A DNA stretch of 64,000 nucleotides from Halopseudomonas salina (GTDB taxonomy: Bacteria > Pseudomonadota > Gammaproteobacteria > Pseudomonadales > Pseudomonadaceae): contig NZ_VTTI01000002.1 in assembly GCF_008641105.1 (NCBI RefSeq), positions 224,050 to 288,049 of the forward strand, read 5' to 3'. Below, in pieces: positions 1 through 64,000 of this stretch (position 1 is the first letter of the stretch; the number at the start of each line of letters is the position of its first letter). Under the pieces are notes generated by a model. It searched no databases. It was not told the origin of the DNA and saw only the letters and a list, made by a program, of their open reading frames with translations. Made by a program: the position numbers and the translations under genes.

Positions 1-1352
1 GTAGGGACCCGCATCGTCACGAATTCTTCAGCGGCTGTGGGATGGATACCCAGAGTGGCATCAAACATGGCCTTGGTCGCTCCCGCCTTGAGTGCAATCG
101 CCATGCCCTGGACGATCTCCCCCGCATCCGGGCCAACCATGTGAACACCCAGTACCCGGTCGGTCTGCTTGTCGACGATCATCTTCATCAGGCTCTCTTC
201 CCCCCGTCCGGCCAAGGTGTTGCGCATCGGGCGGAATCGGCTTTCGTAGACAGCGAGTGTGTAGCCCTTGCCTCTGGCCTGCTCTTCAGTCAGCCCCAGA
301 GCTGCCACGTTGGGGATGCAGAACACCGCGGTGGCGATATCGTCATAATCCACCGGGCGGTATTCGTCGGGCTTGTACAGGCGCCGCACAAGCGCCATGC
401 CCTCAGCCAGCGCGACCGGTGTCAGCTGCATGGTATGGGTAACATCACCTATGGCAAGCACGGCGGGATCGCTGGTCTGATAATCCTGGTCGACATCGAT
501 GAAACCCATATCGTCCACGGTGACTCCGGTATTCTCCAGACCCAGTCCGGCAATATTGGGGCGCCTGCCAGTGGCGTAAAGCACCAGATCGGTCTCCAGT
601 GTTGAGCCATCGGACAGCGACAGCGACAGCACTCCGTCCTCGCGGCGCTCGACGGAAAGCACATCGGTGTTAAAGCGCAGATCCAGCTCCTTGGCCTTCA
701 TGGTAGTAGCCATGTGTTCACGGATGCTTTGATCGAACCCGCGCAGAAACAGGTCTCCACGGTACAACTGAGTCACCTCGCAGCCGACGCCCTGGAAGAT
801 ACTGGCGAACTCTATTGCGATATAACCACCGCCTACCACGGTTACCCGTTTTGGGAGGGTTTCGAGGTAAAAGGCTTCGTTGGAGCTTATGACATGTTCG
901 CTACCAGGAAAATCCGGGATGTAAGGCCAGCCGCCTGTGGCTACCAGAACACGCTCGGCGGTGAAGGTCTTGTCACCTACCGCAACGGTATGCGAGTCCA
1001 CAAAGCGTGCACGCCCATCAATAAGCGTGACCCCTGCGCTGGAGAGCAGATTGCGGTAGATGCCGTTAAGCCGCGTAATTTCGCGGTTCTTGTTTTCCAG
1101 CAGGCGGCTCCAGGTAAAGCTGGTTTCGCCAATGTTCCAGCCATAGCCATGGGCATCTTCCATGTCTTCGGCGAAATGCGCAGCATAGGCGAACAGTTTC
1201 TTTGGCACGCAGCCAACGTTGACGCAGGTGCCTCCGAGGTACAGGTCTTCGGCAACGGCAACTTTCGCCCCATAACTTGCGGCGAGGCGGCTGGCCCGCA
1301 CGCCTCCTGACCCGGCCCCGATTACAAAAAGGTCAAAATCAAAATCGCTCAT
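1..1352 (-). CDS. gor: Glutathione reductase (3' end outside window)
   Basis: This is an FAD/NADPH-dependent disulfide reductase that keeps cytosolic glutathione reduced. The reading frame starts at the ATG complementary to 1350-1352 ([17 protein letters not shown], a Rossmann FAD-binding start) and stays open to the first base of the window, so the C-terminus is missing. The redox-active disulfide motif [13 protein letters not shown] is complementary to about 1210-1250. A second dinucleotide-binding motif ([11 protein letters not shown]) lies near 820-850, and the ATGRRPN motif of the family lies near 560-580. The visible 450 residues match the family's usual length almost to the end. I choose glutathione reductase over dihydrolipoamide dehydrogenase from the VNVGCVPKK signature. 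It stands about 100 bp downstream of the yihY gene, on the same strand. Confidence 0.9.
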
Positions 1353-1450
1353 GTTTCCGCCTGGCTGCTGAAAAAAGATGCCACAGCATAACGCATCGAC
1401 AGGCTGTTTTGCCCACGCATTAGCCCACCAGATGGTTTGTCACCACGGGA

Positions 1451-2326
1451 TCATGATTCGACCTGTTTCTCGCCCTTGTCCTTGCCCTCCGTCGAGGCAT
1501 GTTCAATAGTGGCATTGAGCTCTGCACCCAGGAGTAATACCGCTGAGGAGATGTAAAAGAACAGCAGCAGCACAATCATCGCTCCGATCCCGCCGTACAT
1601 GGCGTCGTAGTTGCCGAAATTGCTGACGTAGAAGCCGAACCCCAAGGAAGCGACTATCCAGATGATCACAGCCATTATTGATCCTGGAGTGATGTAACGA
1701 AATTTCTGTTCGACGTCAGGTGTGAAGTAATACAAAAGGGCAACTACTAACATCAGCAGCATGATAGCGAACGGCCAGCGTAAAACGGCCCACAGCGTAA
1801 CCGCCATATCACCTAGCCCCACCCAGCTACCTATCCACGCTATCAAGCCCGGCCCCACCACCATCAGTGCCGTAGCAGTGAGCAGCAGCAATGCAAGCCC
1901 GACGGTGTATGCCACGGAAAGCAGATAGCGTTTCCAGCCCGGTCTGGTTTCAGACACGTTGTAAGCCTTGTTCATTGCGTTCATCAGCGAGCGGATGCCG
2001 TTTGACGCTACCCAGATTGCCACCACAATGGCTACCGAGAAGATGCTGTTCTTGCCGCTTTGCAAATCAGTAATCACAGGATCCACGATCTCTAGTGCTG
2101 CCGATGGAAGCACCAGCGCCGCCTGCTCACGTAACCAGCCGAAAAAATCCTGTAGGTTGAGAAAGCTCAGCATGGCTATCAGGAAAAGCAGAAAGGGAAA
2201 AAGCGCAAAGAGTGCGCGGTATGAGAGTGCCGCGGCGTAAGTGGGCATATCATCGGAGATGAAGTTCTTGAAGGTACGCTTGATCAGCGTGAAAGTACTC
2301 GTTCCCTGCAGATCCAGAAATGCCAT
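1451..2326 (-). CDS. YihY/BrkB family inner membrane protein
   Basis: This is a 291-residue multi-pass membrane protein of the YihY/BrkB (once called RNase BN) family, whose transport function is not firmly established. After a cytoplasmic N-terminus (MAFLDLQGTS) it shows about six hydrophobic segments. Family landmarks are the AAALSYRALFALFPFLL stretch near residues 30-50, the SNGIRSLMNAMNKAYN segment in the middle, and the GFYVSNFGNYDAMYGG loop near the C-terminus. The tail is charged (KDKGEKQVES). The start at 2326 is preferred over an upstream ATG at 2344 because a GAGGG ribosome-binding sequence lies six to seven bases before it. It probably forms a separate unit from gor. Confidence 0.85.
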   Translation of the reverse strand: MAFLDLQGTSTFTLIKRTFKNFISDDMPTYAAALSYRALFALFPFLLFLIAMLSFLNLQDFFGWLREQAALVLPSAALEIVDPVITDLQSGKNSIFSVAIVVAIWVASNGIRSLMNAMNKAYNVSETRPGWKRYLLSVAYTVGLALLLLTATALMVVGPGLIAWIGSWVGLGDMAVTLWAVLRWPFAIMLLMLVVALLYYFTPDVEQKFRYITPGSIMAVIIWIVASLGFGFYVSNFGNYDAMYGGIGAMIVLLLFFYISSAVLLLGAELNATIEHASTEGKDKGEKQVES

Positions 2327-2593
2327 TGTCGTCCCTCGGTACATGAATCGTCTCTAGGTCTGACGATAACATCAAGCAAGAGTTCTGCGTTGCCAAAAAG
2401 ACTGGTGATAAGACAGAAGAGCGGGGTTTATATAACCACATCAGTGTAATTTACCCTGATGCCTCGTGGTGTATCTGACCATTAAGTTTAAAATGTTAAC
2501 AAACTCATGGGGTTAAGTAGCGGCATGAAATATGCTTAAGGTTACAGGGAGAAGCGAAACTTCGCTTCAAGATCCAACAAAGGACTATCAGTA

Positions 2594-3103
2594 ATGCCTA
2601 ACCACACTCTTGGCTTATGCCTCGCGATTGTAATTACGGCTCTGCCGCTCAGCCTGTCCCATGCCGAAGATAATGCCGGTGCTCATGCCCATGGTGGGGA
2701 AACGCACCAGCAGCAGAGTGAAAGACCAAATGCTCTGCAATTGAACAACGGCAATCAGTGGCAGACCGATGGTCCGTTACGCAAGGCCATGGCCAGATTA
2801 AGAAACGATCTGCAGCCACTGGCGCTGGATATTCATCAGCGTCGGCTCTCAGTTGATCACTACGACGCGATTGCTGCCAGCGTGAATGACCAGGTGACCT
2901 ATATGATTGACAATTGCGAGCTGGAGGCCCAAGCGGATGCACAACTGCATGTGATCATTGCCGAGCTAATGGCTGGAGTCGTCTTGATGCAGGGCGATAA
3001 GCACGGGCAGGCTCGTAGCGATGGTGCCATACGGGTGGTGGAGGCGTTGAACAGCTACGCAACCTACTTCAATGACCCGACTTTCGAAAAGCTTGATCAC
3101 TAA
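2594..3103 (+). CDS. Small exported His-rich protein of unknown function
   Basis: I do not recognise a characterised family with confidence. The 169-residue product begins with a cleavable signal peptide (to about LSLSHA, residue 24). A short His/Gln-rich stretch (AHAHGGETHQQQ) follows, then a helical domain of about 110 residues containing LQLNNGNQWQTDGPLRKAM. The His-rich N-terminus of the mature protein could bind a metal such as copper, but that is inference. The start is supported by AAGGA about nine bases upstream. It converges with nosL, the copper chaperone gene of the nos cluster, 145 bp away, so a link to copper handling or denitrification is possible but unproven. Confidence 0.6.
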   Translation: MPNHTLGLCLAIVITALPLSLSHAEDNAGAHAHGGETHQQQSERPNALQLNNGNQWQTDGPLRKAMARLRNDLQPLALDIHQRRLSVDHYDAIAASVNDQVTYMIDNCELEAQADAQLHVIIAELMAGVVLMQGDKHGQARSDGAIRVVEALNSYATYFNDPTFEKLDH

Positions 3104-3248
3104 CTGCTCACTCTCGATAGCCCGCGACCTCAGTCAGGCTCGGCGGACGGACAGCCACTGAGAGGGTTCATGCCGTTACCATGCTGGAAGAGTGCAGGCG
3201 GGCTGCACTCGCCATTGCATACAGAGTTTTCCCAGGAAGCCGGTTTTT

Positions 3249-3785
3249 TCAGTGCATGTCATGCCCATGCTGCGAGGACGCGGACTGCTGCAATACTTGC
3301 TGATCTATCTCTTCAAAGCGCAACATTTGTCCGCCATGTTCGTCAGCGAGTGTCTGCGCCGCAGCTTCGTCTGCAAAGCTGGCCAGACTGGCGCCCATTG
3401 CGCTCTTCAGCGGAATGCCGATGACGTAAAAGGCCTGGGTTGCGTCGATCAGGTGCGCATCATCTGGCGAGCTCCATGTGCTCTGGCCCATGTCGTGAAC
3501 GAACAGCGAAACATCACTGATGCGGTTTTCAGGCTGCAGCCACCAGCCGAACATCTCGGCAGTCGAGCAAAACTTGCGCACGCCATCATTGCCCACGCCC
3601 TGCCCTTTCGGCCCCTCGAATTCGCTGATCACCATCCCACAGACATGGCACTCGTCTTCCTGATGGAATGCCACAGGTTCGCGGGCGACCTGCTCGACAT
3701 CTTCTTTGCCACAGGCCAGCAAGCTCAAACCCAACAGGGCAATTGCAATCAGGCGCGCGCTGCGCCCTTCGAGATAACTCATCAT
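3249..3785 (-). CDS. nosL: NosL copper-binding lipoprotein of nitrous oxide reductase maturation
   Basis: NosL is an outer-membrane or periplasm-facing lipoprotein that delivers copper for assembly of the CuZ centre of NosZ. The 178-residue product has a lipobox (LLGLSLLAC) giving a lipidated cysteine near residue 25. It carries the family copper motif (HVCGMVI) and the conserved FCSTAEMF segment, and ends in a His-containing tail (SSQHGHDMH). Two adjacent ATG codons (3785 and 3782) are possible; the first has AGGA seven bases upstream. It is the last gene of the nos cluster, 16 bp after nosY, and converges with the His-rich gene at 2594. No nosX/apbE homologue follows it. Confidence 0.92.
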   Translation of the reverse strand: MMSYLEGRSARLIAIALLGLSLLACGKEDVEQVAREPVAFHQEDECHVCGMVISEFEGPKGQGVGNDGVRKFCSTAEMFGWWLQPENRISDVSLFVHDMGQSTWSSPDDAHLIDATQAFYVIGIPLKSAMGASLASFADEAAAQTLADEHGGQMLRFEEIDQQVLQQSASSQHGHDMH

Positions 3786-3801
3786 CCAGATATCCTCATA
3801 G

Positions 3802-4632
3802 CTACACAACACGTCGACGGAATAACCAATAAGCCAATAGCAGGGAAACACCCACCCAAACCACCAGGCAGGCCCACAACAGCCAACCTGATATGGGCAG
3901 ATCATCACCCAGGGTGAGTACACCCACGGCGCTGCTGCCAACTTCAAAGCCGGACAGATTGATCAGGCGGTAGATGTCGGTGGGGTTGAATAATAAAAGC
4001 CAGGGCAACAGGTCCGGATTGAACTTGCCCTCGCTGATAACAAGTACCGCCAGCAACGCAAGATCGAATACCAGCACGAACACGAACCACACCCCAAGGG
4101 CCAGACCCGCCGCGGTCGATTTTTCCCGGGCAAGGCTGCTCAACACGTAGGCCAGGGCCAGGAACACCCAGCCCAGCAGCGTCGAAGAGATCATGAAACG
4201 TCCGAATGCCCACATCAGCAGGCTCAGTTCCACATCTTCGACCAGGACACCGATGGCCACGGCAGCGCAGCCAAAACCGATCAAGGTGGCCAGGGCCAGG
4301 ATCAAGCCATGCCCGAAAAACTTGCCCAGGAGTATCTGTCCGCGGCCGAGCGGATAGGTCAGAAGCAACATCAGCGTACCACCCTCCTCCTCGCCGACGA
4401 TCGCATCGTAGGCCAGCATCAAGGCGATCAGTGGCATGAGAAAGGTTGCCAGACTGGCGAGGCTAGCAATGGTCGCCGGAATAGACGTAAAACCCACCTG
4501 CCCTGAAGCCGCTGCGCCAAACCAGGCGATGCCTACTGCCAGCAATGCGAACACCAGACTGATCGCCAGCAACCAGCGATTGCGTAGCCCGTCGCTGAGT
4601 TCCTTGCGCGCGATATTCCATATCTGGTTCAT
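3802..4632 (-). CDS. nosY: NosY, membrane permease of the NosDFY ABC transporter
   Basis: NosY is the inner-membrane component of the NosDFY ABC transporter needed for building the copper-sulfur CuZ site of N2O reductase. The 276-residue ABC-2 type permease has six predicted membrane helices. It starts with [18 protein letters not shown], a typical amphipathic entry into this family, and has the conserved [13 protein letters not shown] loop after the second helix. Its ATG overlaps the nosF stop by four bases (4629-4632), indicating translational coupling with the ATPase gene. Confidence 0.93.
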
Positions 4633-5540
4633 GCCGTGACCTCGCTGGCCTGATCCATATAGTGGCGATAGAGGTCGGTGAGCGAGGGCTGGTGAATTTC
4701 GATGTCAGTCAGTGTTTCTCCGGCGAGCAGCTCACGTAACAGGTCAAGCTTCTGATCCCCGCGTGCAACTACTTCGATACCGTCGTTACCAAGGGGCGTG
4801 GCAATATGACCAGCTGCGTTCCACCGTTGCAGCCATGACTCCCGATCGACCACACCGCTGACCCGGATACGCTCGGGCAGCGCAGCCTCCTGGCGCAAGC
4901 TGGTCAGGGTGCCCACTGCCTGCAGGCGACCACCTGCGAGGATGGCACCTCGATCGATATGCCGTTCGACGCCCGGCAGTACGTGGGAACAGAGAATGAC
5001 GCTGCAGCCCTGTTGGCGCAGGCCATCGATCAGGCTGTACAGATCCTCGGTGGCAACCGGGTCCAGCCCGACAGTAGGCTCGTCCAGTAACAACAACCGG
5101 GGCTCGCCCAGCAATGCTTGCGCCAGGCCCAGGCGTTGGCGCATACCTTTGGAATAGGTGCGTACCTTGCGATCGGCCGCGTGCCCCAGACCTACCTGCT
5201 CCAGCAAATGGTCGGTCTGGCTGGTGTGAGCACCTTTGAGACGGGCAAAGTGACGCAATGTTTCGCGCCCACTCAGTTGTGCATAGAAAGTGACATTCTC
5301 GGGTAGATAACCGAGTGTGCGACGAACCTGCGGATCATTCGGCTCGCGACCCAGCACCCGCACTCGACCTTCGGTGGCGTTGAGCAGGCCAAGAACAAGT
5401 TTCATGGTAGTGGTCTTGCCTGCCCCGTTATGTCCGAACAGGCCGAGCACTTCACCTTCGTCCAGGGTCAGGCTAAGGTCTTCGAGCACGGTCATGGTGC
5501 CGTAGCGCTGGGTGAGATTCTGGATTTCAACAGCATTCAT
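4629..5540 (-). CDS. nosF: NosF, ATP-binding subunit of the NosDFY transporter
   Basis: NosF is the cytoplasmic ATPase that energises NosDFY during NosZ maturation. The 303-residue protein has a complete nucleotide-binding domain: Walker A ([10 protein letters not shown], near residues 36-45), the ABC signature ([15 protein letters not shown]) and Walker B ([14 protein letters not shown]). A C-terminal accessory region of about 90 residues follows. Start and stop codons overlap nosD and nosY by four bases each (ATGA), so nosD, nosF and nosY are tightly coupled. Confidence 0.95.
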
Positions 5541-6838
5541 CGAGTGGTTTCCTGAATCAGCGCCGGACTGTCGGCCGGCAGCTTCATTAGCGGATGACTA
5601 TCCTGCACGCCCGGTGACTTGGTCACCGGGAAAACTCGCTGCACCCAGCGCAACAGTTCAATGGCCGGGCTGTTCATCAACAAGCGCACCTGCGGATAGA
5701 GCCAGAGCAGTCTGTCGATATTGTCGTTCGGTTCGTAGGACACATCGCCGATACCGTCATCATCACGATCCCAGCCCAGATAATCGCTCCAATAGTTACC
5801 CTGCCCCTCCACCGACCATTCCTGGGTTCGGGTAGCGACATATTTGACTTGTTGCTGGTTACCCACAAAGGCATTGCGACTGATCTTGTTGTCCTCAGAA
5901 CCAGCAGTAAGATGTATTCCCAACCCGCTGTTTTCAAAATAATTATTCTCAATGGTATTGAACAGGGAGTTATAGATGAACAAAGCCTTGCCTTCCGCGC
6001 CCGAGATCATGGCATCACCATCTCCCTGGTGTGCATCGGATACGAAGTTATCGCTTATCGTGGAGTAGGTGATGTAGTTCATCAGAATGCCGTAATTCTG
6101 ATCGTGCTCGGAGCGATTACCGGTGACCGTCAGTTGACGGCTCTGCATCAGCGCATAGCCGGTACGGGTATTGCGCGTGAGATTTCCGATTACCGTATTG
6201 TCGTGGGAAAACATGTAGTGCACGCCATAGCGCAGATCTTCCAGCGTATTGCCCTCGATCTGATTGCCGTTGGAATTGCCGATATATACGCCGTCGCGGG
6301 TGTGGCGCACATGGTTATCGATAATGCGGGCACCCTTGGTACTGAACATATGGATGCCATTGCCACGGTTTTGCGAGCGAACCGTCTCGTCTCCTTCAAT
6401 GTCGTTGCCGATCACGCTGACATCACTGGCTTGATCGATCCAGATGCCAAAACCGGGCCCCCGCAGACGGTTGCCGCGCAGGGTCACGCGATCCGCGTGT
6501 GGATGAATGAAAACCCCCGCATCCAGATCGGTCAGGTTCGCTCCCCACTCCAGCAAGGTGCAGTTCTCGAGCGTGACGTCCGGGGCTTTGATCTCGACGA
6601 TATGGCCGGTGCCCTGGCCTCTTAGTATTGCGCCATCTTCGCAACGCAGATGGATAGGCTGATCAATCAGAAACTGACCCTGATACTCCCCTTCAGGGAG
6701 GATCCAGCGGTTGTCACTGTCGGCAGACAGTGGCAAGTCAACAATATTCTGGGGAGCCGCCTGGGCAACTCCGGAAACATACAGTAATGCACATGTAGCA
6801 CTAAAGCGCGATACCACTCTCGCCAGTCTTTTCGGCAC
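5537..6838 (-). CDS. nosD: NosD, periplasmic parallel beta-helix protein of N2O reductase maturation
   Basis: NosD is the periplasmic carbohydrate-binding/sugar-hydrolase-like (CASH) beta-helix partner of NosFY. I place the start at the GTG complementary to 6836-6838. It is preceded by AAGGT with a seven-base spacer and gives a clean signal peptide (MPKRLARVV to SGVAQA). The longer ATG at 6910 would lie beyond the terminator hairpin that follows nosZ, so it is unlikely. The 433-residue product shows many right-handed beta-helix rungs with recurring GNxI/V patterns such as VIGNDIEG and IIDNHVRHT. The terminator between nosZ and this gene should reduce nosDFYL expression. Confidence 0.92.
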
Positions 6839-6865
6839 TGCTGTTACCTTCTTTGGGCGCCATAG

Positions 6866-6896
6866 AAAAACAGCCCGGCGATTTCGCCGGGCTGTT
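6866..6896 (-). terminator. Intrinsic terminator/attenuator between nosZ and nosD
   Basis: On the minus strand a perfect 12-bp GC-rich stem (6885-6896 with 6869-6880), four-base loop, runs directly into a T-run (the A-run at 6866-6870 on the plus strand). It lies 22 bp after the nosZ stop and before the nosD GTG, so it should stop most nosZ transcripts and let a fraction through to nosDFYL. Confidence 0.85.
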
Positions 6897-6918
6897 AAGC
6901 ATGCTGACAACGTGCTTA

Positions 6919-8826
6919 TCAGGCGGGCTCGACCAACATCCGGCCAGTCATTTCCATGTGCAATGCGTGGCAGAACCAGCTGCAGTAGTACCAGTACACA
7001 CCGGGTTTGTCGGCAGTAAAGGTAATAGAGGAGGTCTGCTGCGGACTGATTTCCATGCTCACACCATGGTTGACCATCACGAAGCCGTGGGTCACATCCT
7101 CGATCTGGTCGATGTTGGTGATGGTCACAGTGACCTCATCACCCTGCTTGACGGTGAACTCTGTTACACCGTAAGCCGGCGCAAAGGACGTCATGTAGAC
7201 GCGCACCTTGTTGCCGTCGCGGATCACCTTGTTATCGGAAGTCAGGCTGATGCCGTCCTTTTCCGCCCGTTTGACCGTCTCGGCAAAGAACGGATCATCA
7301 CGATCCCAGATCTTCTTGGTCCGGATCTGATCACGACGCGCCAGAACACAGTCATGCGGCTCGGCAAAGGCAGGACCATCATGCACCAGCTTCATTTCGT
7401 CACCGGAGATGTCAAACAACTGGTCGTTCTCTGGGTGCAACGGACCGGTTGGCAAGAATCGATCCTTGCCGAACTTGCTCAGCACTACCATCCATTGACC
7501 ATCTGCTTCGGACGTTTCAGTCAGCGACGCATGGTTATGACCGGGCTGATAGTGCACATCAATCTTCTGCTTGATGTACTTCACGTCTTCGCCGTTATAC
7601 GCACGAATAGCATCTGCCATGTTCCACTTAACCACCTGGCTATCAATGAACAGGGTGGTATAGGCATTTCCACGGCCATCAAAAGTCGTGTGCAGCGGTC
7701 CGAGGCCCAGTTCAACTTCAGCAACGATCACCTCACGTGGATCTTCGAACTTGTCGTCGAACAGATCATCGAGTCGGTCGATAGCGATCATGCTGACCGT
7801 AGGTGACAGCTTGCCGGCTGCTACAAAGTACTTGCCATCAGGCGAGGTGTTGCAGCCGTGGGGGTTCTTCGGCACGGGGATGTACCGCGTCAGCTCTGAG
7901 CCGGCGCGGCCGTTCACAACTGGCACTTTCGAGTCGCCCAGGGTGATAAAGTCGCCTTTTTTGACCGCAGCTTCGATGCGAGCGATATTGAACACCACTA
8001 CCCAGTCGCGTTCTGCGCGCATCATGCCGCCCAGATCAGTGGCCTTTTCCGAGTTGTAGCAGGTAGATGCTGCGTATTTGCCGGTAAAGTCTGAGTCGGT
8101 ATTGTCCAGGTTACCATCAACGATAACCTGGAAAGCGACTTCCATACTCTCGGCATCGATCACGTTGAACATGGTGTAGACATCATCGCCAGTCATGTCG
8201 AAGTTGCTGCCGTCGTTCGGGTGCGGAATGAAGTACTCGGCATTGGCATAAACGTACTTGGTATACGGCACTTTTTGTAGCCGCAGGCCATGAATCGCCT
8301 GAACGTTGGGGATCGTGGTGATCTTGTCGCACTTCATGATATCCAGGCGGATACGCGCGACGCGGCTGTTGGCCTTGTCGTTGATGAACAGGTATTTGCC
8401 GTCGTACTTGCCATCGGTCATGGAGAGGTGCGGATGGTGACAGTCCCCATTCAGAAACTTCGCACCATCGCCCAGGATCTTTCTGCTTTCGTTGGTAAGA
8501 CCCCAGCCGGTGGCCGAATCAACGTTGAAAACGGGGATGCGCATCAGCTCGCGCATGGACGGGACGCCCATGACCCGGACCTCACCCTGATGCCCGCCGC
8601 TCCAGAAACCATAATACGAATCCAGTTCGCCTGGCGCGACATGGATCTTGGACTTGCCCTTACCCTCCTTTGCGGCCTGGGCGAAGGCCTCGCGGCTCAT
8701 GACGGAACTGCCCAGCGTCGCTGCGCCGAAAACTGCTGCGCCGGTCATGGCGCTGGCACCGAGGAAGCCGCGGCGGCTTAGTCCTTTGGACTCAATTATC
8801 TCGCCTGCTTTATCTTTGTCGCTCAT
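6919..8826 (-). CDS. nosZ: Nitrous-oxide reductase NosZ (clade I, Tat-exported)
   Basis: NosZ reduces N2O to N2 in the periplasm, the last step of denitrification, and is a homodimer with CuA and CuZ centres. The 635-residue protein has a twin-arginine signal (SRRGFLG, residues 17-23), which marks the clade I type. It has a CuZ ligand region with DCHHPHLSMTDGKYDG, and further CuZ histidines in HGCNTSPDG, PLHTTFDG and QPGHNH. The C-terminal cupredoxin carries a complete CuA site (C615, C619, H623, M626 in CSWFCHALHMEM). All expected ligands seen are present and the frame is intact. AGGAG lies seven bases upstream of the ATG. It follows nosR in the same direction and is probably transcribed from the ANR-dependent promoter upstream of nosR. 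Confidence 0.97.
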   Translation of the reverse strand: MSDKDKAGEIIESKGLSRRGFLGASAMTGAAVFGAATLGSSVMSREAFAQAAKEGKGKSKIHVAPGELDSYYGFWSGGHQGEVRVMGVPSMRELMRIPVFNVDSATGWGLTNESRKILGDGAKFLNGDCHHPHLSMTDGKYDGKYLFINDKANSRVARIRLDIMKCDKITTIPNVQAIHGLRLQKVPYTKYVYANAEYFIPHPNDGSNFDMTGDDVYTMFNVIDAESMEVAFQVIVDGNLDNTDSDFTGKYAASTCYNSEKATDLGGMMRAERDWVVVFNIARIEAAVKKGDFITLGDSKVPVVNGRAGSELTRYIPVPKNPHGCNTSPDGKYFVAAGKLSPTVSMIAIDRLDDLFDDKFEDPREVIVAEVELGLGPLHTTFDGRGNAYTTLFIDSQVVKWNMADAIRAYNGEDVKYIKQKIDVHYQPGHNHASLTETSEADGQWMVVLSKFGKDRFLPTGPLHPENDQLFDISGDEMKLVHDGPAFAEPHDCVLARRDQIRTKKIWDRDDPFFAETVKRAEKDGISLTSDNKVIRDGNKVRVYMTSFAPAYGVTEFTVKQGDEVTVTITNIDQIEDVTHGFVMVNHGVSMEISPQQTSSITFTADKPGVYWYYCSWFCHALHMEMTGRMLVEPA

Positions 8827-8882
8827 CTTGTGCTCCTTGAATACTTTATATTCGGATCCTGAACGTTAAGATTTCTGCTCGT

Positions 8883-9926
8883 TCAGGGTTCAACCACATG
8901 CACAGGTATCAGCTCGGGTATGGGCTCCTTCTTCCCATTTCGGGCGCGCTTTTTCTTGAGGATCAACGGCGGACATTTTTCGTCGTTGTGATAGGTCATC
9001 TGACAATCCAGACAGTAGTGGCACTCGTTATGATTGATGTGTCCATCCGGATGAATGGCCTGGATCTCACACTCTTTGGCGCACAACTGGCAGGGGTCAC
9101 CGCACTCCTTGCGACGCTTCAACCAGTCAAACAAACGGAACTTTGAAGGGATGGCTAGCGCTGCGCCGAGCGGACAGATGTAGCGGCAGTACACCTTGCG
9201 AGTGAATATGCTGATCACCAGCAGGATCACCGCATACAACACAAACCACCATTGGCGATCGAATTTGAGAGTGATGGCCGTCTTGAACGGCTCCACCTCG
9301 GCCGCCCGCTCCGCGACTGACATGGACTCCAGCGATATGGCAAAGAGGACCATAAGCACGATGTATTTGATCGCCCAAAGCCGCTCATGCACTGCGAAGG
9401 GCAGTTCATACTGAGGCACTTTCAGTTTGCGTGCTGCTTCGTTGATCAGCTCCTGCAGAGCGCCGAAGGGGCACAGCCAGCCGCAAAACACCCCGCGCCC
9501 CCAAAGCAGGATGCTGCCTGCAGTGAAGACCCACAGGATAAAGATGATCGGGTCGGTGAGAAACAGCTCCCAACGGAAGTCATCAAAGACCGCGTGAACA
9601 AAGGTCAGTACGTTGACTATCGACAACTGACCCAGCGCATACCAGCCGAGAAACACCACGGTGAAAACCAGATATCCGCGACGTAGCCAATGCAGCATGG
9701 TTGGGTGCTTGGTGAGTTTGTCCTGGAAGAACAGGATCCCGAGCAAAACCAGCAGTGCCGTAATGACCACGGCGATCTGCCAGCTTTGTTGATACCAGAT
9801 ATTGACCCACATAGGCCGGTTGGCTTCTTCGATGGCAGCCAGCTCCTGCTCAGTGGGCAGCGGCCGCTCGAGGTAATCCTCAGGAAGCTGGTATGCAAGC
9901 TCGAAGCTGCTGAACATACTGCTCAC
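8883..9926 (-). CDS. nosR: NosR C-terminal part: membrane and 4Fe-4S ferredoxin region
   Basis: This frame encodes the second half of NosR, the membrane flavo/iron-sulfur protein that supplies electrons to NosZ and is needed for nos expression. It shows five or so membrane helices, two polyferredoxin-type C-x3-CP motifs (CGWLCPFG and CRYICPLG) and a cytoplasmic domain with two cysteine clusters (CGDPCQLCAKEC and CHYCLDC). The given start is a GTG at 9926. The same frame is open upstream through RRQTGPV, the natural continuation of the interrupted N-terminal part, so this GTG is probably not an authentic NosR start. Translation from it would give a 347-residue membrane protein without the FMN domain. 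Confidence 0.85.
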   Translation of the reverse strand: MSSMFSSFELAYQLPEDYLERPLPTEQELAAIEEANRPMWVNIWYQQSWQIAVVITALLVLLGILFFQDKLTKHPTMLHWLRRGYLVFTVVFLGWYALGQLSIVNVLTFVHAVFDDFRWELFLTDPIIFILWVFTAGSILLWGRGVFCGWLCPFGALQELINEAARKLKVPQYELPFAVHERLWAIKYIVLMVLFAISLESMSVAERAAEVEPFKTAITLKFDRQWWFVLYAVILLVISIFTRKVYCRYICPLGAALAIPSKFRLFDWLKRRKECGDPCQLCAKECEIQAIHPDGHINHNECHYCLDCQMTYHNDEKCPPLILKKKRARNGKKEPIPELIPVHVVEP

Positions 9927-9955
9927 CGGCCCGGTCTGACGGCGAACCAGCAGCT

Positions 9956-11005
9956 CTAGGGACCGATAAAGATGGACTTCTCGTCAAAATCGGGCGTACC
10001 AGCGGCATACACATCCGACAGACGATCATGATCCAGGTCGCGAAAACTCATCATTTCGCCGAACTGCCGCAACTGCAAACGATCAAAGATGCCACCGCGG
10101 ACGTAACCGGAACCCTTGTAGGAGTAATCTCCACGTCCCATCACAGCGATGGCGTGTTCACCAGGTTCGAGATCTTCCATCAGAAATCGGTACTGGTTGT
10201 CACCCAGCAAGTTGCGACCAATGGTAGGCGGGTTGAGATGCGCAACGTACAGATCAATGAAGGTCGTGTCGGCCTGATCTGGGCCTGCTTCGTCTATTCC
10301 CTCTGCAGGCGTACCGCGAAAAGCTTCGTCGATCTGACCATGGGTTAGACGCAGGCGGCGGATTGCTCCATTCCCGGTGAGAGTTTCCCAGTCCGCTTCC
10401 TGATATACATCATCTCGAACAGTGGCCGGCCTGGTTCCGACACCACTTGTCTCTTCGACCAGCCCCAGGGAAACCGCCACTGTATGCGCAGTGCCCATGA
10501 CAATTTCATTGACCACCATGACGGTCACTGTAGCGCCGCTCACTGCATCCACAGTGACCGCGTTTTCATCTCTCGAGCGGCCGACCACTACACGCTGGTT
10601 GACGGAGACGCCGGTATACTTGGAGGTAAAATCGTGCAATTTTTGCTCGGGGATGCCGATGAGCAAAATGGGCTCATGATGCTCAAGTACATAGGCATCA
10701 ACGATTACGCCCAACGGATCCAGGATCACATGGAGATTGATAGGTTTGCCGGAATAGGCGGGAATAGTAGTGACGTCAATACTCTGGTAGCTATAACCCA
10801 CCACCTCCTCGCCTGCATACAAGGTACGGACGTTGTACTCACCTTCGGGCTCGGAGATGACATCAACGTCGGGCAACGCAGTATCAATGCGCTGTTGCAC
10901 AAGCTCGGTGGATTCCTGGGCGACAGCAGCCTGGAATGCTCCCAACGCAAGAAAAACGCAGACGGCAGTTCTGCATAGCCATGCAGAGCTGAGAAGGTTG
11001 GTCAT
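9956..11005 (-). CDS. nosR: NosR N-terminal part: periplasmic FMN-binding domain
   Basis: This frame encodes the exported N-terminal half of NosR. A signal peptide (to about AAVAQ, residue 30) is followed by an FMN-binding domain with the flavinylation motif SGAT (Thr159) in VDAVSGATVTV. A second periplasmic domain then ends at DFDEKSIFIGP and a TAG stop. NosR is normally about 700 residues; this product stops at 349, just before the membrane region. The ATG at 11005 has GGGAG about nine bases upstream, and the perfect ANR-type box lies 72 bp upstream. See the pseudogene entry for the break. Confidence 0.88.
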   Translation of the reverse strand: MTNLLSSAWLCRTAVCVFLALGAFQAAVAQESTELVQQRIDTALPDVDVISEPEGEYNVRTLYAGEEVVGYSYQSIDVTTIPAYSGKPINLHVILDPLGVIVDAYVLEHHEPILLIGIPEQKLHDFTSKYTGVSVNQRVVVGRSRDENAVTVDAVSGATVTVMVVNEIVMGTAHTVAVSLGLVEETSGVGTRPATVRDDVYQEADWETLTGNGAIRRLRLTHGQIDEAFRGTPAEGIDEAGPDQADTTFIDLYVAHLNPPTIGRNLLGDNQYRFLMEDLEPGEHAIAVMGRGDYSYKGSGYVRGGIFDRLQLRQFGEMMSFRDLDHDRLSDVYAAGTPDFDEKSIFIGP

Positions 11006-11048
11006 TCAACGAGACTCCCGTTGCGGTGAGGGGACTTGCGGGGCGATC

Positions 11049-11090
11049 AGTGTAGGTCCAATCCAAACTTTTAGAATTGATATTGATCAA
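11049..11090 (-). promoter_or_regulatory. ANR/DNR (FNR-type) box and class II promoter of nosR
   Basis: A perfect FNR-family palindrome TTGAT-ATTG-ATCAA lies at 11077-11090. On the minus strand a TACACT -10-like hexamer (11049-11054) is centred 32 bases downstream, which puts the box near -41.5, the class II activating position. The nosR ATG is at 11005. This predicts induction under low oxygen (ANR) and/or nitric oxide (DNR). Confidence 0.8.
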
Positions 11091-11166
11091 AAACGATTTT
11101 TTACTTGTTATCGTCTTTTTTCGCGTCAAATCACCGTTTTTCGCGAAAATTGCATTTATGGCCCGC

Positions 11167-11201
11167 TGTTCAATGTTCGATGTTCGATGTTCGATGTTGA
11201 A
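11167..11201. repeat. 7-bp tandem repeat (TGTTCGA, five units)
   Basis: Five head-to-tail heptamers, three perfect TGTTCGA units flanked by TGTTCAA and TGTTGAA, lie in the 348-bp non-coding interval between the nosR promoter and tRNA-Leu. The rest of that interval holds only the ANR promoter and AT-rich sequence. Confidence 0.8.
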
Positions 11202-11353
11202 TCAGACTTGGGCTTTTTATCGCTTACAGGTAGGGACCGCCGGAAAGCGGATACGTTCAGGAGGAATGTTCGAGAAGTTGGTTTCTGGGTGCTGGAGCGC
11301 TATAAAGCAGAAATAATGAAACGGGATAATTGATGCCGGAGAAGAATAACCAA

Positions 11354-11440
11354 TGGTGCCCGGAGCCGGAATCGAACCGGCACGGAGTTGCCTCCGAGGG
11401 ATTTTAAGTCCCTTGCGTCTACCAGTTTCGCCATCCGGGC
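11354..11440 (-). tRNA. tRNA-Leu (anticodon TAA)
   Basis: The minus strand folds as an 87-nt class II tRNA. The acceptor stem is GCCCGGA...TCCGGGC, followed by A and an encoded CCA (tgg at 11354-11356). The anticodon loop is CTTAAAA, the variable arm is long, and the T-loop is GGTTCGATTCC. It is the last of the Gly, Cys, Leu tRNA genes downstream of pgsA. Confidence 0.96.
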
Positions 11441-11467
11441 TAGCAGGTACTGAATGCTACTGAATAA

Positions 11468-11541
11468 TGGAGGCCGAGGTCGGAATCGAACCGGCGTACA
11501 CGGATTTGCAATCCGCTGCATGACCACTCTGCCACCCGGCC
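11468..11541 (-). tRNA. tRNA-Cys (anticodon GCA)
   Basis: This is a 74-nt minus-strand tRNA with anticodon loop ATTGCAAAT, T-loop GGTTCGATTCC and encoded CCA. The seven-pair acceptor stem contains one G-U pair. It lies 27 bp upstream of tRNA-Leu and is probably co-transcribed with it. Confidence 0.96.
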
Positions 11542-11725
11542 TCAGAGGAAAACAGCTACGTTGTGGGTGAGTCAAACGTAACTTTTATCGATACCGGCAA
11601 TCGCAACAAAAACATCTCAGATATTAACTTATCTTGTTGATAAGACTGATAATTTTCAAGCGTGCCGCAATCGATGGGCTGCATTATGTATTAATTTGGA
11701 GGGCTTGGCAAGCATGCCCTGAACT

Positions 11726-12232
11726 CTAGAGGCAGACCTGCTTGTACAACGGCTCGCCAGGCTCAAGCTGCCGCATAGCGGACACTCGCAAGGATCCGTC
11801 CTCGGCCATTGGCACAAGTTCCCGAGTATCACAATTGAGCAGGTGGGTCTGGTGCGAGACCAGGTCCACGTATTCCTTGTCGAACGTGTAAAGTATGAAT
11901 TGACGAACACGCTGCTCATCACGGTCAGTCCGGATGATGTTTTCGGTGTCCAGTACAGTAAAGCCTACTGTCATCGGGAACAGATAAGTCCAGGGACGCC
12001 AGAACACGCCTTCCTGATCCAGAGCTATCACCTGCGACGCTGCAGGTAACTGGCTTTGTTTATGCTCGAACCAGGAATACTCATAGTAGATCTGGTAAGC
12101 CAGCATTCCCGCTCCGGCAAATATTGGAACTATCCATGTCGGCAGTTTCTTTCCAGTCAAACCGCGCAACAGGAAAGCGATCCCCGCCGCGCCCAGGCCT
12201 GCTACAGCCAATGCAAATAAATGCCAGATCAT
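11726..12232 (-). CDS. Conserved hypothetical membrane protein
   Basis: I do not recognise a named family. The 168-residue product has two N-terminal membrane helices (from WHLFALAVAGLGAAGIAFLL and IVPIFAGAGMLAYQIYYEY), then a soluble domain of about 110 residues. That domain contains a conserved-looking FWRPWTYLFPM segment, two cysteines (one penultimate to the end) and many charged residues. It lies downstream of the ActP-type symporter in the same direction, with a hairpin between them, and upstream of tRNA-Cys. A role with the transporter is only a guess from position. Confidence 0.65.
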   Translation of the reverse strand: MIWHLFALAVAGLGAAGIAFLLRGLTGKKLPTWIVPIFAGAGMLAYQIYYEYSWFEHKQSQLPAASQVIALDQEGVFWRPWTYLFPMTVGFTVLDTENIIRTDRDEQRVRQFILYTFDKEYVDLVSHQTHLLNCDTRELVPMAEDGSLRVSAMRQLEPGEPLYKQVCL

Positions 12233-12254
12233 AAATTCATTTCCCGGAAATAAG

Positions 12255-12278
12255 GCGGGCTCCCATAAGGAAGCCCGC
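12255..12278 (-). terminator. Possible terminator after the ActP-type symporter
   Basis: A seven-bp GC-rich stem (GCGGGCT/AGCCCGC) with a two-bp extension past one mismatch lies about 55 bp after the symporter stop. On the minus strand it is followed only by a weak TTATTT, so termination may be partial. Confidence 0.45.
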
Positions 12279-12331
12279 TCAGGTTCAGCCAGTTGCAGAG
12301 CGTGGCCCTGCAGGTCTGGCTTGGATAGTAC

Positions 12332-14095
12332 TCAGTGATCCAGCGCGGTGCCAGCTCCTTTCGGGTAGCGGACGCTCTCTACCAGATCCTGAATTTCCTG
12401 CGGAGGCTCCTCTGTCGCGTAGGCTACTGCGAATGCGACGGCAAAGTTGATCAGCGCACCAACTGCCCCGAAGGCCAAAGGCGAGATGCCAAACACCCAG
12501 TTCGCTGGAATGTTTTCCAGGGTGTTGGTGCCTGGGATAAAGAACCAGCCCAGATAGATGAAGATGTACACGGTGGTGGCGATCAAGCCGGCCAGCATGC
12601 CCAATACCGCGCCCTTGCTGTTGATGCGCTTGGAGAAAATACCCATCATCAGTACGGGGAAGATGGTTGCCGCGGCAATACCGAACGCCAGTGCGACCAC
12701 CTGTGCAGCAAATCCGGGTGGATTGATACCCAGGTACGTGGCAATGATAATGGCTACCGCCATGGAAATACGGGCTGCCAGCATTTCTCCTTTATCCGTG
12801 ATATCGGGTTTTATGATCTTCTTGATCAGGTCGTGACTGATTGCCGATGAAATCGCCAACAGAAGACCCGCAGCGGTGGAAAGCGCCGCTGCAATGCCCC
12901 CCGCCGCAATCAGACCGATGACCCATCCCGGCAGGTTGGCGATCTCAGGGTTCGCCAGTACCAGAATGTCGTTGTTGACGACCAGCTCACTACCCTCCCA
13001 GCCACGCGCTTCGGCTGTTTCAGCAAATGCAGGCACATCGTTGTACATCTGGATACGACCGTCATTATTCTTGTCTTCATAGGTGACAAGCCCGGTTGCT
13101 TCCCATGTCCTGATCCATTCTGGCCGTTCCTCGTATTCCAGTGATTCGGCGGTCGGACCTTCAGGATAGACAGTGTCGATCAGGTTCAAACGGCCCATGG
13201 AGGCGACAGCGGGTGCAGTGGTATACAGAATCGCGATGAATACCAGCGCCCAGCCGGCGGTCCAACGCGCATCGGCGACCTTTGGCACAGTGAAGAAGCG
13301 AATGATGACGTGCGGCAGACCAGCAGTACCGATCATCAACGACACAGTGAACAGGAACATGTTCAGCTTGTTGGAGACGTCAGCGGTATAGTCCTGAAAG
13401 CCAAGCTCATTAACCACTTGATCCAGTTTCTGCAACATGGGCATGCCGGACTCCAGATGGGTTCCGAACAGACCTGTCTGTGGTAATACATGACCCGTCA
13501 TTTGCAGCGAAATAAAGATCGCGGGAATGGTGTAGGCAATGATCAGCACGACGTACTGGGCAACCTGGGTGTAGGTAATACCCTTCATGCCGCCCAGCAC
13601 CGCATAAGCGAATACCACTGCAGATGCGATAATCAGGCCGGTGGTGCTGTCGACTTCAAGAAAGCGCGCAAATGCCACGCCTGCACCGGTCATCTGCCCG
13701 ATAACGTAGGTGGTGGAAATCACCAGAAGACAGATGACTGCTACTACCCGCGCCGCATTGCTGTTGAACCGATCACCGACGAAATCCGGCACGGTGTATT
13801 TGCCAAATTTGCGCAGGTAGGGAGCCAGCAACATCGCCAGGAGCACGAAGCCGCCGGTCCAGCCCATCAGGAATGACGAGTTGACATAGCCAACCGAGAT
13901 CAGGCCAGCCATTGAGATGAAAGAGGCCGCAGACATCCAGTCAGCTGCCGTCGCCATGCCGTTCGCGACGGGATGCACGCCGCCGCCTGCGACATAGAAT
14001 TCTTTAGTCGATCCGGCACGCGCCCATATCGCAATGAAGATATAGACAGCGAAAGACCCGCCGACGAACAAGAGGTTGATAACGAATTGGCTCAT
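12332..14095 (-). CDS. actP: Sodium:solute symporter, ActP/VC_2705 type (probable acetate/carboxylate uptake)
   Basis: This is an SSS-family secondary transporter that uses a sodium gradient to import a solute, most likely acetate or another short carboxylate. The 587-residue protein has about 13 membrane helices. Family landmarks are EFYVAGGGVHPVANGMATAADWMSAASF near residues 30-60, the GLPHVIIRFFTVP motif, and GIAAALSTAAGLLLAISSAISHDL. A periplasmic insertion of about 80 residues between two helices contains an acidic DKNNDGRI stretch that resembles a calcium-binding loop. GGAGGAG lies eight bases upstream of the ATG. The preceding gene encodes the DUF4212 small subunit that accompanies this subfamily. 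Acetate specificity is inferred from the family. Confidence 0.85.
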   Translation of the reverse strand: MSQFVINLLFVGGSFAVYIFIAIWARAGSTKEFYVAGGGVHPVANGMATAADWMSAASFISMAGLISVGYVNSSFLMGWTGGFVLLAMLLAPYLRKFGKYTVPDFVGDRFNSNAARVVAVICLLVISTTYVIGQMTGAGVAFARFLEVDSTTGLIIASAVVFAYAVLGGMKGITYTQVAQYVVLIIAYTIPAIFISLQMTGHVLPQTGLFGTHLESGMPMLQKLDQVVNELGFQDYTADVSNKLNMFLFTVSLMIGTAGLPHVIIRFFTVPKVADARWTAGWALVFIAILYTTAPAVASMGRLNLIDTVYPEGPTAESLEYEERPEWIRTWEATGLVTYEDKNNDGRIQMYNDVPAFAETAEARGWEGSELVVNNDILVLANPEIANLPGWVIGLIAAGGIAAALSTAAGLLLAISSAISHDLIKKIIKPDITDKGEMLAARISMAVAIIIATYLGINPPGFAAQVVALAFGIAAATIFPVLMMGIFSKRINSKGAVLGMLAGLIATTVYIFIYLGWFFIPGTNTLENIPANWVFGISPLAFGAVGALINFAVAFAVAYATEEPPQEIQDLVESVRYPKGAGTALDH

Positions 14096-14100
14096 TCCGG

Positions 14101-14358
14101 TTACTCCTCCAGGCCGTGTTTTTTGTCCAGACGATTCATTTTCCAGGCATAGAAGAAGATCAGGAAAACGAACGTCAGGATTGAGCCCTGCTGGGCAAAC
14201 CAGAAGCCAAGGTCTGCGCCACCGACCGAAATGTCAGATAGAAAAGGTCGTAACAAGATACCGAAACCGAATGAAACCGTAGCCCAGACTGCCAGGCATC
14301 CGTAGATCAGGCGTAGATTCGCCGACCAGTACGCCTTGCCTTTTTCTTTATCATCCAT
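14101..14358 (-). CDS. DUF4212 small subunit of the sodium/solute symporter
   Basis: This 85-residue protein has two membrane helices and belongs to the DUF4212 family, found almost always directly upstream of VC_2705-type symporters and thought to be their small subunit. The family motif YWSANLRLIYGCLAVWA opens the first helix, and the second (GFWFAQQGSILTFVFLIFFYAWKM) leads into a charged tail. The start at 14358 has GGAGAG five bases upstream; a longer upstream frame lacks a ribosome site. Five bases separate it from the symporter ATG. Confidence 0.88.
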   Translation of the reverse strand: MDDKEKGKAYWSANLRLIYGCLAVWATVSFGFGILLRPFLSDISVGGADLGFWFAQQGSILTFVFLIFFYAWKMNRLDKKHGLEE

Positions 14359-14548
14359 CGTATCTCTCCACTTTATTGTTATTACCGATTTGGGAAATTC
14401 CACTAGCTCGGAAGGGTTCCGTGCTAGCGATTCTGCAAAATTCGGCCTGACAATAAATCCCCGACATTAGTCTTAGGCTGAATTGCGCGCGTAGGGAGAG
14501 ATCTGGAGGTCTAGGGGGGGGCTAGAAACTGCGCGAAAGAGACAACGA

Positions 14549-14572
14549 AAAAAGCCACCCTAAGGTGGCTTT
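14549..14572 (-). terminator. Terminator after tRNA-Gly
   Basis: A nine-bp stem (14551-14559 with 14564-14572) with a four-base loop is followed on the minus strand by TTTTTTCG. It lies 11 bp past the tRNA-Gly CCA end and separates it from the DUF4212-symporter operon. Confidence 0.85.
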
Positions 14573-14582
14573 GATCTGTATC

Positions 14583-14658
<76 letters not shown>

Positions 14659-14720
14659 TTTGCAACGGCGCCTATTCTATCTTGCTGCGCCAGCCTGTCA
14701 ACTCATTGATTCAGAAAAAG

Positions 14721-15290
14721 TTATTTGTCGCTTTTTTGATCAGAATGCATACTCATATGAGGCCATGCGGCTTTTAAATACAGGCACATGGACCACAAAG
14801 TGAGCACGGCGGAGATCATCAGCAGTACATAGCCCAGGATCACCCAGCTCGAAAATGTTGGGGGATTGGCCAGCAGCACGATCAGCGCGACCATTTGCGC
14901 GGCCGTCTTGTACTTGCCAAGGTTGGAGACGGCTACCTGTGCCCGCGCGCCTATCTCCGCCATCCATTCGCGCAGCGCCGAGATAACAATCTCGCGCCCG
15001 ATAATTACCATAGCTGGTGCGGTAACCCAGAAATTGGCGTGGGCTTGCACCAGCAGAACCAGGGCCACGGCGACCATCAGCTTGTCTGCCACCGGGTCCA
15101 GGAAGGCGCCAAAGGCGGTGCTCTGCTGCCACTTTCGGGCCAGATAGCCGTCCAGCCAGTCAGTCAGACTCGCCAAAGTAAAGACCGTAGCGGCGGCCAG
15201 GTAGCTCCAGTGCAGAGGCAGGTAATACAGCAGGATGAAGATGGGGATCAGCGCGACCCGCAACAACGTCAGGATATTGGGAATGTTCAT
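14721..15290 (-). CDS. pgsA: CDP-diacylglycerol--glycerol-3-phosphate 3-phosphatidyltransferase
   Basis: PgsA makes phosphatidylglycerol phosphate at the inner membrane, the committed step to phosphatidylglycerol and cardiolipin. The 189-residue protein has the complete CDP-alcohol phosphotransferase signature D-G-x2-A-R-x8-G-x3-D-x3-D between D47 and D69 (DGYLAR ... FLDPVADK). It also has four to five membrane helices and the MNIPNILTLLR start typical of PgsA. It is downstream of uvrC by 33 bp on the same strand, in the conserved gacA-uvrC-pgsA order. Confidence 0.96.
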   Translation of the reverse strand: MNIPNILTLLRVALIPIFILLYYLPLHWSYLAAATVFTLASLTDWLDGYLARKWQQSTAFGAFLDPVADKLMVAVALVLLVQAHANFWVTAPAMVIIGREIVISALREWMAEIGARAQVAVSNLGKYKTAAQMVALIVLLANPPTFSSWVILGYVLLMISAVLTLWSMCLYLKAAWPHMSMHSDQKSDK

Positions 15291-15323
15291 AAACTTTCGG
15301 CGACCCTCTCTTGATCATGCATT

Positions 15324-17156
15324 CTAGTCGCTATGCAGTGATGCATAAATCTGTTCCGCAAGTTTTTTGCTGATGCCTGGCACCTTGACCATTTCGGCGG
15401 CACTGGCACGACGCAATTCCTGCAGGCCACCAAAGTGACGCAGCAACTCCCTCCGGCGCTTGGGCCCCACGCCTTCAATACCCTCAAGTGGTGAGGTGTT
15501 GCGTGCCTTGCCACGACGGGCGCGGTGACCAGTAATGGCAAATCGGTGGGCCTCATCGCGGATATGTTGAATCAGGTGCAGCGCGGGTGAATGTCCGGGC
15601 AATACCAGCTCCACCTGCGGATCGTTCAGATAGAGCGTTTCCATACCAGCCTTGCGAGTAACGCCCTTGGCCACACCGAGCAGCGTCAGGTCGTGGATAG
15701 CGAGTTCCTTGAGCACCTCCAGAGCCATGGACATCTGGCCCTTGCCGCCGTCGACCAGCAGAATATCGGGCATCTTGCCCTCGCCCTCCTGGATCCGACT
15801 GAAACGTCGTACCAGTGCCTGGCGCATCGCGGCATAATCATCGCCGGCGGTGACGCCCTCGATATTGAATCGGCGGTAATCGCTCTTGATCGGTCCCTGG
15901 GGCCCAAAGACCACGCAGGAAGCAACTGTTGCTTCGCCGCTGGAATGGCTTATGTCGTAGCACTCCAGCCGCGTGGGCATTTCATCCAGCTTGAGTGCTT
16001 CCTGCAGGGTTTCGAAGCGCACTTGAATATTCTGACGATTGGCCAGCATGCCGGTCAGCGCCATATCGGCATTATTGACCGCCATGGTTTGCCAGCGGCT
16101 GCGAGTACCGCGCACGCGATGGCTGATGACCAGATTGTGGCCGCGGGCCTGGGCAAGGGCCTCGGCGATCACGGGCAGGTCTTCGTGCGTGTCGTTGACG
16201 ATAATCTCGCCAGGCAGTTCACGCTCGGCGCCGCCCAGATAGAATTGCGGCAGAAAGGCTGCCAGCACCTCCCCAGGCGTCTGTTCAATGGGTACCCTCG
16301 GGAAATGGTTCTTGCTCCCGAGCACCCTGCCCTGGCGCACCATGATGACATGCACGCAGGCCCCGCCCGGGGATACAGCCGCAGCGACTACGTCGACGTT
16401 GCCTTGCTCGGTGTCCATGCTCTGTTGATCTTGAACACGTCTTAGCAGCCCGACCTGATCGCGCAGCTCGGCGGCGCGCTCGAAATCCAGGTCCTGGGCG
16501 GCCTGCTCCATTGCCCTGTTGAGTTCATCGGTCAGGGCATTGCTTCGGCCCTCGAGGAACATCACCGAATGACGTACATCTTCAGCGTATTCCTGCTCGT
16601 CTACCAGGCCAACGCATGGGGCCTTGCAGCGGTTGATCTGGTGCTGCAGGCATGGCCGGCTGCGGTTGCGATAATAGCTGTCTTCGCATTGGCGGACTTT
16701 GAAGGTCTTCTGCAGCAGGCTGAGGCTCTCGCGAATAGCGCCGGCGCTGGGATAAGGGCCGAAGTAGCGGCCCTTGAGTTTCTTTGTGCCGCGGTGCAGG
16801 CCCAGCCGTGGAAAGCTGTCCTGGCTAGACAGAAAGACATAGGGGTAGGATTTATCGTCACGTAGCAGAATATTGTATGGCGGCCGCGATGCCTTGATCA
16901 GGCTCTGCTCAAGGAGCAGTGCCTCGGTCTCATTTGCGGTAATAGTGGTGTCGATCTGCTGAATGCGCGCCACGAGAGCAGCAGTCTTGGGGCTCAGGCC
17001 AGTCTTGCGAAAGTAACTGGCCAGGCGTTTCTTGAGACTTTTTGCCTTGCCCACATACAACAGCTCGCCTTTGACGTCGAACATGCGGTAAACGCCGGGC
17101 TTATTGCTCGCAGTCGCCAGAAAGGCGCTCGGATCGAATTCGGTAATTTGCTGCAT
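15324..17156 (-). CDS. uvrC: Excinuclease ABC subunit C
   Basis: UvrC is the dual-incision nuclease of nucleotide excision repair, acting with UvrA and UvrB. The 610-residue protein has an N-terminal GIY-YIG domain ([24 protein letters not shown]), a UVR motif for UvrB binding ([16 protein letters not shown]) and the RNase H-like C-terminal nuclease ([19 protein letters not shown]). It ends with a helix-hairpin-helix region ([20 protein letters not shown]). The ATG complementary to 17154-17156 shares one base with the gacA stop (TGATG), so the two are translationally coupled. A TTG three bases earlier is less likely. Confidence 0.97.
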
Positions 17157-17800
17157 CAACGGGGTATGGCGTCGATCATGCCGTGGCGAATCGCCAACAG
17201 GGTGAGCTCTACGTCACTGGTGATGCCGAGTTTCTCGAACAGTCGATAACGGTAGGTATTCACGGTTTTCGGGCTGAGACACAGCTTGTCGGCGATAGCC
17301 AAAACCTTTTCGCAGCTGACAATCATGAAAGCGATCTGCATTTCACGTTCGGACAGACTGTCGAAAGGCGATTCACTGGCGGGGGCAAATGATTTGAGTG
17401 CCAGCTGCTGGGCAATTTCCGGGCTGATATAACGTTGTCCGCTGGCCACCTGGCGGATGGCCGTGACCATTTCATCGAGCGCCGCGCCCTTGGTTACATA
17501 ACCGGCTGCGCCAGCCTGCATAAGACGCGTGGGAAAGGGTTCTTCGTGGCAGACAGTGACGGCGATAATGCGCAGGTTCTTGTCATGCAGCAGCAATTTC
17601 CGGGTGGCTTCAAGGCCGCCAATACCGGGCATGCGCACATCCATAAGCACCACATCGGGCTTCAGCGCGCGAGCCTGGGTCACTGCGCTCTCACCGCAGT
17701 TGGCCTCCCCTACCACACTCAAACCGGGGACGTCGCCGAGCATGCGGCTGATGCCCATGCGTACCAGATCATGGTCGTCAACAACCAGTACCTTGATCAA
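17156..17800 (-). CDS. gacA: Global response regulator GacA (UvrY family)
   Basis: GacA is the DNA-binding partner of the GacS sensor and activates small RNAs of the RsmY/Z type, controlling secondary metabolism, biofilm and motility. The 214-residue product has a receiver domain with acidic pocket D8/D9, phospho-acceptor D54 (VLMDVRMP) and the conserved T/K positions. A LuxR-type helix-turn-helix follows ([30 protein letters not shown]). I start at TTG (17800), preceded by AAGGGG, because it gives the usual [15 protein letters not shown]-terminus and normal GacA length; the open frame extends six codons further. It is coupled to uvrC. Confidence 0.95.
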
Positions 17801-17936
17801 ATCCCACCCCTTGCGCAAATTGACGGTCGGCGTTTGTGCCTGCCGGGTTTCCGTCTCCGGGCAGCTTTGGCAGTGTTTCCTGCCGCTATTCGTAAGCCGC
17901 TACCATAGCAAATCGACGCGCAGAGTGGAACGATTC

Positions 17937-19844
17937 TCAGCCGGTGCGGCTCTCCTCCATCTGAGGGTCCAGTTGGCCCTTCAGCTCCTCGAGGCAGGCC
18001 GGATCATCAATGGTAGAAGGCGTCACAAAGGCTTCGCCGCTGGCAATCTGGCGCATGATTCTGCGCAAGATCTTGCCTGATCGGGTTTTAGGCAGACGTT
18101 GCACAATCAGGCTGCGTTGAAAGCACGCCAAGGCGCCTATTTCCTTGCGCACCATGCTCGCCAGTTCGCCAGCCAGCTGTTGCGGGTCGATGTGCACGCC
18201 ATTTTTGAGCACCACCAGGCCCAGGGGTAATTCGCCTTTCAGTTCGTCAGGAATACCGATTACCGCGCATTCGGCCACGGCTGGGTGTGCGCCCAGCACC
18301 TCTTCCATTTCACCGGTGGATAGCCGGTGCCCTGCCACGTTGATGATATCGTCGGTACGACCCATCACGAAGACGTAGCCGTCCCTATCGACGTAGCCGG
18401 CGTCACCAGACACATAGAAACCGGGGAAGGTATTCAGATATCCCTCGCGAAAACGAGCCGGATTACCCCAGATGCCGGTCAGGCAACCTGGGGGCAGGGG
18501 CAGACGAATGGCAATGTTACCCTTCATGCCAGCGCTTACGGGTAGGCCCTCATCGTCCAGAATGCTCAGCATGTAACCAGGCATCGGCCATGTGGCGGAC
18601 CCCATCTTCGGCGCCTGCAGTTCGTAGCCTGCGGGGTTGGCAGCAATTGCCCAGCCTGTTTCTGTCTGCCACCAGTGATCAATGATCGGCCGATCAAAGT
18701 GCTCCTGAAGCCACGCCCAGGTGGGTGGATCCAGGCGTTCGCCGGCCAGGTACAGCCGCTCGAGGCGCGTCAGATCGAATTGCCTGGCCAGATCGGCATC
18801 CGGGTCCTCCTTGCGAACCGCGCGGAAAGCGGTTGGCGCAGCAAACAGGGTTTTCACGCCATACTCGCTGCAGACCCGCCAGAACGCGCCGGCGTCCGGT
18901 GTGCGTATCGGTTTGCCCTCGTAGATCACAGTGGTGCAGCCTGCCAGCAGCGGGCCGTACACGATGTAGGAGTGACCCACCACCCAGCCCACATCTGACG
19001 CGGCCCAGAATACATCACCCACGCCTACATCGTAGACGGACTGCATGCTGTAGCGCATGGCAACCGCATGGCCCCCATGGTCGCGGACTACCCCTTTGGG
19101 TTTGCCGGTGGTGCCTGAGGTATACAGAATATATAGAGGGTCGGTTGCCATTACGGGTACAGCATCGGCGGGTTCTGCATTGGCCAGGGCCTGGTGCCAG
19201 TCCAGGTCGCGGTCGGTATAAAGCTCGGCCTTGCAGGAGGGGCGCTGTAGAACCACGCAGTGGCGAACCGGATGCCGCGCCAGCTCGATCGCAGCGTCAA
19301 CCAGGGGTTTGTAGGCAATAGTCCGATCAATTTCAATACCGCAGGAGGCTGTCAGAACCACATCTGCCCTGGCATCATCGATGCGTACCGCAAGTTCCGG
19401 TGCAGCAAAGCCACCGAATACCACGCAGTGCACCGCTCCCAGGCGCGCGCAGGCCAGCATGGCAATGACCGTCTCGGGAATCATCGGCATGTAGATGATG
19501 ACCCTGTCGCCTTTCCCTACACCGAGCCCACGCAACATGCCGGCGCATTGAGCGACTCTACGGGTCAGATCCGCGTAGGTGATGGTTGCCTTGGTAGAAG
19601 TGACCGGTGAATCGTAGATAATGGCGGCCTGGTTGCCACGGCCGGCCTGCACATGGGCATCCAGGGCAAGCCATGACGTATTCAGCCTGCCGTCCGCAAA
19701 CCATTGGTGGTTACCTTCGGCATCCTGCGCGAGAATGGTGGTTGGCCGGGTATGCCATTCCAGTTTTGCTGCCTGGTCAGCCCAAAAAGCTTCCGGGTTC
19801 TCACTGGCCTGGTGGTAGGCTTGCTGGTAGTTTTGTGCGGACAT
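17937..19844 (-). CDS. prpE: Propionate--CoA ligase (acetyl-CoA synthetase family)
   Basis: This enzyme activates propionate, and probably acetate more weakly, to its acyl-CoA with ATP. The 635-residue protein belongs to the adenylate-forming family: P-loop YTSGTTGKPKGVVRDHGGH, WWQTETGW adenine-contact motif, YVSGDAGYVDRDGYVFVMGR hinge region, and the C-terminal acylation lysine in PKTRSGKILRR. The N-terminus (SAQNYQQAYHQASENPEAFW) is PrpE-like rather than AcsA-like. The ATG at 19844 has AGAGGAA eight bases upstream; the longer frame has none. It is divergent from the DUF294 gene across 167 bp and needs the acetylation-type lysine to be regulated, which is present. Confidence 0.9.
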   Translation of the reverse strand: MSAQNYQQAYHQASENPEAFWADQAAKLEWHTRPTTILAQDAEGNHQWFADGRLNTSWLALDAHVQAGRGNQAAIIYDSPVTSTKATITYADLTRRVAQCAGMLRGLGVGKGDRVIIYMPMIPETVIAMLACARLGAVHCVVFGGFAAPELAVRIDDARADVVLTASCGIEIDRTIAYKPLVDAAIELARHPVRHCVVLQRPSCKAELYTDRDLDWHQALANAEPADAVPVMATDPLYILYTSGTTGKPKGVVRDHGGHAVAMRYSMQSVYDVGVGDVFWAASDVGWVVGHSYIVYGPLLAGCTTVIYEGKPIRTPDAGAFWRVCSEYGVKTLFAAPTAFRAVRKEDPDADLARQFDLTRLERLYLAGERLDPPTWAWLQEHFDRPIIDHWWQTETGWAIAANPAGYELQAPKMGSATWPMPGYMLSILDDEGLPVSAGMKGNIAIRLPLPPGCLTGIWGNPARFREGYLNTFPGFYVSGDAGYVDRDGYVFVMGRTDDIINVAGHRLSTGEMEEVLGAHPAVAECAVIGIPDELKGELPLGLVVLKNGVHIDPQQLAGELASMVRKEIGALACFQRSLIVQRLPKTRSGKILRRIMRQIASGEAFVTPSTIDDPACLEELKGQLDPQMEESRTG

Positions 19845-20011
19845 GATGACTATTCCTCTTGTTTGCCGCCATGATTCGCTCCTGGGTCGGTGAGGGGAAC
19901 TAGACTTACGTCGGGTGGGCTGAAACTGCCCACCGGCGCACAATAGCCACACATGCAAGAGGGTCTTGCCCGTGATAATAAGTCTTTAACTGCCCGGGTG
20001 ACAAAGAGTCC

Positions 20012-21946
20012 ATGAGCAAAGACACAGTGTTCGCCGAAGCCGGTAAAACAGCGGTCATGCAGAACGTGCATGGCACTATGACGTTTCTGCTCGCCTATCC
20101 GCCCTTCAATCAGATGGAGACCAACCATCTGGCATACCTGGTTGAACACTGCCAGCTGCGTTTCTATGCCCAGGGTGAAGCCATCATCCGCCCCCAGCAG
20201 GGGGCAGTGACACATTTCTATATCGTCAAGCAGGGCCTGGTGCGCGGCGAGCGTCTGCTCAGCGGTCAGGACGAACCTGAGACCACCTTTGAAATCAGCG
20301 TTGGCGAGTGTTTTCCCCTGGCGGCACTGATTGGTGAGCGCGCCACCCGCACCGAGCATCTGGCCGGTGAAGATACCTTTTGTCTGGCTCTGCCGCGCAG
20401 TGAGTTCGCACGCCTGTTCAGCCTCTCTGCGCCCTTCCGCGACTTTGCCTTGCGCGGGGTCAGCAGCCTGCTTGATCAGGTCAACCAGCAGGCGCAGCAG
20501 CAGGCTGCTGAAAACCTCGGCGCACAATATTCGCTGGACACCCGTCTTGGCGACCTGGCCGTACGCAGCCCGGTCTGTTGCGCCGCCGAACTGTCCATCC
20601 GTGACGCGGTTAAAGCGATGGATGATGCCAGCGTGGGCAGCATTGTAATCGTTGATGCCGCGCATAAACCCCTGGGCATTTTCACCCTGCGCGACCTGCG
20701 CCGGGTAATCGCCCAGATCGATATAGATCTGGAGGACCCGGTAAGCGGCGTCATGACTCCATCGCCCCACTACCTGGCTCCTGGTGCTTCGGCCTTTGAT
20801 GCCGCCATTGCCATGACCAGTCTGCATATCGCGCATATATGCGTGGTTGAGAAAGAAAAGCTCATCGGCGTGGTGTCCGAGCGGGACCTATTCTCCTTGC
20901 AGCGCGTAGACCTGGTGCACCTGGCCAGAACCATCCGCCAAGCCACCAAGGTCAGTACTCTAGCCGCCCTGCGCACCGATGTACGCCAGTTGGTAGAGAG
21001 CATGATGGCCCATGGCGCCTCGTCAACCCAGATCACCCACATTATCACCCTGCTCAACGACCATACGGTGTGCCGGGTGATTGAACTTTGCATTCAACAG
21101 TATGGCGATCCGGGCTTCCCCTTCACCTGGATGTGTTTTGGTAGTGAGGGTCGTCGCGAACAGACCCTGCATACCGATCAGGACAACGGCATTCTCTTTC
21201 AGGCCGAAAGTCCCGCACAGGCAGCCAGTTACCGTGAACGTCTGTTACCACTGGCGCGACATATAAACAATGCCCTGGCGGAGTGCAGTTTCACACTGTG
21301 CAAGGGCAATATCATGGCCAGCAACCCCGAATTGTGTCTGTCGGAGCAGGAGTGGGATAAACGCTTCGATCAGCTGATCCGTACCACTACACCAAAGAAC
21401 CTGATGGAGTCCTCGATTTTCTTCGACCTGAGGGTCATATGGGGCGAGCCTGAGGGCACGCGCAGGATATTTGACCGGCTGCTCGACAAGATCCGCGACA
21501 ACTCCCTGTTCCAGCATATGCTGGCCCAGAATGCCTTGACACAACGGCCGCCCATCGGGCGCTTCCGTGATTTCGTGGTGGCTCGCAGCGGCGCCGAAAA
21601 AGACACCCTGGATCTGAAGAAACAGGGGTTGATGCCCTTTGTGGACGGCGCGCGACTGCTGGCACTGGCCCATGGCATTACCGACTGCAACACGCTCGAG
21701 CGCTTTCAGCAACTGAGTGCCCGCGAGGTGATTGACGCCAAGGATGCCGCCGCATACGAAGAGGCCTATCACTTCATTCAGCTGATCCGCATGCAGCAAC
21801 ACCAGTTGCAGGATCGGCAAGGTCTGCCTTTCAGCAATAGAATTGACCCGGACACCCTCAACCATCTTGACCGGCGCATCCTCCGCGAATCCTTTCGCCA
21901 GGCCAAGCGCCTCCAGGCCAGCCTGGCCATCCGTTACCAGCTATGA
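20012..21946 (+). CDS. cNMP-binding/CBS/DUF294 nucleotidyltransferase
   Basis: The 644-residue protein has four parts. There is a cyclic-nucleotide-binding-like domain (about residues 20-120) and two CBS domains (about 185-300, with VGSIVIVD and IGVVSERDL). A DUF294 nucleotidyltransferase domain (about 335-470) carries the catalytic pattern GSEGRREQTLHTDQDNGILF, and a substrate-binding C-terminal domain follows. The family resembles GlnD-type nucleotidyltransferases; its substrate is unknown. It overlaps the next gene, a DnaQ-like exonuclease, by four bases. This pair is commonly found beside acetate or propionate activation genes in Pseudomonas and Vibrio relatives, which fits prpE next door. 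A link to carboxylate metabolism is inference. Confidence 0.88.
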   Translation: MSKDTVFAEAGKTAVMQNVHGTMTFLLAYPPFNQMETNHLAYLVEHCQLRFYAQGEAIIRPQQGAVTHFYIVKQGLVRGERLLSGQDEPETTFEISVGECFPLAALIGERATRTEHLAGEDTFCLALPRSEFARLFSLSAPFRDFALRGVSSLLDQVNQQAQQQAAENLGAQYSLDTRLGDLAVRSPVCCAAELSIRDAVKAMDDASVGSIVIVDAAHKPLGIFTLRDLRRVIAQIDIDLEDPVSGVMTPSPHYLAPGASAFDAAIAMTSLHIAHICVVEKEKLIGVVSERDLFSLQRVDLVHLARTIRQATKVSTLAALRTDVRQLVESMMAHGASSTQITHIITLLNDHTVCRVIELCIQQYGDPGFPFTWMCFGSEGRREQTLHTDQDNGILFQAESPAQAASYRERLLPLARHINNALAECSFTLCKGNIMASNPELCLSEQEWDKRFDQLIRTTTPKNLMESSIFFDLRVIWGEPEGTRRIFDRLLDKIRDNSLFQHMLAQNALTQRPPIGRFRDFVVARSGAEKDTLDLKKQGLMPFVDGARLLALAHGITDCNTLERFQQLSAREVIDAKDAAAYEEAYHFIQLIRMQQHQLQDRQGLPFSNRIDPDTLNHLDRRILRESFRQAKRLQASLAIRYQL

Positions 21947-22659
21947 ATCCGTTTGACTGGCTCTCACGCAAGAGTGGCGCTCAACTGACCGAAGCTCAGC
22001 AGGCCCGCAGGGAACATCTCCCCCCTGTGCAACCGCTGAATGACACTCCCCTGGAGAAAGCGCGGTTGGTCGTCATGGATCTGGAAACCAGCGGCCTGGA
22101 TACACGACGCGACAAGGTCTTGTCGATCGGTGCGGTGGTTATCGAGCAGGGTGCCATCGACATGGGCACCCAGTACGAATGCACGCTCTACCGTGAAAAC
22201 CACAAGGTAACCGAAGCCATTCTGATCCACGGTATCGCGCCCAGCGAGATAGCCGAAGGCCGGGACGCCGCCGATGCGCTGCTGGATTTCATGGAATTCT
22301 CCGGCCAGTGCGTATTCATGGCTTTTCACGCCCGCTTCGATCAACGCATGCTGCGGCGCAGCTTGCGCGAGGACCTGGGGCATCGACTGCAGCATGTGTT
22401 TATTGATATCGCCGAAATGTCGCCCATGCTCTGCCCTGACGCGCAAGTTGGCCGCGGCGGTCTTGATGACTGGCAGGCCCATTTTCGTCTCAATAACACT
22501 CAGCGGCATAATGCGGCAGCTGATGCACTGGCCACCGCTGAAATCGCCTTGATCCTGTTGAGCAAGGCGCGCGCCCAGGGAATCCCCAATCTGGCCGCCC
22601 TGGAGAGTCGCCTCGGCCACTGGCGCAAGCTCAAGCACGCCCGTTCGGGCGGAATCTAG
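21943..22659 (+). CDS. DnaQ-like 3'-5' exonuclease
   Basis: This 238-residue DEDDh exonuclease resembles the epsilon proofreading subunit but is a separate paralogue. Exo I is VVMDLETSGLD (Asp and Glu present), exo II is in FMAFHARFDQRML, and exo III has HNAAADALATAE, the DEDDh histidine and aspartate. An N-terminal extension of about 40 residues precedes the domain. Its ATG overlaps the stop of the DUF294 gene (ATGA), so the two are translated together. The substrate is unknown; coupling to a nucleotidyltransferase suggests that it trims or reverses a nucleotide-containing product, which is a guess. Confidence 0.88.
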   Translation: MNPFDWLSRKSGAQLTEAQQARREHLPPVQPLNDTPLEKARLVVMDLETSGLDTRRDKVLSIGAVVIEQGAIDMGTQYECTLYRENHKVTEAILIHGIAPSEIAEGRDAADALLDFMEFSGQCVFMAFHARFDQRMLRRSLREDLGHRLQHVFIDIAEMSPMLCPDAQVGRGGLDDWQAHFRLNNTQRHNAAADALATAEIALILLSKARAQGIPNLAALESRLGHWRKLKHARSGGI

Positions 22660-22746
22660 CCTTATCGAAAAAAACTGAACCCCAGGGTTGGACACGGGTC
22701 GGAACGGACGATAGTCTTCGCGCCCCTGCCAATTCCGGAGTTCCAA

Positions 22747-23991
22747 ATGATCAACAAAACACGCCTTAGAACCGCCCTCGCCCTAGCCGCTGCTGCGGCC
22801 TCCACACAGGCTATGGCCAACGGTGTGGCCGTGAACGAGCAAAGTGCTAGCGGCATGGGCACGGGTTTTGCGGGCCGGTCGTCTTCTGCACAGGACGCCA
22901 GCACCGTATTTGGCAACCCTGCTGGCATGTCGAAAATCGAGCGTACCCAGATCAGCGGCGGCTTTGCCGTGATCGACGCCAGCACTGACATCAGCAGTGT
23001 ACAAAGCCCGGCTACCGGAACCAACGATGGCGATATGGTGCCATTCACCGCGATTCCCTTTGGTTATTACGTCAAACCCCTTAGCGACAACTGGCATTTC
23101 GGTCTGGGCGTCTACGTTCCCTTCGGCGTGATCAGCGACTACGAGAACAGCTTCCAGGGCCGCTACCACGGACTGGAAAGCGAAGTGCAGGTAGTTACTG
23201 TGCAGCCTACAATCAGCTACCGGATCAACGAGCGGGTCTCGGTTGGTTTCGGGCCCACCATCAATCGTATTGAAGGCACCCTGACCCGTGCGGTAGCTGC
23301 CAGTCCGCTCAACGATAGTTATGTGGATATTGAAGGAGACGACGTCGGGTATGGTTTCAATGTGGGCGTTCTGGCTGATCTGACCGATAGCCTGGCACTG
23401 GGCCTGACCTATCACTCGAAGGTTGACTACACCCTGGAAGGCGACACCCAGGTGTCTGATTTCCCTATCCCGGTTAACGGTACCTACGACGCCACGCTGG
23501 ACGTCACCACTCCGGAGTCGATTGACCTGTCGCTGACCTATGCACACAACGAATACTGGACGCTGTACGCCGGTGCTACCTGGACCCGCTGGAGCCAGTT
23601 TGATCAGTTGGTTATTGAAAACCCCTCTGCCCCAGGGCGGTTCGGCAATATCGAGGAGGACCTCAATTGGTCTGACACCGTAGCCTATGCATTAGGGGCT
23701 GCCTACCAGATCACTCCAAGTGTGGTGTTGCGTACTGGTGTTGCCTTTGATCGCTCGCCAACCAACGATGCCGACCGTACGGTACGTATACCGGTCAGTG
23801 ATCGCACGGTTCTGTCATTGGGTGCTGGCTGGGAGGCCACTGATAATCTGACATTGGATGTGGCCTATGCCTATTTGCACGAAGATGAAGGCAGTGTCAG
23901 CTACTCAGGATCCGACACCAGTCCCGCCTACACCGCCGATTACCGCAACAGCGCCCATGGTCTGTCAGCCCAGGCGACCTATAGCTATTAA
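22747..23991 (+). CDS. Outer membrane protein of the OmpP1/FadL/TodX family
   Basis: FadL-type porins carry long-chain fatty acids or hydrophobic compounds across the outer membrane. The 414-residue product has a signal peptide cleaved after TQAMA (about residue 25). The family's N-terminal hatch follows (NGVAVNEQSASGMGTGFAGRS) with the NPAGM motif near residue 60. Beta strands of alternating polar and hydrophobic residues end in an aromatic residue (ATYSY). GGAG lies six bases before the ATG. A terminator follows, so it appears to be a single-gene unit. The exact ligand cannot be read from the sequence. Confidence 0.9.
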   Translation: MINKTRLRTALALAAAAASTQAMANGVAVNEQSASGMGTGFAGRSSSAQDASTVFGNPAGMSKIERTQISGGFAVIDASTDISSVQSPATGTNDGDMVPFTAIPFGYYVKPLSDNWHFGLGVYVPFGVISDYENSFQGRYHGLESEVQVVTVQPTISYRINERVSVGFGPTINRIEGTLTRAVAASPLNDSYVDIEGDDVGYGFNVGVLADLTDSLALGLTYHSKVDYTLEGDTQVSDFPIPVNGTYDATLDVTTPESIDLSLTYAHNEYWTLYAGATWTRWSQFDQLVIENPSAPGRFGNIEEDLNWSDTVAYALGAAYQITPSVVLRTGVAFDRSPTNDADRTVRIPVSDRTVLSLGAGWEATDNLTLDVAYAYLHEDEGSVSYSGSDTSPAYTADYRNSAHGLSAQATYSY

Positions 23992-24007
23992 TTAATAGCG
24001 TACACAA

Positions 24008-24035
24008 AAACGCCCCGAACCAGTCGGGGCGTTTT
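24008..24035 (+). terminator. Terminator after the FadL-type gene
   Basis: A nine-bp stem (ACGCCCCGA/TCGGGGCGT, 24010-24018 with 24024-24032) with a five-base loop is followed by TTTT, 20 bp after the stop codon. Confidence 0.88.
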
Positions 24036-24132
24036 CATTCAACCTCGAACTTCGGTGCGCCAACAAAGGGAGCGTCCGGGCTGTAATGCATCACACCGCC
24101 TCTCGGCGGGCACCTTTAGAGCGGACGACCTA

Positions 24133-24396
24133 TCAGGACGGGTTGCCGGCGGGAAGTAGATCAGCTAGCGCGCCCAAATTGTTCTTGAATGCCTTGGCAA
24201 ACACATCACGATTTTGCGCCAGGTAAAGGCTGACATCTTCAGCGGTCTGCTCGGTCAATGACGGTACCGCAGTCTGCAGCACTTCACCGAGCGCTTCAGC
24301 CAGTTCTAGCATCTTGTCGTGACGATCAGCTTCGGCTTTATCCATGAACAACTGCTCCGGGTCTCTGCTACTACGATAAACAACTTCAACGGCCAT
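24133..24396 (-). CDS. yebG: YebG family SOS-induced protein
   Basis: YebG is a small DNA-damage-inducible protein of unknown biochemical function, under LexA control in enterobacteria. The 87-residue product opens with MAVEVVYRSSRDPEQLF and the DKAEADRHDKMLELAEAL segment that defines the family, followed by LYLAQNRDVFAKAF. I take the second of two in-frame ATG codons because AGAGG is spaced seven bases from it. A strong LexA box lies 68 bp upstream, which supports both identity and regulation. Confidence 0.85.
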   Translation of the reverse strand: MAVEVVYRSSRDPEQLFMDKAEADRHDKMLELAEALGEVLQTAVPSLTEQTAEDVSLYLAQNRDVFAKAFKNNLGALADLLPAGNPS

Positions 24397-24463
24397 ACTC
24401 ATACCTCTGGCTTGATAGTGATATCCGTTCTGTCGCTTTGATCAGACCGGCCGACACAGGATA

Positions 24464-24479
24464 CTGTATGTGCGTACAG
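24464..24479. promoter_or_regulatory. lexA box: LexA (SOS) box upstream of yebG
   Basis: The palindrome CTG-TATGTGCGTA-CAG matches the gammaproteobacterial LexA consensus CTG-N10-CAG with TAT/GTA half-site interiors. It sits 68 bp upstream of yebG (minus) and 112 bp upstream of the MocR-type gene (plus), so it could affect both. Confidence 0.82.
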
Positions 24480-24590
24480 TTATCACCTTTTTGTCGTGTC
24501 ACTTTTTTTGGCGCCTTCAGTCTCAATTGCCTATGCTTTCTCCAACTGGCTCACAACAACAACCCAGCAAGCCGGTTCAGGACACAGCTC

Positions 24591-26009
24591 ATGGCACAGC
24601 ATCTGTATCTGTACGAGGGCATCAGCGAGCGACTGCGCTGCCATATTCGACAGGGCAATTATCGATCGGGCGAACGACTGCCTTCGGTACGATCGCTCAG
24701 TCGACTGTTCAATGTCAGTGTGAACACCATCACCCAGTGTTTTCGACAATTGGAAGCTGACGGCTTTATCGAAGTGCGTCCCCGTTCCGGCGTATTTGTT
24801 GCGGACGCGCTCCCTGCCCCAGCCCGCCCTGACAATATTGCGCATTTCCCGTTGCTGCCGGTAGAGGTCTCCCTGAGCGAGGACATACTTCATTTCATGG
24901 AGCCCCATGCGAGATCCGAACTTGTGCGCTTCGGAATCGCCCTGCCCAGCCCCCAGTTGATAGCAGTGGACCGCATACTCAAAACCATGCGCGAGGTTAC
25001 CCGTACGCACGCACTGGAGTCCTGGGACTATACCCATCCCCATGGTCATGAGCGCTTTACCCATCAGCTCTCCCGGCGAAGCATCAACTATCCCGTACCC
25101 ATCGACCAGCATGAGCTGCTGGCTACCAACGGGTGTATGGAGGGAATTGAACTGGCTCTGCGCGCGCTGACGCAACCCGGAGACACTGTGGCCGTGGAGA
25201 CGCCCACTTACTATGGCACCCTGCTCGCGTTAGGCGTCATGCGGCGACGTGTCCTGGAGATCCCGACGCATTACCGGGATGGTATATGCCTGTATTCACT
25301 GGAACAGGCATTCAAACGGGGACAGGTCAAAGCCTGCCTGCTTTCGACCAACGCCCAGAACCCCCTGGGCTTTACCATGTCTGCGGAGCGTAAACGCAGG
25401 CTGGTCGCCCTGGCGGTCAAATTTGACGTACCCATCATAGAGAACGATATCTGGGGCGATACCGTATTCACCGGAGAGGCTTTACCCGCCAAGGCCTATG
25501 ATGAAACGGGCATGGTGATCTACTGCAATTCGTTTTCCAAAGCACTGATGCCCGGCTTACGACTTGGCTGGGTTGCGCCCGGGCGTTATCACCGCCGTAT
25601 TCGGGAGCTGAAACAGATCAGCAACATCACCACCGCTTCGGTTCCACAGATAATGATGGCGCGGTTAATGGAAAGCGGGTTTTACACGCAGCACATACAG
25701 CATTTACGGGGCCATCTGGCAACACAGACAGAACAGACCTCGAAACAGATCCTCGAATGCTTTCCCGCCGGTACCACAGCCAGGCAACCTACCGGTGGTT
25801 GCGTTTTATGGGTTGGATTACCTGGCGGCAGGGATGCGCGCCAACTCTTCGATCTGGCCTTGGCTGAGGGCATACACGTATTCCCCGGCAGCGTATTCTC
25901 TGCCGGGCCGAGGCATAGTGATTTCCTGCGGTTGAATGCCGGCAATCCGCTCAGCGAGCAAAACAGCAGGGCCATCCAGCGTCTTGGCGATATCGCAGCG
26001 AGGCTTTGA
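24591..26009 (+). CDS. MocR-type regulator (GntR HTH fused to PLP aminotransferase-like domain)
   Basis: This 472-residue protein joins an N-terminal GntR winged helix (residues about 5-75; GERLPSVRSLSRLFNVSVNTITQCFRQLE has the helix-turn-helix, written here in parts) to a fold-type I aminotransferase domain. The PLP lysine is K317 in NSFSKALMPG, and substrate-binding arginines lie in the C-terminal part (FLRLNAGN). Such proteins sense PLP or amino-acid adducts and activate a neighbouring metabolic gene; here no obvious target neighbour exists. The ATG at 24591 has AGGA eight bases upstream and starts at the domain boundary. The frame is open further upstream, but that would place the LexA box inside the coding region. 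Confidence 0.85.
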   Translation: MAQHLYLYEGISERLRCHIRQGNYRSGERLPSVRSLSRLFNVSVNTITQCFRQLEADGFIEVRPRSGVFVADALPAPARPDNIAHFPLLPVEVSLSEDILHFMEPHARSELVRFGIALPSPQLIAVDRILKTMREVTRTHALESWDYTHPHGHERFTHQLSRRSINYPVPIDQHELLATNGCMEGIELALRALTQPGDTVAVETPTYYGTLLALGVMRRRVLEIPTHYRDGICLYSLEQAFKRGQVKACLLSTNAQNPLGFTMSAERKRRLVALAVKFDVPIIENDIWGDTVFTGEALPAKAYDETGMVIYCNSFSKALMPGLRLGWVAPGRYHRRIRELKQISNITTASVPQIMMARLMESGFYTQHIQHLRGHLATQTEQTSKQILECFPAGTTARQPTGGCVLWVGLPGGRDARQLFDLALAEGIHVFPGSVFSAGPRHSDFLRLNAGNPLSEQNSRAIQRLGDIAARL

Positions 26010-26145
26010 CGCTTCGGGTACTGGCCCTGGACTCCTCTGTGTCAGTCAAATGCATGGATCTGTACCTGTTCCGCTCCACTCCCCGGGCCTAGCATGATGA
26101 TTCCAAAAACCAACAAGAAGGCTCCGGCCCAGAGGGATCTGCACC

Positions 26146-28530
26146 ATGACACCTTTCAGAAGTTACGCATTACCTTGCGCCCTTGGCGCACTTACAGTGG
26201 CACTCACAGGCTGCCTCGGTGGCGGTGGCGGTTCAAGCTCCGATATTGAAGACCCTGCGGCGTTGTCTATAGCGGTGCTCTCCAGCAGTCCTGACCAGGT
26301 CACCGGGAACTCGGTACTGCTGGGCGTCGAGGGTGATGTCGACCTGACTGAACAACAGGTGGCAGAGCTGGAACTGTGGGTTAATGACCAGAAAACCGAG
26401 CCGACACGTGTCACGCGGCGCAACGGCCGCATCGAGGTGCTTATTCCGGGCCTGAGCGAGGGTGAAAACCGGATAGAGCTGCACCACACCGAGCGTGGTC
26501 CGCTGGACTCGATGGCTGTGTCAGCGTTTCCAGAAACTGGTCCGATTTTCTCTGGCCCGCAGCAATACCCCTTTGTCTGCACAACAGTCAGCGAGTGGGA
26601 CAAACAGCCCTTGGTCGATACCAATGGCGATACAGGTTTTCCGGTATTCGAGGGAGGTACACAGATCGGCCTAAGCCGTGATTGTTCGGTTGAGCCCTTC
26701 GTGACATTTGTTTATCGCACTACAGGCGGCAGCTACCAGCCTCTACCGGGCGACGGTACTCGCCCAGCCGACATGGCCAGCACCACCCTGACCGACGGCC
26801 GTGAAGTAGATTTCGTCGTGCGCTGGGAGCGCGGAACGCTGAACAGGTTCCTTTACAGCTTTGCCACCCTTGCCACCCTGGGAGATGCCGCAGATGCGGC
26901 AGCGACTGATAACTGGAATGGCCGGCTGCTGTTCCAGTTCGAGGGAGGTGTTGCCATCGGCCACACCCAGGGCCGAGTCAGCGGTCGAGCTTTGGCACCA
27001 GAAGTTCTGGGCAAGGGATATGCCGTCATCTACTCTTCCGGCACCCGAACCAATGCGCATTACAACCTCCAGGTTGGCGGCGAAACTGCACTCATGGTCA
27101 AGGAGCACTTTATCAAACGCTTCGGTGTGCCGGACTACACCGTGGCCATCGGTGGCTCGGGCGGCGGAATCCAGCAGTATGTCTACTCCCAGAACCACCC
27201 CGACCTACTGGATGCCGGTGTGCCGCAGTACGCCTATCCGGACATGGTCACCCAGACCATCCATATCGGCGATTGCGAACTTCTGGAACACTACATGGAC
27301 GTGACTGACCGCAACAACGCACGCTGGCAAACCACCGAGAATCGCTCTTTGCTGGTAGGGCTGAATGCGACAGATGACTATCCCGATCCCTTCGCCGACG
27401 CCAAGACCATGTTGGGTTACGCAACGGCACCCGGAATGTCCGAGTGTATTCCTGCATGGCGCGGCTTGACACCCCTGGTCATGAATCCAATGTTCGGACA
27501 GGTGGCCAATCAGGCCCAGATGGAACCTGCAGGGGTAATGGAGCAGGTTAACTGGACTCACTATGACGACCTGCGCAATATCTACGGCGTAGATGCCCAA
27601 GGTAATCCGCGAACACTGTTCGATAACGTCGGTGTTCAATACGGCCTTGATGCGCTGACCAGCAATGAGATATCTCCTGAGGAGTTTCTCAAACTCAATT
27701 CGCAAGTAGGCGGCTGGAAGCAGCCGGAGGACATGGTTCAGGAAGGTTTTCCCTTTATCGGCACCATCGCCGATGTAATGAATGATCCTACCAAGTTCGA
27801 CCCCTGGAGCCGGCGGAACATGTTACTCAGTCCGGATGGTATCGCACCTGCGCCGCGCACGGAGGGTGATCTGCTGGCAATCCGGGCAGCCTATGAGTCA
27901 GGAATGGTATTCGATGGTCAGCTGAATATTCCCGTAATTGAATGGCGGCATTACCTGGAAGAAGTGCTCGACATGCACAACAGCCATCAGTCGTTCTCCG
28001 CACGCCAGCGTATCCGTAACAAAATGGGCCATTCTGATAATCAGGTTATATGGTTTACCGATACTCGCCCGACCGATACTTCCGACCCGGCTCGTCCTCG
28101 CCCTCGGGAAGAATTCGATCACACCTGGCTGGCCCTTGAGGTGTTGCACGAATGGCTTGAAAACATCGAACAGAATCCGGACCAGACCATCGCTGAAAAC
28201 AAGCCAGCCGCTGCAGTGGACAGTTGCTTTGAAACGCAGGGCGATCTGATTGCATCCGGCACCGACGTATGGGACGGAATAATCGACAACGACCCGGAGG
28301 GCCTGTGCACTAGCCAGTTCCCTACCTATACCACCTCACGCATGGAGGCCGGCGGGCCGATAGAGGGCAGTATTTTCAAGTGCACTCTCAAGCCGATCAG
28401 TACTGCGTTGAACGATGGTACTTATGGAAGCTGGGTGCCTGACACCGCGGAGATAACGCAACTGAATGCCATTTTCCCCGAGGGGGTTTGTAACTATAAC
28501 GAGCCTGATCAGGGCCGCCCACAGAACTGA
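26146..28530 (+). CDS. DUF6351 family secreted lipoprotein (alpha/beta-hydrolase-like)
   Basis: The 794-residue product has a lipobox (VALTGC, cysteine near residue 23) followed by a Gly/Ser linker. About 100 residues of beta-rich domain resemble an N-terminal Ig-like module, and a large C-terminal domain of the DUF6351 family follows. That domain contains GGSGGGIQQY, a GxSxG-like nucleophile elbow with a Ser in the middle, followed by QNHPDLLDAGVPQYAYPD. These features suggest a serine hydrolase related to polyhydroxyalkanoate or tannase-like esterases, but no substrate is known. It stands alone, between a MocR-type gene and gdhA, with a terminator after it. Confidence 0.75.
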   Translation: MTPFRSYALPCALGALTVALTGCLGGGGGSSSDIEDPAALSIAVLSSSPDQVTGNSVLLGVEGDVDLTEQQVAELELWVNDQKTEPTRVTRRNGRIEVLIPGLSEGENRIELHHTERGPLDSMAVSAFPETGPIFSGPQQYPFVCTTVSEWDKQPLVDTNGDTGFPVFEGGTQIGLSRDCSVEPFVTFVYRTTGGSYQPLPGDGTRPADMASTTLTDGREVDFVVRWERGTLNRFLYSFATLATLGDAADAAATDNWNGRLLFQFEGGVAIGHTQGRVSGRALAPEVLGKGYAVIYSSGTRTNAHYNLQVGGETALMVKEHFIKRFGVPDYTVAIGGSGGGIQQYVYSQNHPDLLDAGVPQYAYPDMVTQTIHIGDCELLEHYMDVTDRNNARWQTTENRSLLVGLNATDDYPDPFADAKTMLGYATAPGMSECIPAWRGLTPLVMNPMFGQVANQAQMEPAGVMEQVNWTHYDDLRNIYGVDAQGNPRTLFDNVGVQYGLDALTSNEISPEEFLKLNSQVGGWKQPEDMVQEGFPFIGTIADVMNDPTKFDPWSRRNMLLSPDGIAPAPRTEGDLLAIRAAYESGMVFDGQLNIPVIEWRHYLEEVLDMHNSHQSFSARQRIRNKMGHSDNQVIWFTDTRPTDTSDPARPRPREEFDHTWLALEVLHEWLENIEQNPDQTIAENKPAAAVDSCFETQGDLIASGTDVWDGIIDNDPEGLCTSQFPTYTTSRMEAGGPIEGSIFKCTLKPISTALNDGTYGSWVPDTAEITQLNAIFPEGVCNYNEPDQGRPQN

Positions 28531-28550
28531 AATACCTACGCTGGTTGAGA

Positions 28551-28583
28551 AACAAAGCCCCGAACTTCGGGGCTTTGTTTTTA
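28551..28583 (+). terminator. Terminator after the DUF6351 gene
   Basis: A ten-bp stem (CAAAGCCCCG/CGGGGCTTTG, 28553-28562 with 28568-28577) with a small AACTT loop is followed by TTTTTA, 22 bp after the stop codon. Confidence 0.9.
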
Positions 28584-28797
28584 TGGCTCGCACCGCAATA
28601 GTGCATAGAATGCATCACTTTGTTACAGTTAGAGCTGCAGCGAACCTGGTAGATCCCCGAAAGGAATCCTTTGAAAAAACGATATTCACCGCGCGACTGT
28701 GTCTATTTCCAGTCCCGGGGTCAGGCGCGACTGCGTGTCTGTATGCATATGCCCTTAAGCCAATAATGTTCTTCACGCTTACTACAAGAGAATGCAA

Positions 28798-30135
28798 ATG
28801 ACCTACACCCTGGAAAACTGTCTCGCGAATATCAAAAAGCGTGATCCCGACCAGCCTGAATTCCATCAGGCTGCGGAAGAAATACTCAGCTCTCTTTGGG
28901 AGTTTCTGGAATCACATCCCAAGTACTTGAAAAGTGGCATTATCGAGCGTCTCGTCGAGCCAGAGCGGGTGATAATGTTCCGGGTGCCGTGGATGGATGA
29001 CAAGAACCAGGTCCAGGTCAATCGGGGCTTCCGGATACAGATGAACAGCGCCATAGGGCCCTACAAGGGTGGGCTGCGCTTTCATCCATCGGTAAATCTG
29101 AGCGTGCTGAAGTTCCTCGCCTTTGAACAGGTTTTCAAGAATGCATTGACAACTCTGCCAATGGGCGGTGGCAAGGGCGGATCGGATTTTGACCCCAAGG
29201 GCAAGAGTGACGAAGAAGTGATGCGCTTCTGTCAGTCGTTCATGACGGAACTCGCGCGTCATATCGGTGCAGATGTGGATGTGCCCGCTGGCGACATCGG
29301 AGTTGGCGCACGCGAGATTGGCTATATGTACGGGCAGTACAAACGTCTGCGCAATGAATTCACTTCGGTGCTGACTGGCAAGGGCCCCACCTACGGAGGC
29401 AGCCTCATCCGTCCGGAAGCGACCGGCTACGGCTGTGTGTATTTTGCGCAAGAGATGCTCAAGGGCCGTGATACCGGTTTCGCAGGCAAACGCGTCGCTA
29501 TTTCGGGCTCCGGCAACGTTGCCCAGTACGCTGCGCAAAAAGTGCTGGAACTCGGTGGGCAGGTGATTTCCGTTTCCGACTCTGGCGGTACCCTGCACTT
29601 CGTCGAAGGTATGACGTCTGATCAATGGTTCGAGCTGATGGCGCTCAAGAACGAACGTCGCGGAAGGCTGGAAGAAATGGCCAGCGACAACGCTGACTTT
29701 TACCCCGGACAGACGCCCTGGCATTTGCAGTGTGATATCGCCCTGCCCTGCGCCACACAAAATGAGCTTGACGAAACCGACGCTCGTGCTCTGGTCCAGA
29801 ATGGCTGCATATGCGTGGCTGAAGGTGCCAATATGCCGTGCACTCTGGCTGCCGTCGATGTGTTCATGGAGCACCAGATCCTGTTCGCGCCGGGTAAAGC
29901 CGCTAATGCTGGCGGCGTTGCCGTGAGCGGGCTGGAAATGACTCAGAACGCCATGCGCCTGCATTGGACTGCCGGTGAGGTAGACGAAAAGCTGCACAGC
30001 ATCATGAAGTCGATCCACAACACCTGCGTGCATTTCGGCAGGGAACATGATGGATTTATCAACTATGTCAAAGGGGCTAACATAGCAGGCTTCGTCAAAA
30101 TTGCGGACACGATGCTCGCTCAGGGCGTAGTCTGA
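28798..30135 (+). CDS. gdhA: NADP-specific glutamate dehydrogenase
   Basis: GdhA aminates 2-oxoglutarate to glutamate with NADPH and ammonia. The 445-residue hexameric-type enzyme shows the family's catalytic region LPMGGGKGGSDFDPKGKSD (catalytic lysine in GGGKGG), the glutamate-binding MNSAIGPYKGGLRFHPSVN, and a Rossmann motif SGSGNVAQYAAQK. It ends with GGVAVSGLEMTQNAMRL. AAGAGA lies six bases before the ATG at 28798, which I prefer to the ATG at 28792. Its stop overlaps the 3' end of the convergent kinase gene by 16 bp. A 267-bp interval upstream holds the previous terminator and presumably its promoter. Confidence 0.95.
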   Translation: MTYTLENCLANIKKRDPDQPEFHQAAEEILSSLWEFLESHPKYLKSGIIERLVEPERVIMFRVPWMDDKNQVQVNRGFRIQMNSAIGPYKGGLRFHPSVNLSVLKFLAFEQVFKNALTTLPMGGGKGGSDFDPKGKSDEEVMRFCQSFMTELARHIGADVDVPAGDIGVGAREIGYMYGQYKRLRNEFTSVLTGKGPTYGGSLIRPEATGYGCVYFAQEMLKGRDTGFAGKRVAISGSGNVAQYAAQKVLELGGQVISVSDSGGTLHFVEGMTSDQWFELMALKNERRGRLEEMASDNADFYPGQTPWHLQCDIALPCATQNELDETDARALVQNGCICVAEGANMPCTLAAVDVFMEHQILFAPGKAANAGGVAVSGLEMTQNAMRLHWTAGEVDEKLHSIMKSIHNTCVHFGREHDGFINYVKGANIAGFVKIADTMLAQGVV

Positions 30136-32216
30136 TATCCAGCATTTTCCTGTGTATTGGCCAGCAGCATGTTTGCTACGCGGCTGGCCAATACATCAAT
30201 GGTAAAAGGCTTGGTCAACAATTGCATATGCGGACCGAGAAAATCGGTCTGGTTGATGGCGCTCTCTGCGTAACCGGTGAGAAAGAGAACAGGCAACCTT
30301 GGTTGCAGCTGCTGAATAACCTCAGCCAACTGCCGACCGTTCATTCCCGGTAGCCCGACATCGGTCAACAGCAGATCAACGCGGTCCATGACGTAAAAGG
30401 ATTCGAGCGCCTCATCGCTGTTGCGAGCCACCGTAACCTGATAGCCGAGCTCTTCCAGCACTTCCTTGTTGATCAGCCTCACCGAATCGTCGTCTTCAAC
30501 CAGTAGTATCGACTGACCGCTACCTGCTTTAGCCAACCTTTCAATAGGCGCTGAGTCCTTGTGAGCCTGGTAGTTTTCCGGCAGGCAGATGGTTACGTTG
30601 GTACCCCTCTCCGGCACGCTGTTGATTGTAAGGTAACCATGACTTTGCTGAGCAAAGCCGTAAACCATGGACAGACCTAGCCCTGTGCCCTGACCAATCG
30701 GCTTGGTGGTGAAGAAGGGCTCCATGACCTTGTCCTGAACATGGTGGGGTATTCCATACCCGGTATCTTGCACATCAATACACACCTGCCCCTGCTCAGC
30801 CTCATTGGACTTGATAAGCCGAGTGCGAATGATCAGGGCTCCCCCCGCAGGCATTGCGTCCCTGGCATTGATGACGAGATTGAGAATAGCGTTTTCCAAC
30901 TGATTGCCGTCGGCGTGGATCCATGGATCCTCACTACAGAGCTCCAATGTGAGGGCGATCTGCTCGGATACCGTTCTCTGCAGCAGATCCTTGAGAGTCG
31001 ACACCAGACGGTTGATTGGCAAGGGTTTGGCGTCCAGTGGTTGGCGCCTTGAAAAAGCCAGCAATCGTTGGGTCAAGGAGGCTGCGCGCTGTGCAGAGCT
31101 GTTGGCCGCGTCCATAAACCGTTCAATGTCTTTGGTTTGGCCTTTAGCCATGCGAATCTTGATCAGATCAAGCGCGCTGATAACGCCCGTGAGCATATTG
31201 TTGAAATCATGCGCGATACCCCCGGTCAACTGGCCTACCGCCTCCATCTTCAGTGCCTGGCGGAGCTGGTCCTCGGCTCGTTCGCGCTCATCACTCTCCT
31301 TTCTGAGTCGCTCAATAGCGGCATTGAGTTCGCGTGTTCGCGCCTGTACCTGAATCTCGAGCTCCTCATTAAAACGGCGCAGAGACAGCTCAGCCTGCTT
31401 TTCTTCGTTTATATCCAGAATGACCGACGCGGCTCCAAGAATATTGCGCTGCTCGTCGTACAAAGGCACCGCGCTTACACGCATCCAGGACTCGGAACCA
31501 CTATCAAGTTTGTGGCAAAACTCCACACCTGTCGCGGCCTCGCCTCTGAGGGCTCTGGCGCCGGGAAACATGTTCGGCTCCAGCTTTTTACCCTCTGAAT
31601 CACGAGCGATCCAGCGTGCAGCGCTTGACGGGTGCTTTGAAGGAATAATTCCACTGGGCAGATACTTTCTGAACAGCGGATTGCTGATGATTGATTTGCC
31701 CTGACTGTCCATGAAACTGATACCGACGGGCACGTTTTCCAAAAGCGTTGTCAGCCGGCCGCGTTCTTCCGCGAGTTCAGCCAGGCGATCACGCATCTCG
31801 AACTGACGCTCACGTGAACCCCAGGCAGCATCAACTGCACTCAATAACGATGCGGAACTCAATGGTCGCTCCAGCACGATCACGTAGCCGGCGGAGGCAG
31901 GCAAACGGCGTCTGGCAACATCGGTATCACGCCCCAATCGACCTTTGTTAGATGCCAAGAGTATGGTCGGAATATCAGACCAGCTGGGCTGGCGACCCAG
32001 CGCCTCGTCCAGCGCAACGACTCCGCCCAGCAGGGACTCTTCGGTCAGGATGACCAGCCCCGTACCCGCGCCGAGCTCTGCTGCAAGGGAGTTGATATTG
32101 GAATGAACCTGAACATAGTACTTACCTGAGAAAAGCTTGTTCAGGCTGGGCGCATCCCCTTTGAACGGTGCAACAATTGAAAGGGTCTTCGCTTCAGGTC
32201 GTCTTTCAGAAATCAC
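30120..32216 (-). CDS. Hybrid histidine kinase with N-terminal pseudo-receiver and PAS (KaiC-linked)
   Basis: This 698-residue kinase has five parts. The first (about residues 10-145) resembles a receiver fold (SIVAPFKGDAP ... VIVLERPLSSASLL) but lacks the phospho-acceptor Asp (LVILTEES instead). A PAS domain (about 155-285) and a coiled coil follow. The HisKA domain has H336 in GGIAHDFNN, and the HATPase domain has NLVINARDAM, DTGYGI and GTGLGLSM. A C-terminal receiver has LLLTDVGLPGMNGRQ. I start at GTG 32216, which has GAGAGG just upstream and overlaps the kaiC-like stop by 11 bp; a TTG at 32249 is possible. Coupling to the KaiC-like gene suggests one signalling unit. The stimulus is unknown. 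Confidence 0.85.
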   Translation of the reverse strand: MISERRPEAKTLSIVAPFKGDAPSLNKLFSGKYYVQVHSNINSLAAELGAGTGLVILTEESLLGGVVALDEALGRQPSWSDIPTILLASNKGRLGRDTDVARRRLPASAGYVIVLERPLSSASLLSAVDAAWGSRERQFEMRDRLAELAEERGRLTTLLENVPVGISFMDSQGKSIISNPLFRKYLPSGIIPSKHPSSAARWIARDSEGKKLEPNMFPGARALRGEAATGVEFCHKLDSGSESWMRVSAVPLYDEQRNILGAASVILDINEEKQAELSLRRFNEELEIQVQARTRELNAAIERLRKESDERERAEDQLRQALKMEAVGQLTGGIAHDFNNMLTGVISALDLIKIRMAKGQTKDIERFMDAANSSAQRAASLTQRLLAFSRRQPLDAKPLPINRLVSTLKDLLQRTVSEQIALTLELCSEDPWIHADGNQLENAILNLVINARDAMPAGGALIIRTRLIKSNEAEQGQVCIDVQDTGYGIPHHVQDKVMEPFFTTKPIGQGTGLGLSMVYGFAQQSHGYLTINSVPERGTNVTICLPENYQAHKDSAPIERLAKAGSGQSILLVEDDDSVRLINKEVLEELGYQVTVARNSDEALESFYVMDRVDLLLTDVGLPGMNGRQLAEVIQQLQPRLPVLFLTGYAESAINQTDFLGPHMQLLTKPFTIDVLASRVANMLLANTQENAGYQTTP

Positions 32217-33702
32217 GCTGCCTCTCTTCCATGAGGTGTTCTTCGCCAAAATATTCCGGGGTGCCCGTAAGTACGCCGCGGAATGTTATCAGTGGATCGC
32301 CAACGCGTACGCCATGAGAGTCAATCCGCAATTCACGAATAGCATCTTCATGGGCGCCAGTACGGTGTTTGAGTACTGAAATCGCTTTGCGAAGCCTCCC
32401 TTGGGCTTCGAAATAGCGAATCAGTATGACTGAGTCTGCTATGTAGGAAACGTTGAGGCTGGTGGACATCGAGCCTATGAGCCCATGCTGTGGGTTTATC
32501 AGAAAGGTGACGACCCCCAACTGGCTCAGATAGGACAGCACCTCATGCATCTGCAGGATGAGCTGCTGCTCCTGAGGCATAGCGGCCATATAGCCATTAA
32601 GACTGTCAACTACGATCATCCTGCTGTTGCGTTCTTCTACTTCGGTGCGCACTCGCCAGGTAAATTCACCGGGGGAGATTTCTGCCGGATCAATCTGCTG
32701 GATTACCAGCTGACCATTTGCTACATACCTACTGAGGTCGAGCCCCATGCTGTCCGCGCGATTGATGAGCGTGGCTACCCGCTCATCGAATTCGTAGATG
32801 GTGCAGTTTTCCCCCCTTCTACAGGCAGCTGCCAGGTATACGAGTGCCAGAGTGGTTTTGCCGGAGCCGGCCGGACCGGTTACCAGAGTGCTGGTACCCC
32901 GTAGGGGGCCACCAACCAGCAAGTCGTCGAGCTCTTTTATCCCGCTACAAACTGATTCAGTGCTGAACTTGACATGGTGCTTGGCCGCAATGAGACGAGG
33001 GTACACCTCCAATCCACCTTTCTTGATAGTAAAGTCATGATAGCCAGCTACGAAATCCACTCCTCGCAGTTTCTGTACCTGCATGCGCCTGCGAGCGGCC
33101 CCGAACTCCAGGGTCAGCCGTTCCAGGGTAACAACACCATGGCAAAGACTGTGCAAGTGATTATCACGCTCCCCGTTAGAACCTGTCATATCGTCTACCA
33201 GCAGAACGGTGATCTGCTGACCAGAGAAATACTGTTTGAGCGCCAAAACCTGGCGTCGGTAGCGCAAGGGATCCTGAGCAAGCAGGCGCATTTCTGACAG
33301 GCTGTCGAAGACCAGTCGCTTTGGCTTGAGCAGTTCTACCTTTTCCTCGATCAGCCGAATGGTATTGCCTAGCTCGGCCTCCCAGGGATGCAGGATGGAT
33401 TGCTCATAGCTTTGGCCCAGCACTTCAGCAGTGGAAGAAAACTCGAACAGATCAATACCATCGAGTGTCCAACCATGTGAATGCGCCACACTTTCAAGTT
33501 CTTCTGCCGTTTCTGAGAGGGTGATGTAGAGCACGGGCTCGCCGGCGGCAACACCCTCGAGCAGGAACTGTAAGCCAAGTGTTGTTTTACCAGCACCGGG
33601 CGTGCCCTCTAAAAGATAGAGCCGGTTTTGGGGCAGTCCGCCCTTGAGAATTGCGTCAAATCCGTTGTTGCCGGTGGAGATGACGGGGTATGTTTTTGCC
33701 AT
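32206..33702 (-). CDS. Two-domain KaiC-like RecA/DnaB-family ATPase
   Basis: This is a 498-residue double-domain KaiC homologue. Walker A motifs are at residues 33-40 (GTPGAGKT) and 276-283 (GPAGSGKT), with Walker B aspartates in RLVFDSLS and MIVVDSLNGY. In the first domain the catalytic pair reads S63-E64 in place of the cyanobacterial Glu-Glu; in the second it reads D306-E307. The position aligned with cyanobacterial phospho-sites Ser431/Thr432 reads S419-Y420 in my hand alignment. No kaiA or kaiB is nearby. GAGGA lies six bases before the ATG. It overlaps the hybrid kinase gene and is divergent from a second hybrid kinase. A role as a timing or stress-signalling ATPase that works through the kinases is inference. 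Confidence 0.9.
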   Translation of the reverse strand: MAKTYPVISTGNNGFDAILKGGLPQNRLYLLEGTPGAGKTTLGLQFLLEGVAAGEPVLYITLSETAEELESVAHSHGWTLDGIDLFEFSSTAEVLGQSYEQSILHPWEAELGNTIRLIEEKVELLKPKRLVFDSLSEMRLLAQDPLRYRRQVLALKQYFSGQQITVLLVDDMTGSNGERDNHLHSLCHGVVTLERLTLEFGAARRRMQVQKLRGVDFVAGYHDFTIKKGGLEVYPRLIAAKHHVKFSTESVCSGIKELDDLLVGGPLRGTSTLVTGPAGSGKTTLALVYLAAACRRGENCTIYEFDERVATLINRADSMGLDLSRYVANGQLVIQQIDPAEISPGEFTWRVRTEVEERNSRMIVVDSLNGYMAAMPQEQQLILQMHEVLSYLSQLGVVTFLINPQHGLIGSMSTSLNVSYIADSVILIRYFEAQGRLRKAISVLKHRTGAHEDAIRELRIDSHGVRVGDPLITFRGVLTGTPEYFGEEHLMEERQRDF

Positions 33703-33906
33703 TCGATATCCTCAAAAGGGACGCAGCCCCTCGAGAGCAACGTACTAATCTGCTGTTGGGCAGCTGTTTTCTGACTCTGAAACCATCCGAGCCACTTTAT
33801 TGGCGTATTTTATCAGCCAGTATGGTTAAAATCTTCGCGGCTGTTAGGAAATGTTTCAGAGCACTGGGCCAGCTCGCACCTTCAACATCTAGGACCGCAA
33901 ATCGGC

Positions 33907-35481
33907 ATGAAAATTCAAGATATGTCACCTCTATTGCCTAACGTGGAGGAACGCTACCGGCTGCTGGTCGACTCGATCATCGACTATGCCGTTTACATGC
34001 TCGACCCAGACGGTATCGTTGCCAGCTGGAATTCTGGAGCGCAGCGCTTCAAGGGATATGCCAGCGAAGAAATAATTGGTTTGCCTTTTTCCTTGTTTTA
34101 TACCGAGGAAGACAGACTTGCCGGCTTGCCCAAGCGTGGTCTTGAAATTGCCGCGGCGCAGGGGCGCTTCGAGACGGAGGGCTGGCGGGTCAGAAACGAC
34201 GGCTCGCGGTTTTGGGCCCACGTGATTATCGATCCGATTCGCGACGAGGTGGGCTCTATCACCGGATTTGCCAAGGTCACTCGTGATATCACCGAGCGCT
34301 ATCAAACCCAGCAGGAGCTCGACCGCGCACGTGAAGCTTTGTTTCAGGCGCGGAAAATGGAAGCCGTTGGTCGTCTCACCGGCGGTGTCGCCCACGATTT
34401 CAACAATCTGCTGACCATCGTCTTGATCAGTCTGAACCTGGCGAAGAAACGAGCCCCTGACTCCCCTGTACTTGACCTGATTGACAATGCTATTCAGGGC
34501 GCCGAGCGCGGTGCTGCCATGACCCAGCGGATGCTGGCCTTCTCCAGACACCAGCCACTAAAAATAGAGACATTGGTAATTGCCGACCTGTTGCAGGGGA
34601 TACAAGGTCTCATTCGGCAATCCATTGGGCCCGTTATGCGGATTCATACAAGAATCGCGTCTGCCCTGCCCCGCATTCATGGCGATCGTAACCAGTTGGA
34701 AACGGCCCTTCTGAATCTGGTCATCAATGCCCGCGACGCCATGCCCGGGGGCGGCGAGGTATTAATCTCGGCCCGTCTACCCACCGCTTTCGATAGCGTT
34801 GAAGCGGTAATGGAGCCAAATGAATATGTTTTGCTGGAGGTTGTCGACACCGGCGACGGTATGGATGAAGAAACCGCTCGGCGGGCCATCGAACCGTTCT
34901 TCACCACAAAAGACGTTGGCAAGGGTACCGGGCTTGGGCTGTCAATGGCACACGGCATAGTCGAGCAACTGGGTGGCAAGCTGATGTTAGAAAGTGTTCT
35001 GGGAAAAGGTACAACAGTCCAGCTGTGGCTGCCGATTAGCCATGAGCTGACTGTGCAGGCCGGTCCATCCAGCATTGCTCAGTGCGCCTCTGCTACCAAA
35101 CCATTACAGATTCTCGTAGTTGACGACGACGACCTGGTGCTGACCAATACCTGTGCGCTTCTGGAGGACATGGGTCATCACACTTTTCAAGCTTCCTCTG
35201 CGGACGTAGCTCTTGAGATGTTGAAGAATCTCGAAGTCGCACTGGTCATTACGGACCACGCCATGCCCAATACCACTGGCAGACAACTGGTGGAAAGCCT
35301 GAAAGTGTCCAACCCCAAGTTGCCGGTAATTATTGCATCGGGTTACTCGGACATTACCGAGCGGGCTGACCCAGGCATACCCACATTGGCCAAGCCCTTT
35401 GATGAGGCCGGTTTATCCAGAGTTATTTGCCAGGCGATGGAGAAGGCAACGACCCTTGTGTCTCGCGGGGTAATACCTTGA
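33907..35481 (+). CDS. PAS hybrid histidine kinase with C-terminal receiver
   Basis: This 524-residue soluble kinase has one PAS domain (about residues 14-130). A HisKA domain has phospho-His H163 (GGVAHDFNN), and a HATPase domain (about 255-377) has NLVINARDAM, DTGDGM and GTGLGLSM. A receiver domain (about 400-520) has D450 (VITDHAMP). There are no membrane segments or signal peptide, so it senses an intracellular cue. A weak AGGA lies about 12 bases before the ATG; an ATG five codons later is an alternative. It is divergent from kaiC across 204 bp and overlaps the next kinase gene. Its kinase core closely resembles those of the neighbours, suggesting duplication. Confidence 0.88.
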   Translation: MKIQDMSPLLPNVEERYRLLVDSIIDYAVYMLDPDGIVASWNSGAQRFKGYASEEIIGLPFSLFYTEEDRLAGLPKRGLEIAAAQGRFETEGWRVRNDGSRFWAHVIIDPIRDEVGSITGFAKVTRDITERYQTQQELDRAREALFQARKMEAVGRLTGGVAHDFNNLLTIVLISLNLAKKRAPDSPVLDLIDNAIQGAERGAAMTQRMLAFSRHQPLKIETLVIADLLQGIQGLIRQSIGPVMRIHTRIASALPRIHGDRNQLETALLNLVINARDAMPGGGEVLISARLPTAFDSVEAVMEPNEYVLLEVVDTGDGMDEETARRAIEPFFTTKDVGKGTGLGLSMAHGIVEQLGGKLMLESVLGKGTTVQLWLPISHELTVQAGPSSIAQCASATKPLQILVVDDDDLVLTNTCALLEDMGHHTFQASSADVALEMLKNLEVALVITDHAMPNTTGRQLVESLKVSNPKLPVIIASGYSDITERADPGIPTLAKPFDEAGLSRVICQAMEKATTLVSRGVIP

Positions 35482-38024
35482 AGGACGACCATCCAGAAGG
35501 AGCTGGAAACACGCCCGCAAGCAGTTCTCAAACCATGCAAAACCGCGATCAAAGCGGTGAACAGGCGATGCATGAACGTTATAGGCTGATTGCTAAAGCC
35601 ACCAACGACGCGGTGTGGGATTGGGATCTTGTGACCAATTACGTCTTGTGGAATGAGGCGTTGATGCACGCCTACGGCTACACGGCAGAAACCATTACTC
35701 CGACCGGAGATTGGTGGATTGCCCAGATTCATCCGGTCGATCAGGCCCGTGTTGATGCGTCGATCCATACCGTCATTCATAGTGAAGAAACTGCCTGGAG
35801 TGAGGAATACCGCTTCCGCCGGGGAGATGGTACGTATGCAGAGGTCCTCGATCGTGGACAGGTGATACGGAACTCGAGCGGCCAGGCAATACGTGTTATC
35901 GGCGCCATGCTCGATTTGACTCAGATGCGAATTGCAGCAAATGCGCTACGCAGAAGCGAAGAACGCTTCAGAACGATACTGGAAACCGTTGAGGCAGGGT
36001 TTGCCATCGTTCAGGTCAAGTTCGACAGCCAGGACAGGCCGGTTGATTACCGTTTCGACGAGATCAACCCTGCGTTCGAGAAACAGGCGGGCGTAAACCT
36101 TCAGGGTAAATGGGTCACAGAGTACGCCCCTGATCTGGAGCCCTTCTGGTTTGAGATTTACGGAAAGGTGGCCATGACCGGCGAGCCCGCCAGCTTCGAA
36201 AGTTACGCCGAAGCGTTCGCCCGGTGGTTCGATGTACGCGCGGTTCGCGTCGGCGATCCGGCGGATAGGCAAATTGCGGTCATTTTCAATGATGTCACTG
36301 AGCGGCGGAATGCGCAGGAAAGGTTGCGCGCAAGCGAAGCCCTGGCCCGAGACAATGTAGAGCGTGTTCAACTGGCGCTGTCCGCTGGCGCCATTATTGG
36401 TACTTGGCACTGGGATCTGGCTACCGACCACTTCAGCATCGATGACGGCTTTGTGAACGCCTTTGGTCTTCCCCCCGGAATCAGTCGACACGACCTTCCT
36501 CTGGTAGAGGTGGTAAAGACAGTGCATCCCGATGACAGCGCTGGTCTGATGAACGCAATCGATGAAGCCATCCTGCGGGGCGGCGCCTATGCTCACCAGT
36601 ACCGTGTGCGTCGGGCAGATGGGAAATACTATTGGATAGAAGCAAACGGTCGGGTTGAGCATAGCGCCGAGGGCGTACCTCTGCGCTTTCCAGGGGTCCT
36701 TCTTGATGTAGAAGAGCGACGCGCTGTCGAGGCGGAACGTGACAGGGCACTGGCAGCGCTACGAGCTTTGAATGACACCCTGGAACAACGCGTTGCAGAG
36801 CGTACCGATGAGCTGATGCAGTCCGAGGACAAGTTGCGTCAATCGCAGAAAATGGAAGCAGTCGGTCAGCTCACAGGAGGGCTGGCCCATGACTTCAACA
36901 ATTTGCTTGCAGGTATTTCCGGTGCGCTCGAACTGATGTCCAGACGGATCAATCAGGGACGTACCGACGAGATAGGTAAATATATCCTGTCGGCACAAGG
37001 GGCAGCCCAACGTGCAGCTTCTCTGACCCACAGATTGCTCGCCTTTTCGCGTAGGCAAACGCTGGATCCTCGTGCCATTGATGTGAACACCTTGATTGCC
37101 AGCATGGTCGAATTGATCCGCCACGCTGTAGGACCGGGCATCCTCGTGAAAACAGTTGGCGCGGACAATCTCTGGACTACGTTGGTTGATGCAGGGCAGC
37201 TCGAAAGCTCTTTGCTCAACATTTGCCTCAATGCGCGAGATGCCATGCCTGATGGTGGCCGTATTGTTATTGAAACCAGCAACAAGCATTTGGAGGGCCT
37301 GACGGCGCAAGCTGCCGAGATACCACCGGGTGAGTACCTTGCACTTACTGTAACTGACTCCGGTGTTGGTATGACACCGGACATCCTTGCCAAAGCTTTT
37401 GAGCCTTTCTTTACCACCAAGCCAATCGGTCAGGGGACAGGGCTGGGTCTCTCGATGATTTACGGTTTTGCCAAGCAGTCAGGTGGGCAGGTACGTATTG
37501 AATCGGAGGTTGACCAGGGCACGACCATAAGCATTTACCTTCCCCGCCATCACGGTCCCGCTGCGAAAGTCGGTCAACAACTGAAAAACGCTCCCGTAAA
37601 CTTTTCCAAAAGTGGCGAGACCATCCTTATCGTCGATGATGAACCAACGGTAAGAATGTTGCTTCGTGAGGCGTTGGGCGACCAGGGATACACCCTGATC
37701 GAGGCGGCTGATAGCGTCGCAGGGCTCAAGCTGCTGCGTTCCGACATCAACATTGACCTGCTGATCACCGATGTCGGACTCCCGGGCGGTCTGAATGGAC
37801 GGCAGATGGCCGACGCAGGCCTGGAAAATCGGCCTGGCCTCAAGGTGCTGTTTATTACTGGTTATGCGGAGGCTTCTGTTCTTGGTAAAGACGATCTTGG
37901 AGCTTGTATGCAAGTGCTGACCAAGCCCTTTGCCATCGACGCGCTCTCTGCTCGGGTTCAACACCTACTGTTTTCGGACCCCGCGGATCGGGGATCCGTG
38001 TTGCAAACGCCCCCTATTTCGTAA
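35478..38024 (+). CDS. Multi-PAS hybrid histidine kinase with C-terminal receiver
   Basis: This 848-residue cytoplasmic kinase has three PAS-type sensor domains (about residues 30-145, 160-285 and 300-430) and a coiled coil. A HisKA domain has H471 (GGLAHDFNN). A HATPase domain follows with NICLNARDAM, DSGVGM and GTGLGLSM, then a receiver with LLITDVGLPGGLNGRQ. I start at TTG 35478, which overlaps the previous stop (TTGA) and has GGGG seven bases upstream. ATG codons at 35535 and 35568 are alternatives that would still leave the first PAS domain whole. Its receiver is closest in motif to that of the KaiC-linked kinase on the other side (TDVGLPG), suggesting shared origin or partners. Confidence 0.85.
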   Translation: MKDDHPEGAGNTPASSSQTMQNRDQSGEQAMHERYRLIAKATNDAVWDWDLVTNYVLWNEALMHAYGYTAETITPTGDWWIAQIHPVDQARVDASIHTVIHSEETAWSEEYRFRRGDGTYAEVLDRGQVIRNSSGQAIRVIGAMLDLTQMRIAANALRRSEERFRTILETVEAGFAIVQVKFDSQDRPVDYRFDEINPAFEKQAGVNLQGKWVTEYAPDLEPFWFEIYGKVAMTGEPASFESYAEAFARWFDVRAVRVGDPADRQIAVIFNDVTERRNAQERLRASEALARDNVERVQLALSAGAIIGTWHWDLATDHFSIDDGFVNAFGLPPGISRHDLPLVEVVKTVHPDDSAGLMNAIDEAILRGGAYAHQYRVRRADGKYYWIEANGRVEHSAEGVPLRFPGVLLDVEERRAVEAERDRALAALRALNDTLEQRVAERTDELMQSEDKLRQSQKMEAVGQLTGGLAHDFNNLLAGISGALELMSRRINQGRTDEIGKYILSAQGAAQRAASLTHRLLAFSRRQTLDPRAIDVNTLIASMVELIRHAVGPGILVKTVGADNLWTTLVDAGQLESSLLNICLNARDAMPDGGRIVIETSNKHLEGLTAQAAEIPPGEYLALTVTDSGVGMTPDILAKAFEPFFTTKPIGQGTGLGLSMIYGFAKQSGGQVRIESEVDQGTTISIYLPRHHGPAAKVGQQLKNAPVNFSKSGETILIVDDEPTVRMLLREALGDQGYTLIEAADSVAGLKLLRSDINIDLLITDVGLPGGLNGRQMADAGLENRPGLKVLFITGYAEASVLGKDDLGACMQVLTKPFAIDALSARVQHLLFSDPADRGSVLQTPPIS

Positions 38025-38202
38025 TTGGGTCTGGAAAACAATTTCTTCTGCAGACCACTCTATAGCGCGCCAAATGTCTCCAGGTTCGACTCAACCCATC
38101 AATTGGGGACCAGTCAGTTGCAAAAAAAGATATAGTTTTTCCGCATTTTGGCCACATATAGTTGCTGATACCCCATCGCGAATAATAGCAAGGATGCAGC
38201 CA

Positions 38203-39978
38203 ATGACCTTCAGACCCCCCGCCTTGTTAGCGGTCATCAAGGAATCAGATTTTTCAGTAGTCATAACCACTGGCGAGCTGGAACCTGCAGGGCCGGTCTA
38301 CGTGCATGTTAATGATGCTTTTACACGCATGACGGGTTATTCACGAGAGGAGCTTCTGGGTGCAGCACCCAGCCTCCTGGAGGGTCCGGACACTGATCGC
38401 ACAGTTCTGGAGCGACTCAAGTCAAACTTGCGTGCCGGCGACTCTTTTGAGTGTCAGGCGTGGAATTACCGGAAGGACGGTACGCCCTATCTGGTTGAGT
38501 GGACCATCACGCGTTTACGCCATGATGGAGAAGGTTTGGATTATTTTTTTTCCGTGCAGCAGGAAATAACCAACCTGAATCCTGCTCAGGACAGGCTGGA
38601 GGGCCAAACTCGGCGCTTGAATGCACTTTTGAATTCAAGCGGAGCCAAGCACGATCCTATTACTGGCGCCTTGAATCATCGCAGTATGCTTTTGCGGCTA
38701 CAGCGTCTCATTGATCAGACGGCAGAATCCGGCTCAGTGACCGGCCTTGTGTCCTTGCAGTTCAGACGCCTTGACCGCATTGATCGAGCCTTTGGCGTGG
38801 AGACAATCAATCATCTCCTGAGCGATATCGCCAAACGCCTCGGTAACAGACTTAAGCCGGAGGAATCGCTGGCCCGTTCCCATGATCACACCTTCGCGGT
38901 AATCATCTCTGCGGAAGCCGATGCGGCGAACGATGCGGATCATCATCTGATGAAGCGAGCACGCTCTTTCATTGCGGCTGTTACTGAAAAGGATTTTGAA
39001 ATTGCGGGTGAAGTTCTACGGGTCGAGGTGAGCGCGGGTATTGCCCGCGCGCCCACAGATGGCCGCCACGCGCGAGAGCTGGCACTGCTTGCCGAAGAGC
39101 TTGCTGAAGGGGCCGCCAATACAGACGCGGATCCTATTCGCTGGGCTGATCACAGCATAAAGGAAGCGCAGCGCCAGGAAATCAAACTTGAAGGCGATCT
39201 GCAGTCTGCCGTCTCCGAAAAGCAATTGGTGCTCTTTTATCAACCAGTTATGGATTTGGAAAACGGTAAGGCAGTGGGGGCTGAGGCCTTATTGCGCTGG
39301 CCACTACCTGAAGGGCAAGCCCCGATAGGTCCGGACTGTTTTATCCCGCTGGCCGAGCAGCTGGGGCTCATGGATGAGCTGGGAGGACAAGTTTTCGAAG
39401 ATGCCTGCCTTCAACTTCGAAGTTGGCAAGCGCTCGAGGGCAACGCGGCATTCTGGATTTCGGTCAATGTAGCACCCTCTCAACTCCGGGATCCGAATCT
39501 GGCCGCCCGCTTTGTGGATATCTCGCGATCTATAGGCGTGTCGCCAAGATGCATGAAGCTCGAAATAACAGAGAACGCATTGGAATTCGACATCAATTGT
39601 GTGCGACAGGTGATCGATGACCTGGTTGCAGCTGGTTTTTCTCTAGCCCTGGACGACTTCGGTACCGGTTACTCTTCTCTGGGACGTCTGATCGATATCC
39701 CGTTCAATCTGATCAAGGTAGATAAGGCGTTTGTCTGGCAATCACCCGACGGACGCGGCGCCGGTGTAGTTGCGAGTCTTGCGCAGCTGAGTCGTCACCT
39801 GCATATCGAGGCGCTTGGCGAGGGGGTCGAGACCCCTGCTCAGGAAGCTTTCTTGCGGTCGCTCAACTACCGTTTCGCCCAGGGCTTCTATTATGCCAAA
39901 CCGATGGCCGCGGCTGACTTTGCGGTGTGGGCCGGATGGTTGCCCGATCAAGCCCATGTTGGAGTTGCTACCACCTGA
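38203..39978 (+). CDS. PAS / degenerate GGDEF / EAL phosphodiesterase
   Basis: This 591-residue protein probably hydrolyses cyclic di-GMP. The PAS domain (about residues 15-130) resembles LOV domains in its GPDTD segment, but the photoactive cysteine is absent (GAAPSLLEG). The GGDEF domain is degenerate: the signature position reads SHDHT, so cyclase activity is unlikely. The EAL domain is intact (GAEALLRWP, VNVAPSQL, LEITEN, LDDFGTGYSSL, IKVDK, GEGVET). AAGGA lies eight bases before the ATG at 38203; a longer frame begins at 37930 inside the previous gene. It follows the two hybrid kinases by 178 bp, as an output candidate for them. Confidence 0.9.
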   Translation: MTFRPPALLAVIKESDFSVVITTGELEPAGPVYVHVNDAFTRMTGYSREELLGAAPSLLEGPDTDRTVLERLKSNLRAGDSFECQAWNYRKDGTPYLVEWTITRLRHDGEGLDYFFSVQQEITNLNPAQDRLEGQTRRLNALLNSSGAKHDPITGALNHRSMLLRLQRLIDQTAESGSVTGLVSLQFRRLDRIDRAFGVETINHLLSDIAKRLGNRLKPEESLARSHDHTFAVIISAEADAANDADHHLMKRARSFIAAVTEKDFEIAGEVLRVEVSAGIARAPTDGRHARELALLAEELAEGAANTDADPIRWADHSIKEAQRQEIKLEGDLQSAVSEKQLVLFYQPVMDLENGKAVGAEALLRWPLPEGQAPIGPDCFIPLAEQLGLMDELGGQVFEDACLQLRSWQALEGNAAFWISVNVAPSQLRDPNLAARFVDISRSIGVSPRCMKLEITENALEFDINCVRQVIDDLVAAGFSLALDDFGTGYSSLGRLIDIPFNLIKVDKAFVWQSPDGRGAGVVASLAQLSRHLHIEALGEGVETPAQEAFLRSLNYRFAQGFYYAKPMAAADFAVWAGWLPDQAHVGVATT

Positions 39979-40013
39979 TGATTCGCCCAATCGTCCAGAT
40001 CAACAGCAGAACG

Positions 40014-40039
40014 AAAAAAGCCCCATTTCTGGGGCTTTT
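40014..40039. terminator. Bidirectional terminator between the EAL gene and tRNA-Ser
   Basis: A ten-bp stem (40016-40025 with 40030-40039) with a TTTC loop ends in TTTT on the plus strand and in TTTTTT on the minus strand. It can end both the EAL gene and the convergent tRNA-Ser. Confidence 0.85.
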
Positions 40040-40050
40040 GACTACTGATA

Positions 40051-40141
40051 TGGCGGAGGGACAGGGATTCGAACCCTGGGTAGGCTATTAACCTACGCCG
40101 GTTTTCAAGACCGGTGCATTCAACCGCTCTGCCATCCCTCC
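40051..40141 (-). tRNA. tRNA-Ser (anticodon TGA)
   Basis: This is a 91-nt class II tRNA on the minus strand with acceptor GGAGGGA/TCCCTCC, anticodon loop CTTGAAA, a long variable arm (GTAGGTTAATAGCCTAC), T-loop GGTTCGAATCC and encoded CCA. Confidence 0.96.
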
Positions 40142-40222
40142 ACGGCCGGCAATACTACCGGAAACCGCGCGCTAGTCAATGCCCAAGGTAGCTAAATGAA
40201 ACGCTTTAACATTTTCAAGGCC

Positions 40223-40250
40223 TTGATTTGCAACATCGAACAGGTATGAT
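40223..40250 (+). promoter_or_regulatory. Probable sigma-70 promoter of yccA
   Basis: TTGATT (40223-40228) and TATGAT (40245-40250) are 16 bases apart, and the ATG of yccA follows 51 bases after the -10. The -10 matches consensus in five of six positions and the -35 in four. Confidence 0.45.
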
Positions 40251-40300
40251 CGAGCGCATATCAAAGGATCAACCTGCTTGCCCACTCCTGGAGATCGACT

Positions 40301-40972
40301 ATGAACATGCAAGATCAGCAAACCACCCTGCAGCATTCGGGTGTAAACGAGGCCGAGGTCAGTAAGCTGTTCCGCAACACCTATGCTCTGCTGGCCATGA
40401 CTTTGGCGTTCAGTTCCATTGTTGCAATGGTTTCAATGGCGTTGAATCTGCCGCGGCCTAATATCATCATCATGCTGGTGGGGTTTTATGGCCTGCTCTT
40501 CCTGACCTCGAAGTTCCGTGATTCGGGCTGGGGTCTGGTATTGACCTTCGTATTTACCGGCTTCCTGGGCTACACCACTGGCCCCATATTGAACGCTTAC
40601 CTGTCACTGCCCAATGGCGGTTCACTGGTGGCTATGGCATTGGGCATGACTGCCATGGTGTTCCTGGGTCTGTCTGCATACGCGATTCTGACCCGCAAGG
40701 ATTTCAGCTTCCTGTCCGGCTTCATCATGGCTGGTTTTGTCGTATTGCTTTGCGCAGTCGTGGCCAGTATTTTCCTGGACATCTCTGGTCTTTCACTGGC
40801 GATTTCTGCTGGCTTCGTGTTGTTTTCATCGGCCATCATTCTTTATCAGACCAGCTCCATCATTCACGGTGGCGAAGACAACTACATCATGGCGACCATC
40901 ACCCTTTTCGTTTCTATCTACAACATTTTCCTGAGCCTGCTGCACATTCTGGGCGTTGTTGGCGACGACTGA
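40301..40972 (+). CDS. yccA: Bax inhibitor-1/YccA family inner membrane protein
   Basis: YccA is a substrate and modulator of the FtsH membrane protease in E. coli. The 223-residue protein has a soluble N-terminus of about 25 residues and seven membrane helices. It carries the family segments LRNTYxLLAMTL-like (SKLFRNTYALLAMTL), GFLGYTTGPILN and the C-terminal YQTSSIIHGGEDNYIMATI with ISLYNIF-like SIYNIFLSLL. GGAG lies seven bases before the ATG. It precedes tusD with a terminator between, an arrangement common in this group. Confidence 0.92.
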   Translation: MNMQDQQTTLQHSGVNEAEVSKLFRNTYALLAMTLAFSSIVAMVSMALNLPRPNIIIMLVGFYGLLFLTSKFRDSGWGLVLTFVFTGFLGYTTGPILNAYLSLPNGGSLVAMALGMTAMVFLGLSAYAILTRKDFSFLSGFIMAGFVVLLCAVVASIFLDISGLSLAISAGFVLFSSAIILYQTSSIIHGGEDNYIMATITLFVSIYNIFLSLLHILGVVGDD

Positions 40973-40992
40973 TCGATTAGTTGGTTACAATG

Positions 40993-41019
40993 AGGCCCGC
41001 TCGATAGCGGGCCTTTTTT
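40993..41019 (+). terminator. Terminator after yccA
   Basis: A nine-bp GC-rich stem (AGGCCCGCT/AGCGGGCCT, 40993-41001 with 41006-41014) with a CGAT loop is followed by six T residues, 20 bp after the stop. Confidence 0.92.
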
Positions 41020-41039
41020 GTTTTTGAACGGTTCTGACC

Positions 41040-41429
41040 ATGAATTTTGCCATTGTCCTACTCTCCGGTCCCCAGGATCCAGCTGCCCGCAGCGCACTGA
41101 ATTTTGCCCGCGCAACGCTGGATGCCGGGCATCAGATCAGTCGGTTATTCTTCTATCGCGACGCAGTCCATCTGGCTACCGCGCTGGCTGTACAGCCCCA
41201 GGACGAAGCGGACATCTACGCGGATTGGAGAGCCTTCATTTCAGAGAACCAGCTTGATGCCGTTGTATGCATTGCCGCCGCCCTGCGCCGCGGCGTGCTC
41301 GATGACGCGGAGGCTTCACGCTGGCAGCGGCCTGTAGCAAACACAGGAGCGCCCTGGGAGTTATCCGGCCTTGGACAATGGGTCGACAGTCTGCAAACAG
41401 CTGACCGTACCGTGACGTTCGGAACCTGA
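41040..41429 (+). CDS. tusD: Sulfur relay protein TusD
   Basis: TusD is the sulfur-carrying subunit of the TusBCD complex that relays persulfide sulfur from TusA to TusE for 2-thiolation of tRNA wobble uridine. The 129-residue protein has the DsrE-fold start MNFAIVLLSGP and the conserved LFFYRDAVHLA. The active cysteine lies near residue 79 in AVVCIAAALRRG. It begins 21 bp after the yccA terminator and is the first gene of tusDCB-tusE. Confidence 0.93.
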   Translation: MNFAIVLLSGPQDPAARSALNFARATLDAGHQISRLFFYRDAVHLATALAVQPQDEADIYADWRAFISENQLDAVVCIAAALRRGVLDDAEASRWQRPVANTGAPWELSGLGQWVDSLQTADRTVTFGT

Positions 41430-41430
41430 T

Positions 41431-41784
41431 ATGAAAAGTGTGCTGATCATTACCAGTCGACCGCCGACGCATATCGCCGCCCGGGAAGCCCTCGATCTGG
41501 CCCTCGCCTCCGCCGCCTTTGGCGTGCCGACGGGGTTTCTCTTTATGGGTGATGGAGTACTGCAATTGCGCAAGGGCCAGGATGCCAGCCTACTGCAGCA
41601 AAAGTCCCTGACCGCCAACCTGGGTGCTTTGGACATGTATGGAGTAGAAGACATCATGGTTTGCCGTCACTCCCTGGCCGAGCGCGGCATGAACATCAAA
41701 CAATGTTCACTGGCTGCAGACTGTGTGGATAGCGCTCAAATCGCTGTTTTACTGGAACATTACTCGGAGGTTGTCTCCCTGTGA
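41431..41784 (+). CDS. tusC: Sulfur relay protein TusC
   Basis: TusC is the structural subunit of the TusBCD hexamer. The 117-residue protein has the DsrF-type start (MKSVLIITSRPPTHIAAREALDL, in parts) and the AAFGVPTGFLFMGDGVLQL segment. GGAAC lies five bases before the ATG, one base after the tusD stop. Its stop overlaps the tusB GTG. Confidence 0.93.
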   Translation: MKSVLIITSRPPTHIAAREALDLALASAAFGVPTGFLFMGDGVLQLRKGQDASLLQQKSLTANLGALDMYGVEDIMVCRHSLAERGMNIKQCSLAADCVDSAQIAVLLEHYSEVVSL

Positions 41785-42092
41785 GCGCGCCGTTGCTGCA
41801 TATTCTCCGCCATTCGCCGTCCGCTAACAGCTCGCTGGCCAGCTGCAAGCGGGTATTGGCGAGCGGACAATCAATCTTGTTCACCGAGGACGCAGTTTAC
41901 GCTCTTCTACCCGGTTCTGCGGCCTTGAGCAGCATCGGTCTGCTACCGGGCGATGTGCGCCTGTATGTGCTGGAGACGGACCTGCTCGCTCGAGGTCTGG
42001 CGCTCGACGACCTGCCCTCGCGAGTGCAACCCACAGGCTACGCCGGTATGGTTAGACTCTGCGAACAGAGCAGCAAGGTGATCAGCTGGTGA
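41781..42092 (+). CDS. tusB: Sulfur relay protein TusB
   Basis: TusB is the third subunit of TusBCD. The 103-residue DsrH-like protein shows LLHILRHSP, the ILFTEDAVYALLPG segment and YVLETDLLARGL. It starts at GTG, overlapping the tusC stop by four bases (GTGA), and its own stop overlaps the tusE GTG in the same way. GTG starts with four-base overlaps in both genes indicate strict translational coupling. Confidence 0.92.
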   Translation: MSAPLLHILRHSPSANSSLASCKRVLASGQSILFTEDAVYALLPGSAALSSIGLLPGDVRLYVLETDLLARGLALDDLPSRVQPTGYAGMVRLCEQSSKVISW

Positions 42093-42427
42093 CGCAGACA
42101 ATACAGATCGGCTCGAAGAATGTAGCGCTGGATCAGGAAGGCTTTCTGGTCGATCTGAACGACTGGTCGCAACCCTTGGCGGCTGAGCTGGCGCGCCTTG
42201 AGGGCATCGATCTTACCGAAGAGCACCTGGAGGTGGTTCTGGCACTCCGGCAGTTTTATCAGCGCTATCAGCTTTCTCCAGCCATGCGGCCGCTGGTCAA
42301 ATATATTGGCCAGGAACTGGGCGCCGAGAAAGGTAAGAGCATCTATTTACTCAAGCTGTTTCCCGGCAGCCCTGCCAAACTCGCAAGCAAGATTGCCGGT
42401 CTGCCCAAGCCTGATAATTGTCTGTGA
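42089..42427 (+). CDS. tusE: Sulfur relay protein TusE (DsrC family)
   Basis: TusE accepts sulfur from TusBCD and hands it to the thiouridylase MnmA. The 112-residue DsrC-family protein has the FLVDLNDWSQPLA start, the FYQRYQLSPAMRPLVKY helix region and the essential penultimate cysteine (PDNCL). The GTG start is coupled to tusB. The stop is only 10 bp from the end of the convergent channel gene. Confidence 0.93.
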   Translation: MTQTIQIGSKNVALDQEGFLVDLNDWSQPLAAELARLEGIDLTEEHLEVVLALRQFYQRYQLSPAMRPLVKYIGQELGAEKGKSIYLLKLFPGSPAKLASKIAGLPKPDNCL

Positions 42428-42437
42428 AGATTAGGTA

Positions 42438-44393
42438 TCAAGGCAGTGTTGTTAGAATAACCAGCTCATCGCCAACCTGAAGCTTGAGCGGAATATCCCT
42501 GGGAGGATTAAGTTGCAGACGTCGGCCCTCGCCGTCAGGGGCATTCCGGTAGATGCCCAGAGCGGTTTCGCCTTGCAAACCAGCCACAGCTTCCAGATCG
42601 GCAAAGGTATTGACGCTCTGCATCGGGTATTCGCTCTGGTCTCGATAAAGAATTTCGGCTCCGCCCACGGTAAAGAGCTCCTCGAATACCAACCCAAGCT
42701 CGCGTCGTTGAGCAACTTGCGCCATGAGATGACTGAGAATCATCGGACTTATGATACTTTCGCTGCGGTTACGCACCACCAGCTCTTCATTTGCAGGATC
42801 ACTCAATTCCAGCAACAGCTGAGGTCGTTTTCTGCGCTCCTTCAGCAACTCATCCACTGCCATATAACCGACCATGGCTCTAGCGTCGGCTTCTTCACCC
42901 GAGTCGAGCCGGTCGCTTGATACCAGCAGAATACTGTCCCACTCGGTTTGCAGTATCTTTCTCAACGTCGTCTCGGCCATGAAGTCCGCCTGCAGGTGAT
43001 TACATGGCACTCGCTGAGCCTGCTCACTGTATTGCACCAGCTCCTCACGCTGGGCCTCGGCGTCCAGCGTTGAAACCATCATGAGCCGGAAGTTCTGTTC
43101 ACCATAGGTTGCAAGCTCGTGCACCAGAGCTGGCAGACGGCGGTTCCAGCCCAGAATAAGTACTGACTTCTTGATTGCATTCACAGCAACCAGGTCCGAA
43201 TTAATCTGCTCTTTCCGCTCCCAGGCCCTGGTGAGACTCTCACTTACCTGTATCGGATCAGCATCCTCATACTCGCGGGCCAGCATTACCAGGCTGTCAC
43301 CCGCTCGCAGGCGTTCGCTGGTCGGTGCGTTGAGCATCGGGATTGATCTCTCCCCTTCCCTGCGCACCAGACCGAGAAGCACTGCACGTGGACATCGTGA
43401 AGCAATTGCCGCTAATGTCTGCCCCTCACAGCCAGCACTGGAGCGCAGGTAAATCTCGTTGCCATCGTGCACCGACATGACTTCGCCGTAGAATTCCGGG
43501 AGGCCAGGATGCAAGATGGCCTGTGCCATCAGACGGCTGACTATTGCGTCGCTGGCGATAATTTCCAGTGGCCCCGGGTAGGCCCGGCGCATGACGTTAA
43601 GTTTGCGAACGTCTTCGATCTCGGCAACGACATAAGGTAAAGGCTGACCGCTATGTTGGCCTTGGGCGTGTAGGGTCAATAAAGCCTTGATGGTTTCCAT
43701 ATCGCCGGTCACAAGCGTACTACCGCCCTGTGACCGCCCGGGAATCATGACCACGGCAGCCTGCAAACAGGCGACCCGGTGCAGTGCGTCGGGGTGCAGC
43801 GGCGTACCTGAGCGCAAGATGATGTCCTTCACCCTTCGACCGACGCCGGGTGTATCGCGCAGCTCCTGACTGCGCTCGGTGTTGACGATATCGGAGAGAA
43901 TGACCAGCCGCAGGCGGCGAGTATCGAGAGATTTGAGCAGACGCTGAATACCTCCAGCGGTATCCATGATTTCCTGCACCAGGGGAATGGTCCGGTTTGT
44001 CCAGCCCAGGATTACCACGTGATTGCTGATGGTGACCGGTGTCAGGCCCTGTTCCAGCACCCCCATCTTACTGATCAGCCACCGGGTCATGATGGCTACC
44101 AGTGTACCCATGAACAACACATACCCGACAACGGTCAATACAGTTGAAATGACTCGACGCCAGGTTCCCACATCGTCGCCAAGATATCCGGGATCGGTAA
44201 GTCGCAGAAATGCCCACCACACCGAATCTGCCAGGGGCATGTCAGCCGCTGCAGAGGGCCAGGCCAACCAGCCACCAATCAGCGAAATCAATCCGATAAA
44301 AAGTGCTACCACCAGCAATTGATAATGCACCCCTTTGATTAACTGGCGCTCGAGGATGTAGCGCAGGCGGTCTACCAGCGTGAAGGGCAGCAT
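42438..44393 (-). CDS. CASTOR/POLLUX-like ion channel protein with RCK-type NAD-binding domains
   Basis: This 651-residue protein has two membrane helices near residues 20-45 and 85-115. Between them a pore-like region (WWAFLRLTDPGYLGDD) lacks the canonical potassium filter GYG. Two large RCK/TrkA-N regions follow; the first has VVILGWTNRTIPLVQEI and the second VLILGWNRRLPALVHEL. It belongs with CASTOR/POLLUX-type channels that gate on cytoplasmic ligands. The ATG at 44393 opens with the amphipathic MLPFTLVDRLRYILERQ; a longer frame starts at 44528. The gene is divergent from the clsA gene across 97 bp. Ion selectivity cannot be read here. Confidence 0.78.
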   Translation of the reverse strand: MLPFTLVDRLRYILERQLIKGVHYQLLVVALFIGLISLIGGWLAWPSAAADMPLADSVWWAFLRLTDPGYLGDDVGTWRRVISTVLTVVGYVLFMGTLVAIMTRWLISKMGVLEQGLTPVTISNHVVILGWTNRTIPLVQEIMDTAGGIQRLLKSLDTRRLRLVILSDIVNTERSQELRDTPGVGRRVKDIILRSGTPLHPDALHRVACLQAAVVMIPGRSQGGSTLVTGDMETIKALLTLHAQGQHSGQPLPYVVAEIEDVRKLNVMRRAYPGPLEIIASDAIVSRLMAQAILHPGLPEFYGEVMSVHDGNEIYLRSSAGCEGQTLAAIASRCPRAVLLGLVRREGERSIPMLNAPTSERLRAGDSLVMLAREYEDADPIQVSESLTRAWERKEQINSDLVAVNAIKKSVLILGWNRRLPALVHELATYGEQNFRLMMVSTLDAEAQREELVQYSEQAQRVPCNHLQADFMAETTLRKILQTEWDSILLVSSDRLDSGEEADARAMVGYMAVDELLKERRKRPQLLLELSDPANEELVVRNRSESIISPMILSHLMAQVAQRRELGLVFEELFTVGGAEILYRDQSEYPMQSVNTFADLEAVAGLQGETALGIYRNAPDGEGRRLQLNPPRDIPLKLQVGDELVILTTLP

Positions 44394-44490
44394 AAGAATT
44401 TCCGAATAGGTCAAAATCTTACAAGCGTACATAAAGCCTGCTAGATTGACTATCTGCAAGCCTGCGGCCAAATTATGACAACGGAATTTG

Positions 44491-45933
44491 ATGGATAACC
44501 TGCAAAACATCTTCGCGCTTTTTGCCATTGCCTTTTACTGGCTGTTCTCGGCAGCGGTCACTGTCCGTGTCATCACCCGCCGCAGACCCGTAAGCGGCAC
44601 CCTTGCCTGGTTGCTGGTTATTTATGTAATACCGCTGATCGGCGCAGTGCTATATCTGATGATTGGTGAGATGAATCTGGGGCGCCGACATGGCAGGCGT
44701 ACCAGCGCGATGATCGACCCTTACCTGCACAACATCAATCAGCGTTTTGTACGCCCCGGTGCTGAATTGCCCGGTGGCCCCCTGGCCCTGGGTATCCACC
44801 AGTTGCTGATCGCGCGAAACGGGGTGAGTGCGCTGGGGTATTCGAATATGCAGTTGCTCGCCACGCCTGAAGCTATTTTTCAGCAATGGATGAGTGACAT
44901 CGAGCATGCCACTGAAAGTATCCGGGTGGTGACCTATATTTGGCACCCTGGGGGTCGGGTTGACGATATTACCCAGGCTCTTATAGCCGCGAGCCAGCGT
45001 GGCGTTCGGGTATCGTTGCTTATTGACCACGCGGGCAGTCGGAAATTTTTCCGCTCACGCTGGCGTAAAAAAATGGTTGAGGCGGGTATAGAGGTGGTGC
45101 CGGCTTTACCGGTGAAGCTGCTTCGTGCCCTCGCTCACCGTATAGATCTTCGCATGCACCGCAAACTCTGGATCATTGACGACCGCGTCGCCTATACCGG
45201 CTCGATGAACATGGCCGACCCGCTGAGCTTCAAACAGGGCGCCGGGGTCGGTCAATGGATCGACCTCATGCTGCGCTTTGATGGTCAGGCAGCCCCCGGT
45301 TTGTCCAAGGTCTTTGCCTGGGACTGGGAAGTGGAAACCGGCCTGCGCGATCTGCCACAGCATTACCCCACCTCAGAGAGCTGGCCCAACTGGCTTTCTG
45401 TTATTCCCTCTGGCCCGGGAGTCGGGGAAGACCTTATCGGCCAGGCAGTGCTCTCTGCGATCTATCGTGCTAATACCAGTATCACCATTTGCACTCCCTA
45501 TTTCGTGCCCTCAGAGGCGATCTTCGATGCACTACGCCAGGCAGCAAGGCGTGGTGTTGACGTAAACGTGCTACTGCCCAAGCATAACGACTCAATCATG
45601 GTGGGATGGGCCAGTCGCTCCTATTTCGAGCTGCTGTTGGAGTCGGGTGCGCGAATTCACCGGTTTGAAGGTGGTTTGCTGCATAGCAAGGCAATGCTGA
45701 TTGACAATGAAATGGCGTTGGTTGGCAGCGTCAACCTGGATATACGGAGTCTCCAGCTCAACTTCGAACTGACTGTTACTTTGTTTGGCGGGCCACATAC
45801 CGCCGCCGTTGGGCACTTGATTGATGCCTACCTTGAACGCAGTGAACTCCTGACCCTGGCCTCATGGAGAGGACGTAGCAAAAGAGCAAAGGTGCTCGAA
45901 CGGCTGATGTTCTTCATGAGCCCGCTGCTCTGA
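44491..45933 (+). CDS. clsA: Cardiolipin synthase (ClsA type)
   Basis: ClsA condenses two phosphatidylglycerol molecules into cardiolipin at the inner membrane. The 480-residue protein has two N-terminal membrane helices with the RRPVSGTLAWLLVIYVIPLIG segment typical of ClsA. Two complete HKD motifs (HRKLWIID near residue 224 and HSKAMLID near 400), each followed by a GS(V/M)N sequence, form the active site. ATG 44491 is chosen; TTG 44488 is next to it. pgsA, which makes the substrate pathway, is also in this window. A second, lipoprotein-type phospholipase D homologue is found 500 bp downstream. Confidence 0.92.
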   Translation: MDNLQNIFALFAIAFYWLFSAAVTVRVITRRRPVSGTLAWLLVIYVIPLIGAVLYLMIGEMNLGRRHGRRTSAMIDPYLHNINQRFVRPGAELPGGPLALGIHQLLIARNGVSALGYSNMQLLATPEAIFQQWMSDIEHATESIRVVTYIWHPGGRVDDITQALIAASQRGVRVSLLIDHAGSRKFFRSRWRKKMVEAGIEVVPALPVKLLRALAHRIDLRMHRKLWIIDDRVAYTGSMNMADPLSFKQGAGVGQWIDLMLRFDGQAAPGLSKVFAWDWEVETGLRDLPQHYPTSESWPNWLSVIPSGPGVGEDLIGQAVLSAIYRANTSITICTPYFVPSEAIFDALRQAARRGVDVNVLLPKHNDSIMVGWASRSYFELLLESGARIHRFEGGLLHSKAMLIDNEMALVGSVNLDIRSLQLNFELTVTLFGGPHTAAVGHLIDAYLERSELLTLASWRGRSKRAKVLERLMFFMSPLL

Positions 45934-46062
45934 GGCTCCTACAGAGTTGCCCAAGAACCCAGTTAGAAGTTGGCTGAATTTCACAAATGAGACTTGTTAT
46001 CATCAAGAATGGCTGATAAATTCCAAATGCGACTGTTTATCATTCATATTGAGAGGTACGTA

Positions 46063-46431
46063 ATGCGCATTTATCTGCTGCCCCTGACCCTGACTGCCGC
46101 TTTGATGTCCCCCACCATTGCCCACGCAGAAGAGGTAAATCACTACCAGGCCAAATCAGCTGATACGCTGGAGCAGGCTTTGGTCAACTTTACCGAATAC
46201 AACGACCGTCTCAAGCGATTGCTGGCCGGCGATCTGAATGGTAGTGACCTGGCCCAGGTCCACGAGCTCACCTACACGCTGGAAAATGCGCTGGCAAAAA
46301 TTGACGCAGAAGTTGAAGACATGGCCGAGTCACTGGAAGAAGTTCATTTGGCATCCGAACGGGCCGACTCCGAAGCAGTGCGTAAGCATGGCACTGCCTA
46401 CCTTGGAGCAGCAAAAAAACTGATTAACTAG
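46063..46431 (+). CDS. DUF6746 family exported protein
   Basis: This 122-residue protein has a signal peptide cleaved after AHA (about residue 22). A helical domain of about 95 residues rich in acidic residues follows (TLENALAKIDAEVEDMAESLEEVH). It belongs to DUF6746, a family of small periplasmic helical proteins with no known function. GAGG lies six bases before ATG 46063, which I prefer to an upstream in-frame ATG at 45994. It converges with the phospholipase D-type gene. Confidence 0.75.
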   Translation: MRIYLLPLTLTAALMSPTIAHAEEVNHYQAKSADTLEQALVNFTEYNDRLKRLLAGDLNGSDLAQVHELTYTLENALAKIDAEVEDMAESLEEVHLASERADSEAVRKHGTAYLGAAKKLIN

Positions 46432-46451
46432 CTGTCATTTGAAACTGAGGG

Positions 46452-46483
46452 TGCCTCAGCGGAGTCGCTGACTCCGTGGGGCA
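46452..46483. terminator. Imperfect hairpin between convergent genes
   Basis: A stem centred on CGGAGT/ACTCCG with outer TGCC/GGCA pairs and two G-U pairs lies between two convergent genes. There is no clear T-run on either side, so it may be a weak or Rho-assisted end point. Confidence 0.35.
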
Positions 46484-46514
46484 TTCTGGTCTCTGTGTCC
46501 TTTACAGGTAGGGG

Positions 46515-48056
46515 TTACATCTGGCTTTCAATTGGCAGCCACCCGAGCAACCAGGCCTTGAAACGGCGTACATTCCCTGCCTCTGGTTCTGATGTCCAGT
46601 GCCTGTTCTGCGCGTGCCATTCCAGACTGCCCTGCTCGCTCAGGCGTACTTCGAAGGCATAGGCATCGGAGGTCCAGCGCATGAACAACTCCGCCAAACG
46701 TTCTGCAAGCTCCCTCTGATAAACCATCACGCCAGCTTCCGTGTTGAGTTTGATAGAACGTGGATCGCTATTGATTGAGCCAACAAACAGCTTGTGCCTA
46801 TCAAACACAAAACTTTTTGCATGCAGACTCGCCTCGGACTCACCGATAAAAGCGCTGGGGTCCGGCTGCCGGCTGCTCCTGGGCTGCAGTTCCCAGAGCC
46901 TCGCACCACCTTGCAGCAAGGGTTTGCGATATTGGGCGTAGCTGCTGTGTACCGCCAGTACATCGGTTGTAGCAAGTGAATTGGTCAACACCGATACCTT
47001 TGCTCCCTTACTCACCATTGCGGCCAGCAACTCCACACCGCGCTCACCAGGAATAAAGTACGCTGATTTCATCAACAACTCGGAGCGTACATCCTGTAAA
47101 TGATCAGCCAGGATACGAGCCAGAAAAGGCTCCTCGCTGCGAATGGATTGGGCGTTGGCCTTGCCTGGCGGATCTGCAAGCCATTCGGATTCTCCCCAAT
47201 ACAGCTGCAGGCTGCCTTCCTTCAGGGAAGTGCTGAAAGATGATTGTTCCATTGCCCGGGTATAGGGCTTTTGCTCTTCCCGTAGCCGGTGTGATACCAA
47301 ATTTTTGCGGGTAATATTCAAGGCGCCCTGTTTGCCGTTCTCATGCACCACGCTGGCAGGGATAGCGTTAGGGCTGTTCCAGAAAGCATCAAAGCTAATT
47401 GACGCCTCCTGACCGATCGGGCCAATCCCCAATAGATCAATATCCTGAAAGTCCCTTTCACTCAGTGCGAAGTATTCATCACCGATATTACGTCCGCCCG
47501 TGATTATCGCCAAATTATCGGCAATCATGAGTTTGTTGTGCATGCGATTGTTGATGCGGCCAAATTCAACGATTTTACTTGGCATGCTGAGCCAGGGATT
47601 ACGGATTCGCACTGGATTGAACAGTCGCAACTGGATGTTGATGTGCCTGTCCAGCGTGGTAGCAGTCTCGTCTGATAAGGCATTACCCACATCATCCAGC
47701 AAGATACGCACACGGACGCCGCGATCCGCTGCCGCAAGAATCCGTTCGGCGACGAGCCCTCCGGTGACGTCGTTGTTGTAAATGTAATACTGGAGGTCGA
47801 GGCTGGTACGGGTCGTATCGATCAGGTGCAGTCGTGCCGATAACGCGTCGACACCTCGATCAAGCATGTAAAAGCCGGACATGGCCTTGCCCTCGGCCGG
47901 TTGCTTTCTCATGTAGGTGCCGAGCAAGCCGTGGGCTGGAGCATCAATACGGTAGCTCGGGGGCACATCATGGTCGGGCAGCGGTGTGGCGCAGGCCGTC
48001 AAACCCGCAAGCAGCGCACAAACGCAGCCGACCATTACATATTGTTCAAGGCGCAT
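46515..48056 (-). CDS. Phospholipase D-family lipoprotein (ClsC-like)
   Basis: This 513-residue protein has two HKD catalytic motifs: HNKLMIAD with GGRN after it (near residue 173) and HAKSFVFD with VGSIN (near 405). The N-terminus has a lipobox (LLAGLTAC, cysteine near residue 22), so it is anchored on the outer face of the inner membrane or in the outer membrane, unlike ClsA. The DLQYYIYNNDVTG segment is typical of ClsC relatives. It could make or remodel cardiolipin. It is last in the seven-gene minus-strand string starting at 53746, 58 bp after the LprI/ankyrin gene. Confidence 0.82.
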   Translation of the reverse strand: MRLEQYVMVGCVCALLAGLTACATPLPDHDVPPSYRIDAPAHGLLGTYMRKQPAEGKAMSGFYMLDRGVDALSARLHLIDTTRTSLDLQYYIYNNDVTGGLVAERILAAADRGVRVRILLDDVGNALSDETATTLDRHINIQLRLFNPVRIRNPWLSMPSKIVEFGRINNRMHNKLMIADNLAIITGGRNIGDEYFALSERDFQDIDLLGIGPIGQEASISFDAFWNSPNAIPASVVHENGKQGALNITRKNLVSHRLREEQKPYTRAMEQSSFSTSLKEGSLQLYWGESEWLADPPGKANAQSIRSEEPFLARILADHLQDVRSELLMKSAYFIPGERGVELLAAMVSKGAKVSVLTNSLATTDVLAVHSSYAQYRKPLLQGGARLWELQPRSSRQPDPSAFIGESEASLHAKSFVFDRHKLFVGSINSDPRSIKLNTEAGVMVYQRELAERLAELFMRWTSDAYAFEVRLSEQGSLEWHAQNRHWTSEPEAGNVRRFKAWLLGWLPIESQM

Positions 48057-48073
48057 GGCGCTCTCATTATTAT

Positions 48074-48100
48074 CGGGTGATGATCCTATCGTATCACCCG
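48074..48100. repeat. Inverted repeat upstream of the ClsC-like gene
   Basis: CGGGTGAT (48074-48081) and ATCACCCG (48093-48100) form a perfect eight-bp inverted repeat with an 11-base gap that itself contains GAT...ATC. It lies between the LprI/ankyrin gene stop and the ClsC-like start. It lacks a T-run, so an operator or mRNA hairpin is as likely as a terminator. Confidence 0.5.
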
Positions 48101-48114
48101 ACCGGACACTCCCC

Positions 48115-50730
48115 CTATTCCGTTACTACCAACTGGTATTCCGTGCGCAAACCTCCGCGTGTATGCACAACCACATAACCGCGCCCGGCTGGCGTGAAAC
48201 CCTGCGTCAGTGCTGCGCTGTACAGAGCACGCCAGGTACCCTCCACATCGTTACGCTGGGTATCAAAGTCAACGGTAAGTACCTGCTGGGCGTCAACTTT
48301 ATCCATCACAAAACCGCTCACTGAAGGCACCCCAGAGGCATCTACTGGAAAGCTTACAGTCACCGGCAAGTTGTCCGGAGTTACCGCTGACAGGTCCGCG
48401 AAGACCAGCGTGAGAGGGCCATCTATCTTGACCTTGCCACGGCGGGTCGCAGCCGTGCCGACGGTACGGGCCAGCGAGCCAATATCATTACGCAAACGTT
48501 TGGGCGAAAGATTGTATGCACGGCCAAACAGGTCCATTGCAGGACGTTCGACGAGGGCGATCTCATATATCACCCCATCATCGCGCAGCGGCAGAATGTC
48601 CCCGGCACGGATATTCACCGGCTTTTGCTGACTTACCGGCAGCGGCTTGTAGACCTCCCTGCAAAGAGGCTCCTTGAATGCAGCACGCTCGCTATCGCTC
48701 AATTTTGGATTGGCATCCAGAGCATTGCAGACCTGCTGGTGATAACCCTTCCATAGCTGCCGTGCCGCGCCCGCATCAAGCAAAGTGGTAATCATGCTCG
48801 CCTCCGCTTCCCGTGCAGCCATCAGCAGTGCCGTTCGCCGGCCACTTGCAGCCTCTTCCCTGTCGGGGCCACCCACACCTAGCCCCGGGGACTGAGTTGT
48901 CTGGCGATGCACATCGGCGCCGCTACCGAGCAGCAGCCGGGCACTGTCCAGCTCATTGAGCTGTGCCGCCGCCATCATCGGTGTCTTGCCCCAGGCATTG
49001 GCGTCATTCACATCAAAGCCGGCATCCAGCAATAACCGCACGTTTGCAGGCGTCTCCAGGGCGGCAAGCAATGCCGGGCTCGCGTCGGGGCCCAGTCCGC
49101 GTTGACGACCCAGCGTATCTGTTTCGTAGGCGATAAAATCCCGCACCACGTTCTGTGGTGCGTTGTTGAGCAAGACACTGTACAGCGTGGCGAAATTGCG
49201 TCCGCGCTCCAACTCACCCGCGGCCGGTGCCATCGCAAAACGTGGCTGATAATTCGCGCCAGGGGCTAACGGCAAGCCAGGAGCTTGATCCGGTGCACTC
49301 AGATTCTCAGTGGCCCGGGCAAATGTCTCGTGGAACAGCAAATCAGCCGAGGCGCGTGCCTCCGAGTCCGAAAGGCCTTGAGCAGCAAACATTTGCACCA
49401 GCTCATTGTGAGCTGGCTGCAGCATGGGCATCACCCGCCGGTACATTGCCTTGTTGCTAAGGCTGCGCTCCGACCAGGCAAAAAACGCATCCATTGCCGC
49501 ATCGTTGCGTTGCCGTACAGCTCCCTCACGGCCGAAACGGCTGAGTGCATCGGCACCCAACAAAGGCAGGTTAAGCAATGTCCACTGACGTTCTTTCCAG
49601 GTCTGAAAATTATCGCGACGCTCGTGCTGCGCGTAACCCGGCAAGGGATCCCCCGCCAGCTTGTCGAGCTCGGCCTGCAGCTGTGCGTAGGAGGGCATTC
49701 CCGCCAGGGTGTTGGTGCGCGGCGGCGTCAGATAGGTCTGGAACAGACACAGCGGCTGCACCGTCTGCCCCTGCAGCTCGTACAACCCACTGTAAGCCGA
49801 CTCACCACGCGCTGCAGGCGAATAGAAGCCCCAGGTTTCGTTAACCATAACCAGTGTGCGCCCGTCTAGGGTAAATACGTCGATCGAACCATAGTCTCCC
49901 GTTTGCGATGACGAGGCATGGGCGCGGCCGCCATAATTGGGCTGCTGGGCGATCCACTGGGGCATGGTGCGGTGGCCGAGAATCGCCTGACCATTGACGA
50001 TCAGCACACGGGAGCGATTCTCGTAACCGGCATAAGGCCCGGCGTTGTAAACATCAACCTGGATTTCGCTGCCGTTGATATTGGCCGAGGTTTTCGGGGC
50101 GTGAGTGCCTGCCAATAACGTCACACCTGCCAGGCGCGAAGCTGAAGGGCGGCCATGCCGCGCCAGATCATTATTCAAATCGGCCGTCATGGCTGAGCAC
50201 AACGCGGGATCGCGGCTGTCTGCCAGCCGGTAAGTTACGTAGGAGGCGTAGGCATGGGGCTTGCTTTGGGCCTGGGGTTGAGCTTCTGGCCAGGATGCCA
50301 GCTCCCGGGAACGTTGCCGATACAGCGATTGCAGGCAGCCTATCGCCTGACTATCGGCTTGTATTTCGGTACTGCTCTCCTGGCCCAGGCCGCAATGCCC
50401 TGCCCTGCCCAACAGCCATTGGCGATGATTTGCTTCAAGCAACAGAGCCCCGGCCATATCTGTCGCCTGTACCCGGGCCCGGTGCTGTTCATGGAGCTGG
50501 CGGTCCGCCAGTGACAGGTCATCACTGGCGCAGATCTGCCGATGCACTGGCGGCAAGGCGCCGCCGCATTCGAAGCTGGCCTTGGTTGTAGCGCGCTCGG
50601 TTGGCAAGCTGGGTGGCGGTGGCGTGTTGTCCACCGGGCCGGCAACGGGTTGTCCGGCACAGCCACTGAGAAAGGCCACCGAAACCGCTGTCGCCAATAG
50701 CGCAGCGTTGGAACGTGTTAGGTATAGCAT
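48115..50730 (-). CDS. Large lipoprotein with LprI-like domain and ankyrin repeats
   Basis: This 871-residue lipoprotein has its lipid-bearing cysteine in VAFLSGC (residue 24). A cysteine-rich LprI/DUF1311-like domain follows (about 52-140, SFECGGALPPVHRQICASDD and IGCLQSLYRQRSRELA). A long uncharacterised middle region comes next, then at least three ankyrin repeats (about 545-655; VRLLLDAGFDVNDANAWGKTP, ARLLLGSGADVHRQ, ITTLLDAGA). A C-terminal domain of about 170 residues completes it. LprI-like domains elsewhere inhibit lysozyme, but the family link here is modest. AGGAGG lies seven bases upstream of the ATG, and only 14 bp separate it from tonB. It may work with the ExbBD-TonB motor encoded upstream. 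Confidence 0.75.
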   Translation of the reverse strand: MLYLTRSNAALLATAVSVAFLSGCAGQPVAGPVDNTPPPPSLPTERATTKASFECGGALPPVHRQICASDDLSLADRQLHEQHRARVQATDMAGALLLEANHRQWLLGRAGHCGLGQESSTEIQADSQAIGCLQSLYRQRSRELASWPEAQPQAQSKPHAYASYVTYRLADSRDPALCSAMTADLNNDLARHGRPSASRLAGVTLLAGTHAPKTSANINGSEIQVDVYNAGPYAGYENRSRVLIVNGQAILGHRTMPQWIAQQPNYGGRAHASSSQTGDYGSIDVFTLDGRTLVMVNETWGFYSPAARGESAYSGLYELQGQTVQPLCLFQTYLTPPRTNTLAGMPSYAQLQAELDKLAGDPLPGYAQHERRDNFQTWKERQWTLLNLPLLGADALSRFGREGAVRQRNDAAMDAFFAWSERSLSNKAMYRRVMPMLQPAHNELVQMFAAQGLSDSEARASADLLFHETFARATENLSAPDQAPGLPLAPGANYQPRFAMAPAAGELERGRNFATLYSVLLNNAPQNVVRDFIAYETDTLGRQRGLGPDASPALLAALETPANVRLLLDAGFDVNDANAWGKTPMMAAAQLNELDSARLLLGSGADVHRQTTQSPGLGVGGPDREEAASGRRTALLMAAREAEASMITTLLDAGAARQLWKGYHQQVCNALDANPKLSDSERAAFKEPLCREVYKPLPVSQQKPVNIRAGDILPLRDDGVIYEIALVERPAMDLFGRAYNLSPKRLRNDIGSLARTVGTAATRRGKVKIDGPLTLVFADLSAVTPDNLPVTVSFPVDASGVPSVSGFVMDKVDAQQVLTVDFDTQRNDVEGTWRALYSAALTQGFTPAGRGYVVVHTRGGLRTEYQLVVTE

Positions 50731-50744
50731 CGAGCGACCTCCTG

Positions 50745-51503
50745 TTACTTGATGAATATGACGGTGCCATAGATCGTGTACTGGCTCGCGCCTTCATTGG
50801 GTGGCGGTGGAAACGGTGCTGCCTGAAGCACCGCACGTTCAGCAGCCTGGTCCAGCACATCGTCGCCACAACGGTCTATCTCGTAGGACACCATCTTTCC
50901 CTGGGCATCAACTACCACCTCATAGGGGATACGGCATTGACGCTTGAAGTCCTCTGGATCGCCCTTATAGCCCGGTGGCGGTTTGTATGAGGAGCCGACT
51001 GGTCGCACAATTTTCGCAGTCACACGACCTTTAACCGTGTCGGCATATCCCGATGGCGCCATACGTGCACGTGTTGGCGCGTTGGCCGGTGGTGCAGGTG
51101 GAGCGCTCCATTCGGTATTCGCTCCGAAAGAGTGCACAGGTGGCCCAGCGGGCTTAGGTGTCGCTGGCTTAACGACCGGCTGGGGGCGCGGTTTGACCGG
51201 TTCGGGTTCTGGCTCAGGTTCTGGCTCAGGTTCAGGTTCAGGTTCAGGTTCAGGCTCGGGTTCTGGCTCGGGTTCTGGCTCAGGTTCAGGTTCTGGCTCG
51301 GGTTCTGGCTCAGGCTCAGGCTCAGGCTCAGGCTCTGGAGGGATTTCAACCAGCTCAATTGCCACCGCCTCAGGTTCGATGATCATCGGTCTGGCGAGGT
51401 GTCCGCTCGCAAGCCATGCCACCAGCGCAGCATGCAACGCCAGTGACAGCGCAATCACCAGAATCCGTGCGGCCCAGCCCAGCTTTGTCGTAGAGCGACT
51501 CAT
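50745..51503 (-). CDS. tonB: TonB family protein with extended Glu-Pro spacer
   Basis: TonB passes energy from ExbB-ExbD to outer-membrane partners. The 252-residue protein has a cytoplasmic tip and one membrane helix (residues about 10-32). A periplasmic spacer of 23 Glu-Pro units follows, then a Lys/Pro segment ([16 protein letters not shown]) and a C-terminal TonB domain (about 185-250). That domain contains [18 protein letters not shown] and two cysteines that could form a disulfide. Its ATG shares one base with the exbD stop (TGATG). No TonB-dependent receptor gene lies near, so the partner is unknown. Confidence 0.88.
51199..51336. repeat. Hexanucleotide array coding 23 Glu-Pro repeats in TonB
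   Basis: Twenty-three consecutive degenerate hexamers of the form GGNTCN on the plus strand encode alternating Glu and Pro on the minus strand. Third-position variation (GAG/GAA, CCT/CCA/CCC) shows the array is old, but locally identical blocks suggest recent expansion. Confidence 0.9.
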
Positions 51504-51937
51504 CAGGGTTCCAGCTCTTCCGATGCAACCAGGCTGATACGCGTGTATCCGGCCTTCTGCAGCGTATTCATGACGCGCATCAACGTCCCGTAGTCAACCG
51601 CTTGGTCACCACGCAGGAACAATCGTGTGTCCTGTTGCCCTGAGGTCACACCGCGAACAAGCGCCTGTAGCCCGTCGATGGTGACTTCCTGTTCCTGCAC
51701 GAACAGCAGACCGTCAGCTTGCACGCTCACGTAGACCGGATCTGCAGGTGGAGAGCTGGGCGCGGCAGCGTTGCTGGGCAAATCTACCGGCACATCCACT
51801 GTTGCCAGCGGAGCTGCCACCATGAAAATGATCAGCAATACCAGCATCACGTCAACAAAGGGCGTGATGTTCATCTCGGCATTCTGCTGGTAATTGTGTC
51901 TCTTAACCGTAGGCCCTGAATTGAACTGGATCGACAT
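51503..51937 (-). CDS. exbD: Biopolymer transport protein ExbD
   Basis: ExbD is the pore/rotor partner of ExbB that carries the proton-binding Asp. The 144-residue protein has a short cytoplasmic N-terminus and one membrane helix with the essential Asp in [20 protein letters not shown] periplasmic domain with [17 protein letters not shown] follows. GAGGTG is present upstream and its ATG lies two bases after the exbB stop. It overlaps tonB by one base. Confidence 0.94.
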
Positions 51938-51939
51938 GA

Positions 51940-52848
51940 TCAGCGCACCTCGTCCAACTGACGGGAAGTGGTTGCCAGCATCTCGGCCGAGAAGTTATCC
52001 AGGCTGCCGACAAAATGATTAATGTCACGGGCAAACTTGTTAAAGATCATCACCGCGGGTATTGCCGCGAACAGGCCCAGTGCCGTAGCCAGAAGTGCCT
52101 CGGCGATACCAGGAGCAACGATGGCCAGGCTGGCGGTTTTCATTGTGGCAATACTGGCGAAGCTGTTGAGAATGCCCCATACGGTACCGAACAGACCGAT
52201 GAAAGGAGCAGTTGCGCCTATGGTGGCAAGTACGCCCATCATGCTGCCCAGGCGCGCCATGTCACGCTCCTGCGGGATACTGGCAGTCAGGGACATGCGC
52301 TGCAGCAAGCGATTTATCTGATCGGCATCAGCCTTGCGATCGGACCCGAAACGACGAAGCTCGCCCTGGGCTACCTGCCACATACGCCCCATGGCGCTGG
52401 AGTCGGACTGCTCGTGCATGGCCGTTTTGTCATCATTGCGGAACGCTGCCAGAAAACGCTGGTTGGCGCGTTTTGCGCGGGCAAAAACGACTAGCTTTTC
52501 GAACAGGATCGCCCAGGTCGCCAGGGAACAGAGCACCAGAAAAATCATCACCGCCTTGACCACCACATCGGCCTGGAAAAACATCTCCTTCACACCGAAA
52601 CGCTCGGCTGGAGTCATCGTCGTCTGGGTAGGCGCTGTTGCGCTCTGTGCTGGCTGGCTCAATTGTCCAGCTTCAACGGCCGGAGCAGCTGTGGCGGCGT
52701 TTGTCTGTTGGCTCGCCTGCTCCTGTTCGGCCTGGGCAACCACCAGATTGGCAGTCAGGCCGGTCACGCCCATAAGAATCACGAGTGCCGCAAGACGCAG
52801 ACGGGTCTGCCAGCGGTTGGCGGGGGCGTGAGGGTTGGTGGTCTGCAT
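51940..52848 (-). CDS. exbB: Biopolymer transport protein ExbB
   Basis: ExbB forms the pentameric proton-channel scaffold around ExbD. The 302-residue protein has a signal-like N-terminal helix and an Ala/Gln/Thr-rich periplasmic extension of about 50 residues. Three membrane helices follow, with the conserved GLFGTVWGILNSF and GIAEALLATALGLFAAIPAVMIFN motifs. ATG 52848 has GGAGC five bases upstream. It follows the winged-helix gene by 11 bp and is probably co-transcribed with it. Confidence 0.93.
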   Translation of the reverse strand: MQTTNPHAPANRWQTRLRLAALVILMGVTGLTANLVVAQAEQEQASQQTNAATAAPAVEAGQLSQPAQSATAPTQTTMTPAERFGVKEMFFQADVVVKAVMIFLVLCSLATWAILFEKLVVFARAKRANQRFLAAFRNDDKTAMHEQSDSSAMGRMWQVAQGELRRFGSDRKADADQINRLLQRMSLTASIPQERDMARLGSMMGVLATIGATAPFIGLFGTVWGILNSFASIATMKTASLAIVAPGIAEALLATALGLFAAIPAVMIFNKFARDINHFVGSLDNFSAEMLATTSRQLDEVR

Positions 52849-52859
52849 AGAAAGCTCCA

Positions 52860-53198
52860 TTATCTATTGTTATGGGTAGAGGTAGTGGGGACATCAGGTT
52901 CAAGTGTTTCCAGCGCAAGGATGGCGTGCAGCGCCGCAATATAGCCGGCGAAGGCTTCGCGACCCTTGGCGCTCAGGCAGACCCGTGTGCGCGGTTTCTT
53001 GCCTGCAAAATCTTTTTTGATAAGAACGTATTGGGCGCTCTCAAGGGTATTGAGGTGCGCTCCCAGATTGCCGTCGGTGGTGTCGACAATCGATTTCAGA
53101 GAGACGAACTCGAGCCATTGATTTGCGCCCAGCGTATTAAGGGCAGCCATGATCTTCAGGCGGATAGGTTGGTGGATGATCTCATTGGGTGTCTGCAT
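52860..53198 (-). CDS. Winged-helix transcriptional regulator
   Basis: This 112-residue protein is a MarR/ArsR-like winged helix. NEIIHQPIRLKIMAALNTLG opens the fold, the recognition region is in DTTDGNLGAHLNTLESAQYV, and a wing of KKPRTRVCLSAKGREAF follows. Such short regulators are usually paired with a membrane protein gene in front, as here: its ATG shares one base with the previous stop (TAATG). exbB follows 11 bp later, so the regulator may control the ExbBD-TonB string. The ligand is unknown. Confidence 0.82.
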   Translation of the reverse strand: MQTPNEIIHQPIRLKIMAALNTLGANQWLEFVSLKSIVDTTDGNLGAHLNTLESAQYVLIKKDFAGKKPRTRVCLSAKGREAFAGYIAALHAILALETLEPDVPTTSTHNNR

Positions 53199-53746
53199 TA
53201 CAGGCGCCTCAACCAGATGCCGAAAGCGATGAAGCTGCCACCGTAGACAGTGGTCATCCACCACCAGAAAACCGGTTGAAAGAATACAAACCCCGTCATC
53301 AACAGTACGGCCAACCAGCCACCGATAAACAGATAACGGGGCCGCATCTGTACGCCGCGCATCACATACAAAGCGGACACAAACAAAGGGGCCACCATGG
53401 AGCCCTGCTCGGGGGTGAGCGGCCACATGACCACGTGGATAAGAACCATAAAGGTGAAAATAGCGCCGATCAGTACCAGGTAGCGCCAACTGATACCCGG
53501 TATCTCGCTGGCCGCGCGGCGAGCCAACAACATGCCAGCGCCCATGGAGAGGGGAACTACGATGAGCCAGATTAACAGAATGAAAGCTGGGAAAAATCCC
53601 GAAAGAGCAAAGCCAACCGCGTGAGCCAACCCCCACAGCAGGAGCTGGTCGGACTCTGCACGGTAATCCTGGAACCCGGCGGCGCGTGCCTTGATGGCAT
53701 CAATCTCGCGCAACGCCCGTGCGGCTTCTTCAACTGAAGGCGGCAT
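53198..53746 (-). CDS. Four- to six-helix membrane protein paired with the winged-helix regulator
   Basis: I do not recognise a named family. The 182-residue protein begins with a cytoplasmic segment (PPSVEEAARALREIDAIKAR). At least five membrane helices follow (beginning QLLLWGLAHAVGFALSGFF), ending WLRRL. GAGAG lies five bases upstream of ATG 53746; a GTG two codons earlier has none. Its stop overlaps the regulator start by one base. Pairing with a winged-helix gene suggests it senses or modulates the regulator. That is inference from gene order. Confidence 0.7.
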   Translation of the reverse strand: MPPSVEEAARALREIDAIKARAAGFQDYRAESDQLLLWGLAHAVGFALSGFFPAFILLIWLIVVPLSMGAGMLLARRAASEIPGISWRYLVLIGAIFTFMVLIHVVMWPLTPEQGSMVAPLFVSALYVMRGVQMRPRYLFIGGWLAVLLMTGFVFFQPVFWWWMTTVYGGSFIAFGIWLRRL

Positions 53747-53827
53747 GAACACTCTCTTGTTTTATTCTTTGCAAAGCACTCTATTGAACAGAGTAGACAA
53801 AAACAAGAGGTGTGCCGAAAAAATAAA

Positions 53828-54499
53828 TCAGCTGATTATGTCGTATTCACCGCCGCGTTCGAGTGCACGCTTGTAACCCGGCATCCCATGTATGCGCTCG
53901 AGATAGGCGATCAGGTTTGGCCAGTTCTTATCCAGGCCGCCACGAGCGGCGGCCGCTTCCAGGGGAAAGCTGAGCTGGATATCAGCAGCGCTGAATTGAT
54001 CGCCGACGAAATATCCTGTCTTGGCTACTTCCGCTTCCATGTAATCCAGATGTTGACGAATCTGTGGTTCGATAAAGCTGCTGCGCACATTCCTGGAAAT
54101 ACCCTTGGCGAAGGGTTTGGCAAAGAACGGCATTTTTGCATTCTCGACCTTGTTGAAAACCAGCTTGAGCAGTAGCGGCATCATCGCCGAGCCTTCGGCA
54201 TAGTGAAGCCAATAGGTATATTTCAGCCGCTCTGGGGTGCCCTGCTCCGGCGCGAGCTTACCCTTGCCGTACTTGCCGACCAGATACTCGATAATTACAC
54301 CAGACTCAGCCACTACCAGATCGCCATCGGTAATTACAGGCGACTTGCCCAGCGGGTGAACTTTCTTCAATTCAGGCGGTGCAAGACTGGTTTCGGGGTC
54401 GCGCTCATAGCGTTTGACCTCATATTCAAGACCCAGCTCTTCGAGCAGCCAGAGAATACGTTGCGAGCGGGAGTTGGCCAGGTGGTGGACTGTAATCAT
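53828..54499 (-). CDS. Glutathione S-transferase family protein
   Basis: This 223-residue protein has a thioredoxin-like N-terminal domain (MITVHHLANSRSQRILWLLEEL to about residue 80). It has the conserved KVHPLGKSPVI with cis-proline and the AESGVIIEYL helix that contacts glutathione. An all-helical C-terminal domain (about 90-205) carries the FSAADIQLSFPLE N-capping motif of the fold. AGGAA lies about nine bases upstream. It resembles bacterial beta- or zeta-like glutathione transferases; substrate unknown. It is upstream of, and co-directional with, the membrane/regulator pair but 81 bp away. Confidence 0.9.
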   Translation of the reverse strand: MITVHHLANSRSQRILWLLEELGLEYEVKRYERDPETSLAPPELKKVHPLGKSPVITDGDLVVAESGVIIEYLVGKYGKGKLAPEQGTPERLKYTYWLHYAEGSAMMPLLLKLVFNKVENAKMPFFAKPFAKGISRNVRSSFIEPQIRQHLDYMEAEVAKTGYFVGDQFSAADIQLSFPLEAAAARGGLDKNWPNLIAYLERIHGMPGYKRALERGGEYDIIS

Positions 54500-54637
54500 C
54501 GACTTGTCTTCCTGATAAGTGGCTTGAATTGAGACAGACTATGCCATGAAAAAGCGTTGAAAGTCTTTGTAGCAGGATTATCCCCAAGGGCGTGCCAAGG
54601 CGTGAGAACATGCATGCCGCACATTCGGAGAGAGCAT

Positions 54638-55060
54638 ATGACCACCACCAGAACCTCTAACACCAAACGTATCCCCGGCTGGATAAAAGCCCTGTTCATT
54701 CTGGTATTGCTCGGCTGCGTCAGCCTTGTTGCATGGCAACAGCTACCCCGGGCAGGCGTCTCGACAGACCTCTCCGTTATCGGTATGGATAAGCCTGCCC
54801 TGGTCCTGACCCGGGATAACAACCTGGTTGGCGGGGGTGAAGTACTTGATTTGCTCCGGGAGGCTCAGCCTCAATATGGCGAGCGTGTATATCTGCGCGT
54901 AGCCCATCAGGGTCAGGAAGACGGCCGAGCTTTTGCCCGGGATCACAACTCCAGAGATGGTGATCTGGTTCTATTGGACGCCGAGGGTGAAGTCATCTCA
55001 GGGCCTGTGCTGCCGCAATCCTATGCTGACGTTCAAGCGCTGCTGGCTGAGATTGAATGA
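54638..55060 (+). CDS. Small membrane-anchored hypothetical protein
   Basis: I do not recognise this 140-residue protein. It has a basic N-terminus (MTTTRTSNTKRI) and one membrane helix (GWIKALFILVLLGCVSLVAW, residues about 17-36). An extracytoplasmic domain of about 100 residues has a secondary-structure order reminiscent of a thioredoxin fold (KPALVLTRDNN, VYLRVAHQG, DLVLLDAEG) but has no CxxC. GGAGAG five bases upstream supports ATG 54638 over a longer frame from 54557. It is 95 bp upstream of nhaC. Confidence 0.6.
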   Translation: MTTTRTSNTKRIPGWIKALFILVLLGCVSLVAWQQLPRAGVSTDLSVIGMDKPALVLTRDNNLVGGGEVLDLLREAQPQYGERVYLRVAHQGQEDGRAFARDHNSRDGDLVLLDAEGEVISGPVLPQSYADVQALLAEIE

Positions 55061-55155
55061 CAAAGGCAATCAGCCTGCAACTCGCGTAGAATATTGCGCC
55101 TTCTATCACTACCGTTGTCGCATCCATCGAGATGAGTCCATAGGGATCTCCGGCC

Positions 55156-56481
55156 ATGACTGAACGCTTGCCACCGCGCGCGATTGCACTACTGCCATTG
55201 CTGCTGTTTCTGCTGATCTTCCTCGGCAGCGGCATCTATTACACCGCCATCGGCACCGACTTCGCGTTCTATCAAATCAAGGCGCCGGTCGCGATACTGC
55301 CCGCGATCATACTCGCCGTACTTCTCGCCCGTGACACCCTGAACCGCACATTGGAAGCCTTTGTTGCCGGCGTGGGCGACAGCAATATCATTACTATGGC
55401 TCTGGTTTTTCTGCTCGCCGGCGCCTTCGCTACAGTTACCGAAGCCATCGGCGGCGTGGCTGCCACGGTCAATATGGGTCTGAGCTTTATTCCCTCGGCA
55501 TTCGTACTTCCGGGCTTGTTCCTGATCGCCGCGTTTATCTCTACAGCCATGGGGACCTCCATGGGCACTATCGGCGCGCTTGCACCAGTAGCTTTGGGTT
55601 TTGCCGAAGCGACCGGACTCTCTATACCCCTGGCCATGGGCGCGATCATCGGTGGCGCGATGGCGGGCGATAACTTGTCGATCATCTCCGACACCACCAT
55701 TGCCGCTACCCGCACCCAGGGCGTGTCCATGCGCGACAAATTCAAGCTCAACCTGCTAATCGCCCTGCCCGCCATGGTACTCACGCTGATTCTGCTGTTT
55801 ATTCTCGGCGACACCACCGTAGAGCCCGTCATCGCCGACTATCAGTTGTTGCTGGTACTGCCTTACGTTGCCGTACTGGTGCTCGCGCTCAGCGGACTGA
55901 ACGTACTCGCAGTACTCATGACCGGCATTGTGCTGTCAGGCCTGACTGGCTTGTTCATCGCAGATAAATACAGCGTGGCGACCTGGGGCGGAGACATCTA
56001 TCGCGGTTTCGAAGGCATGCTTGAGATCATGGTGCTGTCGATGTTCATTGGCGGCCTTTCGGCCATCATGAAACGCGAAGGCGGCCTGGACTGGGTTCGC
56101 GAGCGTATTCAACGCATCGCCGGTGCCATCGGCAAGACCGGCAAGCGCACGGGCGAAGCTGCTATCGCCGCTCTGGTCAGCATTACCAACCTGTTTGTCG
56201 CCAATAACACCGTCGCCATCATCATCAGCGGTAGCGTCGCGAGAGAGCTTGCGGAAGACTACGAAGTCGACCGCCGCCGCAGCGCAAGCCTGCTCGATAT
56301 CTTCTCCTGCGTCATCCAGGGTCTGATCCCCTACGGCGCCCAGATACTGCTGGCCGGCTCCCTGGCCTCCATCTCGCCACTGGCTTTGGTGGGCCAGGTC
56401 TACTACTGCTGGCTCCTGGCAGCCATGGCCATCGCCGCCATCATTTTCGGCTTCCCCAAGCCCAAGCCAGCTTCAAACTAG
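55156..56481 (+). CDS. NhaC family Na+/H+ antiporter
   Basis: This 441-residue membrane protein has about 11-12 helices and belongs to the NhaC/ion transporter superfamily. Landmarks are STAMGTSMGTIGALAPVAL, the GGAMAGDNLSIISDTTIAATRTQG region that forms the ion site in the family (Asp and Ser/Thr residues present), and SITNLFVANNTVAIIISG in the second half. It exports sodium in exchange for protons, or substrate in some relatives. It may help salt tolerance, in line with a marine host. The start has only a weak ribosome site (AGGGATC about ten bases upstream). Confidence 0.88.
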   Translation: MTERLPPRAIALLPLLLFLLIFLGSGIYYTAIGTDFAFYQIKAPVAILPAIILAVLLARDTLNRTLEAFVAGVGDSNIITMALVFLLAGAFATVTEAIGGVAATVNMGLSFIPSAFVLPGLFLIAAFISTAMGTSMGTIGALAPVALGFAEATGLSIPLAMGAIIGGAMAGDNLSIISDTTIAATRTQGVSMRDKFKLNLLIALPAMVLTLILLFILGDTTVEPVIADYQLLLVLPYVAVLVLALSGLNVLAVLMTGIVLSGLTGLFIADKYSVATWGGDIYRGFEGMLEIMVLSMFIGGLSAIMKREGGLDWVRERIQRIAGAIGKTGKRTGEAAIAALVSITNLFVANNTVAIIISGSVARELAEDYEVDRRRSASLLDIFSCVIQGLIPYGAQILLAGSLASISPLALVGQVYYCWLLAAMAIAAIIFGFPKPKPASN

Positions 56482-56516
56482 ACCAAAAAGTTCCGCCCCC
56501 TGGGAACGCTTCCGTC

Positions 56517-56536
56517 ATTCTCGCGAAGGCGGGAAT
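56517..56536. repeat. REP-like palindrome
   Basis: An eight-base stem (ATTCTCGC/GCGGGAAT, one T-G mismatch) around GAAG lies between nhaC and the response regulator. It matches the widespread proteobacterial REP-like core of a C/G-rich hairpin before AATCC. Only one copy is visible here. Confidence 0.55.
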
Positions 56537-56619
56537 CCACCTCGGCCAAAGGCGCCCGCCATAACCACGCAAGTCGAGATGGAACTCGACCCTCACAGAA
56601 TACCTCCCCAGGGAGGCTT

Positions 56620-57270
56620 CTACCCTCCCCCGATCAAGCCCATCTCCATTGCCTTGAGCACTGCGCGCGTTCTGTCACGCACGCCGAACTTGGACAGAAT
56701 GGAAGAAACATGGTTTTTTACTGTGCCTTCGGTCAGGTGAATCGCGCTGGCGATTTCTCGGTTGGAATAACCTCCGGCCATATAGCGCAACACATCCAGC
56801 TCCCGTTGCGTCAGCGCTTCCGGGTTAACCACATGTTCGAAATCCTGAGCTTGTCGTTGCAGACCGTGGATTACACGCCGGGTTACCAGCGGTTCGATCA
56901 GCAGCTCCCCTGCCGCGACCCGGATTATGGCCGAGCTAAGCTGCTCCAGACTGACATCTTTCAGCAGATAACCGCGGGCGCCCAACCTGGCGCATTCGAG
57001 TAGCTTGGCATCGTCATCAAAGGTGGTGAGTACGATTACGGAGACACCCAGCCTTTGCTGATGGATGCGCTCCAGTACCTGCAACCCGGTCAGTCTGGGC
57101 ATTTGCAGGTCCAGCAGCAGCACGTCGACCGCATGCTCGCCGAGTGCATGCAATACCTGTTCACCATCACCTGCCTCTGCGACAACCTCCACGGCATCAC
57201 TGAATCCCAGCAAGCTGCGAAAGCCTTGCCGCACCAGCGTCTGGTCGTCCGCTATCAGTACCTTGATCAT
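56620..57270 (-). CDS. NarL/DesR-type response regulator
   Basis: This 216-residue regulator has a receiver domain with D54 (LLLDLQMP), a linker and a LuxR-type helix-turn-helix. The last has LTQRELDVLRYMAGGYSNREIASAIHL in two parts, then EGTVKNHVSSILSKFG. I start at ATG 57270, which gives MIKVLIADDQTLVRQG; a longer frame lies upstream. The start overlaps the kinase stop by four bases (ATGA). The pair should be a DesK/DesR-like two-component system. Its target is unknown, but a divergent membrane protein gene at 58532 is a natural candidate. Confidence 0.88.
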   Translation of the reverse strand: MIKVLIADDQTLVRQGFRSLLGFSDAVEVVAEAGDGEQVLHALGEHAVDVLLLDLQMPRLTGLQVLERIHQQRLGVSVIVLTTFDDDAKLLECARLGARGYLLKDVSLEQLSSAIIRVAAGELLIEPLVTRRVIHGLQRQAQDFEHVVNPEALTQRELDVLRYMAGGYSNREIASAIHLTEGTVKNHVSSILSKFGVRDRTRAVLKAMEMGLIGGG

Positions 57271-58382
57271 GCTGGTATCACAATCCGATAGTTGAGCCCG
57301 GCTTTGGTGTCCAGCTCCACACTGCCGCCCAAGGCAGTAATCCTTTCCTGCAATCCCCTCAGCCCATGGCCCCAGGTGAGCGATACAGGGCTTTGCGCGT
57401 CTTCGGTTGCGGTCATCAACCATTGATTTGGCTGCTGCTCAAGGCTGATGGTCAGGCGCTCACAATGGGAGTGCCTGTTGCAGTTGGTAATGATCTCCTG
57501 CGCCGCACGAAACATGGCATCCTCCTGTTCGTAGCTGAGCTTGTAGGCGGCCTCATCTATATTCATTTCCATTACAGGCCGCGCGGTTTGAGCCAGGCCT
57601 GCAATCCGATCGCGCAGGCTTGAGGGCGATACATCGCGCAGGTCGGCAACGACCTGACGCACGTCTGACAGAAGCAGCTTCGCCAGCCCCTGGGCCTGGC
57701 TGATGTGATCCCGCGCGCCGTCCTGAGTCATGTGGCGGGCGACTTCCAATTGCAGGGAAAGCGCAGTGAGGTGGTGCCCCAGGGAGTCGTGCAGGTCCCG
57801 CGATATCCGCAGGCGTTCGTCCTCCAGCGCCCTTTCTGTGAGCAGTTGTTGAGTGGCAAGCAGCTGCTGATGCACCGAGTCCAACTCTTCCCTGGCGGCC
57901 CGCTCCCGCATCACGCTGTGGCTGGAGAACAGTGCGAAGACGGCAAAGCCCAGATTGGTCAGGGAGAACAGCCAGACACTCGAATCGCTGCGCAGGGAGA
58001 TAACGGCCACCAACAAAAAGTGGACTGCGACCACCACACCCAGAGATCTTAGAACTGATAGGAAGTACGGCAAGGTGCCGGCAAAAATGCACATCAAAAT
58101 CAGCAGCAGCTGCGTAGGCTGAAACCAGCAGGCGAAAAATAGAGCCACCGGCATAGCGATCAGTCCTGCGAGATCTATCCGGCCTGCCGGCACAGCCCAG
58201 GCGGTAAACATCGCGATCAGAAAGCCCAATAGCGCCAGCCCCGCGAACAGCCGAGCACCGCCTTCCAGGCTATCGATCTGCTGGACGAACAAGGTGAAAT
58301 AGCCGATCACCAGCCAGGTGAGCAACGCGGCAAATTGCAGCGGACCGAGTAATGTGTGATCGAGCCAGGCATTCAGTTTCAT
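57267..58382 (-). CDS. DesK/NarX-like membrane histidine kinase
   Basis: This 371-residue sensor has five to six N-terminal membrane helices (to about residue 150), a coiled coil, and a HisKA_3 dimerisation domain with its phospho-His in SRDLHDSLGHH. A HATPase domain ends in GLRGLQERITALGGSVEL (G-box). Membrane-only sensing with no periplasmic domain resembles DesK, which senses membrane fluidity. ATG 58382 has no strong ribosome site. It is coupled by ATGA to the response regulator downstream. Confidence 0.86.
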   Translation of the reverse strand: MKLNAWLDHTLLGPLQFAALLTWLVIGYFTLFVQQIDSLEGGARLFAGLALLGFLIAMFTAWAVPAGRIDLAGLIAMPVALFFACWFQPTQLLLILMCIFAGTLPYFLSVLRSLGVVVAVHFLLVAVISLRSDSSVWLFSLTNLGFAVFALFSSHSVMRERAAREELDSVHQQLLATQQLLTERALEDERLRISRDLHDSLGHHLTALSLQLEVARHMTQDGARDHISQAQGLAKLLLSDVRQVVADLRDVSPSSLRDRIAGLAQTARPVMEMNIDEAAYKLSYEQEDAMFRAAQEIITNCNRHSHCERLTISLEQQPNQWLMTATEDAQSPVSLTWGHGLRGLQERITALGGSVELDTKAGLNYRIVIPA

Positions 58383-58531
58383 GCCAGAAGTATTGCATAC
58401 CTGCGGGCTATCGACCCCTGCCAAAAGTCATGGTCACAGGTCGTGACTTTCGGCACGGGGCAAGGCCTGGAAGGCTGAGTATCGTCAACCCGTCAATGCA
58501 CTGCTATCACTGCAAAAAGGGAGTCGACGAT

Positions 58532-59284
58532 ATGACTACGCTTTATCAATATACGCTCTGGTTGCACGCCAGTGCAGGCATGCTCGGACTTGCCCTGTTC
58601 TGGATCCCGATCATCGTAAAGAAAGGAAGCAAGAACCATAAACGGATCGGTCGCTGGTACCTCAACCTGATGATGGCAACCGGACTGACGGGGCTGCTCA
58701 TGGCGCTGATGATGTTCTTCGTGCCCCTGGCAGTCAGCCCGCCACCAGCGAACCTTTCCCCCGAGCAGATTTCTGAGCTGGCCGCGAGTACGCAACAACG
58801 GGCCGCTTTCTTTTTTCTACTGGCATTTCTGTTGATTGCCTCCGCCCAGCGCGCCACCCTGGCATTGGTGGCCAAGGCAGACCGGCAGTTGCTGCAACGT
58901 CCGATCCATCTGGTCGCGCCGACGCTCCTAGTTATTTCTGCTGTTTACCTGGCCTGGTTAGGGCTCGCCGATTCTTCGGTCTTGTATCTGGTGTTTGCCG
59001 GCCTGGGACTGTTCATTGGCACCGGTCAATTGTGGTACGCGTTCAAACCGACATTGGAGCGTGGGGAATGGCTACTGGAACATATCCGCAGCACCCTCGG
59101 CAGCGGCATTGCAGCGCACACTGCCTTTTTTGTGTTCGGTGCGGCATCGGTCATGGAAGAGTTGTTCAGCGGCCAGATGATGTTGCTGCCCTGGATACTG
59201 CCAGGCGTTGTGGGTGGTACCGCCATCGCTCTGCTCACGCAATCTTACAAACGCCGCCTTGGCAGTAGTCGTAGCACCCGGTAA
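58532..59284 (+). CDS. DUF2306-like multi-pass membrane protein
   Basis: This 250-residue protein has about seven membrane helices. Family-type features are an N-terminal HASAGMLGLALFWIPI helix, a KNHKRIGRWYLNLMMATGL loop (basic loop between helices 2 and 3), and a C-terminal basic tail. DUF2306 proteins are uncharacterised membrane proteins, some with quinone/heme-like environments; assignment is by resemblance only. GGGAG lies eight bases before ATG 58532; a longer frame begins at 58352 but overlaps the kinase start. It is divergent from the kinase across 149 bp. Confidence 0.65.
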   Translation: MTTLYQYTLWLHASAGMLGLALFWIPIIVKKGSKNHKRIGRWYLNLMMATGLTGLLMALMMFFVPLAVSPPPANLSPEQISELAASTQQRAAFFFLLAFLLIASAQRATLALVAKADRQLLQRPIHLVAPTLLVISAVYLAWLGLADSSVLYLVFAGLGLFIGTGQLWYAFKPTLERGEWLLEHIRSTLGSGIAAHTAFFVFGAASVMEELFSGQMMLLPWILPGVVGGTAIALLTQSYKRRLGSSRSTR

Positions 59285-59337
59285 ACATGGTTTTAAGCTT
59301 CAAGTTCTAAACTGTAAGTCTAAAAAGGGCTGCATGG

Positions 59338-59907
59338 ATGTCCGCACTACGATCACTTGTTATTACCCTGATGCTGCTCCTGCTGGCGACGCAAGTCCAC
59401 GCCCAGCACGAAGCAGAGGCCTGGCAGGCATTGCGCGAGGGCAAGGCCGTGCTGATGCTGCGCCATGCCCTCGCCCCCGGAACCGGCGATCCCTCACACT
59501 TTACTCTTGGCGACTGTTCAACTCAGCGCAATCTCAACGACCGCGGCCGCCAGCAGGCTGCAGCCTGGAACCCCTTCCTCGCCCGGCACGGCATCAATCA
59601 GGCGCGGGTCTACACCAGTCAGTGGTGTCGCAGCCGTGATACAGCCACAGAGATGGACGTGGGTGCCGTAACAGAGTGGCCGGCACTGAATTCGTTTTTT
59701 CAGAACCGTAACCAGAGTTCAGCGCAAACCCGAGAGACCATAGACCAGGTCAACGCACTGAAGCCTGGCCTGCCTGTGGTGCTGGTGTCCCACCAGGTGA
59801 ATATAACGGCCTTGACGGGCGTATTCCCGGCCTCCAATGAAGGGGTGATTCTGGCTTTACCGTTGTCGGATAAGCCAGAAGTATTGATAAGTGTAGTGCC
59901 CGACTGA
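59338..59907 (+). CDS. Exported histidine phosphatase family protein
   Basis: This 189-residue protein has a signal peptide (cleaved after VHAQ, about residue 23). A histidine phosphatase fold follows: VLMLRHALAPGTGDP holds the nucleophile His in an RHA motif in place of RHG, RVYTSQWCRSRDTA has the second Arg, and VVLVSHQVNITALTG the second catalytic His. AAGGG lies eight bases before ATG 59338. It probably acts in the periplasm on a small phosphoester. It is convergent with the mscK-type gene. Confidence 0.85.
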   Translation: MSALRSLVITLMLLLLATQVHAQHEAEAWQALREGKAVLMLRHALAPGTGDPSHFTLGDCSTQRNLNDRGRQQAAAWNPFLARHGINQARVYTSQWCRSRDTATEMDVGAVTEWPALNSFFQNRNQSSAQTRETIDQVNALKPGLPVVLVSHQVNITALTGVFPASNEGVILALPLSDKPEVLISVVPD

Positions 59908-59935
59908 AAGCGCCTAGAGTTGTTTCAACAGTTTG

Positions 59936-62656
59936 TTACTCGGGACGCGCTTTGGGTAAGGGCACAGTACGAATATGAATGTCCCGCTGAGGAAACGGGA
60001 TTTCCATATCGGCTTCCTTGAACGCGCGGGTGACAGCCGAATGCAGCTCATGGGACAGGGGCATGAAGTCCAGGAGGTCTTGCACAAACACCCGTACTTC
60101 GAAGTTGATTCCGCTCTCCCCCAGACCCACGCAAAAGACCGCGGGGGCCGGGTCATTCAGGACCCTTTCGTTGTTTTCCGCCACCTCAAGGAGGAGATCC
60201 CGGACCTTGTCCACATCTGAGCCATAGGCGGCAACCACTTGAATGATTACCCGTGTAATGGGGTCTGTCAGTGTCCAGTTGGTGAGATCCTGGGTCACAA
60301 AGGTCTTGTTTGGAATAATCTGCTCCTTGCGATCCCAATCCACCAGGGTGGTAGCCCGGATACGGATCCGGGACACGGTGCCCGTTGTCCCGCCGATAGT
60401 CACCGTGTCGCCTACGCGAATCGGGCGTTCAAACAGCAGAATGATGCCGGACACAAAGTTCGCTACAATCTCCTGAAGCCCGAACCCCAGGCCCACACCC
60501 AGGGCAGCAATCAGCCACTGCAGCTCCGACCACTGCACACCTATGACTGCCAGCGCCACCACCACGCCAATGAAAACGATGATATAGGTAACCAGGGTCG
60601 TGATCGCATACCCGGCACCAGGCTCCAGGTTGACCCGGCTCAACACCATTACCTCCAGCGTACCCGGCAGGTTGCGAGCGGCCAGGAGGGTACCAACGCC
60701 GGCCAGCAACCCCAGCAGCAGATCCCCCAGAGTGATGGCCACTGAACCCTCGCCTTCGGTGTCGCCGCCAATACTCCACAGCGTGATGTTGTCGAATATC
60801 TGTAGAGCAGGAATGACGTCGGCCCAGAAGCCCCACAGCACATAGGCGGCAAGGGTCACGACCAGTATCCGTACCAGTGACTTACTTTGCTGACTGATGT
60901 CTTCCAGATCCATTTCGGGCATGTCGAGCGAGATGGGTACGCCCTCCCCGGAATTTTCCGCAGCTTCGCGGGCTTCGGCCATTTTACGTTCGGCGATGCG
61001 CTGTTCCCGCAGCCGTTTGAGGGTCATCCGTCGCTCGCGTACGGACAAACCCCGCAGGCCCAGGTAGTACAGCAAGATCGTGAAGGCCACCCAGCAGATG
61101 CTGATAAACATCAGCCCTTGTAACTGTACCGCCGTATAGTAATACCCCTCGAGGGCTGCCACGGCGAGCGCCAGGGGCGTAGCTACGGCGAGTAGTTGCG
61201 CGCCTTTAAGGAATTTGCGGTCGAGTGCGGCTTGCAATACAGCTCTCGTCACCCTCCACGCAAACCAGGCCATTGCCACCGAGGTAATAATAAACAGCAG
61301 TCGCCCAAGGCTGTCATCGAAGGTGGCGCCTTCCTCAATACCCATTGTCGGCAGGACGATCACTACCGGAACAAGCACGGCTAACAGTATCGGGATCTGT
61401 AGCCGAATCGCCATCAGCGACGGACTGTTCCATTTGAAGTGGCGCTCACCTAGCCCGCCCCGACGGGCCACAGAGCGCAGGGCTTCCAGTAGCAATGTAA
61501 CGAAGGCGGCTGAGCTAAAGCCCGAGGATAACGCGGAAAAAAAGCTATTGCCTTCCATGAGCATCAGCGCCGCGAGGGAGAAAACCAGGACCCCAGGTAA
61601 TGCCAGGATGAAACTCACGCCCCCTGCAGTGAAAGTGGCGGCCATGCGATCGCGGCCGACGTTGCCGACGTCCTGCCCGCTATCCAGCAACTTCTGCCGC
61701 AGGGCCCGGCGACGGGCCAGCAAGAATATCAGAGCGGCCAAAACAGCCAGTATACGAATGCCTCGCTCGGCGAAGGAGTTACGCAGCGCCTCGGTGAGGG
61801 CTTGCAAATGAAAATTCGATACAAACCAGCTGGCCCCCTGATACAAGCCCTTGACGGTCTCAAGCCCTACCCGCTCCGTGCTGGGAAGCCAGAACAGCCG
61901 TTGTTGCAGCAGCTCCTGATAGGCGCCGAAACGCTCTCGCAGTTCGGTCACGGTGTTGTAGTAGTCGTTGAGGACATCGATGTGTTCCGTGATCGCGCCG
62001 TGGAGCTGGGTGATCAGCTCCTGGCGTACCTGTGGCGCGCCATCTTGAGCATCGTTATCGCTGATCGCCTCATACTCCTCAAGCCGCAGCTGTTCTTCAC
62101 GGGCGGCTGACAATCGGGCGCTGATACCATCAGTCAACTCAACAGCAATAGTCTGGCTTTTGAGCCGATCCAATCGTTGACGCAGTAGACGGGCATACTC
62201 AACTGTCAGGTTCAGCCCTGCTTTCTCAAGCCGCAACTCGAAACTGCGGTACTCGTTGTCCAGACGTTCAAGCAAAGTCTGAGCGTGGGACAATCGGCGG
62301 CGGGAGCCCTCCAATGCAGCCTGGCGGTTCTCCAGTGCGTCGCGCAAAATCTGAATTTGCTGGGGATCATCAGCAGACTCTGAAGTCGGAAGATCGCTCT
62401 CCAGATACTGCTCTGGCTCTTCTTCCAGTATTGGCTGGACCGGATGGGCGGACGGTTCAGGCGGCGGTTCCTCTGACGACTCCTCGGATTCCCGGTCGTC
62501 ATCGGACTCTTCGCTGGCACTCTGTTCCTGTTCTGCGCCAGAGGCCGCATTCAACAATTCAGTAACCGACCCCATGGCGGGAGACACCAATAGGCAGCTC
62601 AGGAGGAGACTGGTGAATAGGAACAGGAATGTAGAAGGAGACCTTCGTGAAGCCAT
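59936..62656 (-). CDS. MscK/KefA-type mechanosensitive channel
   Basis: This 906-residue protein has a signal peptide (SPAMG, about residue 29) and an acidic low-complexity segment (Glu/Asp/Ser, residues 43-75). A periplasmic helical domain with coiled coils (about 95-270) is followed by about 10-11 membrane helices. A C-terminal MscS domain has the pore helix (GVGLGFGLQEIVANFVSGIILL, in two parts), the beta domain (IGGTTGTVSRI) and VIIPNKTF-like QIIPNKTFV. It should protect against osmotic downshock. E. coli MscK is longer (about 1120 residues), and the ribosome site before the ATG is weak. It stands alone with 135 bp of upstream sequence before the next gene. Confidence 0.88.
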   Translation of the reverse strand: MASRRSPSTFLFLFTSLLLSCLLVSPAMGSVTELLNAASGAEQEQSASEESDDDRESEESSEEPPPEPSAHPVQPILEEEPEQYLESDLPTSESADDPQQIQILRDALENRQAALEGSRRRLSHAQTLLERLDNEYRSFELRLEKAGLNLTVEYARLLRQRLDRLKSQTIAVELTDGISARLSAAREEQLRLEEYEAISDNDAQDGAPQVRQELITQLHGAITEHIDVLNDYYNTVTELRERFGAYQELLQQRLFWLPSTERVGLETVKGLYQGASWFVSNFHLQALTEALRNSFAERGIRILAVLAALIFLLARRRALRQKLLDSGQDVGNVGRDRMAATFTAGGVSFILALPGVLVFSLAALMLMEGNSFFSALSSGFSSAAFVTLLLEALRSVARRGGLGERHFKWNSPSLMAIRLQIPILLAVLVPVVIVLPTMGIEEGATFDDSLGRLLFIITSVAMAWFAWRVTRAVLQAALDRKFLKGAQLLAVATPLALAVAALEGYYYTAVQLQGLMFISICWVAFTILLYYLGLRGLSVRERRMTLKRLREQRIAERKMAEAREAAENSGEGVPISLDMPEMDLEDISQQSKSLVRILVVTLAAYVLWGFWADVIPALQIFDNITLWSIGGDTEGEGSVAITLGDLLLGLLAGVGTLLAARNLPGTLEVMVLSRVNLEPGAGYAITTLVTYIIVFIGVVVALAVIGVQWSELQWLIAALGVGLGFGLQEIVANFVSGIILLFERPIRVGDTVTIGGTTGTVSRIRIRATTLVDWDRKEQIIPNKTFVTQDLTNWTLTDPITRVIIQVVAAYGSDVDKVRDLLLEVAENNERVLNDPAPAVFCVGLGESGINFEVRVFVQDLLDFMPLSHELHSAVTRAFKEADMEIPFPQRDIHIRTVPLPKARPE

Positions 62657-62791
62657 GGATAGCGGTGCCTTTTCAACTCAAATCACCGCAGTGTAGCGGA
62701 TGAAACACACCAGGGCCTGCTTGTCTTCTGTCTGTTAGAGGATCTTTCTGACGTCCGAACATTTAATAAAAAGTAATTCCCACCCCCCCTG

Positions 62792-63250
62792 CTATCCGGT
62801 GATATCAAAAAGTGATGAACTCTTCTTGTCTGCGTTCAGCCCTTCCAGGGTGTCACGCATCCGTTGGCTAGCCTGACGTTGAAGCTGCTCGTCGCTAATA
62901 GTCTGCGTGGTGCTGTTCATGTCAGCGATGCGCTCGGCGATTTTATCGTCTACATTGGTTTTCTCTTCAGGGGGCAGAGCATCATAGTCTTCTTCGGTTA
63001 ACCCCATTTGCTGCAACACGCTGTGCTTGATCTTGTCTGCGACGGACATAGCCATGTAGCGGCTGAATTCCTCTGCGGCGTTGTTGTCAGCGTCTGCACT
63101 GGTCTCGACCTCGGCTTGTGCGCTTGCGTTTGCTTCGCTCACTGTCTGCATGACCTGGCGGAATTCCTCTGCAGAGGTGTTGCGACTGCTGTTACTGGAG
63201 CCGGTCAGCGGTGCCTGATGATTGTTGGCGATAATGTTGATAGCGCTCAT
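62792..63250 (-). CDS. Hypothetical helical protein
   Basis: I do not recognise a function. The 152-residue product has a Ser/Asn-rich start (SSNSSRNTSAEEF). A helical region follows with AAEEFSRYMAMSVADKIKHSVLQ, then the LTEEDYDALPPEEKTNVDDKIAERI segment. It has no signal peptide, no membrane helix and no cysteine. ATG 63250 has AGGGGG five bases upstream; the frame is open 11 codons further. The 298 bp upstream of it, to 63548, hold no gene that I can see. Confidence 0.6.
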   Translation of the reverse strand: MSAINIIANNHQAPLTGSSNSSRNTSAEEFRQVMQTVSEANASAQAEVETSADADNNAAEEFSRYMAMSVADKIKHSVLQQMGLTEEDYDALPPEEKTNVDDKIAERIADMNSTTQTISDEQLQRQASQRMRDTLEGLNADKKSSSLFDITG

Positions 63251-63548
63251 GGAGTCCCCCTGCCACGTTGTCGATTTATTCACACTTGCGATAAAGCTTT
63301 GAGGTGAACTGCATAAATCAGGCCAGCCAGTTTTAGCGCGTAAACCCGCTCTGCACTAGGATTGTGTAGAGATCTCAGTGGGCAAGGGGGCAATGCTTTG
63401 CCGCATTCGGCAAAGTAGGAACCATGAATGGTCGTATCAAACGTCACCAGCACATTTAGGGACGTTGACGATCTGTATCAACCGGGGCGTCCGGCTGGAC
63501 ATGGCCGGAGCAGATTATTAACGGGGGAAGCCAGTTGTATACTGATCT

Positions 63549-64000
63549 TCAGAACAGGGTATCGCTCGGGTCGAGCTTCTGCGGAAAGAACGACAGCGGG
63601 GGATGGGTGGCTTTCCATTCTGCGGCAAACTCGCGGGCTTGTTCAAGTTGTTCCGCGGTCATTTTCTCAGCGTATTGCGGAAGCTCTTTCTCAATCGTTT
63701 CTTTGTTTAAAAACCCACCACCTTCTAACTCGAGAAAAAGTAAAAGCAACCCATATCCTTTCACCATATCTTTTTTATAGCCGTCGTACCTTGGATCAAT
63801 CAACATCATGCTGTACTCATAAACGCCAGAGACGTAACCCGTTTCGGCGACTTTCTCTATCCAATATCTGTAACCGCTATAGTCTTTTTCGATCAGAAGT
63901 ATCGTCGCATAATCTTTCATGCTTAGGGGATACCCACCTTCCGCAGAAGCCTTGTACCACTTCTTTACAGCTTCTTGACGACTGCCGGGCCACAAGTAAA
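63549..64000 (-). CDS. Sel1-repeat protein (5' end outside window)
   Basis: The reading frame is open to the last base of the window, so this is the C-terminal part of a longer protein. The 150 visible residues contain Sel1-like alpha-helical repeats (EAVKKWYKASAEGGYPLSM and YRYWIEKVAETGYVSGVYEY) and a C-terminal helical region (MTAEQLEQAREFAAEWK). Sel1 proteins act as protein-protein adaptors; many are secreted, but the start lies outside the window. The frame is AT-richer than its neighbours by eye. The apparent TTG at 63995 is not a real start. Confidence 0.72.
   Translation of the reverse strand, partial: YLWPGSRQEAVKKWYKASAEGGYPLSMKDYATILLIEKDYSGYRYWIEKVAETGYVSGVYEYSMMLIDPRYDGYKKDMVKGYGLLLLFLELEGGGFLNKETIEKELPQYAEKMTAEQLEQAREFAAEWKATHPPLSFFPQKLDPSDTLF

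Follow-up and report, generated by a model that had tools for sequence, protein, structure and literature searches.

A KaiC-like ATPase and a hybrid histidine kinase form a conserved gene pair in Halopseudomonas salina and related proteobacteria

Genes and features of the locus

We analyzed a 64,000-nt stretch of the Halopseudomonas salina contig NZ_VTTI01000002.1 (GCF_008641105.1; positions 224,050 to 288,049, forward strand), hereafter the window. Five of its open reading frames occupy the places and strands given in a preliminary description made from the sequence. On the minus strand, a gene at 32206..33702 encodes a KaiC-like ATPase of the KaiC-A clade; the two KaiC ATPase stretches found by Pfam search (PF06745) bear out its description as a two-domain homologue. 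It is followed by a partner hybrid histidine kinase, K1 (30120..32216, minus strand), in which Pfam recognizes a weak PAS, HisKA, HATPase and REC behind an unannotated N-terminal domain (NT; 31788..32216). On the plus strand lie K2 (33907..35481; PAS-HisKA-HATPase-REC), K3 (ORF 35427..38024; PAS repeats-HisKA-HATPase-REC) and a PAS-GGDEF-EAL gene (ORF 37930..39978; PF00563, 202.4 bits). The GGDEF box of this fifth protein reads SHDHT in translation and looks degenerate, as had been proposed.

The KaiC gene overlaps K1, as the preliminary description held, by 11 nt (32206..32216, minus strand) once the K1 start is corrected to the GTG at 32216, its most likely start. The same 11-nt overlap recurs in most related loci and is consistent with co-transcription of the two genes. 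Overlaps had also been claimed between K2 and K3 and between K3 and the EAL gene; these need far-upstream TTG starts, which are doubtful, and we rejected them. The first ATG of K3 is at 35535, 54 nt past the K2 stop, and an ATG at 38203, preceded by AAGGA and ~180 nt past the K3 stop, is a plausible start for the EAL gene. A terminator-like hairpin of 10 pairs, listed on the minus strand, lies 3' of the EAL gene (40016..40039) and is T-rich on both sides; in a promoter and terminator scan, hits, hairpins included, were no more numerous than in shuffled sequences.

Conservation of the KaiC-K1 pair and its known relatives

The KaiC clade is present in at least 102 of 298 Pseudomonadaceae genomes (absences are upper bounds, being based on the best 5 candidates in most genomes and the best 12 in a second pass), and the gene right after KaiC carries a K1-type NT at 101 of 102 loci, two KaiC-matching pieces in one genome (G247) being counted as one locus. 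Among 149 Sphingomonadaceae genomes, an NT-bearing gene directly follows KaiC at 33/33 loci. A set of related loci has a histidine kinase downstream of kaiC in 48/48 cases and an NT in 48/48, the latter count leaving out a frameshifted locus (L044), and the kinase of a betaproteobacterial pair (L038) also matches the NT. KaiC and the NT-kinase are inherited as a pair in Pseudomonadaceae, Sphingomonadaceae, Rhizobiales and Burkholderiales, with stop and start mostly overlapping. The conserved unit is thus two genes, the KaiC-like ATPase and K1, and we regard it as nearly certain that they form a functional unit. NT-kinases also occur without a neighbor from this KaiC clade: in Pseudomonadaceae this is so for 18 of 119 NT loci, in Sphingomonadaceae for 4 of 37. 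The NT therefore need not bind KaiC everywhere.

Such a pattern might also arise by selfish or passive linkage, in which the two genes are transferred horizontally as one operon although their products never touch, KaiC acting elsewhere (for example, in ATP-dependent repair or stress) and K1 being only co-regulated. KaiC identities of 66-73% between gamma- and alpha-/betaproteobacteria fit transfer. In an analysis of 65 pairs (excluding the frameshifted L044; L008, which shares its contig with L049; L047, with a partial KaiC; L059, with no NT; L088, whose KaiC ORF the gene picker dropped; and a duplicate), correlation falls in the order KaiC > NT > core > REC. The genes and domains lie along the DNA in this same order; the gradient could thus stem from recombination, and it fits physical linkage. 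However, pairing is near-absolute with one specific NT while the PAS or GAF inserts behind it vary among partner kinases, and within the 65 pairs it is the NT, not the generic kinase core, that tracks KaiC. We therefore consider passive linkage distinctly unlikely as an account of the pair.

Pairs of this kind have been described before. According to a 2011 paper, a kaiC with a specific kinase and without kaiB represents a second kaiC context in Ramlibacter tataouinensis and others, with SY, TY or SF phosphosites and a conserved kinase N-terminal domain; that of Nt_HK was likened to KaiB, to the SasA N-domain (10-16% identity) and to a receiver (19%), and RT-PCR showed co-transcription of the Ramlibacter pair (PMC3164672). 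By that description the Ramlibacter pair resembles the window pair in its order, kaiC then a kinase with a conserved N-terminal domain, and in its type of phosphosite; its lack of kaiB is matched by the 102 related genomes with this KaiC (see below). It differs in that K1 has an extra REC and PAS, and the NT of K1 is modelled as a receiver fold whereas the Ramlibacter domain (that of Rta_04340) was also likened to KaiB. A primer sequence from the same paper matched none of the 399 genomes in the family to which L038 belongs, and a literature search on Rta_04330 found no later study. The window KaiC-K1 pair appears to be a new instance of the KaiB-less kaiC and Nt_HK pairs known since 2011. The output distinct from SasA/CikA that the preliminary description suggested had already been proposed for such pairs in 2011 (PMC3164672).

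No KaiB was found with the pair, in line with the preliminary description: a Pfam search found no KaiB match in the five window proteins, K1 included, and KaiB scored above cut-off in 2 of 298 Pseudomonadaceae genomes and in 0 of the 102 with this KaiC. The cyanobacterial clock has KaiA and KaiB, neither of which is seen with the window pair. Taking S431, T432, K224/R226 and K457/R459 as the S. elongatus KaiC residue numbers for position matching, the window protein shares with cyanobacterial KaiC two RecA-like domains, Walker A motifs and the S431, K224/R226 and K457/R459 positions. It differs in having Ser63-Glu64 in CI and Asp306-Glu307 in CII at the places of the catalytic Glu-Glu pairs, a Tyr at T432 (Ser419-Tyr420 occupying the S431/T432 places) and a short tail, which ends at 498. 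Across the clade, the phosphosite pair is SY, as in the window, in 59/65 sequences and TY in 6/65, and all 65 keep both phosphorylatable residues. None of the 65 has a Glu-Glu catalytic pair: CI always has S/A-E, and CII always has D-E. The first catalytic Glu of CI is replaced by Ser in 64 and by Ala in one. Loss of this Glu may weaken the ATPase of CI and make a cycle of the cyanobacterial kind unlikely.

These features bear on whether KaiC and K1 keep time on their own, as an hourglass or a daily timer, which the 2011 paper proposed for such pairs (PMC3164672). The conserved phosphorylatable residues favor a timer, as do the 2011 proposal itself, with its RT-PCR result, and the KaiBC system of Rhodobacter sphaeroides, which is another KaiA-less KaiC in a proteobacterium and works as an hourglass (PMC10076222). 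That system, however, includes KaiB and a KaiC with a C-terminal coiled coil (PMC10076222), neither of which is seen in the window system; the window KaiC, with its tail ending at 498, has no long coil of the Rhodobacter type. The loss of the first CI Glu also argues against a timer, and the window protein misses the circadian KaiC cut-offs by a wide margin (TIGR02655, 185.4 vs 546.25 bits; PRK09302, 272.4 vs 408 bits). A stand-alone timer is in our judgment unlikely, and we give equally low odds to the module keeping time instead of sensing energy or stress.

K2, K3 and the EAL gene as neighbors

The preliminary description placed the KaiC-like protein, the EAL protein and all of K1, K2 and K3 in one circuit that adjusts cyclic di-GMP. 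The five genes do lie close together in the window, and the fifth protein fits a cyclic-di-GMP phosphodiesterase: its translation includes E-x-L, DDFGTG and EGVE, which we take to be the EAL catalytic motifs and which look intact. The kinases were also correctly said to share motifs, KMEAVG-x-LTGG-x-AHDFNN and GTGLGLSM both being found in K1, K2 and K3. The strict motif, however, occurs in 41 ORFs across the first 47 loci and in 27 ORFs across the next 43; of these ORFs, 6 and 7, respectively, lack the partner domain. Because the motifs are common across the kinase family, we rejected them as a sign of one pathway.

Conservation in relatives, the check suggested in the preliminary description, separates K1 from the rest: the set of five fails and the KaiC-K1 pair holds. 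K2 orthologues (56-59% identity) occur in 5 of 15 genomes, all far from KaiC, and no EAL orthologue above 34% identity was found in the 15 genomes searched. K3 orthologues (65-72%) occur in 5 of the 15, near KaiC in one and unlinked, at 65-70%, in four. In G031, K3 is divergent from KaiC and ~3.7 kb away, and L008 has a partial K3-like ORF 190 nt from KaiC; among the relatives searched, only these two, both close, have K3 near KaiC, and the gene may have been added locally within Halopseudomonas. With the orthologues of K2, K3 and the EAL gene mostly unlinked in relatives, we rejected the five genes as one unit; the view of KaiC and kinases as one system is supported for K1 and not for K2 and K3.

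Neighborhood counts of hybrid kinases leave some room for larger circuits. Across 127 loci, which are not independent, there are 28 extra hybrid kinases in 1121 kb within 4.5 kb of KaiC and 7 in 972 kb at 4.5-9 kb, a modest enrichment. The 28 overstate the number of independent events, since they include a few remnants of the partner (L044, L059) and several cases from a single clade that has a kinase immediately upstream of kaiC (L050, L075, L076). For EAL-domain genes, the counts in the same non-independent loci are 6 near and 2 far: the first 67 loci supplied all 6 near genes and no far one, and the 60 loci added later as a check supplied both far genes and no near one. Five of the 6 near genes are upstream on the KaiC strand, including, in the near relatives L021 and L086, an EAL gene ~110 nt upstream of KaiC. 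Where an alignment was possible, however, the EAL proteins encoded near KaiC in relatives are only 27-31% identical to the window protein, and comparison with loose genome-wide candidate counts suggested no enrichment. EAL genes are not clearly enriched near this KaiC clade, and the case from gene neighborhood for the proposed cyclic-di-GMP link is weak. Together, these observations make a single five-gene circuit quite improbable, and K2, K3 and the EAL gene appear to be mostly just neighbors of the KaiC-K1 pair.

The N-terminal domain of K1 as a candidate KaiC reader

The NT of K1 has no Pfam match. It is predicted as a receiver fold (pLDDT 85.0), and the best matches listed in fold searches are receiver domains; the model does not bear out the KaiB-like fold suggested earlier. 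CikA, KaiA and SasA structures are absent among the best 50 matches listed per search, which is uninformative either way. With residues placed by the order of the strands instead of a structural superposition, 46 NT sequences have an invariant A16-P17 at the place of the receiver acid pair, T58-E59-E60 (LTEE) ending strand 3, with no phospho-Asp there, and R117 preceding P118 (LERPL) where receivers have Lys-Pro. We therefore predict that the NT is a pseudo-receiver, a receiver fold without phospho-acceptor residues.

SasA reads KaiC through an N-domain with a KaiB-like thioredoxin fold; K1 would likewise have an N-terminal KaiC-reading domain, but one predicted as a receiver fold. CikA carries a GAF (phytochrome-like) sensor domain. 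Like K1, it is a kinase of the hybrid type that contains a pseudo-receiver and belongs to a KaiC pathway; in K1, by contrast, the pseudo-receiver is N-terminal, no GAF is matched at E <= 0.001, and no KaiB was found for it to bind. The CikA pseudo-receiver binds KaiB (PMC12632262).

We favor a two-gene, KaiB-less KaiC signalling module in which K1 reads the state of KaiC, a reading that we consider probable, and the pseudo-receiver is with similar probability the contact. How KaiC talks to K1 we can only infer. The state of the KaiC-like hexamer would be set by ATP/ADP and by phosphorylation of the invariant Ser/Thr-Tyr pair; the pseudo-receiver of K1, a soluble-looking kinase, would read this state and shift the kinase core between kinase and phosphatase activity. 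From the REC of K1 itself, phosphate would then pass to a phosphotransfer protein and a regulator encoded elsewhere. The PAS or GAF inserts that separate pseudo-receiver and core would provide each lineage with a second input of its own, and K2, K3 and the EAL protein would be dispensable. A bolder version, which we offer tentatively, has the pseudo-receiver dock on the KaiC hexamer and read its nucleotide and Ser/Tyr state, a third output mode beside SasA and CikA; one ATPase ring would then feed kinases with lineage-specific PAS or GAF modules, and KaiC may autophosphorylate on tyrosine.

Relatives of KaiC are widespread among bacteria for which no clock is known. KaiC-like proteins have reportedly been studied in connection with stress resistance in environmental Pseudomonas, and a 2017 paper in mBio is said to treat KaiC-like hubs in archaea; to our knowledge, outputs have been established for few such relatives. 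Adjacency alone is no ground for calling the neighboring kinases or the EAL gene KaiC outputs, and the conserved pair singles out one kinase, and one domain within it, for study, in bacteria that can be cultured and are easily handled in the laboratory. Direct reading of KaiC by the pseudo-receiver, if it occurs, would reveal how KaiC can signal without KaiB and account for the repeated appearance of pseudo-receivers in KaiC pathways.

The kaiC gene and its partner kinase

The preliminary description placed a KaiC homologue, three hybrid kinases and an EAL protein in the window; all five ORFs are found where it put them, and Pfam confirms their domain identities. On the minus strand, the KaiC-like gene (32206-33702) encodes two KaiC domains and is followed by hybrid kinase K1 (ORF 30120-32249). 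The plus strand carries hybrid kinases K2 (33907-35481) and K3 (ORF 35427-38024) and a PAS-GGDEF-EAL gene (ORF 37930-39978); K1, K2 and K3 each have HisKA, HATPase and REC domains. K1 likely starts at GTG 32216, giving an 11-nt overlap with the kaiC stop that recurs in most related loci. The K2/K3 and K3/EAL overlaps are doubtful because they depend on TTG codons far upstream. The pair is neighboured by a 794-aa ORF in the window (26146-28530) and, at equal length, in the closest relative (L049:2157-4541); in the window it is separated from K1 by a glutamate-dehydrogenase-like gene (28792-30135).

A scan of genome contigs with the window's KaiC-like protein as query yielded 47 loci. KaiC from Pseudomonas and Halopseudomonas is 81-89% identical to the window's, that of Rhizobiales, sphingomonads and Burkholderiales mostly 66-73%, and that of a group including Stutzerimonas 54-56%. 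Each of the 48 KaiC-like ORFs scoring over 300 bits is directly followed by a histidine-kinase ORF. A model built on the N-terminal 160 residues of these partners (NT) matched 48/48 partner kinases examined and zero other ORFs in those loci. Matched partners range from 559 to 1125 aa, with nothing, PAS, or PAS plus GAF between NT and the kinase core.

The KaiC clade (E < 1e-100) occurs in 102 of 298 Pseudomonadaceae genomes and NT in 108, with both in 101 and neither in 189; at 101/102 loci KaiC and an NT kinase lie next to each other in the same orientation. The sole exception, L059 in G280, has a clade KaiC adjoining a shortened, 326-aa kinase piece without NT, apparently a decaying pair. 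In 149 Sphingomonadaceae genomes, an NT kinase adjoins all 33 KaiC loci (29 genomes). A further set of loci, judged by ORF, shows this adjacency in 59/60. The exclusivity of the pairing is weakened by NT copies away from this KaiC (18/119 in Pseudomonadaceae, 4/37 in Sphingomonadaceae). Three sphingomonad genomes (G331, G010, G361) carry two or three pairs each, every KaiC adjoining its own NT kinase; a second-copy KaiC-like fragment in G005 (L070:5824-6441, 83% over residues 354-495) is apparently a remnant.

A predicted receiver-like domain and its correlation with KaiC

NT has zero Pfam matches. AlphaFold2, run on 46 NT sequences, predicts a receiver-like beta-alpha order (pLDDT 85.0), and receiver domains top the Foldseek and VIA-align lists among the matches listed. 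An invariant Ala-Pro replaces the receiver acid pair, strand 3 ends Thr-Glu-Glu, and Arg-Pro occupies the site of the receiver Lys-Pro. Because a receiver-like model is combined with these replacements, the predicted domain is best called a pseudo-receiver. The 2011 Ramlibacter genome paper proposed a resemblance to KaiB, SasA and also a receiver (PMC3164672). All 113 NT-bearing database proteins found are kinases.

Across 65 pairs, pairwise distances in KaiC correlate with those in NT at 0.83, kinase core at 0.75 and REC at 0.68; partial correlations are 0.57 (0.40-0.67), 0.21 and -0.09, respectively. The KaiC-NT value is on a par with that of NT with its own kinase core (0.82). Since gene order yields the same ranking, these sequence comparisons support, and do not prove, NT as the domain that follows KaiC.

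KaiC residues and KaiB

Aligned to solved KaiC sequences, the window's Ser63-Glu64 and Asp306-Glu307 sit at the two Glu pairs, and Ser419-Tyr420 falls at S431-T432 (S. elongatus numbering). Among 65 aligned family members, the first CI position is Ser in 64 and Ala in one, followed by Glu in all; CII Asp-Glu and the Walker A Lys of both domains are kept in 65/65, and the phosphosite is SY in 59 and TY in six. The first CI glutamate is also missing outside the clade: six of seven distant Pseudomonas KaiCs carry Ala or Ser there, with Tyr-Glu in CII and other phosphosite residues. Asp-Glu with an invariant tyrosine was seen in this clade only, among the KaiCs compared. PMC5520375 also reports Tyr at the second site in some cyanobacterial KaiC3.

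The reported lack of KaiB alongside this KaiC is matched in related genomes: PF07689, in a search whose controls include a matching Synechococcus elongatus, gives no match in the 102 Pseudomonadaceae genomes with the KaiC clade, sub-cut-off match included. It passes in 2/298 genomes, G216 and G220, with a third below cut-off. In both, a distant KaiC, 27% identical to that of the window, is closely followed by two successive KaiB matches. This KaiC, in G216 (L063, among the seven above) and G220, has canonical Glu-Glu pairs in CI and CII.

Neighbouring genes and proposed working

Conservation of all five genes as a set was not borne out: in 15 genomes that have the pair, K2, K3 and the EAL gene are mostly unlinked or absent. 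K2 orthologues (56-59%) occur in 5/15, zero near KaiC; the window's EAL protein has a best match of ≤34% identity; and K3 orthologues (65-72%) occur in 5/15, that of G031 lying divergent from KaiC, ~3.7 kb off with other genes in between. In L008, a cut-off K3-like ORF lies 190 nt from KaiC. A looser, lineage-specific link to nearby EAL genes and kinases is possible, given that among 127 loci EAL-domain genes number six within 4.5 kb of KaiC versus two at 4.5-9 kb, and extra hybrid kinases 28 versus seven. The six near EAL genes all come from the first locus set and lie upstream, five on KaiC's strand. In two window relatives, a PAS-GGDEF-EAL gene precedes kaiC by ~110 nt in the same orientation (L021:7785-9890, L086:9398-11503); it is distinct from the window's (27-29% identity). 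In one Pseudomonas clade (L050, L075, L076; KaiC 74-75% identical), an added hybrid kinase directly upstream on the same strand gives the order kinase-kaiC-NT-kinase. The PAS of the window's EAL protein scores with blue-light LOV families (NF052652, NF052306) but has GAAPSLLEG at the position of the flavin-binding Cys motif of LOV domains.

Beside the observed pairing, domain make-up and residue conservation, we propose that ATP/ADP and self-phosphorylation would set the state of the KaiC ring, that the pseudo-receiver may read this state and alter K1 kinase activity, and that phosphate from the K1 REC would pass to unlinked partners; inserts in partner kinases may bring a second signal. Cyanobacterial clocks offer precedents in the pseudo-receivers of CikA and KaiA; that of CikA binds KaiB (PMC12632262). 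The Ramlibacter paper (PMC3164672) defines a type of kaiC locus systematically accompanied by a specific kinase, without kaiB and with SY/TY/SF sites, demonstrates co-transcription of the Ramlibacter kaiC and kinase by RT-PCR, and already proposes a KaiC-interacting kinase family; the window's pair probably belongs to this type. New here are the scale of the pairing, the receiver-fold model and the residue signature, as well as the setting apart of K2, K3 and the EAL gene from the kaiC-K1 unit.
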